A DNA stretch of 27,709 nucleotides, from positions 1 to 27,709 of IMG/VR virus record IMGVR_UViG_3300046516_000745; one strand, 5' to 3'. Of this stretch, positions 1-27,709 are shown in pieces. Position 1 is the stretch's first letter. Every line of letters begins with the position of its first letter. This DNA is from a virus. A model generated the notes under the pieces. It worked only from the letters and a program-made list of their open reading frames with translations. It was not told the DNA's origin and made no database searches. A program made the position numbers and the translations under genes.

Positions 1-1
1 G

Positions 2-781
2 GGAGCTGGGAAGGACTCGTCCATCGCCTCGAAGCTCCTCCAGGCGAGGACGGTCACCGACTCTCTCTGGCCGGGGCGCGTCGCCGACTTCGTCATCGCC
101 CCCGAGGACGATTACTCACCAAAGCAGATGCGCGCGGGGCAGAGCGCGACGGCGGGGAAGCCATCCTATTCGGACTCCATCCTCTACGCGATTACCAAGG
201 CGAGGTTCCACGGCCTGCAGACCGATGGCCGCTACACCGACGCCACCGCGCGCAACAACAACACGAACCCGCGTGGCTGGTTCACGCAATCGGGGATCTA
301 TAAGAGCGCCGTCGACAGCAGCAAGGTCAAGGTGCTCGCCCATGCCGGCTATCAGTTGAGCGGCGGCATGGCGTGGGCATGGAGCGATCGCGACAGCGTC
401 GCGCCGTTCGATTCCTCCACCTTCGGTCGCGTGGAGATCCCGCGCGTCGTCTGCGGGATGTGGGACATGGTCGGGGTCTACGACGGCGACGTGCACCCGA
501 ACCCGGGAGCAGCGGAACTCCAGAAGACCTACCCGTGGCGGGACGTCCAGTACCGCTTCGAGGACGTGCAGGATCCCGTCTTCGGCTACAGCGCGTTCGC
601 CCACTACGCGAACTGCCGCGTGATGCGCCTCGACTGCTCGGACCTCTCCGGCCGGCAGCCGGATCCGGCCCGAACGGGCTGGCTCCAGATCAAGGGCATC
701 AACGACTGGATGAAAGCCTGTAATGCCCTGCTCGGGAAGACGCTCGTGCAATGGGACTACCCGGAGAACGTGCAGCCGTGA
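2..781 (+). CDS. Partial protein of unknown function (5' end outside window)
   Basis: The frame is open from the first bases of the window to a TGA at 779-781, giving at least 259 residues, so the true start lies upstream. I do not recognise a family. The C-terminal part is rich in Trp, Tyr, Asp and Gly and has no membrane segment or obvious catalytic motif. It reads like a soluble, virion-associated or carbohydrate-related protein. It sits immediately upstream of a glycosidase-like gene and overlaps its GTG start by four bases, so the two are probably co-translated and may work together at the tail tip or in envelope degradation. That link is inference from position only. Confidence 0.75.
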   Translation, partial: GAGKDSSIASKLLQARTVTDSLWPGRVADFVIAPEDDYSPKQMRAGQSATAGKPSYSDSILYAITKARFHGLQTDGRYTDATARNNNTNPRGWFTQSGIYKSAVDSSKVKVLAHAGYQLSGGMAWAWSDRDSVAPFDSSTFGRVEIPRVVCGMWDMVGVYDGDVHPNPGAAELQKTYPWRDVQYRFEDVQDPVFGYSAFAHYANCRVMRLDCSDLSGRQPDPARTGWLQIKGINDWMKACNALLGKTLVQWDYPENVQP

Positions 782-2490
782 AGCGGGTCGCAGCCATCAT
801 TCTCGCCCTTGGTCTCCTCGCAGGGAGGGCGAGCGCAGCCCACAACTACCCGGGCGTCGCCTGCTACGCCGGGATCAAGGGCGGAGGGTGGCCGCTCGTC
901 AATGCCGATGGCTCGGTCAACATGGGCGAGGCGAGGGCGTTCGCCAAGTTCAACCTCATCACCGTGAACCTGACGCCGGCCTTCGACCTCCGGCCGGGAC
1001 TCCTCGATACGCTGTACATGCTCAACCCGTCCCTGAAGATCGTCGGCTACGACGTCTACGGGCAGTCGTTCTTCTACGCGACTCCGGGCACCATCTACAA
1101 GGCGCTCTGGGATGCCGCCAACCGTACCGTTGGCGGCATCGAGGGGCTCCTCTACGGCACGGATGGCGTGCTCTTCGCAGGCGTCAGTACGCCGTGGCCC
1201 AACTTTGGTAACGCCACCGTGGCGACCACGCTCGATTCGGTATGGACCAACTCCGTGCTCGCGCCGGCGAAGGGGAACGGCGCGTTCCTCGACACGTATG
1301 ACGCGCTCTCCTCGGGACTCAACAGCGCCACCGGATTCCACCCGGACGTCGCGCGCGCCGGCTTCGGCGGGAACAGCGCGTTCGACAACGCACGCACTGC
1401 GGCCGTGGTCACGAACGCTGCGCGCCTGCATGCCGTCCCGGTCCGCAGCGGCGCGACGCCGATCGTCATCGGGAACGGCATCGTCGACACCGTCACCGCC
1501 CGGGCCAACTGGGACGGCATCATGTTCGAGAACTGGTGCAATGCCATCAGCCCGATCGACAACGCGCTCAACCAGTACGAGCACGCCGGCCCCTACGCAT
1601 GGATCGCGAGCTATCCCGGCACGGGAGGCGTCCCGGCGGTTCCGCTCGCGGACGATCTCACCGAGTACGACGCCGCGCACTGCAAGCAGATGCGCTTCGG
1701 CCTCGGCTGCTCGTGCCTCGGCGATGGGTTCGCGAGCTACACGAACCAGCGTGACCTGCCACCGTCCTCCACCGGCCGCACGTACCACGAGTGGTACTAC
1801 GACGAATACAGCGTCAACGCAGCCACGGCGAACGCGGACACGTCCGGCGGGCATACCGGCTGGATGGGCACGCCGGTCGCCGCGGCCTATCGCGATGCGA
1901 GCGGTGCGTGGGTCCGCCGCTTCCAGCACGGACTGGCGATCGTCAACACGACCGGCTCGACGGCGACCGTCAACCTCGTCTCGACCGGCAGGCGGTGGCG
2001 AAAGATCAAAGGCGTGGTGAACCCCACGGTCAATGACGGGACCACCTCCACGTCGGTCAGCGTCGTTTCCAAAGACGCGCTCTTCCTCGTCGACTTTCCG
2101 ACTCAGGCCCATCACGAAAGGAAGCATGTGAGCCAACTCCTCTTCACGTGGGTCTACGGGGACGCCGCGGCCCTCTTCGCATACACCGTGCTCCGCGACG
2201 GGGTCATCGTCGACATGACCAACTGCACCGGCGTCGTGCTCCATCTCGAACGCCAGGTCGATGGTTCCGAGAAAGCCTACCAAACGATCGACACCAATGG
2301 CGGCGTGGACAACGGCGCGATCGGACTCCTCACCTTCGGCCCCTTCGTCACTGGAATAACGCCGTCGATTCCCAAGCCAGGGGGAAACGGCGTGCCGGAC
2401 CTCTACGAGGCGCGTATCAGTTACCTCGATCCGGACAGCAACATCACCTGGACCGACCCCTTCCGCTTCGCCGTGGCCATGCACCCATGA
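778..2490 (+). CDS. Putative glycoside hydrolase-like protein with BppU-like C-terminal segment (possible two-gene fusion)
   Basis: The GTG at 778 overlaps the previous stop (GTGA) and starts a good signal peptide: Lys/Arg, a hydrophobic run, then an Ala-rich cleavage site near residue 21. An upstream ATG at 751 would spoil the signal. Residues 20 to about 445 look like a TIM-barrel glycosidase-like protein with acidic candidates in the FLDTYDAL and IMFENW segments and a C-terminal beta domain ending around KDALFLVDF. From residue 451 the sequence changes to a roughly 120-residue all-beta domain resembling phage baseplate upper protein (BppU-type), with TGVVLHLER and a closing WTDPFRFAV. The family calls rest on general sequence character; no search was run. 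A natural GTGA start signature with a Shine-Dalgarno lies at the domain border, so this may be two genes joined in frame. Confidence 0.65.
   Translation: MKRVAAIILALGLLAGRASAAHNYPGVACYAGIKGGGWPLVNADGSVNMGEARAFAKFNLITVNLTPAFDLRPGLLDTLYMLNPSLKIVGYDVYGQSFFYATPGTIYKALWDAANRTVGGIEGLLYGTDGVLFAGVSTPWPNFGNATVATTLDSVWTNSVLAPAKGNGAFLDTYDALSSGLNSATGFHPDVARAGFGGNSAFDNARTAAVVTNAARLHAVPVRSGATPIVIGNGIVDTVTARANWDGIMFENWCNAISPIDNALNQYEHAGPYAWIASYPGTGGVPAVPLADDLTEYDAAHCKQMRFGLGCSCLGDGFASYTNQRDLPPSSTGRTYHEWYYDEYSVNAATANADTSGGHTGWMGTPVAAAYRDASGAWVRRFQHGLAIVNTTGSTATVNLVSTGRRWRKIKGVVNPTVNDGTTSTSVSVVSKDALFLVDFPTQAHHERKHVSQLLFTWVYGDAAALFAYTVLRDGVIVDMTNCTGVVLHLERQVDGSEKAYQTIDTNGGVDNGAIGLLTFGPFVTGITPSIPKPGGNGVPDLYEARISYLDPDSNITWTDPFRFAVAMHP
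2128..2490 (+). CDS. Possible internally started BppU-like structural protein
   Basis: An in-frame GTG at 2128 is preceded by AAAGGAAG at 2117-2124 and forms a GTGA box like most gene starts in this window. Initiation here would give a separate 120-residue protein. It begins with a hydrophobic/aromatic strand (LLFTWVYGD) and contains a V-x-L-H-L-E-R strand, the pattern of N-terminal domains of phage baseplate/fibre proteins that describe ligand-like beta sandwiches. It may be made alone, as the end of the longer 778-2490 product, or both. No experimental or comparative data are available to choose. Confidence 0.4.
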   Translation: MSQLLFTWVYGDAAALFAYTVLRDGVIVDMTNCTGVVLHLERQVDGSEKAYQTIDTNGGVDNGAIGLLTFGPFVTGITPSIPKPGGNGVPDLYEARISYLDPDSNITWTDPFRFAVAMHP

Positions 2491-2993
2491 CCCACGATGG
2501 CGCCAGCGTGTCGCCCAACTTCCGTCTCCACGAGTTCCTGCCGCTCGGCTGGGATGGCTCCGTGCCGCCCGAGGTGCTCGGGAACGTCATCACGCTCGCC
2601 GAGCAGCTGCTGGAGCCGATGCGCGCCTATATCGGCGTGCCGGTGCACGTCACCGACGCATGGCGGCTCCCGGACCACAACGCGGCGGTCGGAGGCGTCA
2701 CGCACAGCGACCACCTGGCGGGCCGGGCCGCCGACGTCTACGTGCAGGGCGTCGAGGGCGAACTCTGGACCGTCTCCACGATGCGGCTCTTCCGGTGGGC
2801 GGTGACAGCGCTCAAGGGTCGCTACGGGCAGCTGATCCTGGAAGACCACCGACAGGCGAAGAAGAACGAATCGTCGTTCTGGATCCACGCGGCGATCCCG
2901 TCCGCGCACCACCCGGGCCACGACGACGTCAACGCGGCGCTCATCTCGCCCTGGCCGGGCGAATACATCGTTTACGGGGGGAGCAATGGATGA
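2487..2993 (+). CDS. Endolysin candidate, peptidase M15 family (D-Ala-D-Ala carboxypeptidase/L,D-endopeptidase type)
   Basis: This 168-residue protein starts at an ATG that overlaps the previous stop (ATGA). It has the zinc-peptidase pattern of the M15 family: S74-x-H76 ... G79-x-A81-x-D83 supplies two ligands, and W132-I-H134 supplies the third ligand, with E119 a candidate catalytic acid. Family members cut peptide bonds in the peptidoglycan stem or cross-bridge. There is no signal peptide or membrane segment, so release to the periplasm would need a holin. The next genes encode a membrane/coiled-coil protein and a membrane micro-protein, as expected in a lysis cassette. A virion-borne role is possible because the preceding genes look tail-related. 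Confidence 0.85.
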   Translation: MTHDGASVSPNFRLHEFLPLGWDGSVPPEVLGNVITLAEQLLEPMRAYIGVPVHVTDAWRLPDHNAAVGGVTHSDHLAGRAADVYVQGVEGELWTVSTMRLFRWAVTALKGRYGQLILEDHRQAKKNESSFWIHAAIPSAHHPGHDDVNAALISPWPGEYIVYGGSNG

Positions 2994-3199
2994 ACGTCAG
3001 GGACTGGGCGCCGGTGGGGGTGCTGCTGTTGGGGGTCGGGAGCGTGCTCGCGCAGCTCGCGATCAGCGTGGCGCTCCGGCGCCGGGACCGCGAGGACTTC
3101 GTGGCGCTCCGGGAGGAACACGACGAGCTCCGGAAGGACCACGACGAACTGTCGCGGCAGCTATCGCAACTGAAGGGCCGGCTCGGCGATCGCTCATGA
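2990..3199 (+). CDS. Small membrane-anchored coiled-coil protein (inner spanin or holin-like candidate)
   Basis: The 69-residue product has one N-terminal membrane span (about residues 8-27), then a highly charged heptad-rich helix (about 31-65, with repeated D-E-L and H-D-E-L units). Single span plus long coiled coil is the architecture of i-spanins (Rz-like) and of some DUF2730-type phage proteins. The ATG at 2990 overlaps the endolysin stop by four bases, which supports a lysis role. No partner lipoprotein is nested in another frame here. The assignment rests on topology and position, not on a sequence family I recognise. Confidence 0.7.
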   Translation: MNVRDWAPVGVLLLGVGSVLAQLAISVALRRRDREDFVALREEHDELRKDHDELSRQLSQLKGRLGDRS

Positions 3200-3297
3200 C
3201 CGTCCCCCAGCTCGTGCTAGCGCGAAAGGTGGTGGCGCTCGTGACGCTGGCGCTGATGGTCGCGGTCTACGTGGCCGCCTACACGGTGCGCCGCTGA
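3196..3297 (+). CDS. 33-residue single-span membrane micro-protein
   Basis: The ATG at 3196 overlaps the stop of the coiled-coil gene (ATGA). The product is almost entirely one hydrophobic helix (residues about 10-29) ending in Arg-Arg, which would place the C-terminus in the cytoplasm. It could be a pinholin-type or accessory lysis peptide. It is too short for a family call, but the coupled start and clean hydrophobic design make it more likely real than random. Confidence 0.55.
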   Translation: MTVPQLVLARKVVALVTLALMVAVYVAAYTVRR

Positions 3298-3307
3298 GGG
3301 CGGGGAG

Positions 3308-3664
3308 ATGGGGCCCGACACCCTCGAGAAGTGCGAGCGCCGTCTTCGGCGGCAGCTCCTTCAGATCAAGCGCATCAGGCTCCGCGCCAAGCGAAAGCAG
3401 TCGGCCGGGATGGAGTGGGAGGTCGACAGCGGCCGGATCCTCGTTCTCTGGGTGGATGTCTACAACTGCGGCCTCATCGTCGCGGTTGTGCACGAGCTCA
3501 TCCACTACTGCGAGCGCGAACGGCTCGCGGGACGCGGACAGTTGGAGGAAGGCGACGTGCTCGGGACCGAGCGCGTCGTCTGGAAGCGGATTCGCAAGAG
3601 TCGCCGGCGCTGGTGGTGGTGGCGTCGCGCGATCGCTGCGAGATTGGTGAAGGGGGATCTTTGA
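3308..3664 (+). CDS. Small HELIH-motif protein (zincin-like metallopeptidase candidate)
   Basis: This 118-residue protein has a purine-rich Shine-Dalgarno (GGGCGGGGAG) just upstream of ATG 3308. The N-terminus is strongly basic. A central beta-type segment leads into V-H-E-L-I-H at residues 61-66, the HExxH zinc-binding signature, followed by acidic residues (about 80-83) that could give a third ligand. The C-terminus carries an odd basic/aromatic run with four consecutive Trp flanked by Arg (about 99-107). Phages often carry small HExxH proteins of unproven activity. Its stop overlaps the TTG start of the next gene. Confidence 0.7.
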   Translation: MGPDTLEKCERRLRRQLLQIKRIRLRAKRKQSAGMEWEVDSGRILVLWVDVYNCGLIVAVVHELIHYCERERLAGRGQLEEGDVLGTERVVWKRIRKSRRRWWWWRRAIAARLVKGDL

Positions 3665-4500
3665 AACGCAGGCGTCCTGACCATTGCCAGCAGGCGATCG
3701 TGTTCTCGGATCCGCACATCTTCTGCCGCCTGGGCCTCTGCCCCCCGGAGGGGTTCGCGCTGGACGATGGCGGCCGCTACCAGCCGAGCCGCATCCAGCG
3801 GAAGACGTGGGCGATGTGGCGCGAGTTCTGGGACGAGTGGGTGCCGCGCGTGACCAAGGGCGAGCCCTACTTCGTCGTCTGCAACGGCGATGCGATGGAT
3901 GGCGTCCACCACAACGCGGTGACGCAGGTCAGCCACAACATGGAGGACCAGGTGCGCGGGGCCGAGCAGGTACTGGCCCCGATCGTGGCGAAGGCGCAGG
4001 CCTACTACCACGTCCGCGGCACCGAGGCGCACGTCGGGCCATCCGCCCAGTACGAGGAGGCGCTGGCGAAGCGTCTCGGGGCGGTGGCGAACGAGGATGG
4101 CCAGTTCGCGCGGTGGGAACTCTGGCTCCGGATCGGCGGGCACCTCTGCCACTTCCTGCACCACATCGGGACCACCGGGAGCGCAGCCTACGAGGCGACC
4201 GCGGTGCACAAGGAACTGACCGAGAGCTTCGTCGAGGCCGGCCGCTGGGGCGATGAGCCGCCGCAGGTGATCGTCCGCTCGCACCGGCATCGCGGCTTGA
4301 AGATCGAGATCGACGGCGACGAGGGCTACTACATGGCCGTCGTGACCCCGGGCTGGCAGGCGAAGACACCGTTCGCCTGGAAGATCCCCGGGGCACGGCT
4401 ATCACAGCCGCAGTTCGGCGGGATCCTGCTACGGAAGGGTGATGAGGAGCTCTACACGCGCCGCAAGACCTGGCGGCTCGAGCGATCCAGGGAGGGGTAG
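3661..4500 (+). CDS. Metallophosphoesterase (calcineurin-like) family protein
   Basis: The TTG at 3661 overlaps the preceding TGA (TTGA) and follows an AGGGGGAT Shine-Dalgarno, giving 279 residues. The two-metal phosphoesterase signature is present in order: D17-x-H19, N75-G-D77 (followed by D80-G), the GNHE-like site altered to R119-G-T-E-A-H124, H167-H168, and S207-H-R-H210. Such enzymes hydrolyse phosphodiesters or phosphomonoesters; the substrate cannot be read from the sequence. Replacement of GNHE by GTEAH is unusual but keeps the histidine. It lies between a zincin-like gene and a small DNA-binding protein. Confidence 0.8.
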   Translation: MKRRRPDHCQQAIVFSDPHIFCRLGLCPPEGFALDDGGRYQPSRIQRKTWAMWREFWDEWVPRVTKGEPYFVVCNGDAMDGVHHNAVTQVSHNMEDQVRGAEQVLAPIVAKAQAYYHVRGTEAHVGPSAQYEEALAKRLGAVANEDGQFARWELWLRIGGHLCHFLHHIGTTGSAAYEATAVHKELTESFVEAGRWGDEPPQVIVRSHRHRGLKIEIDGDEGYYMAVVTPGWQAKTPFAWKIPGARLSQPQFGGILLRKGDEELYTRRKTWRLERSREG

Positions 4501-4745
4501 TGGCGAGCACGAAGATCACGGAGAGCGAATGGCTACAGGAGCTCGCCGCCCTCTCGCGGAAGAACGACGAGGGCTTCACCGCGCAAGAGTGGGCCGACAA
4601 GATCGGCAAGGGAATCAACACCACTCGCGCGATGCTCAGGAGGGCCTACGCCGCGGGCTGGCTTCACGAGGGGAAGCGGACGATGCGCGCGCTCGGGGGA
4701 CGGACCTACAACACCGAGGTCTACCGGATCGTGAAGCCGAAATGA
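4500..4745 (+). CDS. Small winged-helix-like DNA-binding protein
   Basis: The GTG at 4500 shares one base with the TAG of the preceding gene. The 81-residue product has a predicted helix-turn-helix: a helix around residues 8-20, then AQEWADKIGKGINTTRAMLRRAYAAG at about 28-53 as the HTH, and a short beta wing (RALGGRTYNTEVYRIV). The Lys/Arg-rich surface fits DNA binding. It could be a small phage regulator, but its position inside the late block gives no direct target. Confidence 0.65.
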   Translation: MASTKITESEWLQELAALSRKNDEGFTAQEWADKIGKGINTTRAMLRRAYAAGWLHEGKRTMRALGGRTYNTEVYRIVKPK

Positions 4746-4757
4746 CGGAGGCGCGGC

Positions 4758-4847
4758 ATGTGGACATTCCTCGCGGGGCTGGTAGTGGGCGCGGGCGGGA
4801 TCGTGTGGTGGGCCTACCGGAGCGCCAAGCGGAAGGGGCGGCTCTGA
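4758..4847 (+). CDS. 29-residue membrane micro-protein
   Basis: The ATG at 4758 is preceded by GGAGG at 4747-4750 and nearby. The peptide is a single Gly/Val/Trp-rich hydrophobic helix followed by a basic tail (RSAKRKGRL), which predicts N-out/C-in topology. It is the first of three consecutive overlapping membrane micro-genes. The function is unknown; position near lysis genes suggests an envelope role. Confidence 0.55.
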   Translation: MWTFLAGLVVGAGGIVWWAYRSAKRKGRL

Positions 4848-4954
4848 TGTTCGTGGACGCCGGCCTCTTCCTCTTCCACGCGGCCATCATCGTCGCCTGC
4901 CGGATCGCGGCCCCGTTCGTCTCCGCCTGGTACTGGCTCCGGGGCGAGCGATGA
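4847..4954 (+). CDS. 35-residue membrane micro-protein
   Basis: The start overlaps the previous stop by one base (TGATG). The peptide has one hydrophobic helix (about residues 5-29) with aromatic residues near the end and a basic C-terminus. It is the second of three coupled micro-genes. No family is recognised. The coupling, with stop and start both in overlapping boxes, is the main support. Confidence 0.5.
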   Translation: MFVDAGLFLFHAAIIVACRIAAPFVSAWYWLRGER

Positions 4955-5031
4955 GGTGGCTCCTCTGGGTCGGGCTCGCGATCTGGGCGCTCTGGATCGT
5001 CCGCGAGGCGTTCCTCAAGCGCCCGGACTGA
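4951..5031 (+). CDS. 26-residue membrane micro-protein
   Basis: The ATG at 4951 overlaps the previous stop (ATGA). The peptide is a Trp-rich membrane helix (five Trp in the first 18 residues) with a charged C-terminus. It is the third coupled micro-gene. It could be an inhibitor of lysis or superinfection, or a structural peptide; the sequence cannot decide. Confidence 0.45.
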   Translation: MRWLLWVGLAIWALWIVREAFLKRPD

Positions 5032-5052
5032 CCGCTGTGGCTCCGGGGCGTG

Positions 5053-5086
5053 GTGCGCGCTCCCCGGGGAGAAGTCACGTGCGCAC
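5053..5086 (+). other. Hairpin upstream of the holin-like gene
   Basis: GTGCGC (5053-5058) pairs with GCGCAC (5081-5086) and encloses the perfect 10-bp palindrome TCCCCGGGGA (5061-5070). There is no U-tract, so it is not a standard terminator. It could shape translation of the gene at 5105, whose Shine-Dalgarno (GGGAGG) lies just downstream. Confidence 0.35.
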
Positions 5087-5104
5087 GACAGGGAGGTCAC
5101 GCAA

Positions 5105-5455
5105 GTGGATGGTCTGAGAAAGGTGGGGCTGCCGGCATGGTTGATCGCCGTGCTCTCGAGCTGGGCGGTGAGCGTGGAGGTCGGGTCGGCCGTGACGCTC
5201 GGCTATGCCGTCCAGTGGGCGTTGAAGGCTCCGGCCAAGGTGGCGGACTGGGTCGCTCCGCTGGTGGTCGTGGTGGGCGGGGCGGTGCTCTACGTGTTCG
5301 TCCTCGGGCACGTGCCGACCAGCTGGCCGCCGAGCAACGCATGGGTCGGCGGGCTCGTCCTCTGGACGGCCGCAGCCCTGGGGACCGCGAGCGCATCCGG
5401 GTTGACCGGCGGCGCTCCGGCGACGAACTCACTCAACAAGGAGGTTGCGAAGTGA
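5105..5455 (+). CDS. Holin-like multi-span membrane protein
   Basis: The GTG at 5105 follows a GGGAGG Shine-Dalgarno at 5091-5096. The 116-residue product has hydrophobic segments around residues 12-36, 50-70 and 80-98, with a short charged N-terminus and a hydrophilic tail ending NSLNKEVAK. Size, three predicted spans and the location a few genes from an M15 peptidase fit a class I holin, which forms membrane lesions that release endolysin. I see no diagnostic family motif. Confidence 0.6.
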   Translation: MDGLRKVGLPAWLIAVLSSWAVSVEVGSAVTLGYAVQWALKAPAKVADWVAPLVVVVGGAVLYVFVLGHVPTSWPPSNAWVGGLVLWTAAALGTASASGLTGGAPATNSLNKEVAK

Positions 5456-5946
5456 AGGCATTCCTCGCAGGGATTCTCGCGGCGTCGCTTCTGACGCTGG
5501 CGGCGTCGGCCTACGGCGCCGACCTTTCGAACGTGTTCCGCGCCGCGGTGGGCGTCAACGGGGCGTGGCTCTCGGGCGATGCGACCGGCGCACCGGCGGA
5601 CGTCGAGGCCGGCGGCACGGTCTCAGCCTCGCTCTCGCCGCACATCTCGGCGGTCGGGGGCGCGTTCCACGGCTTCTCCCACGACTACCAGCGCTGGGAC
5701 GTGGGCGGCCGCATCACCGCGACGGACGTCAACGACCCGCTCTTCAACGCCTACTTCGGGGCGGTCTACCGCGGCGGCTCGAAGGCCGAGGTCGGCCCGA
5801 ACGAGTGGGCTCCGGACGCCGGCTTCGGCTGGGTGCCCAACAAGGCGTGGCCGAACGTGGTGGTCGGCGTGGATGCGAGCGTGGGGGCGGTCTCGAAGAA
5901 CGTCCTGACGGTCGCCGCGGTCCGCTACCTCTTCCCGCTCAAGTAG
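5452..5946 (+). CDS. Secreted small outer-membrane-like beta protein
   Basis: The GTG at 5452 overlaps the preceding stop (GTGA) and has a perfect AAGGAGG Shine-Dalgarno at 5438-5444, seven bases upstream. The 164-residue product begins with a textbook signal peptide (residues 1-23, ending A-Y-G-A). The mature part is Gly- and aromatic-rich with alternating strands and ends in a strand closing LFPLK, similar in style to eight-stranded opacity/OmpA-like barrels. Insertion in the outer membrane could alter phage adsorption or help lysis. Both roles are inference. Phage genes with cleavable signals are uncommon, which makes the host's diderm nature likely. Confidence 0.65.
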   Translation: MKAFLAGILAASLLTLAASAYGADLSNVFRAAVGVNGAWLSGDATGAPADVEAGGTVSASLSPHISAVGGAFHGFSHDYQRWDVGGRITATDVNDPLFNAYFGAVYRGGSKAEVGPNEWAPDAGFGWVPNKAWPNVVVGVDASVGAVSKNVLTVAAVRYLFPLK

Positions 5947-5976
5947 CCGAGACGCTTCTCTCACAGGGAGATCACG

Positions 5977-6231
5977 ATGAACGCTCTGGACTGGATTCTG
6001 AAGCTGCTGGGCTTGGGCGCCGGGGAAGGCCCCGCCGTCAAGGCCGCACTCTTGGAGGCCGTGGCGAAGCTCCCTGACCTCGCGGGGGTGTTGAACCCGA
6101 TCATCGCCAAGCTCGACCAGGCGGTGGACCCGGCAAACCTCGCCGCGGTCGGCGGGGCGGTGCCCGGCGAGCTCCTGAACATCGCTCAGGGGAAGCTCGA
6201 TCCCCGTCCCCACGCCGGCGACTCCATCTAG
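5977..6231 (+). CDS. Small Ala/Leu-rich helical protein of unknown function
   Basis: This 84-residue ORF has a CAGGGAGA Shine-Dalgarno before ATG 5977. It is largely helical, with an amphipathic N-terminal stretch (LDWILKLLGLGAG) and no clear membrane span or motif. It ends the left block, just before the control region with a strong hairpin. The function is not recognisable. Confidence 0.6.
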   Translation: MNALDWILKLLGLGAGEGPAVKAALLEAVAKLPDLAGVLNPIIAKLDQAVDPANLAAVGGAVPGELLNIAQGKLDPRPHAGDSI

Positions 6232-6247
6232 GCCGGGCTCAAGCAGG

Positions 6248-6287
6248 CGCCACGGGCTGCCGAAGCATGAAATCGGCGCCCGTGGCG
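6248..6287 (+). terminator. Strong hairpin after the left gene block (terminator or regulatory)
   Basis: CGCCACGGGC (6248-6257) pairs exactly with GCCCGTGGCG (6278-6287), and inside it GCCGA (6259-6263) pairs with TCGGC (6273-6277). This makes a 15-bp stem with a single bulged T and a nine-base loop. A weak T-containing segment (TTGT) follows, without a real U-tract. It may end transcription from the left block, or bind a regulator. The stem directly abuts the -35 box of the repressor promoter. Confidence 0.55.
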
Positions 6288-6315
6288 TTGTCCGGCGGAG
6301 GGAAAAGTGTATACT
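6288..6315 (+). promoter_or_regulatory. Sigma-70-type promoter for the XRE gene, probably giving a leaderless mRNA
   Basis: TTGTCC (6288-6293), a 16-base spacer and TATACT (6310-6315) form a good promoter. The ATG of the repressor-like gene is at 6323, seven bases after the -10 box, so transcription would begin on or next to the start codon and leave no room for a Shine-Dalgarno. Confidence 0.6.
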
Positions 6316-6322
6316 GGCCCGC

Positions 6323-6622
6323 ATGGTCAAGACCCCGCTGGCGATGCTCAGACGGCTCTCCGGCTGCCCGAAGCAGATGGACGCGGCGGCGAAGCTCGGC
6401 GTCATCGCCCAGAGCCTGATGAACGTAGAGTCGGGCCGGACCGCGGTATCGGACGACTTCATCGAGCGGCTGGCGAAGGTCTTGAAGCGCCCGGCGGAAG
6501 AGGTCATGCTCGCCTACCTGGAGACGCGCAAGGGCTACTTGCGCTCGGAGGCGGAGCAGGTGGCGAAGCGCCTGACGGCTCTCAGGGGCGGCGTGCGCCC
6601 GGCAAGGCGGAAGTCGGCATAA
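6323..6622 (+). CDS. XRE-family helix-turn-helix regulator
   Basis: This 99-residue protein has a Cro/cI-type HTH at about residues 17-56: AAKLGVIAQSLMNVESGR carries the two HTH helices with the conserved S-x-E-S-G turn, followed by FIERLAKVLKRPAEEVM, the typical helix that closes the domain. The tail is basic and may aid DNA binding. It lies at the head of the control region under its own promoter. It could maintain a repressed state or time early genes. A Xer-type recombinase elsewhere in the window makes a temperate lifestyle possible but not proven. Confidence 0.8.
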   Translation: MVKTPLAMLRRLSGCPKQMDAAAKLGVIAQSLMNVESGRTAVSDDFIERLAKVLKRPAEEVMLAYLETRKGYLRSEAEQVAKRLTALRGGVRPARRKSA

Positions 6623-6633
6623 CGCGCTGGATC

Positions 6634-6807
6634 ATGCTGCATGGCGGGCCGTTGGACGGGGCAACCCTTCCGGCGGCCCGCGGGCGTTATGTGGCCGTGG
6701 ACGCTGTAGATAGGTCCGGGGCGACGCTACGCTACATCCCCGACGCCACGACCATCGGCATGCTTCATGCCCACTACGGCGGCAGGGCGGCGCAGGCGGG
6801 CCGTTGA
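6634..6807 (+). CDS. Short conserved-type phage protein with GPLDG motif
   Basis: ATG 6634 starts a 57-residue ORF with no strong Shine-Dalgarno. It opens with L-H-G-G-P-L-D-G-A-T-L-P, ends with a Tyr-rich beta segment, and resembles another product in this window (22368-22571) that has N-R-G-P-M-D-G-A-E. Short proteins opening with G-G-P-L-D-G are, to my recollection, common in phages and have no known function. The ORF is small, but the shared motif supports that it is real. Confidence 0.5.
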   Translation: MLHGGPLDGATLPAARGRYVAVDAVDRSGATLRYIPDATTIGMLHAHYGGRAAQAGR

Positions 6808-6810
6808 AAT

Positions 6811-6845
6811 AAACGTTTGACACCGGAAAAGCCCTGATCTACGTT
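6811..6845 (+). promoter_or_regulatory. Promoter with perfect -35 box and overlapping palindrome
   Basis: TTGACA (6817-6822), a 17-base spacer and TACGTT (6840-6845) form a strong -35 with a moderate -10. The palindrome AAACGTTT (6811-6818) overlaps the -35 box and is a plausible operator half or full site for the XRE regulator encoded just upstream. The next gene starts at 6890 with an AAGGAG Shine-Dalgarno, leaving a leader of about 35 bases. Confidence 0.55.
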
Positions 6846-6889
6846 CCACCCCGTGCGGCCAACTACCGCGCGCAGCGTAAGGAGACGAG

Positions 6890-7237
6890 ATGCGAAGCAC
6901 GAACAGGCCGCAGGACGTGCTGACGGTGCGCGCGACGGAAGGCCGCATCGTGCTCATGGATGAGGACGGGACAGTGGCGTGGGGGGACCACGACGAGCCC
7001 CGGATGATTCACCGCCTGTTCGAGTTCGCGGTCGCCCGCGACGCCATCAATGCCCTGGACGAGACCACGGAAGTGCTCGAGCGCCACGACGGCGGTCAAC
7101 CGCACTACCGTTCGACCGAGGCCCGGCTCATCGCCCGCAACCGCCTGATCCTCGCTCGCTCGCTTCCCTCTCCGCAGGAAGTGGAGACGCTGATGAAGCG
7201 CAACACGCAGCTGACTCTGTGGAGGCGGGCTGCTTAG
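6890..7237 (+). CDS. Early protein of unknown function (115 aa)
   Basis: The ORF starts at ATG 6890 after AAGGAGACGAG. The N-terminal half is beta-like and acidic (IVLMDEDGTVAWGDHDEPR), the C-terminal half helical and basic. There is no recognised family or membrane segment. As the first gene behind the TTGACA promoter it is likely expressed early. Confidence 0.65.
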   Translation: MRSTNRPQDVLTVRATEGRIVLMDEDGTVAWGDHDEPRMIHRLFEFAVARDAINALDETTEVLERHDGGQPHYRSTEARLIARNRLILARSLPSPQEVETLMKRNTQLTLWRRAA

Positions 7238-7269
7238 TGCCGAGACACCCTGTGCGAGTCCCGGGGTCG

Positions 7270-7292
7270 AGTTACTGTCAGGTAACTTGACT
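7270..7292 (+). promoter_or_regulatory. Inverted repeat at a possible promoter
   Basis: AGTTAC (7270-7275) and GTAACT (7282-7287) form an inverted repeat with a six-base centre. It runs into TTGACT (7287-7292), a -35-like box, but no convincing -10 lies 16-18 bases downstream. The stretch 7282-7310 is locally AT-rich. An operator upstream of the zinc-finger gene is plausible; proof is lacking. Confidence 0.35.
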
Positions 7293-7359
7293 CTATATCA
7301 CATAGGGTTACGCCCTCGACATTGCAGTCCGCACTCCGCAGCAACCAAGGAGTGCGACC

Positions 7360-7743
7360 GTGGCCGATACCACGAGAGCAACACCGGAACCGCGCTACCG
7401 GGTGCCGTGCGAGTTCTGCGGCAGCGCGATCGGCGTTCTTCTTCCCGATCTGATCGGCGACCGGCAGTGCTGTGAGGACTGCAAGAAGAGGCTCGCCAGC
7501 TCGATCTGCCTGAACTGCGGGGGGGCGGGCTACGACGACGCCGATCTTCAGGGAGACCATTACGTCGCACTTCGGTGCGGCGTCTGTCATGGCGAGGGAC
7601 TGAAGCCCGACTCCGGCTGCCCCTATTCGGGTAACCAGTTCTGCGATCAGGGGCGCGACTGCCTCAGTTGCGGCGACCGCATGCTCGAGCGCGCCATGGA
7701 CCAGGCCGAGGCGATGGGCGAGCACTGGCGCGTGCAGCCATGA
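7360..7743 (+). CDS. Cysteine-rich multi-zinc-finger protein with DnaJ-like CxxCxGxG repeats
   Basis: The GTG at 7360 has an AAGGAG Shine-Dalgarno. The 127-residue product has 13 cysteines: C17-x2-C20, C37/C38-x2-C41, C50-L-N-C53-G-G-A-G, C73-G-V-C76-H-G-E-G, C87, C95, C101-x2-C104. Two of them are the CxxCxGxG half-sites typical of the DnaJ zinc centre, without a J domain. It probably binds zinc and may act as a protein or nucleic-acid adaptor. Confidence 0.75.
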   Translation: MADTTRATPEPRYRVPCEFCGSAIGVLLPDLIGDRQCCEDCKKRLASSICLNCGGAGYDDADLQGDHYVALRCGVCHGEGLKPDSGCPYSGNQFCDQGRDCLSCGDRMLERAMDQAEAMGEHWRVQP

Positions 7744-7862
7744 AGGCCCGCACGCTGGTCCTCGCCGCCGCGCTACTCTCGCTCGGCGCCTTCTCGATCC
7801 TGTTTGTCGCCGCGTTCCTGTTCGTCGGGAGCCGGGCGCTGCCGCTCGGAGGCGTCAGATGA
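7740..7862 (+). CDS. 40-residue membrane micro-protein
   Basis: ATG 7740 overlaps the preceding stop (ATGA). A long hydrophobic helix (residues about 5-29) with a basic N-terminus is followed by a short loop region. It starts a chain of overlapping early genes running to 9222. The function is unknown; a superinfection-exclusion peptide is one possibility. Confidence 0.5.
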   Translation: MKARTLVLAAALLSLGAFSILFVAAFLFVGSRALPLGGVR

Positions 7863-8086
7863 GCCGCGGCCAATGGCTCAAGATCCAGGCGTGGCTGGAG
7901 AAAATCGTTCGCGAGACGCGCGAGGAATACGACGCCCAGCGGACCGCCGAATGCACCGAGTGGTACATCCCGGCGGACGTCGCGCCGGTCTCGCACGTCC
8001 CCGAGCACGCGCAGGAGGCGCGCGTCGCGGTCGCCATGCTGCTCGGGGAGATGCACCTGAAGTGGTTCAACGGGAGCAAGTGGTGA
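7859..8086 (+). CDS. Small soluble helical protein (75 aa), unknown function
   Basis: ATG 7859 overlaps the previous stop (ATGA). The product is helical and acidic, with a Trp-containing N-terminus (GQWLKIQAWLEKIVRET) and no family I know. Coupled to its neighbours on both sides by four-base overlaps. Confidence 0.6.
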   Translation: MSRGQWLKIQAWLEKIVRETREEYDAQRTAECTEWYIPADVAPVSHVPEHAQEARVAVAMLLGEMHLKWFNGSKW

Positions 8087-8544
8087 GCGGCTACGCGAGT
8101 GGCACCGGCGTCGCCGTGGACCGCAGCAAGGCCGAGATCGAGCGGCTCCTGACCCGCTACGGCTGCTCGCAGTTCGGGAGCGGCTGGGCCAACGAAGGCG
8201 GTCAGGCGTTCGCGCACGTCACGTTCCGGCACGGCTCGACGAGCATCATGCTCGCGCTCCCGATGGAGCATCCGAGCAAGTTCCTGATCTCGCCGGCCGG
8301 GCGGCGCAGGACCAAGGACTCGGCCGACGAAGCCTACCGCGCCGAGGAGCGTCGCCGCTGGCGGTCCCTGGCGCTCGTCATCAAGGCGAAGCTCGAGGCC
8401 GTGCACAGCGGAATCTCCACGCTCGAGCGCGAGTTCTTCTCTGACGTGGTGCTCCCCGATGGCTCGACGCTCGGCCAGCGGCTGATCCCGCAGCTCGAGG
8501 CGATCCAGAACGGACGGCTCATGCTCCCCGAGCGCACGTCATGA
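8083..8544 (+). CDS. Conserved-type phage protein of unknown function (153 aa)
   Basis: GTG 8083 overlaps the previous stop (GTGA). The N-terminus, with V-D-R-S-K-A-E-I-E-R-L-L-x-R-Y-G followed by a beta sheet region (FAHVTF... IMLALPM), resembles a phage family I recall as frequent next to single-strand DNA-binding and recombination genes, without assigned function. The C-terminus is helical (a long RRRWRSLALVIKAKLEAV helix). No catalytic motif is visible. Confidence 0.7.
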   Translation: MSGYASGTGVAVDRSKAEIERLLTRYGCSQFGSGWANEGGQAFAHVTFRHGSTSIMLALPMEHPSKFLISPAGRRRTKDSADEAYRAEERRRWRSLALVIKAKLEAVHSGISTLEREFFSDVVLPDGSTLGQRLIPQLEAIQNGRLMLPERTS

Positions 8545-8702
8545 GCCGCGCCCGCCTGATCCGCGCCTACTTCAACGCGATGCACGGCTTCTTCTCGGCG
8601 CGAACGCTCCTTCGCGCACACCAGCTGCGCGACCTCGCCGAGAGCCTCGCGGGCCGCCTCGCCGACATGGACCGCCCACGCTACTGGTGGAGCGAGGAAT
8701 GA
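8541..8702 (+). CDS. Small basic helical protein (53 aa)
   Basis: ATG 8541 overlaps the previous stop (ATGA). The 53-residue product is Arg/Leu-rich and amphipathic, ending WWSEE. No family recognised; the coupled start and stop support translation. Confidence 0.5.
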   Translation: MSRARLIRAYFNAMHGFFSARTLLRAHQLRDLAESLAGRLADMDRPRYWWSEE

Positions 8703-8785
8703 ACCGCCCCGCGCGCTCCGAGCTACTCATCGTCGCGAGCATCCTCATGCTCGCCGCACTATTCATCAACTGGAGGATCGGATGA
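8699..8785 (+). CDS. 28-residue membrane micro-protein
   Basis: ATG 8699 overlaps the previous stop (ATGA). Residues 9-24 form one hydrophobic helix. It is coupled to the next gene by a further ATGA. Function unknown. Confidence 0.45.
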   Translation: MNRPARSELLIVASILMLAALFINWRIG

Positions 8786-9222
8786 ACACCGTCATCGAGA
8801 AGGTCGAGAAGGCGATCGCATCGCCGACGTCGCCGGCCGAACGGAACGTGTTCCTCGCAGCATTCGCCACGCCCACGCTCGCGCAATTGGAACTGCGCGC
8901 ACCGGGCGGAGCGTTCGTCCGCGTCGGCGGCAACTACCCCACCGAGTTCCAGCCGAACGCGGTCATCGCCATGCGGTACGAGTCGCCGGCCCAGCTCTAC
9001 GCCATGGCTGCGCTCTTCGCGACGCTGGCCAAGAGCATGGAGGACATGCAGCCGGTACCCGCGGTCAGGGCGGCCACCGCGCCGGGGCCGCAGGGCGTCT
9101 TTCGCAGTGGGTTCGGCGGGAATCTGTTGATCGTGGTCGACCCCAAGACGATCGCCAATCCAGCAACGGTGTCCGGCGCGGGAGCGGCCGTCCCGGTATC
9201 GGCCGGGGAGCCCGCCCACTAG
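8782..9222 (+). CDS. Unknown protein (146 aa) before the recombination genes
   Basis: ATG 8782 overlaps the previous stop. The N-terminal 100 residues look like a mixed alpha/beta fold; the rest is Pro/Ala/Gly-rich and low in complexity. I do not recognise it. It is the last gene of the coupled early chain, and its TAG lies in the loop of a hairpin. Confidence 0.6.
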   Translation: MNTVIEKVEKAIASPTSPAERNVFLAAFATPTLAQLELRAPGGAFVRVGGNYPTEFQPNAVIAMRYESPAQLYAMAALFATLAKSMEDMQPVPAVRAATAPGPQGVFRSGFGGNLLIVVDPKTIANPATVSGAGAAVPVSAGEPAH

Positions 9223-9238
9223 CAAGGGGCGCGGGCTC
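9208..9238 (+). terminator. Hairpin at the end of the early gene chain
   Basis: GAGCCCGC (9208-9215) pairs with GCGGGCTC (9231-9238) around a 15-base loop holding the stop codon of the preceding gene. No U-tract follows, so it may be a weak or Rho-linked terminator or an RNA-stabilising element. Confidence 0.4.
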
Positions 9239-9305
9239 GTCCGGACACCGACTCACCTTCAAACCACCCGGCGCACGAGGCGCCACCACCCGAGGAGAAG
9301 CGAAC

Positions 9306-10718
9306 ATGAGCATCGAGCAGGCACCGACCACCGCGGGGAGCGCGTTCTTCTCGCCAGCCGCCAATATCAAGCCATACTTGAAGGTCGCCGCGCAGGGGTT
9401 CGCGGGCACCGGCAAGACCTTCACGCTCATGAAGATCGCGATCGCGCTCGTCCTGCAGCGGAAGAAGCTTGACCCCAAGACACCGATGCGGATCGCGATG
9501 ATCGACACCGAGAAGTCCTCGGGATTCCTGCGCCGTATCGTGGAGACCGCCGGCATCGAGTTGGTAGTGAAGGAGACGCGGGCGCTCGTAGATGTCATGA
9601 CCGCGATGGATCTCTGCGAATCGGGCTACGCCCCCGTGCTGCTCCTCGATTCCATGAGTCACATATACGAGAACTTCGTCCAAGCCTACAAAAACGAGGC
9701 GCACCGCAACCGCCTGGAGATGTTCGACTGGGGGGTGTTGAAGCCGCGGTGGAAGGACACCTTCTCGGCGCGGTTCGTTCGCTCGCGGATCGACATCCTG
9801 TTTACCGGGCGCGCTGGTTACGAATACGACACGAACGAAACCGTCACCGACAGCGGCAAGAAGAAACTGGAGATCTACAAGTCAGGCGTCAAGATGAAGA
9901 TCGACGGCGAGACCGCCTATGAGCCGGACATCGTGCTTCACATGGACCGGATCGAGGAGCTACTCGAGGACGACAAGGTCGTCTATCGCACCTGCACCAT
10001 CTTGAAAGACCGCTCCGGATTGCTCGACGGGAAAACGCTCAAGAACCCGACCGGGGTCGAGTTTGCTCCGGTGTTCGATTACCTGCTCGCGAACCCAGCC
10101 GCGGTGGTCGCCGACGAACCGGAGGGCAACGACCGATCGCTCTTCCAGGACGACGATGCGACCGAGAAAAAGAAGCTCCGCCGGGAAATCCTGCTCGAGA
10201 CCGTCGAAGAAACCATCAAGAAGGCGGCGCCCGGGCAAACCACCGAAGAGAAGAAGTTCCGCCAATCGCTCCTCGAGAACTGCTTCGGCACCCTTTCTTG
10301 GCGAGCGGTGACGGTCATGGATCTCGACAAGCTCGACGCGGGCCTGAGACTGGTTCGAGAGATCGTCGAGGCCGCGCGCAGCAAGAAGAAGACGGCCGAT
10401 ATCGAGGGCCGGACCGCAGACCTCGATCCCGACCCCACGCCCGCGGCGCCTGCCGCCAAGCCCGCCAAGGCGAAGGAATCCCCCGCCGAACCCTCGGCCG
10501 CCACGGACGGCGCCGAGGTCGAGGTCGTGAAGCCCATGGACATGCTCACGCGCGAACGACTGCGCCGGAGCATCCGGAACGGCATGCACGAGCGGAACGA
10601 GAGCCCCTCGCAGTTCCTGTCCGATGAGACCGGCCGCGAGGTCCGCGAGACCTCGGACCTGACCGATGATGAACTCACCCGCATCGCCGAGCGCTTGACG
10701 CGCCCGGTCACGACGTAG
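9306..10718 (+). CDS. Sak4-like RecA-fold ATPase (AAA_24 type), recombination mediator
   Basis: ATG 9306 follows GAGGAGAAG. Residues 23-210 form a RecA-type core: Walker A G31-F-A-G-T-G-K-T38, the D67-T-E-K motif, and Walker B V111-L-L-L-D115-S. From about residue 270 there is an added helical region, a Pro/Ala/Lys linker (about 375-400), and a terminal helical domain. Sak4-family single-strand annealing proteins are much shorter (often 200-350 aa), so the C-terminus is an extension. SSB is the next gene; stimulation of Sak4 by its cognate SSB is established for a related phage (HK620). Other AAA_24 NTPases cannot be fully excluded. Confidence 0.75.
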   Translation: MSIEQAPTTAGSAFFSPAANIKPYLKVAAQGFAGTGKTFTLMKIAIALVLQRKKLDPKTPMRIAMIDTEKSSGFLRRIVETAGIELVVKETRALVDVMTAMDLCESGYAPVLLLDSMSHIYENFVQAYKNEAHRNRLEMFDWGVLKPRWKDTFSARFVRSRIDILFTGRAGYEYDTNETVTDSGKKKLEIYKSGVKMKIDGETAYEPDIVLHMDRIEELLEDDKVVYRTCTILKDRSGLLDGKTLKNPTGVEFAPVFDYLLANPAAVVADEPEGNDRSLFQDDDATEKKKLRREILLETVEETIKKAAPGQTTEEKKFRQSLLENCFGTLSWRAVTVMDLDKLDAGLRLVREIVEAARSKKKTADIEGRTADLDPDPTPAAPAAKPAKAKESPAEPSAATDGAEVEVVKPMDMLTRERLRRSIRNGMHERNESPSQFLSDETGREVRETSDLTDDELTRIAERLTRPVTT

Positions 10719-10726
10719 GCGCCGCG

Positions 10727-11161
10727 ATGAGCTCGGTCAACAAGGCGATCATCTTGGGGAACCTCGGCAAGGATCCCGAGAAGCGCTACACGCAGGCTGG
10801 CGATGCCGTCGTCACGCTCTCGGTCGCGACGTCCGAGAGCTGGAAGGACGCGAGCGGGGCGAAGCAGGAGCGCACGGAGTGGCACCGCGTCACAGTCTGG
10901 AAGGCGCAGGCGGAGGCGTGCGCCAAGTACCTCTCCAAGGGATCGAAGGTCTACGTCGAGGGGAAGATCGAGACCAAGGAGTGGCAGGACAAGCAGGGCC
11001 AGAAGCGCTACACGACCGAGATCCGCGCGCTCATCGTTCACTTCCTCTCGGCCCCGGCGAAGCGCGACGAGGCTCCGGCTGACGACTTCGGACCGCCTGG
11101 CGGGGCGGGCGATTGGAAGCCGGAACCTCCGCGCGACGACGACGACGTGCCGACGTTCTGA
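10727..11161 (+). CDS. ssb: Single-stranded DNA-binding protein
   Basis: ATG 10727 starts a 144-residue protein with the full SSB OB fold: V-N-K-A-I-I-L-G-N-L-G-K-D-P-E at the N-terminus, the T-E-W-H-R-V strand, and the G-S-K-V-Y-V-E-G-K segment. The linker is short and the tail is acidic, ending DDDDVPTF, close to the bacterial DDDIPF tip that recruits partner proteins. It lies nine bases after the Sak4-like gene and likely coats ssDNA for its annealing activity. Confidence 0.95.
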   Translation: MSSVNKAIILGNLGKDPEKRYTQAGDAVVTLSVATSESWKDASGAKQERTEWHRVTVWKAQAEACAKYLSKGSKVYVEGKIETKEWQDKQGQKRYTTEIRALIVHFLSAPAKRDEAPADDFGPPGGAGDWKPEPPRDDDDVPTF

Positions 11162-11171
11162 ACACGAACTA

Positions 11172-11223
11172 GGACCGGGAGTGCGGCGCTGGCCCGCAAC
11201 AAGGCGCCGAGGGCTCCCGGTCC
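11172..11223 (+). other. Nested perfect hairpin between ssb and the methyltransferase
   Basis: GGACCGGGAG (11172-11181) pairs perfectly with CTCCCGGTCC (11214-11223). Inside, CGGCGC (11184-11189) pairs with GCGCCG (11204-11209) around a 14-base loop. No U-tract follows. It may end part of the ssb transcripts or bind a regulator. The next gene's Shine-Dalgarno (GGAGAGGAGAA) lies just beyond it. Confidence 0.5.
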
Positions 11224-11253
11224 GGCGCAACTTCGGAGAGGAGAACGAACTTC

Positions 11254-12858
11254 ATGGATGGCTGCGAACTGATCGTGGACAACTTCGCTGGCGGCGGCGG
11301 CGCATCGCTCGGCATCGAGCTGGCGCTCGGTCGCTCGCCGGACATCGCGATCAATCACGACATCGAGGCAATCACGATGCACGCTGCGAACCATCCTACG
11401 ACCCGGCACTACTGCGAGAGAGTGTGGGACGTCGACCCGGTAGAGGCGTGCGCCGGACGGCCGGTCGGCCTCGCATGGTTCTCGCCCGACTGCAAGCACT
11501 TCTCGAAAGCCAAGGGCGGCCGCCCGGTCGAGAAGAAGATCCGGGGGCTCGCATGGGTCGTGATCCGCTGGGCGAAGGCGGTGCGACCGCGGATCATCTG
11601 CCTCGAGAACGTGGAGGAGTTCCAGGGCTGGGGTCCGCTCGGCACGGACGGGCGGCCATGTCCGGTTCGGCGCGGGCTGACCTTCCTTCGCTGGAAGCGG
11701 GCACTCGAACGCTGCGGCTACGCGGTCGAGCTTCGCGAGCTCCGGGCCTCCGACTTCGGCGCGCCCACGTCTCGCAAGCGACTGTTCGTGATCGCGCGCT
11801 GCGACGGCCAGCCCATCGTCTGGCCGGATCCCACGCACGGACCGGGCCGGTCGTTCGCGCACAGGGTCGCCGCCGAATGTATCGAATGGTCGGTCGGATG
11901 CCCGTCTATATTCGAGCGCAGCCGCCCGCTCGCGGAGAACACGCTCCGGCGAATCGGGCGTGGCGTCTGGCGCTACGTCATCAACGCGGCGCAGCCTTTC
12001 ATCGTGCCGGTCGCCCACCAGGGGGACGCGCGAATGCACTCGATCGACGACCCGATGCCGACAGTCACGGGCGCCCACCGCGGGGAGCACGCCCTCGTCG
12101 CGCCATTCCTCACCGAGCACGCGAACGCCTCGAACCAGCGGAACCTCCCTATCGACGAACCAATGCGGACCGTCTGCGCGCAGGTGAAGGGCGGCCATTT
12201 CGCCCTGGTGGCGCCCACGCTGATCGAGACCCGCAACGGCGAGCGCGAGGGACAGGCGCCTCGAGTGAGGGACATTCGGCGCCCGCTCGGAACCGTGACC
12301 GCGCAGGGCAGTCAGGGCGCACTCGTCGCGGCCTTCCTGGCTCGCCACTACGGCGGCCACGAGAACGACGGCACGCAGATGTCGCTCCCGCTCCCGACAG
12401 TGACCACGCAGGATCACCACGCGCTCGTCACATCGCATATCACGAAGTTCAAGGGTACGAGCCCGGACGGCCAATCCCTGACCGAGCCGCTTCATACCGT
12501 GCAGGCCGGCGGGAATCACTACGCGGAGGTCCGGGCGTTCCTCGTCAGCTACTACGGTCAGGGAACCGGGCAGCAGCTCGATCTACCGCTTCGCTCGGTG
12601 ACAACACACGACCGATTCGGGCTCGTCACGGTCGACGGCACGGACTACGCCATCGCCGACATCGGGATGCGGATGCTCCTGCCCCGGGAGCTCTTCCGCG
12701 CGCAGGGGTTCCCCGACAGCTACGTGATCGATCCGGCCGTGAAGGGAAAGCCGCTCTCGAAGACAGCACAGGTTCGCATGTGCGGGAACTCGGTATGTCC
12801 TCCGCTCGCCGCTGCGCTCGTCCGCGCGCAGTTCCAAGCCGTGGCCGAGGTCGCATGA
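11254..12858 (+). CDS. DNA (cytosine-5) methyltransferase with six-repeat variable region
   Basis: This 534-residue enzyme follows a GGAGAGGAG Shine-Dalgarno. The C5-methyltransferase motifs appear in order: motif I D9-N-F-A-G-G-G-G-A-S at the SAM site; motif IV S77-P-D-C80 with the catalytic Cys (PDC instead of the usual PPC); motif VI E118-N-V; motif VIII S173-R-K-R-L-F; and late motifs with GNSV near the C-terminus. Between about residues 248 and 459, six tandem units of 32-39 residues, each with P-L/M-x-T-V-T-like and A-L-V cores, replace an ordinary target-recognition domain. It would modify phage DNA against restriction or mark it for other use. No matching restriction gene is visible. 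Confidence 0.9.
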   Translation: MDGCELIVDNFAGGGGASLGIELALGRSPDIAINHDIEAITMHAANHPTTRHYCERVWDVDPVEACAGRPVGLAWFSPDCKHFSKAKGGRPVEKKIRGLAWVVIRWAKAVRPRIICLENVEEFQGWGPLGTDGRPCPVRRGLTFLRWKRALERCGYAVELRELRASDFGAPTSRKRLFVIARCDGQPIVWPDPTHGPGRSFAHRVAAECIEWSVGCPSIFERSRPLAENTLRRIGRGVWRYVINAAQPFIVPVAHQGDARMHSIDDPMPTVTGAHRGEHALVAPFLTEHANASNQRNLPIDEPMRTVCAQVKGGHFALVAPTLIETRNGEREGQAPRVRDIRRPLGTVTAQGSQGALVAAFLARHYGGHENDGTQMSLPLPTVTTQDHHALVTSHITKFKGTSPDGQSLTEPLHTVQAGGNHYAEVRAFLVSYYGQGTGQQLDLPLRSVTTHDRFGLVTVDGTDYAIADIGMRMLLPRELFRAQGFPDSYVIDPAVKGKPLSKTAQVRMCGNSVCPPLAAALVRAQFQAVAEVA

Positions 12859-12899
12859 TCGCGCTACGCGCTCGCAGCACCAGCGAGCCGACGACATGA
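12855..12899 (+). CDS. Possible 14-codon linking mini-gene
   Basis: ATG 12855 overlaps the methyltransferase stop, and its own TGA overlaps the next ATG at 12896, both in ATGA form. The peptide is only 14 residues and may serve only to pass ribosomes from one gene to the next. The evidence is the double overlap alone. Confidence 0.25.
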   Translation: MIALRARSTSEPTT

Positions 12900-13183
12900 G
12901 CCGCGCCACGCTCAACGCTCCGCACGGCTGGATTCGCGCTGCGAGCTACGGCGGCAAATGGCATCGGGCGACGTGCTCTGGGACGCCTGCGTGCGGCTCG
13001 TCTTGCGGTCGTCGCGGCGAGACGGAGAAGGCGGAGATTCCGCCGCTATCTCACCACCACGGGGCGGCGTCGGTCTGCGTTGCCTGCTTCCGAGCCGCCG
13101 TTGGCATCGACAAGCTGTGCACCTGCGGCTGCACTTGCTCGTGCGCCAAGACGAGCACCGCAGAGAGAGAGGACCGCACATGA
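12896..13183 (+). CDS. Cysteine-rich small zinc-binding protein (95 aa)
   Basis: ATG 12896 overlaps the preceding mini-ORF. Cysteines are grouped as C-S-G-T-P-A-C-G-S-S-C, C-V-A-C, and C-T-C-G-C-T-C-S-C, with His residues between, so at least one zinc centre is likely. The middle is His/Pro-rich. No family recognised. It begins the small accessory block. Confidence 0.65.
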   Translation: MSRATLNAPHGWIRAASYGGKWHRATCSGTPACGSSCGRRGETEKAEIPPLSHHHGAASVCVACFRAAVGIDKLCTCGCTCSCAKTSTAEREDRT

Positions 13184-13398
13184 GCCGACCGATGGACCCA
13201 CGCCGCATCGTTCAGATCGCCGTGGCTGGGGTGGCTAATACGTCCTCCACGCAGACAGACGGGATCATTCTCGCGCTCGCCGATGATGGGTCGCTGTGGG
13301 CGGCGGGCGTGGACTCCTACGCGACAGAGAATCCGTGGACCCGCGTCACTGACCTACCCTCAAAGCCGAGAAGCGAGGACGCCGATGTGCCCTTCTGA
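13180..13398 (+). CDS. Short beta-rich phage protein (72 aa)
   Basis: ATG 13180 overlaps the previous stop (ATGA). The pattern R-R-I-V-Q-I-A-V-A-G ... G-I-I-L-A-L-A-D-D-G-S-L-W resembles a single blade-like beta repeat found in many small phage proteins of unknown function. The C-terminus is acidic. Its stop lies 14 bases inside the next gene. Confidence 0.65.
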   Translation: MSRPMDPRRIVQIAVAGVANTSSTQTDGIILALADDGSLWAAGVDSYATENPWTRVTDLPSKPRSEDADVPF

Positions 13399-13588
13399 GA
13401 GCGACCCAGTACGCCCGCTGACCATGACTCGCGATGGCGAGGCATACATCCGCGCGCTCAAGGAATACGCGGGGCACAAAGTGGCACCAAAGTGGCTGAA
13501 TCAGCTTATCGCCGAACTCGACGCCACGCGCTCCCAGCTTGAGCAGGCGCAACGCGAGCGGGACGAGACGCGCACGGTTCTCTGCTAG
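13385..13588 (+). CDS. Small coiled-coil protein, possible N-part of an amber-interrupted gene
   Basis: ATG 13385 gives 67 residues ending in a charged heptad helix (LDATRSQLEQAQRERDETR) and a TAG at 13586-13588. The same frame stays open after the TAG for 133 further codons, again mostly coiled coil. An alternative start is ATG 13424. The two pieces may have been one protein of about 200 residues. As written, a short version is made. Confidence 0.55.
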   Translation: MCPSESDPVRPLTMTRDGEAYIRALKEYAGHKVAPKWLNQLIAELDATRSQLEQAQRERDETRTVLC

Positions 13589-13642
13589 CTGTGTGTATGG
13601 GGCGCGCCGCGCACCGAGTTCTGGCAGGACGCTGCAAAGTCG

Positions 13643-13987
13643 GTGCGCGCCAAACTGGCCGAGAACGCCGCGCAGATTGTTGACCTCATGCACGCTCGCG
13701 ACGAGGCGCAACGCGAGTGCGCGGAGGCTGAGATCCGCGCTAGGCGGGCAGAGTCTACCGCCGAACACTGTGCAAAGCTGGCTGGCGCAGCCCGCGCGGA
13801 GGCGGCGAAGCTGAGGGGGGACATCAAGCGATGGCACGATGCGCTGACGATGCCTCTCGGCCCACTCACTCGGAAGGAACTCAGGCAGCAGATGCTGGAC
13901 GCCGTCGCATCGACCGAGCCAATCACCGCAGCCGACATGGAATGGGCCAAGCGAGCGCTGTCCACGCCGCCCGCAGGCCTGCCGTGA
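13643..13987 (+). CDS. Coiled-coil protein (114 aa), possible C-part of the amber-interrupted gene
   Basis: The first normal start after the TAG in this frame is GTG 13643, but the only Shine-Dalgarno-like AGGA (13626-13629) is 13 bases away, which is poor. The product has a long Ala/Glu/Arg helix (about residues 2-65) and a Lys/Glu-rich tail. It may be translated by readthrough of the upstream TAG, by weak initiation, or not at all. Its TGA overlaps the next GTG. Confidence 0.5.
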   Translation: MRAKLAENAAQIVDLMHARDEAQRECAEAEIRARRAESTAEHCAKLAGAARAEAAKLRGDIKRWHDALTMPLGPLTRKELRQQMLDAVASTEPITAADMEWAKRALSTPPAGLP

Positions 13988-14301
13988 GCGCGAATCCGTT
14001 TGCATTGCCCGAGCAACTTGGCCCGAATGGAGAGCGCATCGAGATCGACTATTACGGCGAAGGATGCGAACTGCCGCTGCGCGTCTACACCCCACCGTCT
14101 TGGCTCGCTGCTTTGTGCGGGGTGCCGGGCACGGTCGAACTGGCCGTGCGCGGGCGTCGCAGGATTTACTCGTTCTGGCGCGACGAACAGGGACGCAAGA
14201 TGGGACGATGGCACTTCGACGAATACCCGAAGGTACCGACAGCAATGGAGCGGGCGGCGGGACTACCGTTCATCGACTTCACCCCGTGGCCGAAGCCATG
14301 A
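13984..14301 (+). CDS. Small beta-rich protein (105 aa), unknown function
   Basis: GTG 13984 overlaps the previous stop (GTGA). The protein is rich in Tyr, Trp and Pro with alternating strands (ELAVRGRRRIYSFWRD) and ends F-I-D-F-T-P-W-P-K-P. No domain recognised. It sits directly before the Acb2-like cassette and may belong to the accessory block. Confidence 0.65.
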   Translation: MSANPFALPEQLGPNGERIEIDYYGEGCELPLRVYTPPSWLAALCGVPGTVELAVRGRRRIYSFWRDEQGRKMGRWHFDEYPKVPTAMERAAGLPFIDFTPWPKP

Positions 14302-14315
14302 CGCCCAAGCAGCGC
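14295..14315 (+). repeat. Left short direct repeat flanking the Acb2-like gene
   Basis: This 21-base sequence, centred on an ATGACGC start, recurs at 14620-14640 with two mismatches. The two copies bracket the Acb2-like gene with a spacing of 325 bases, suggesting past recombination or cassette insertion at a gene start. Confidence 0.5.
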
Positions 14316-14321
14316 AGGTAG
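14298..14321 (+). pseudogene. Seven-codon stub resembling the start of the gene at 14623
   Basis: ATG 14298 (ATGA with the previous stop) reads M-T-P-K-Q-R-R then TAG. The DNA around it (14295-14315) matches 19 of 21 bases at 14620-14640, the start of the downstream membrane-protein gene (M-T-R-K-Q-R). It looks like a leftover 5' end separated from its gene by the insert carrying the Acb2-like gene. Confidence 0.4.
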
Positions 14322-14353
14322 CACAACCGCCCGAGAGGGCATGGAGGCACACA

Positions 14354-14620
14354 ATGCAGGCACCAGACGGCAGCACCCACGTTCCCGTAGACGCGCCGGC
14401 GCCGAAGGACGCGCTCTCCGAGTTGTTCACCTATCACGCAGCCACGCCGCGCCAAGAGGAGGACTACCGAGCGATTCGCGGCGGAGCGCTCTCGCTGGCC
14501 CGAATCATCGACCGTTGCTGCGCTCCCGGGCCGGACCGCACCACCGCGATTCGCAAACTCCGCGAGGCTGTGATGACGGCCAATGCGAGTATCGCCACCA
14601 ACAACGCGTCGTATCGGTAG
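14354..14620 (+). CDS. Acb2/Tad1-type cyclic-nucleotide-sequestering anti-CBASS protein candidate
   Basis: ATG 14354 has a GGAGG Shine-Dalgarno at 14343-14347. The 88-residue product carries the pattern F-T-Y27-H ... Y38-R-A-I-R42, then a helix, then D-R-T-T-A-I-R-K-L-R-E-A-V-M-T-A-N-A-S-I-A. I recognise this as a small all-helical phage family that I associate with the Acb2/Tad1 hairpin domain. Acb2 proteins are established hexameric sponges for cyclic di- and trinucleotides and block CBASS and related host immunity. A Tyr followed 15 residues later by a basic residue (Y27, R42) fits the spacing of reported binding-pocket residues, as I recall it. An HMM search is needed to confirm. Confidence 0.6.
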   Translation: MQAPDGSTHVPVDAPAPKDALSELFTYHAATPRQEEDYRAIRGGALSLARIIDRCCAPGPDRTTAIRKLREAVMTANASIATNNASYR

Positions 14621-14640
14621 CCATGACGCGCAAGCAGCGG
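14620..14640 (+). repeat. Right short direct repeat flanking the Acb2-like gene
   Basis: Matches 14295-14315 at 19 of 21 bases and covers the start codon and first codons of the membrane-protein gene at 14623. Confidence 0.5.
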
Positions 14641-14877
14641 ACGCGCGCCTGGATCGTGCTGGCGATGCTGGCGCTCGCCCTTCTCACGCTCGGATGGAAG
14701 GAATATGGCCCGGGCAGTTACTACCCGGTGCTGCTGGCGGAGGGAACGCAGCCGGGCGATTCGACCAGCAACGGCAACATCGGCGTGCGGCCGCTCATCG
14801 TGCGCCCCGAGTGCACCATGTTCCGCGTAACGGTCTGGAACCTATTCCCCGTCCGCACGCGAGCGAAGGGCAAGTGA
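14623..14877 (+). CDS. Small membrane-anchored protein (84 aa)
   Basis: ATG 14623 follows the Acb2-like stop by two bases. A basic N-terminus (MTRKQRTR) precedes one hydrophobic span (about residues 9-23); the rest is polar and contains Cys and aromatic residues, probably outside the cytoplasm. Function unknown. Its TGA overlaps the next GTG. Confidence 0.6.
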   Translation: MTRKQRTRAWIVLAMLALALLTLGWKEYGPGSYYPVLLAEGTQPGDSTSNGNIGVRPLIVRPECTMFRVTVWNLFPVRTRAKGK

Positions 14878-15128
14878 GCGCGCGCCCCCGTGGCTCCTCC
14901 GTCATTCGCTGCTGCGATTGCCCGCGCCGGTTCGTCATCACGCGCCGCGGGGGATGCCGACGCTGCCCGGACTGCCGCGCCAGTCGCAGGCTCGCCATCT
15001 CGGCAGAGCGAAATGAGAAGGCTCACGCAGAACGGCAGTCAGTAGCCGCCTCGCCGCCCGAGATCGTCACCATCAACCACGCCGTCGCGGTCCAGATCGT
15101 CAACCAGTGGCAGCGTAACAGCTTCTGA
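14874..15128 (+). CDS. Small basic zinc-ribbon protein (84 aa)
   Basis: GTG 14874 overlaps the previous stop (GTGA). C13-C14-D-C16 and C28-x2-C31-x2-C34 in a basic setting form a zinc-ribbon-like knuckle in the first 40 residues; a helical tail follows. Such proteins often bind nucleic acid or modify transcription. The exact role is unknown. Confidence 0.6.
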   Translation: MSARPRGSSVIRCCDCPRRFVITRRGGCRRCPDCRASRRLAISAERNEKAHAERQSVAASPPEIVTINHAVAVQIVNQWQRNSF

Positions 15129-15202
15129 CACCCCGGCATCATCAACCGCGAGCCACGGAGGGCCGAAAACGAGAGGGACCATTCTCCGAAAGGCCGCGGT
15201 CC

Positions 15203-16090
15203 ATGGAGATCCCCCGACTCCTCGAAGCATTCATCCACCACCTGCGCAGCGAGCAGGTCAGCGAATCGACCGTGCGCGTCTACGCCTCACACGTGAGCAT
15301 GTACCTACAGAACCTCGCCATCCACGACAACGACCCAGCTCAAGCCACCCGCGACTCCATCGGCCGGTATCTGCAATGGACCCGCGCGCGTGGCAGGTCA
15401 TCGGCCACCATCGCGCTCCAGCAGACGGCGATCAAGCGCTTCCATGGCTTCTTCGCGAGCCGGGTGCCGACCACCGGACCGAACCCATTGGAGCGACGGT
15501 TCCGCCTGCGCCCTGGGAGGAAGCTCCCGCGCTGGCTCTCCGAGGACGGCATGCGCGCACTCATCGAATCGGTCGCAGGAGCGGCCCCGCTCGACATCCG
15601 CGACCGCGCACTCCTCGAGCTCCTCTACTCGACCGGCCTCCGCTCCGCCGAGATCCTCGGCGTCACTCTCGCCGGCGTCTCGGAACGCGGCCGCACCCTC
15701 CGCATCACCGGCAAGGGCTCGGTCGACGCCATCGTGCCGTACGGCGAGCACGCCCACCTCTGGCTCGCCCGCTACCTCGCAGCGGCCCGCCCAGCCCTCA
15801 TCGCCCGCGAGTCGCATGACCGGCTCTGGATCAACTGCTTCGGCGGCCCACTCCGCTACGCCGGCCTCCACCGCATGGTCCGAGAGCGCGGGAAGAAGGC
15901 CGGCCTCGTCCGTGTCACGCCCCACATGCTGCGCCACAGCTTCGCCACCCACTTGATGGAGCGCGGCGCCAACCTCCGGGTCATCCAGGAGGCCATGCGC
16001 CACGCCTCGATCCGGTCCACGCAGATCTACACCCACATCGATACCGCCCGCCTCGCGGACGAGATCAGGCGATACCACCCGCGCGGCTGA
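15203..16090 (+). CDS. Tyrosine recombinase, Xer-type (integrase candidate)
   Basis: The 295-residue protein has an N-terminal SAM-like core-binding domain (residues 1-95) and a catalytic domain with all key residues: R147 (S-T-G-L-R-S-A-E), K171, H241-M-L-R244, H267 and the nucleophile Y276. Size and domain plan match XerC/XerD rather than long integrases with an arm-binding domain. It could integrate the phage at a host dif-like site or resolve genome multimers. No attachment site is recognisable in the flanking 75 and 26 bases. It sits between accessory and replication genes. Confidence 0.9.
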   Translation: MEIPRLLEAFIHHLRSEQVSESTVRVYASHVSMYLQNLAIHDNDPAQATRDSIGRYLQWTRARGRSSATIALQQTAIKRFHGFFASRVPTTGPNPLERRFRLRPGRKLPRWLSEDGMRALIESVAGAAPLDIRDRALLELLYSTGLRSAEILGVTLAGVSERGRTLRITGKGSVDAIVPYGEHAHLWLARYLAAARPALIARESHDRLWINCFGGPLRYAGLHRMVRERGKKAGLVRVTPHMLRHSFATHLMERGANLRVIQEAMRHASIRSTQIYTHIDTARLADEIRRYHPRG

Positions 16091-16116
16091 CTCCCGCGCA
16101 ACACGAAAGGCCACGG

Positions 16117-16557
16117 ATGGCCAGGCAGCTGAGGTTCGAGGAAGGCACGGCCGGCAGGAACGGCCATCGCCCGGTACCGCTCGAGCGCACCGGGCTCCGG
16201 AGCACGCTCGGGATCTGCGAGACATGCGGCAGCCGGCTCCATAGCACCGCATCCTGCCGCCACCGAGACGACATCGCGTTCGGGACCGTCACGACATCGC
16301 AGAACGGCGAGTACCGCGGGCCCCTGAAGGTGCGGATCATCCCGCCCGGCTGGTCCTACGCCGAGGCTGCGACCATGGTCGACCACCGCGAGATCAAGCC
16401 GCAGCAGATCTGGCAGCACCCGCTCGGCCGGCGATATCTGGTCATCCGCGTCGCCGACTGCCTGGTGCACCTCCGCTCGAAGCGCCACCTGATCCGGACG
16501 ACCGAGGCGAAGATCCGCGCCTCCTGGTCCTACTACGGCGAGGCCACCCGTGGGTAA
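16117..16557 (+). CDS. Unknown protein with N-terminal zinc finger (146 aa)
   Basis: ATG 16117 follows a GAAAGG Shine-Dalgarno. C34-E-T-C37 and C47-R-H49 with H42 suggest a zinc finger near the N-terminus; residues 60-145 form an alpha/beta region with Arg/His-rich strands. I do not recognise it. Its stop lies eight bases inside the following nuclease gene, so it is probably co-expressed with DNA metabolism genes. Confidence 0.65.
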   Translation: MARQLRFEEGTAGRNGHRPVPLERTGLRSTLGICETCGSRLHSTASCRHRDDIAFGTVTTSQNGEYRGPLKVRIIPPGWSYAEAATMVDHREIKPQQIWQHPLGRRYLVIRVADCLVHLRSKRHLIRTTEAKIRASWSYYGEATRG

Positions 16558-16984
16558 GCGATCGCGGGACAAGGGAGCGAACGCCGAGCGGGCTGCTGCG
16601 CGGATCCTGCAACTCCTCTACCCGGACGCCGCGCGTCGCTGCTCGGGCGAGGAGAGCCAGGACGCGATCCGAGGCCGGGACTTGAAGGGCACCCCAGGGC
16701 TCTGTGTGCAGGTCAAGGAGACCGGCGCACCGCAGCCCCTCGCGGCACTCGAGGAAGCCATCCGGGCCGCCGGAACCGATACGCCCATCGCCATCACGCG
16801 CCAGTCTCGCATGGGCACCTCCACGCCGTTCCGGGCCATCCTCACGCTCGAGCACTACCTGCGCCTGCAGCTACTCTGGAACATCTCGGCCCCGGAAGCC
16901 CGCCAGTCCGCGGCGTTCCAGACAGCCGCGAACTTGAACGCCCTCGCCGAGGGCGACGCGCAGATGCGCGCGCGGATCGGGTGA
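16550..16984 (+). CDS. PD-(D/E)XK nuclease, Holliday-junction-resolvase-like
   Basis: GTG 16550 overlaps the previous gene by eight bases. The 144-residue product has a basic start (GKRSRDKGANAE13), a helix, R-C-S-G-E-E, then D44 and the Q54-V-K56 end of a PD-(D/E)XK core, followed by I-A-I-T-R-Q-S and a helix. This order is typical of small phage endonucleases related to Hjc-type resolvases. It lies between the Xer-like recombinase and the helicase, where a junction-cutting enzyme fits. Its TGA overlaps the helicase GTG. Confidence 0.65.
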   Translation: MGKRSRDKGANAERAAARILQLLYPDAARRCSGEESQDAIRGRDLKGTPGLCVQVKETGAPQPLAALEEAIRAAGTDTPIAITRQSRMGTSTPFRAILTLEHYLRLQLLWNISAPEARQSAAFQTAANLNALAEGDAQMRARIG

Positions 16985-18453
16985 CCGCAGCCCCCCACGA
17001 CCTCGAAGCCGAACGCGCCATCCTCGGCACGCTCCTCTCCAAGGCCGACCTAATCGCACGCGCCACCCGCCGCGGCGTCACGGCACGCTCCTTCTATGGC
17101 CCATTCCACGCCCGCGTCTACGCCGCCATCCTGGCGCTCGCACCGGCTGCCGACATCGTCACCGTCCACGAGCTGCTTCGCCGCGGCGTGAAGGCTGACC
17201 CGGACGATCTCGGGAACCTCGCCCACCTGACCGAATGGGCGTCCGCCCCGGAGAACCTCGAGGGCCGCTGCGATCTCCTGGTCCGCCTCGAGCGCCAGCG
17301 GGAACTGATCGCCCTGACGCGCTCGCTCGACGAAGCGGCCCACGCCACCGACGATCCGATCGCGCTCTCCTCGGAGTTCTCAGCTCGGCTCCGCGATCTC
17401 TCCTCCGCCGGCTCGACCCGCTCCGGGCTGCTGGAGGCCATCCATGCGTCCACCGCGCTCACCGCGGCCGACCTCCCGCGCCCGGTCTCGCTCCTCGGCG
17501 ACGGGCTCATCTGCCGCGGCGACCTCGTCATCTTCGCCGGCCAGCCGGGGCTCGGGAAGTCGCGCCTATCGCTCGAGATGGCCGTAGCCATGGCCAAGGG
17601 CGAGTCGTGGATGGGGCTCGCCACTTCCGACCGCCCCCTCCGCGTCTGCTACCTGGCGCTCGAGTTCTCCAACTACCGCTGGCTCGAGCGCTGCCTGTCG
17701 ATCTTCGGCGATGGATCGGTGCATGCCGAATCGTCCGAGCTCCTCGGGGCCTACCGCGACCTGACGCTCTCCGGGCCCGGCGGCTGCTTCCACTGGCTCA
17801 CGCGCCAGCAGCTGGACGGCGGGCTCGATCTCGTGTCCACCGCCGGGGCGCTCGCCCTCCGACACCTGATCGATGCCTTGACCCCGGACCTCGTCATCTG
17901 CGACGCGCTCTCCCGCTGCATGGGGAACCGCGAGGAGACGAACGAGGAGTTCGGGCCCTTCATCGAGAACTGCGACGACATCCGCTACTCGACCGGCGCC
18001 GCCCTCGAGTTCATCCACCACGAGCGTAAGGTCGAAGACCGCTCGAAGACCGATCGGCTGTCCATGATCCGCGGCGGCTCGAAGTTGACCGCTGCAGCCA
18101 ACACCGTGCTCACCTGCTCCAAGACGCCGTCCGGGCTGCGCGCCATCTACTTCGACAAGGCGAACTATGCGAGGGAGCCGGACCCGATCCACTACGAGAT
18201 CCCCGACGAGGGCGGTCCTTCCGTGCTCGTCCGGGCGCCTGAGAAGCGCGGCGATCAGAACGTCGAGGCAGTCTGGCAGGCGATACGCACGCACACCGAG
18301 CCAATCACCGCCGAGGAGATCGCTGGCACCATGAAGCTGTCCGTTCGCTCGGTGCGCAGGCACCTCGAGCGGCTGAAGGAACGTGGTGTCGAACGCATCC
18401 GCGTCGACTTCCGCACGTGGAGCTATCGCGTCGAGGAACGGGCGGAGAACTAG
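16981..18453 (+). CDS. Replicative helicase-type protein: DnaB N-domain, RecA-type ATPase and C-terminal winged helix
   Basis: GTG 16981 overlaps the preceding stop. Residues 1-115 resemble the DnaB N-terminal helical domain (P-H-D-L-E-A-E-R-A-I-L-G-T-L-L). The ATPase core has Walker A G187-Q-P-G-L-G-K-S194, Walker B D303-L-V-I-C-D308, H346-H-E-R and R364-G-G-S. Lengths and motifs are closer to RepA/AAA_25 ATPases than to full DnaB. Residues 430-475 add an HTH (ITAEEIAGTMKLSVRSVRRHLERL). The gene ends about 240 bases before an iteron array, so it may combine origin recognition and unwinding. Confidence 0.8.
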   Translation: MTAAPHDLEAERAILGTLLSKADLIARATRRGVTARSFYGPFHARVYAAILALAPAADIVTVHELLRRGVKADPDDLGNLAHLTEWASAPENLEGRCDLLVRLERQRELIALTRSLDEAAHATDDPIALSSEFSARLRDLSSAGSTRSGLLEAIHASTALTAADLPRPVSLLGDGLICRGDLVIFAGQPGLGKSRLSLEMAVAMAKGESWMGLATSDRPLRVCYLALEFSNYRWLERCLSIFGDGSVHAESSELLGAYRDLTLSGPGGCFHWLTRQQLDGGLDLVSTAGALALRHLIDALTPDLVICDALSRCMGNREETNEEFGPFIENCDDIRYSTGAALEFIHHERKVEDRSKTDRLSMIRGGSKLTAAANTVLTCSKTPSGLRAIYFDKANYAREPDPIHYEIPDEGGPSVLVRAPEKRGDQNVEAVWQAIRTHTEPITAEEIAGTMKLSVRSVRRHLERLKERGVERIRVDFRTWSYRVEERAEN

Positions 18454-18575
18454 CCCGCCCTCAGAGCGATCCAGAAGAACGTGGCGTAGGCTTCGAGATA
18501 GCCGCTGCGCCAGGCCAGTCCGATCGCGACTGCAGCGACCATCGCCCAGCCGATCGTGCGCATCCTGTGAGTCAC
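18450..18575 (-). CDS. Minus-strand membrane micro-protein (41 aa)
   Basis: This is the only credible minus-strand gene. A GTG at 18573-18575 is preceded on its strand by a GGAGGGG Shine-Dalgarno about eight bases away. The product has one hydrophobic span (about residues 9-22) and an aromatic C-terminus. It is convergent with the helicase gene, and both stop codons share one CTAG. A minus-strand promoter candidate lies upstream. It may be a maintenance or exclusion peptide; function unknown. A longer form from 18647 is possible. Confidence 0.45.
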   Translation of the reverse strand: MTHRMRTIGWAMVAAVAIGLAWRSGYLEAYATFFWIALRAG

Positions 18576-18660
18576 CGGGATCCCCTCCGCGGAACGTGAA
18601 ACGCCTCCGTGCGGGCCGTTTCGCGCCTCCGGTGCGCGGTGAGTCAAGCCCTATGATAGC

Positions 18661-18688
18661 AAAATAGTTGTCATGGGCGATATGCCAA
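18661..18688 (-). promoter_or_regulatory. Minus-strand promoter candidate next to the iterons
   Basis: On the minus strand TTGGCA (complement of 18683-18688), 16 bases and TATTTT (complement of 18661-18666) resemble a sigma-70 promoter. It points towards the minus-strand micro-gene and borders the first iteron, so initiator binding could repress it. Confidence 0.4.
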
Positions 18689-18694
18689 CATGGC

Positions 18695-18948
18695 AGTAAC
18701 GGACTCGCGGACAGTCACGGACAGAGTCACGGACACCTGTTTTGTGTGTTTAGTCACGGACAGATGATTTTCTCCTGTCCGTGACTGTCCGTGACTCGGT
18801 GTCCGTAACTCTTAGTGTTGTGGGGCACAAGGTTATAGAGGCTCGTCTCTTGAGTCACGGCCAGAAGTCACGGACACCAATGGAGTCGCGGACAGGAGTC
18901 ACGGCCAGCCCGGGGATGGTGTAGCCATCCCCGGGTCTGTCCGCGACT
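18695..18948. repeat. Iteron array, candidate replication origin
   Basis: Thirteen copies of a 12-bp element with consensus AGTCACGGACAG lie in about 250 bp. Nine or so are direct: starts at 18695 (partial), 18703, 18713, 18725, 18752, 18853, 18866, 18884, 18897. Four are inverted: 18775, 18785, 18799 and 18937. Spacings are often 10-13 bp, near one helical turn. Two AT-richer gaps (18737-18774 and 18811-18850) interrupt the array in an otherwise very GC-rich genome. The helicase-type gene lies just upstream. Iteron origins work by initiator binding and local melting; an operator array for a repressor is the alternative. Confidence 0.7.
18897..18948. other. Long hairpin formed by two inverted iterons around a perfect 11-bp inverted repeat
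   Basis: CCCGGGGATGG (18909-18919) pairs perfectly with CCATCCCCGGG (18925-18935) around a five-base loop. The iteron at 18897-18908 and the inverted iteron at 18937-18948 extend it with 10 of 12 pairs, for a stem of about 21-23 bp. It could extrude as a cruciform, act as a priming signal on single strands, or terminate transcription. There is no U-tract. Confidence 0.6.
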
Positions 18949-19117
18949 ACCTGCCGACCTCCCGCCTCCATGGGCCGACCCGGTCAGTAACTTTCCTCTT
19001 GCAATCCTGAAAAATAACCCGATGTGTCGGGGGAGCCGGCGCAGCAAGCGCCCTCGGGGATCCGCGGTGCACAGGGAGTGCCCGCGAAGCTGTCAACGCG
19101 CAGGGAGGTGCGGTGCG
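18949..19117. other. Non-coding leader between the origin region and the secreted-protein gene
   Basis: The stretch has no credible gene. It contains a locally AT-rich segment (about 18984-19019) that could hold a promoter, but I find no convincing pair of -35 and -10 boxes. A GGGAGGTG Shine-Dalgarno at 19103-19110 ends it. Confidence 0.4.
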
Positions 19118-19915
19118 ATGATGCGGAACATTCGCGGTCTGATCGTTGGGGCGGTTCTGACCGCCGCAGTCGCAGCGCTCTTCGCTGGCGTGACGCCGGG
19201 CAGCGCGCAGGCTCAGGGTGGCGCGGCCTTCTACATCAAGCGCGTCCCGCTCGTCGCCGCGCGCAACTCGAACCTCGCGGACAATCCCTTCGTCGCGACC
19301 AATCCCGGGCAGACGGCCTACTCGAGCTCGATCCTGAATGGCTGGCACGGTGCGGCCGCATCCGGCACGACCGGCATCGGCGCGCTCGGCACGATGGACA
19401 CGACCGCGGCGATCGACGTGCGCGAGCACTGGCTGAAGACGCGCGTGGTCTATCTCCAGGCGCCGCTCGTCGCCGATCTCGCCGACTCGACGTTCTTCGG
19501 CACGCTGAAGCTCACGAGCACCGCCTCCACCATCGATACGGTCACGATCCAGCGCGACGTGTCCGTCGACGGGATCACGTGGACGGTGGTCGACTCGTGC
19601 GCCGGCCACGTGATCTCGGACACCGCGCCGATCTTCCAGCAGAGCCAGACGCTCGACTCGACGCGCGTCATCATGCCCGCCTCGGGGAGCGTGACGGTTT
19701 ACGGGATGGGATGGGACGTCTACCCGTTCGGCCCGAAGAGCGGCGTCACCGCGCTGGCCATGGAAGGCGTCAACTACATCCGCTTCCGCATCCACATGAC
19801 GCCTGGCGACTACGCCGCGGCTGGCTTGACGGGTGGCATCCGCGGCGTGTTCGAGTTCCCCTCGGCCGACTCCAATCCCTACCTGCCGGCCCGAGCGGTC
19901 CCGGCACAGCCTTAA
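19118..19915 (+). CDS. Secreted or virion-associated beta-rich protein with signal peptide (265 aa)
   Basis: ATG 19118 (with a second ATG at 19121) follows GGGAGGTG by seven bases. Residues 1-33 form a signal peptide (two Arg, a 20-residue hydrophobic core, cleavage after S-A-Q-A). The mature part is Thr/Ser/Asp-rich, strongly beta, with no catalytic signature I know. It is the first gene right of the origin region, just before the terminase genes. An exported protein here is unexpected for a head module and may act on the cell surface. The alternative is a virion protein whose N-terminal helix only mimics a signal. Confidence 0.6.
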   Translation: MMRNIRGLIVGAVLTAAVAALFAGVTPGSAQAQGGAAFYIKRVPLVAARNSNLADNPFVATNPGQTAYSSSILNGWHGAAASGTTGIGALGTMDTTAAIDVREHWLKTRVVYLQAPLVADLADSTFFGTLKLTSTASTIDTVTIQRDVSVDGITWTVVDSCAGHVISDTAPIFQQSQTLDSTRVIMPASGSVTVYGMGWDVYPFGPKSGVTALAMEGVNYIRFRIHMTPGDYAAAGLTGGIRGVFEFPSADSNPYLPARAVPAQP

Positions 19916-19932
19916 CGGCATCGCATTTCTCT

Positions 19933-20004
19933 CGTGCGGCGGCGGGTTGATCTCCTTGGGGCCCGCCTCGGTGGTTGGTGACCGCACGCGCGAGACGGCG
20001 GGCC
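19933..20004 (+). promoter_or_regulatory. Overlapping alternative RNA hairpins upstream of the terminase genes
   Basis: Fold A: CGTGCGG (19933-19939) pairs with CCGCACG (19982-19988) and, inside, GGCGGG (19941-19946) pairs with CCCGCC (19962-19967). Fold B: GGCCCGCC (19960-19967) pairs perfectly with GGCGGGCC (19997-20004), extended by TCG/CGA (19968-19970 with 19991-19993). Both folds use 19962-19967, so they exclude each other. That is the logic of an attenuator or other RNA switch. A pac or cos function of this region is also possible. Confidence 0.45.
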
Positions 20005-20017
20005 GAGCGTCGTGAGG

Positions 20018-20030
20018 GTGGCAGCGCCAC
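20018..20030 (+). other. Short hairpin before the terS candidate
   Basis: GTGGC (20018-20022), AGC loop, GCCAC (20026-20030). It lies in the non-coding stretch 19916-20072 and may be part of the same leader structure. Confidence 0.3.
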
Positions 20031-20072
20031 AAGTGGCCGCGCCCCTCGGCACTTGACTTGAGGAGCAGCGAA

Positions 20073-20441
20073 GTGGGCAGAGGCGGTCCAGGGACTCCGA
20101 AGACGCGGTTGCTCGGCAAGGAGCAGCTCGACGGGGTCCGTCAGGCGAAGAAGCGGCTCGCGGTGGCGCTCCAGCGGCATGGCATCCGCTGGGTCGAACG
20201 GATCATCGAGGCCGGCCCGGCGCAGGTGGTGGCATCGAACCAGAAGGACAGGCCACGCGAAGCGTCGAGCGAGTTCGAGATGAGCGAGTCGAGGCAGCTC
20301 TTCCAGTGGGCGATGACGTTCGCAGCCGATCGCGGTGGCGGGATGCCGAGGCAGACGGACGTGCAGGTCGCAGCCGGGACGGAAGGCGTACCGGAGATCA
20401 CGGTGAACATCGTCGGGCACGCAAGGCCGACTGACACGTAG
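20073..20441 (+). CDS. Terminase small subunit candidate
   Basis: GTG 20073 has a GAGGAG Shine-Dalgarno seven to eight bases upstream; a TTG at 20058 is the alternative. The 122-residue product has a basic N-terminus, a helix pair (LDGVRQAKKRLAVALQRHGIRWVERIIEAG, about residues 19-48), and a C-terminal beta segment (PEITVNIVG). I see no firm terS motif; the call rests on size and on position 18 bases before the large terminase gene. It would recognise the packaging site and load the motor. Confidence 0.5.
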   Translation: MGRGGPGTPKTRLLGKEQLDGVRQAKKRLAVALQRHGIRWVERIIEAGPAQVVASNQKDRPREASSEFEMSESRQLFQWAMTFAADRGGGMPRQTDVQVAAGTEGVPEITVNIVGHARPTDT

Positions 20442-20459
20442 CCTACAGCGGGGTGCGGC

Positions 20460-22004
20460 GTGTGGCATGTCGCAGCAAGGATGCTGCTGGTGGTGATGGC
20501 CACGATGGCCAGTGACGCCGCATCCCCGCCTATCCGTATCGCGCATGTCCTGGAGCCCGGGAACTATGCCCAGGAGCGCTTCTGGCTCTCGACCGCCCCG
20601 GTGCGGCTCCTGTCCTCGCGCGTCGGCCGCGGCAAGACATGGGTGGTCTGCGCCTCGGAACTGGTGAAGGCGCTGCAGCTCCCGGGGCTCCGCTCGGCGC
20701 TCACACGCCTCGAGCGCGCGAGCATGGAGACGACGACGCTCCAGAGCTTCCGCGAGCTGGTGATGGAGACGGTCCCTGGTCTCTGGGAGCGCGGCTGGTC
20801 CGAGTCCAAGTCGGTGCTGACATTCCCGCGCACCCAGTGCGACGTCTGCTCGCGCGTCCACCAGTCGGAGATTCACGTCTTCGGCTGGAAGGATCCGGGC
20901 CGGCAGCTGTCGGCCGAGTTCGGGAGCATCGCGGTCGACCAGGCCGAGCAGCTGGACCTCTCGCACTACACGATCGCCAAGACGCGGCTCCGGCAGAACA
21001 ACCTCTGCGTCAACAAGCGCGCGGAGAAGCTGGGGCTGAACCCGCGGCAGATGTCGCTCGCCTGCAATCCGGAGGACAGCGAGCACTGGATCGCGCGCAC
21101 GTTCGACCCGGACGCCGGCATGCGGATCGTCAATGACGAGAAGGGCCGCCCGCTCTGTGACGTGATCCTGTCCTCGTTCAACGACAACGCGCAGCACCTG
21201 CCCGAGGGCTACCACGATGACCTCGAGACCCTGAAGGGCTCGGTCTTCTATGACCGCCTGGTGCTGGGGAAATGGGCGCGCGCCGAGGGGCTCGTGTTCC
21301 CGATGTACGACCCGAAGATCGTGGTGCCGGCGCCGGCTGACTGGGCTGGCTGGGGCGGGTATCCCCCGGCCGCCTGGCCGCGCTGGCGCGGGATCGACTT
21401 CGGGTATCGGAACCCGTTCGTCTGCCTGTGGCTCGCGACTGGCCCGGACGGGACCGACTGGCTCTACCGTGAATGGTCGCGCTCCGAGATGCTGGTCGAG
21501 GACCACGCGCGGAAGATCTGCCAGGTCGAGCATGAGGAGCTGGAGGCGCTCCGGCATTGCCGCGCCCTCTCGGACAACGCGGACCTGGCGTTCGCGATGA
21601 AGCCCTACCTCGACGGACTGAACGTGCGCGGCAGCTACGCCGACCACGACGCCGAGGACGCTGCGACACTCGCGCGTCACGGGGTGCGCACGGTCCCGGC
21701 GCGGAAGGACATCGATAACGGCATCAAGGCGGTGATCGCGTCGCTGAACCTCGACAAGTTCCGCATCGTCCAGGGCTCGCTCGTCGCGGAGAACGCGCTC
21801 GAGGTGAGCCTCAAGCTCCCGACCTCGCTCCCGAAGGAACTGTCGCGCTACACCTACCAGAAGCTGGCCGAGAGGACGCGCAACCCGAATGACGCCGCGA
21901 AGGAGAAGCCGGTGGACGCGATGAACCACAGGATCGACGCGCTCCGTTACGCGCTCTATTCGCGCTCGGTTACGCCGCGGCCGTCAGTGTGGGTGGCGGC
22001 GTGA
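20460..22004 (+). CDS. terL: Terminase large subunit (ATPase and nuclease)
   Basis: The frame begins at GTG 20460; ATG 20481 or 20496 may be the true start because the first 16 codons look unlike a TerL N-terminus. The ATPase has Walker A S52-S-R-V-G-R-G-K-T60 and Walker B I157-A-V-D160-Q-A-E163. The nuclease domain has R-W-R-G-I-D313-F-G-Y, D395/D397 in the Y-A-D-H-D-A-E-D segment, and D486-A-M-N-H-R-I-D-A. A C-x2-C pair at 127-130 may hold zinc. The protein pumps DNA into proheads and cuts it. Its stop overlaps the next GTG. Confidence 0.93.
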   Translation: MWHVAARMLLVVMATMASDAASPPIRIAHVLEPGNYAQERFWLSTAPVRLLSSRVGRGKTWVVCASELVKALQLPGLRSALTRLERASMETTTLQSFRELVMETVPGLWERGWSESKSVLTFPRTQCDVCSRVHQSEIHVFGWKDPGRQLSAEFGSIAVDQAEQLDLSHYTIAKTRLRQNNLCVNKRAEKLGLNPRQMSLACNPEDSEHWIARTFDPDAGMRIVNDEKGRPLCDVILSSFNDNAQHLPEGYHDDLETLKGSVFYDRLVLGKWARAEGLVFPMYDPKIVVPAPADWAGWGGYPPAAWPRWRGIDFGYRNPFVCLWLATGPDGTDWLYREWSRSEMLVEDHARKICQVEHEELEALRHCRALSDNADLAFAMKPYLDGLNVRGSYADHDAEDAATLARHGVRTVPARKDIDNGIKAVIASLNLDKFRIVQGSLVAENALEVSLKLPTSLPKELSRYTYQKLAERTRNPNDAAKEKPVDAMNHRIDALRYALYSRSVTPRPSVWVAA

Positions 22005-22144
22005 GCCGACTCTTCATCGGCCCTGCCGTCGTTCTCTTCGTCGTCGTCGCGGCATGGTTCTGGGCCTCGCTCATCCTTCGCCGCTGCGATTGCCCGGTCT
22101 GCCAAAGGGTGCGGGAGCTTCGCGCGAGGGGGCCGATCGAATGA
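22001..22144 (+). CDS. Membrane micro-protein with CDCPVC tail (47 aa)
   Basis: GTG 22001 overlaps the terL stop (GTGA). One hydrophobic span (about residues 5-25) is followed by a basic segment with C-D-C-P-V-C, a small zinc knuckle or redox site facing the cytoplasm. Coupled on both sides. Function unknown. Confidence 0.5.
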   Translation: MSRLFIGPAVVLFVVVAAWFWASLILRRCDCPVCQRVRELRARGPIE

Positions 22145-22371
22145 GCAAGTGCGGGAAGTGCGGCGGCGAGGGGCACAACGCGCGCTCGTGCAAGGGCGAT
22201 GGCGCTGCTGTTCCGGCCAAGGCGCCGAAGGTGAAGAAGGCTGCCAAGGCGAAGTCGGTTTCCTCGATGACCGTGACCGAGTCGCTGATCCAGCGTCGCG
22301 ACGCTCTCCAGCGCGAACTGACGACGATCACGCGCATCCTCGGCGACCTGAAAGACGTGGGTATCGAGTGA
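22141..22371 (+). CDS. CCHC zinc-knuckle protein with C-terminal helix (76 aa)
   Basis: ATG 22141 overlaps the previous stop (ATGA). Residues 4-17 (C-G-K-C-G-G-E-G-H-N-A-R-S-C) fit C-x2-C-x4-H-x4-C exactly, the nucleic-acid-binding knuckle known from retroviral nucleocapsid and cellular RNA-binding proteins. A Lys/Ala/Pro linker and a coiled-coil helix (about residues 45-74) follow. It may bind single-stranded DNA or RNA during packaging or in the infected cell. Confidence 0.7.
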   Translation: MSKCGKCGGEGHNARSCKGDGAAVPAKAPKVKKAAKAKSVSSMTVTESLIQRRDALQRELTTITRILGDLKDVGIE

Positions 22372-22571
22372 GCGTCATGCTCCGCACCGTTCGCTGCAAC
22401 CGCGGCCCGATGGATGGGGCCGAGATCGCCGTTCCCGCGGCCACGCAGCTGCCGGAGACGATCAGCTTCCCGAGCGCGGTGATGCTTCGGCGCGACTACT
22501 ACCGGCTGGTCGAGGAAACGGACGGGCTGGCGCGCTATGAATACGAGCGCAGCGGGACGGTGGTCGCGTGA
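22368..22571 (+). CDS. Short phage protein with GPMDG motif (67 aa)
   Basis: GTG 22368 overlaps the previous stop (GTGA); ATG 22377 is an alternative. N-R-G-P-M-D-G-A-E near the start and Y-E-Y-E-R near the end match the layout of the product at 6634-6807. I recall such short G-P-x-D-G proteins from many phages; no function is known. Confidence 0.6.
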   Translation: MSVMLRTVRCNRGPMDGAEIAVPAATQLPETISFPSAVMLRRDYYRLVEETDGLARYEYERSGTVVA

Positions 22572-22867
22572 GCCGGATCGGGGATGCCATCCTCGCCTGC
22601 GCAATGAGTTGGGCGATGGTCGTGCTCATCGCACTGACGCTCACGGCGTTCGGCTGCGGCTCGTCCTACAAGGGCGCGACTGCGCCGGCGGCCATCGCGG
22701 TGGCAGACGCCGACACGGTGCGGCTGATGGTCTGCGGGGACCAGCCAGTCGCGTGCCTGTCGGCCGAGGATGCCGCGGCCCTGGCGCCGACCTGCCCCGA
22801 GCCCGATACGCTCCTCTGCGTCCGGGCGCTCGTCATCGCGTTCCACGTGAAACGGGGCGACGAGTGA
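22568..22867 (+). CDS. Small membrane or lipoprotein-like protein (99 aa)
   Basis: GTG 22568 overlaps the previous stop (GTGA). A hydrophobic N-terminal segment (residues about 14-28) leads to T-A-F-G-C30-G-S-S. The Cys position fits a lipoprotein, but A-F-G-C departs from the usual lipobox at two places. The rest has further Cys residues (C56, C63, C76, C84 region) and may form disulphides outside the cytoplasm. A surface-exclusion role is conceivable. Its stop overlaps the glycosyltransferase start. Confidence 0.5.
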   Translation: MSRIGDAILACAMSWAMVVLIALTLTAFGCGSSYKGATAPAAIAVADADTVRLMVCGDQPVACLSAEDAAALAPTCPEPDTLLCVRALVIAFHVKRGDE

Positions 22868-23829
22868 AGCGCGTGCTCGCGGTGACGCCCTGGTCGGGCG
22901 GCTTCGTGGATGTGCAGCTGGGCCTACTGCGCGCGGCCGGTCACGACGTCCGGGTGCTCCGGCTTACCGTCACGGCCGGCCCGCGCTGGTGGGTGGTTGC
23001 CTGTGCCATGCTGCAGGCCGCGTTCTACCGCGGACCCAAGTCGCACAGGGTCGGGGCTTGGGCGGAGGTAGTTCATGCCTACGGCGCGTGGCCAGCCGGG
23101 CTCGCCGGGCATTACCTCTCGCACCACTGGAATGTGCCGCTCATCATCCATGAGCATCTCTCGCCCCCCGAGCGCCTCCGCCGCCTGCCGCTGGCGGTGG
23201 CTGTGCTCGAGGACTGCGACCGCATCCTCTCGCCGAGCGAGGGGCATGCCGCGGAGGTCTCGCGGATCGCTGGCGGTCGGCATGTCGAGGTAGTCCCGAA
23301 CCCGGTGGTGACGGGCTATCAGGATCTTGGCTGCCCCACGGGCCCATCGCGCGTCGTATGTGTCGGCCGGCTCGAGGGCCAAAAGGGCTTCGACCGGATC
23401 GCCCTCGCGTCGCGCTACCACGAGGACGCGACGTTCTACTTCATCGGCGCGGGCTCGCAGGAGCGGGGGCTCCGGTCGCTCGTCAATGGGAACGCCATCT
23501 TCGTCCCGCCGACCGACCACCGCGGCGCTATGGGCTGGCTCCGGAGTGCTGACGTGGTCGCCTGCCCCTCGCGGCATGAGAGTTTCGGGCTGGTGGCCGC
23601 CGAGGCCGCAGCCATGGGGAAACCGGTCGTGGCGACCGACGTAGGCGTTCATGCCGCGGTCGCGACCGAGCTGGTGCCGCAGGACGCCGGTCCGCGGGAG
23701 TGGGCAGCGGCGCTGAAGCGCGCCACCTTCGCCCCGCGCCTGCCGCGCCTCGTCCCGGGCAGCGCCCCGGAGGCGTTCGTCGCCGCCATGGGCCGCGCCT
23801 ACGAAGTCCAGCGCGGAGGGGATGAGTGA
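22864..23829 (+). CDS. Glycosyltransferase, GT4 family-like (GT-B fold)
   Basis: GTG 22864 overlaps the previous stop (GTGA). The 321-residue protein has an N-terminal Rossmann-like half and a C-terminal half with V-G-R-L-E-G-Q-K-G-F-D, then P-S-R-H-E-S-F-G-L-V-A-A-E-A, the E-x7-E signature of GT4 retaining enzymes, and G-K-P-V-V-A-T-D. It would transfer a sugar from a nucleotide donor to a glycan, protein or DNA base. In the packaging block it is out of place and could decorate virions or alter host surface sugar. Confidence 0.85.
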   Translation: MKRVLAVTPWSGGFVDVQLGLLRAAGHDVRVLRLTVTAGPRWWVVACAMLQAAFYRGPKSHRVGAWAEVVHAYGAWPAGLAGHYLSHHWNVPLIIHEHLSPPERLRRLPLAVAVLEDCDRILSPSEGHAAEVSRIAGGRHVEVVPNPVVTGYQDLGCPTGPSRVVCVGRLEGQKGFDRIALASRYHEDATFYFIGAGSQERGLRSLVNGNAIFVPPTDHRGAMGWLRSADVVACPSRHESFGLVAAEAAAMGKPVVATDVGVHAAVATELVPQDAGPREWAAALKRATFAPRLPRLVPGSAPEAFVAAMGRAYEVQRGGDE

Positions 23830-26051
23830 ACCTCGGCTCCCGCCTCTCCTCCGCCATCGGCACGCTGTTCGGATTCCCCAAGTCGACGGACGGCGGCGTC
23901 ATGCCGAACTTCCGGCCGACGCTGATCGGGAAGCCCTACTACCTCGACCCGATCATCTGGGACCACGCCAAGGCGGTGCGGCTCGTCTCCACGATCCGCG
24001 CCTGCATCCTCCGGAAGTCGAACGACATGGCCGCCCAGCCGGTGGTGATCGAGAAGGAGACCTCGACGGGCTGGGAGCCGGTCAAGCGCGACAAGGGCAA
24101 CATCATGGACGTCTGGCATGGCGGGAACCCTCGCCAGACCGGGCGCGAGGTGATCCGCGACTTCCACGCCAACTTCCTGACCCACGGCAACGCCTACATG
24201 GTCGCGGAGACGTTCGGCTTTAAGGTGCCGAAGGAACTGTGGGTCATGCCGAGCCACCTGGTGCGCGTGATCCCGGGCGAGCGCCGGATGCCGGCGGCCT
24301 ACATCTTCAGCCGCGGCGGCAGCACGGGCGGCGGCTCTTCCGGACTCTTCGGCTCGATGGCCGTCGCGATCCCGGCCGAGAACGTGATCCCCTGGCACGA
24401 CTACCAGCCCGAGGACGAGCCGATCGGTGTGTCGCCGCTCGACTCGATCCAGCTCCAGTACGAGACGCGCTACGACCTGATGCGGCTCTTCCAGAAGGTG
24501 ATCCGCGCCGGTGGCGTGGGCGCGGGCTACTTCTCGGTGCCGCAGCCGGCGAACGGCGTGCCGGTCGTGATGACCGCGGAGGAGAAGAAGGCCGTGGGCG
24601 AGCAGCTGAAGCTCATGCGCCAGAAGTTCGACGTCCCGACGATCCTCGACATGCTGCACTTCGAGAAGATGGGGCTGACGATGTCCGAGCTTCAGTTCGT
24701 CGAGAACATGCGCATCGCGGATGCCGACATCTGCCGCGCGCTGGGGGTGCCGCCGTGGCTCGTCAACATCCGCGAGACCTCGAGCGGGACCGGCCGCACG
24801 GGCGACCTGGCGCAGGCCGAAGAGCGCGGCTACTGGCAGAACCTCCGGACCGAGCTGGAGATGCGCGACGCCCTCCTGACCGAGAAGCTGGGGCCGATGT
24901 TCAACGAGGACAACATCCGGTTCCGGACGGACCTCGCGAACGTGCCGGCGTTGAACCAGCCGCTCCTGAACTCGGCGCAGCAGATCGTGGCGCTGACCGG
25001 GCGGCCGGTGTTCACGGTGAACGAGATCCGCACGCTCTCGGGCCAGCCGCGGATCGAAGACCCGAGCGCGGATGAGTTGGCCGAGCAGAAGACGGCGGCG
25101 CCGTTCGGGCAGCAGGACCAGACCGGCGAGGTGACCGGCGACGGCGCGAAGACCAAGCCGGCCGACACGAAGCCAGCGCCCGAGCCGGGCTCGAAGGCCA
25201 AGCGTCTGATCGACACGCCCGAGCGGACCATGCGCTGGCGGAAGCAGGACAAGCTGATGAAGCGCTACGAGCGGAAGTTCGCCGCGGCGTTCGTGGGGCT
25301 GATCCGCGACCGGAAGAAGAAGCTCCTCTCGCGGCTCGAGGCGGGAGCGCTCCGGGCGCTGAAGGGCAAGCGCACGATCGACCTCGAGGAACTGTTCGCC
25401 CCCGAGCCGGACGACGAGGCGAACATCCACGCCATCTACGAGAGCCTGATCGCCGAGCGCGGGGCGGAGGCTGCGCGCGAGATCGCGCTCGAGCTTGAAG
25501 TCAACCTGAAGACGCAGAACGTCCAGCAGTTCATCAAGGTCCGCGAGTCCTACGGGCTGGATGGCTCGCTGAATACGCTCATGCAGGAAGTGCGGGCGAC
25601 GCTGGCGGAGGGCGTGACGCTTAACGAATCGCTCTCGCAACTGACCGCGCGCGTGGCCGAGAAGCTGGACGAGGCCGAGCAGGGCCGCGCGCTGACGATC
25701 GCGCGCACCGAGACGCTCTCGGCTTACAACTTCGCCGGCGTCGAGGCGTGGCGGCAATCGGGCGACGTCGAGGAACTGGAATGGCTCTCCGCGAGGGATG
25801 AGGCGGTGCGCCCGGCGCATGCCGATGCGGACGGCGAGGTCGCCGGCATCAACGACGGCTTCGACGTGGACGGTGAGACGCTCGAATACCCGGGTGACCC
25901 GAACGGCTCGCCCGAGAACGTCATCAACTGCCGCTGTGTTGCGATCCCGGTCGTCTCGGAGCGCGCCATGCGGCGCCGCGGGCTCGAGGTCTACTTCCCG
26001 AGCAAGAACGGGCACGCGAAGCCGACGAACCGGCTGGCGGGGGTGCTGTGA
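23826..26051 (+). CDS. Portal protein fused to Mu F-like minor head protein
   Basis: GTG 23826 overlaps the previous stop (GTGA). Residues 1 to about 420 are an HK97-type portal: N-terminal helix, K-A-V-R-L-V-S-T-I-R-A-C, P-S-H-L-V-R-V-I, a Gly-rich stretch, P-P-W-L-V-N-I and P-L-L-N-S-A-Q. An Ala/Pro/Lys linker (about 425-460) follows. Residues about 470-725 form a Mu F-type domain with I-A-R-T-E-T, H-A-D-A-D-G and the closing P-G-D-P-N-G-S-P-E-N-V-I-N-C-R-C. The portal ring is the DNA gate; Mu F-type proteins enter the head in few copies. Usually these are two neighbouring genes. Confidence 0.9.
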   Translation: MNLGSRLSSAIGTLFGFPKSTDGGVMPNFRPTLIGKPYYLDPIIWDHAKAVRLVSTIRACILRKSNDMAAQPVVIEKETSTGWEPVKRDKGNIMDVWHGGNPRQTGREVIRDFHANFLTHGNAYMVAETFGFKVPKELWVMPSHLVRVIPGERRMPAAYIFSRGGSTGGGSSGLFGSMAVAIPAENVIPWHDYQPEDEPIGVSPLDSIQLQYETRYDLMRLFQKVIRAGGVGAGYFSVPQPANGVPVVMTAEEKKAVGEQLKLMRQKFDVPTILDMLHFEKMGLTMSELQFVENMRIADADICRALGVPPWLVNIRETSSGTGRTGDLAQAEERGYWQNLRTELEMRDALLTEKLGPMFNEDNIRFRTDLANVPALNQPLLNSAQQIVALTGRPVFTVNEIRTLSGQPRIEDPSADELAEQKTAAPFGQQDQTGEVTGDGAKTKPADTKPAPEPGSKAKRLIDTPERTMRWRKQDKLMKRYERKFAAAFVGLIRDRKKKLLSRLEAGALRALKGKRTIDLEELFAPEPDDEANIHAIYESLIAERGAEAAREIALELEVNLKTQNVQQFIKVRESYGLDGSLNTLMQEVRATLAEGVTLNESLSQLTARVAEKLDEAEQGRALTIARTETLSAYNFAGVEAWRQSGDVEELEWLSARDEAVRPAHADADGEVAGINDGFDVDGETLEYPGDPNGSPENVINCRCVAIPVVSERAMRRRGLEVYFPSKNGHAKPTNRLAGVL

Positions 26052-26413
26052 GCCGAGCGAAGACCTACCGGACGACGGCCGCCCATTTCGCGATCTTCAA
26101 GCGCGAGGTCGAGCGCTGCGTCAAGCGCTGGGGCATCACCGAATGGCGGCTGCACGTCCTGCACGAGGGGGATCGGCATCCCGAAGCGAGTTTCGCATCC
26201 GGTGAGGAGAGCCGTGGCGCGGCTATCCGGATGAGCCGGACATGGCAGAACAAACCAACGGTGGCGGAGATCAAATGGACCGCTCGCCACGAGGCCACGC
26301 ACTTCCTGCTGGCCCCGCTCTACGACGCCGCCACATCCCGATATATCTCGCAGGCGAAGATGGTAGAGGCGAACGAGTCTGTCTGTGAGCGCGTGGAGAA
26401 GCTCCTGCCATGA
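26048..26413 (+). CDS. Small HEATH-motif zincin (metallopeptidase candidate)
   Basis: GTG 26048 overlaps the portal stop (GTGA). The 121-residue protein has A-R-H81-E-A-T-H85 and a downstream acidic site E107-A-N-E110, which together fit an HExxH...E zinc site. The core before it holds strands (W-R-L-H-V-L, A-A-I-R-M-S). Phage minimal zincins near head genes have no proven function. It resembles the HELIH product at 3308 in size and motif, with otherwise different sequence. Confidence 0.7.
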   Translation: MSRAKTYRTTAAHFAIFKREVERCVKRWGITEWRLHVLHEGDRHPEASFASGEESRGAAIRMSRTWQNKPTVAEIKWTARHEATHFLLAPLYDAATSRYISQAKMVEANESVCERVEKLLP

Positions 26414-26601
26414 GAACGCTCGAGCGCGGCTCGCGCCTCGCGAAGGACGGCAAGCGGACCATGCTCATCCGCTGCCCGAACATGGCGTGCCAGGCGGACG
26501 TAGTGGTCAACCTCAACACGGACCGCGCGCATTGCAGCTACTGCGGGAACGACTGGCCATGGGGCAAGACCGCGCTCCTGCGCGGGACTCGGAGGGCGTG
26601 A
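26410..26601 (+). CDS. Zinc-ribbon protein (63 aa)
   Basis: ATG 26410 overlaps the previous stop (ATGA). C-P-N-M-A-C and C-S-Y-C, 16 residues apart, form a zinc ribbon in a basic protein with a Trp-containing C-terminal part. Such short ribbons occur near phage head genes. Function unknown. Confidence 0.65.
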   Translation: MRTLERGSRLAKDGKRTMLIRCPNMACQADVVVNLNTDRAHCSYCGNDWPWGKTALLRGTRRA

Positions 26602-27347
26602 AGGTGGAAAAGCAGCTGATCCGGCGCGTGACGGGCGGGAAGTTCGAGAAGCGCGCGAACCTCGAGGTCTCGGACGTGGACCTGGGGCTGATCGCCCAGC
26701 AGGTTCCGGACGGCTTCGCCGCGCCAACCGCTGCCGACGTCTACACCGCCTCGGCGCTCGTCTGTAACGACCTGATCGACAGCTATTCGACCCGCTTCAC
26801 CTTGACGGCCCTCCAGCAGATCGTGCAGCTGCTGCCGGGCGCCAACGTGATGCGGAACCACAACGAGTACGCCTCCGATGACCTGCCGATCGCCCGCTGC
26901 TACGCGGCCGAGCTGGTGCAGCAGGCGGACGGCTGGTACGTGCGCGCCAAGTTCTACTGGGAGCGCGGCACGGACTGCGGCGAGGAGATGGGGCGGAAGA
27001 TCGCGCTCGGGATCTGGCGCGAGGTATCGCTCTCCTGGTGGATGCGCTCGTTCACGAACTCGGTCACGGGGACCGACTTCGACGACACGCCGGGGAGCTA
27101 TGCCGGGCAGGAACTGCCGGACGGCCAGACGGTGGTCGGCGTCATGGACGACGTGGTCGAGGTGAACGAGTTCTCGGTAGTCGCCCGCGGTGGGCAGTTG
27201 AACACGAGCATGAACCCGGCGAACCGGAAGGACGGGATGCCGGACGTGTTGGAGCTGGTCTCCGCAGCGCGCGCGAGGGCGAAGCAGCCGAAGCTGCCCG
27301 ATCCGCGCGAGGCGTGGGGATCGTTGTGGATCGAGGGAGCAGCGTAG
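26598..27347 (+). CDS. Prohead (capsid maturation) protease candidate
   Basis: GTG 26598 overlaps the previous stop (GTGA). The 249-residue protein has the layout of HK97-type prohead proteases: M-R-N-H88-N-E-Y with a candidate catalytic His, then a beta barrel with P-I-A-R-C-Y-A-A and W-Y-V-R-A-K-F, then R-E-V-S144-L-S-W with the candidate Ser. The domain ends near residue 215 with V-N-E-F-S-V-V. It would trim scaffold and capsid during maturation. Position between portal and capsid-like gene supports this. Confidence 0.75.
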   Translation: MKVEKQLIRRVTGGKFEKRANLEVSDVDLGLIAQQVPDGFAAPTAADVYTASALVCNDLIDSYSTRFTLTALQQIVQLLPGANVMRNHNEYASDDLPIARCYAAELVQQADGWYVRAKFYWERGTDCGEEMGRKIALGIWREVSLSWWMRSFTNSVTGTDFDDTPGSYAGQELPDGQTVVGVMDDVVEVNEFSVVARGGQLNTSMNPANRKDGMPDVLELVSAARARAKQPKLPDPREAWGSLWIEGAA

Positions 27348-27364
27348 AGCGGTAGCAGTCCGTG

Positions 27365-27491
27365 GTGCGGTCATGCCCCGCGCCTGGAGTCGAGAGCCGG
27401 AGAGAAACCGGCACAGGTGCGCCCCGTCTGGGGCGTGGGGCTAGCGGGCGCGGGACAGGATGTCCCGAAGGCCAGCACACACGGAGGTGTG
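27365..27491 (+). ncRNA. Multi-hairpin structured leader upstream of the capsid gene
   Basis: Five stems lie in 127 bases. (1) GTGCGG (27365-27370) with CCGCGC (27378-27383). (2) GCGCCTG (27380-27386) with CAGGTGC (27414-27420), enclosing GCCGG (27396-27400) with CCGGC (27408-27412) and loop AGAGAAA; stem 2 overlaps stem 1, so they may alternate. (3) CGCCCC (27420-27425) with GGGGCG (27430-27435). (4) CGGGAC (27451-27456) with GTCCCG (27462-27467). (5) CACAC (27476-27480) with GTGTG (27487-27491), whose loop exposes the Shine-Dalgarno GGAGG. The density of exact stems in non-coding sequence points to a functional RNA, probably controlling the next gene. Confidence 0.6.
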
Positions 27492-27497
27492 GGAAAG

Positions 27498-27709
27498 ATG
27501 CCGAAGGTCGAGTTCAAGCACACGGGCAAGCCTCAGAATCAGCAGGAACTGGTCGAGCACATCGAGGACATCCGCTCGGCGGTGCTGGCCGGCGGCACGG
27601 CGACGGACGAGGCGCTCGAGCGCGTGGCCTCGGACCTGAAGGCCGGCTACGAGTCGGTGGACGAGGCGAAGAAGACGCGCAAGCGCGTCGACGAGCTCGA
27701 GGAGATGGT
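27498..27709 (+). CDS. Probable major capsid protein, N-terminal part (runs off the window)
   Basis: ATG 27498 follows GGGAAAG and, further up, GGAGG (27483-27487). The 70 visible residues are mainly a charged coiled-coil helix (E-L-V-E-H-I-E-D-I-R ... A-L-E-R-V-A-S-D-L ... R-V-D-E-L-E-E-M), like the delta domain that serves as built-in scaffold in HK97-type capsid proteins. The gene follows the prohead protease, the usual capsid position. A separate scaffold protein is possible because the fold domain is outside the window. Confidence 0.65.
   Translation, partial: MPKVEFKHTGKPQNQQELVEHIEDIRSAVLAGGTATDEALERVASDLKAGYESVDEAKKTRKRVDELEEM

Follow-up and report, generated by a model that had tools for sequence, protein, structure and literature searches.

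An iteron array beside a DnaB-like helicase gene as the probable replication origin of a tailed phage

A non-coding array of short repeats that lies 3' of a DnaB-like helicase gene is probably where replication starts in a tailed phage whose circular map is about 40.6 kb long; we put the probability of this reading at about 0.7. The window, i.e. the whole stretch of DNA that was analyzed, is one virus record of 27,709 nucleotides (IMGVR_UViG_3300046516_000745). Contig G001 (36,981 bp) is identical to the window except for four differences near one end, and G002 (23,768 bp), which is about 94% identical, overlaps both ends of G001, hence the circular map. In G003, a distant relative whose array region is referred to below as locus L016, the helicase and TerL are 53% and 62% identical, respectively. 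The original prediction had proposed a likely origin, possibly read by the adjacent helicase. The origin is supported by a conserved layout, by the instability of the duplex, by the position of a GC skew minimum and by the existence of arrays beside other AAA_25 helicases, while the role of the helicase as the reader is something that we only infer.

The array and its conserved layout

Twelve copies of AGTCACGGACAG, 8 on the + strand and 4 on the − strand, are found between 18703 and 18948 when the window is scanned with up to 2 mismatches (Table 1). Thirteen copies in both orientations had been announced: the two orientations stand, but the count is rather twelve and a weak one, since the thirteenth site (18975–18989) is a looser match and lies outside the predicted range. 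The motif is confined to the array, as was supposed; a spread over the whole genome was looked for and not seen, and the three matches elsewhere in the window (2696, 9842 and 13418) are what chance would give (2.56 expected). The best 9-mer of the array occurs 12 times, against at most 5 times in 200 Markov shuffles. The array is also the best cluster of short repeats in both G001 and G002 (12 copies, all other clusters having at most 5), and no second array was found in these two contigs, which jointly span the whole circular map, so that it is the single non-coding repeat array on that map. The two AT-richer gaps that had been noticed are indeed present, in DNA of about 67% GC.

Table 1. Features of the array and its surroundings, in window coordinates
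Feature	Position	Strand	Remarks
Helicase gene, 490 aa	16981–18453	+	Pfam DnaB-N + AAA_25 (RecA fold) + C-terminal HTH (HTH_11); candidate initiator
C-terminal winged helix, modelled residues 415–490	18223–18450	+	candidate iteron reader
Possible 41-aa hydrophobic ORF	18450–18575	−	GTG start, GGAGGGG upstream; weak evidence; points away from the array
Palindrome TGCCA-ACA-TGGCA (TGCCAACATGGCA)	18683–18695		adjacent to the array on its left; overlaps a promoter-like site that points leftward (18688–18661)
Left iteron cluster, 7 copies	18703–18810	both	+ at 18703, 18713, 18725, 18752; − at 18775, 18785, 18799; kept in G002
AT-rich gap within the left cluster	18737–18750		64% AT
AT-richer spacer between the two clusters, 40 bp	18812–18851		52% AT; candidate melting site
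Right iteron cluster, 4 direct copies	18853–18908	+	at 18853, 18866, 18884, 18897
Perfect 11-bp GC-rich hairpin CCCGGGGATGG-TGTAG-CCATCCCCGGG	18909–18935		between oppositely oriented iterons
Inverted iteron at the array end	18937–18948	−	
CTTGCAATCC	18998–19007	+	right of the array; common to L016

In G003, the same intergenic place has 13 sites, whose motif is altered to GTCTCGG[ATC]CA and variants. The layout common to G002 and G003 consists of seven repeats, an AT-richer spacer of 40–42 bp (40 bp in the window and 42 bp in G003), four direct repeats, a hairpin, and one or two inverted repeats. In the window, the order is four + copies, three − copies, the spacer, four + copies, the hairpin and one − copy; in G003 it is two +, one −, one +, three −, the spacer, four +, the hairpin and two −, which amounts to one change of orientation in the left cluster. 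Between the window and G002, 138 of 140 iteron bases are identical, versus 76 of 84 gap bases (Fisher p 0.007). Since the layout is kept in G003 despite the new motif, and since the iterons are conserved above the gaps in G002, we read these alignments as suggesting that selection acts both on the architecture and on the iteron sites. The same motif was not found by blastn in INPHARED or PLSDB, and none of the 14 other IMG/VR contigs that carry GTCACGGACA pairs has an array.

The hairpin is part of this layout. The DNA fold of 18897–18948 has an energy of −21.4 kcal/mol (z −6.9 versus shuffles). The G002 hairpin has an altered loop (z −6.1); that of G003 has a stem unrelated to that of the window (z −8.3) and is also located between inverted iterons. 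It is not an intrinsic terminator, because no T-run follows the stem. The matches in Rfam are all below threshold and mostly of the microRNA type; we attribute them to the inverted repeats.

The array thus consists of multiple short repeats in non-coding DNA beside a replication gene, and easily melted DNA is found within or next to the repeats, as in iteron-type origins. GC skew and duplex unwinding, which had been proposed as checks, both point to the same region. In each of G001, G002 and G003, no 300-bp segment has a less stable duplex than the one over the array, which in G001 includes the 18812–18851 spacer. Non-coding DNA is often AT-rich, and the instability is therefore partly expected. 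The global minimum of the cumulative GC skew lies within about 1.3 kb of the array in G001 and G003; this lends weak support to an origin, considering that the chance of such proximity is about 7–8% per genome and that the genomes are not independent.

The helicase gene and a possible mechanism

The gene upstream of the array codes, as predicted, for a DnaB-N/RecA-type ATPase with a C-terminal HTH: Pfam returns only DnaB-N, AAA_25, DnaB_C and HTH matches, and the protein resembles solved DnaB structures by sequence. The first iteron is 250 bp past its stop codon. The full-length model of the helicase has a pLDDT of 38, so that only the C-terminal winged helix was used. The AlphaFold2 model of the last 76 residues has a pLDDT of about 82–87 over the core, and its best PDB matches in Foldseek are winged-helix regulators (E not below 0.001). 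The region of the recognition helix is similar in the window (SVRSVRR) and in G003 (SIRSARR).

Based on this model, we slightly favor the idea that the helicase itself may read the iterons through its C-terminal winged helix, which also fits the precedents of SaPI Rep, Cch2 and phage P4 alpha. It may also be that there is a separate initiator; the phage encodes other small DNA-binding proteins, for instance an XRE-like HTH protein (6323–6622) that is conserved in G003.

In the mechanism that we propose, the initiator, most likely the winged helix of the helicase, would bind both iteron clusters, the AT-richer spacer or an adjacent gap would melt, and helicase hexamers would load and then unwind the DNA. 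The iteron-flanked hairpin would then become single-stranded and may have a part in priming or strand loading. DnaB normally requires separate initiators and loaders. If the proposal is correct, a DnaB-like RecA-fold helicase would recognize its own origin by means of a winged helix fused to it, and the SaPI/PICI-like layout would extend to tailed phages; as the motif changes between relatives, the co-evolution of winged helix and iterons becomes testable.

Known origins and arrays in other phages

In the rep-ori of SaPI/PICI, the iterons are located 3' of the helicase–initiator gene, in two sets around an AT-rich region (PMC6092414, PMC7581432). The array studied here has the layout described in PMC6092414, since its iteron sets flank an AT-richer region 3' of the helicase gene, although AT makes up only 52% of the spacer and the iterons begin at some distance from the gene; the DNA-binding domain is also at the C-terminus of the helicase. 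The PICI helicases Rep and Cch, however, are of other families (DUF927 for Cch, Primase_Cterm for Cch2; PMC6092414, PMC7581432), and a Pfam scan of the helicase found neither domain. The present protein combines DnaB-N with a RecA-fold AAA_25 domain, it is encoded by a full tailed phage, and the array has an extra iteron-flanked hairpin. Therefore, although the layout is most like that of SaPI/PICI, the array is not a member of that group, its helicase being of another family.

In phage P4, with its ori and crr, a single protein, alpha, binds the iterons and unwinds the DNA, as we propose here; unlike the present helicase, alpha also has a primase, and its helicase fold is different. RepA of RSF1010 is a RecA-fold helicase, and RSF1010 shares with the present system a helicase of this type, iterons and a stem-loop. 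P4 alpha, ori and crr are compared in PMC4234260. The same paper describes the oriV of RSF1010, which exposes the stem-loops ssiA and ssiB and whose iteron reader, unlike the one we propose, is a protein distinct from the helicase, RepC (PMC4234260). Neither a RepC-like iteron binder nor a RepB' primase was recognized among the proteins scanned, which are a subset of the ORFs. As in the present system, the helicase of pRN1, ORF904, has a C-terminal winged helix, and a conserved stem-loop lies 3' of its gene, where it forms the origin (PMC4234260), but pRN1 has no iterons and its protein consists of an archaeo-eukaryotic primase and an SF3 helicase.

Unrelated iteron arrays are found beside AAA_25 helicases in three more phages, and two of the three have an iteron-flanked hairpin. 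In Rhodoferax phage P26218 (L055 2660–3010), the order is the gene of an AAA_25 RepA, that of a 97-aa protein with weak similarity to GntR, CTGCTACAA repeats in an array whose hairpin (z −6.0) is flanked by inverted copies, and the genes of putative TerS and TerL. In the Manatee Spring podovirus ctfPj964 (L062 6750–7190), whose RepA is 51% identical to that of P26218, an array of GTGAGTACTCACAG occupies the same place, with 12 matches, the scan counting both arms of this near-palindrome, and with an iteron-flanked hairpin (folded with RNA parameters). In Vibrio phage 1.123.O (L049 4320–4585), ACCGCGAGG occurs 8 times upstream of a DnaB-N + AAA_25 helicase. Like the window, P26218 and ctfPj964 have an AAA_25 helicase, an array in which inverted iterons enclose a hairpin, and then terminase genes, but the iteron sequences are unrelated, and P26218 has a separate GntR-like protein and no detected DnaB-N. 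The helicases of the window and P26218 share AAA_25 (pairwise E 0.001). We found no earlier description of these three arrays in the literature.

In this sample of phages, which is not systematic, the association is seen repeatedly but not in every phage, since BUCT618, Yen_X1, 1.076.O, ArV2 and MrSmee, five phages with such helicases, have no array beside the helicase gene; neither do most phages of the first set scanned. The top repeat cluster of Microbacterium phage KatChan (L047 16461–16780) falls within an annotated gene, and we discounted it as repeats of coding sequence. In Streptomyces phage Dagobah (L059 1041–1360), six near-copies of TGCAAAGGT are located at the annotated terminal repeat or lie partly inside it.

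Our tentative suggestion is that phages with AAA_25 DnaB-like helicases might share an undescribed class of origins, with iteron clusters, a hairpin nested between inverted iterons and an adjacent helicase that is perhaps its own initiator, the layout being kept and the iteron sequence being free to drift or to be replaced. Such a recognizable layout would be a way to find origins in uncultured phages.

Other readings and neighboring elements

The late genes flank the array on one side and a small, apparently divergent ORF on the other, and terminase genes are nearby in most cases, which counts against an origin; readings as a packaging site or as an operator are therefore also considered, both of them unlikely. 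In favor of a pac or cos site read by TerS, the candidate TerS and TerL follow the array at 1.1–1.5 kb, the arrays of P26218 and ctfPj964 directly precede a putative TerS, and the first iteron is about 107 bp from the left end of G002. However, the array and TerS are separated by another gene in the window, and the sequences of the window, G001 and G003 continue straight across the array. Moreover, the window and P26218 both have arrays although their terminases are unrelated (no similarity between the TerL proteins, E 0.18), whereas four phages with a related TerL and other replication genes have no comparable non-coding array near TerL.

Equally improbable is a regulatory role, in which a phage regulator would bind the array as an operator or enhancer and control the late operon together with the divergent gene on the left. 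The leftward promoter-like site and the palindrome that flank the array would suit this function, and the XRE-like protein that could act as the regulator is also present in G003. Yet the iterons are asymmetric, of mixed orientation and 12–13 in number, unlike dimer operators, no promoter-like site was detected inside the array, and the recurrence of arrays tracks helicases of one ATPase class. The palindrome, which does not resemble the iterons, fits better: it is likely an operator, plausibly for a dimer. Its arms are retained in locus L010 (87–101), and an unrelated palindrome, TGTACCTCACGGTACA, occupies the same place in L016 (4121–4136).

It is very unlikely that the array serves in partition, recombination or attachment, for example as the arm sites of a XerC/D-like integrase. 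The window does contain an integrase gene (15203–16090) that is closest to XerC/XerD models, but it is 2.6 kb from the array and codes for a short Xer-type protein in which only SAM-like and catalytic domains were detected; no partition gene was recognized among the proteins scanned, and no prophage relative was found in genome_contigs with TerL or the helicase as query.

Last, we note some features of the neighboring DNA. The CTTGCAATCC element might be part of a late promoter. Between TerL and the portal gene, the window has an ORF (22537–23829) with weak matches to GT4-type glycosyltransferases, which is absent from that place in L016. In G003, the divergent position left of the array is occupied by a 122-aa secreted-type ORF (L016 3655–4023). 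The gene that comes next on the right side of the array (19118–19915; L016 4475–5185) appears to code in both phages for a protein with an N-terminal signal-like sequence; the window protein matches no family.
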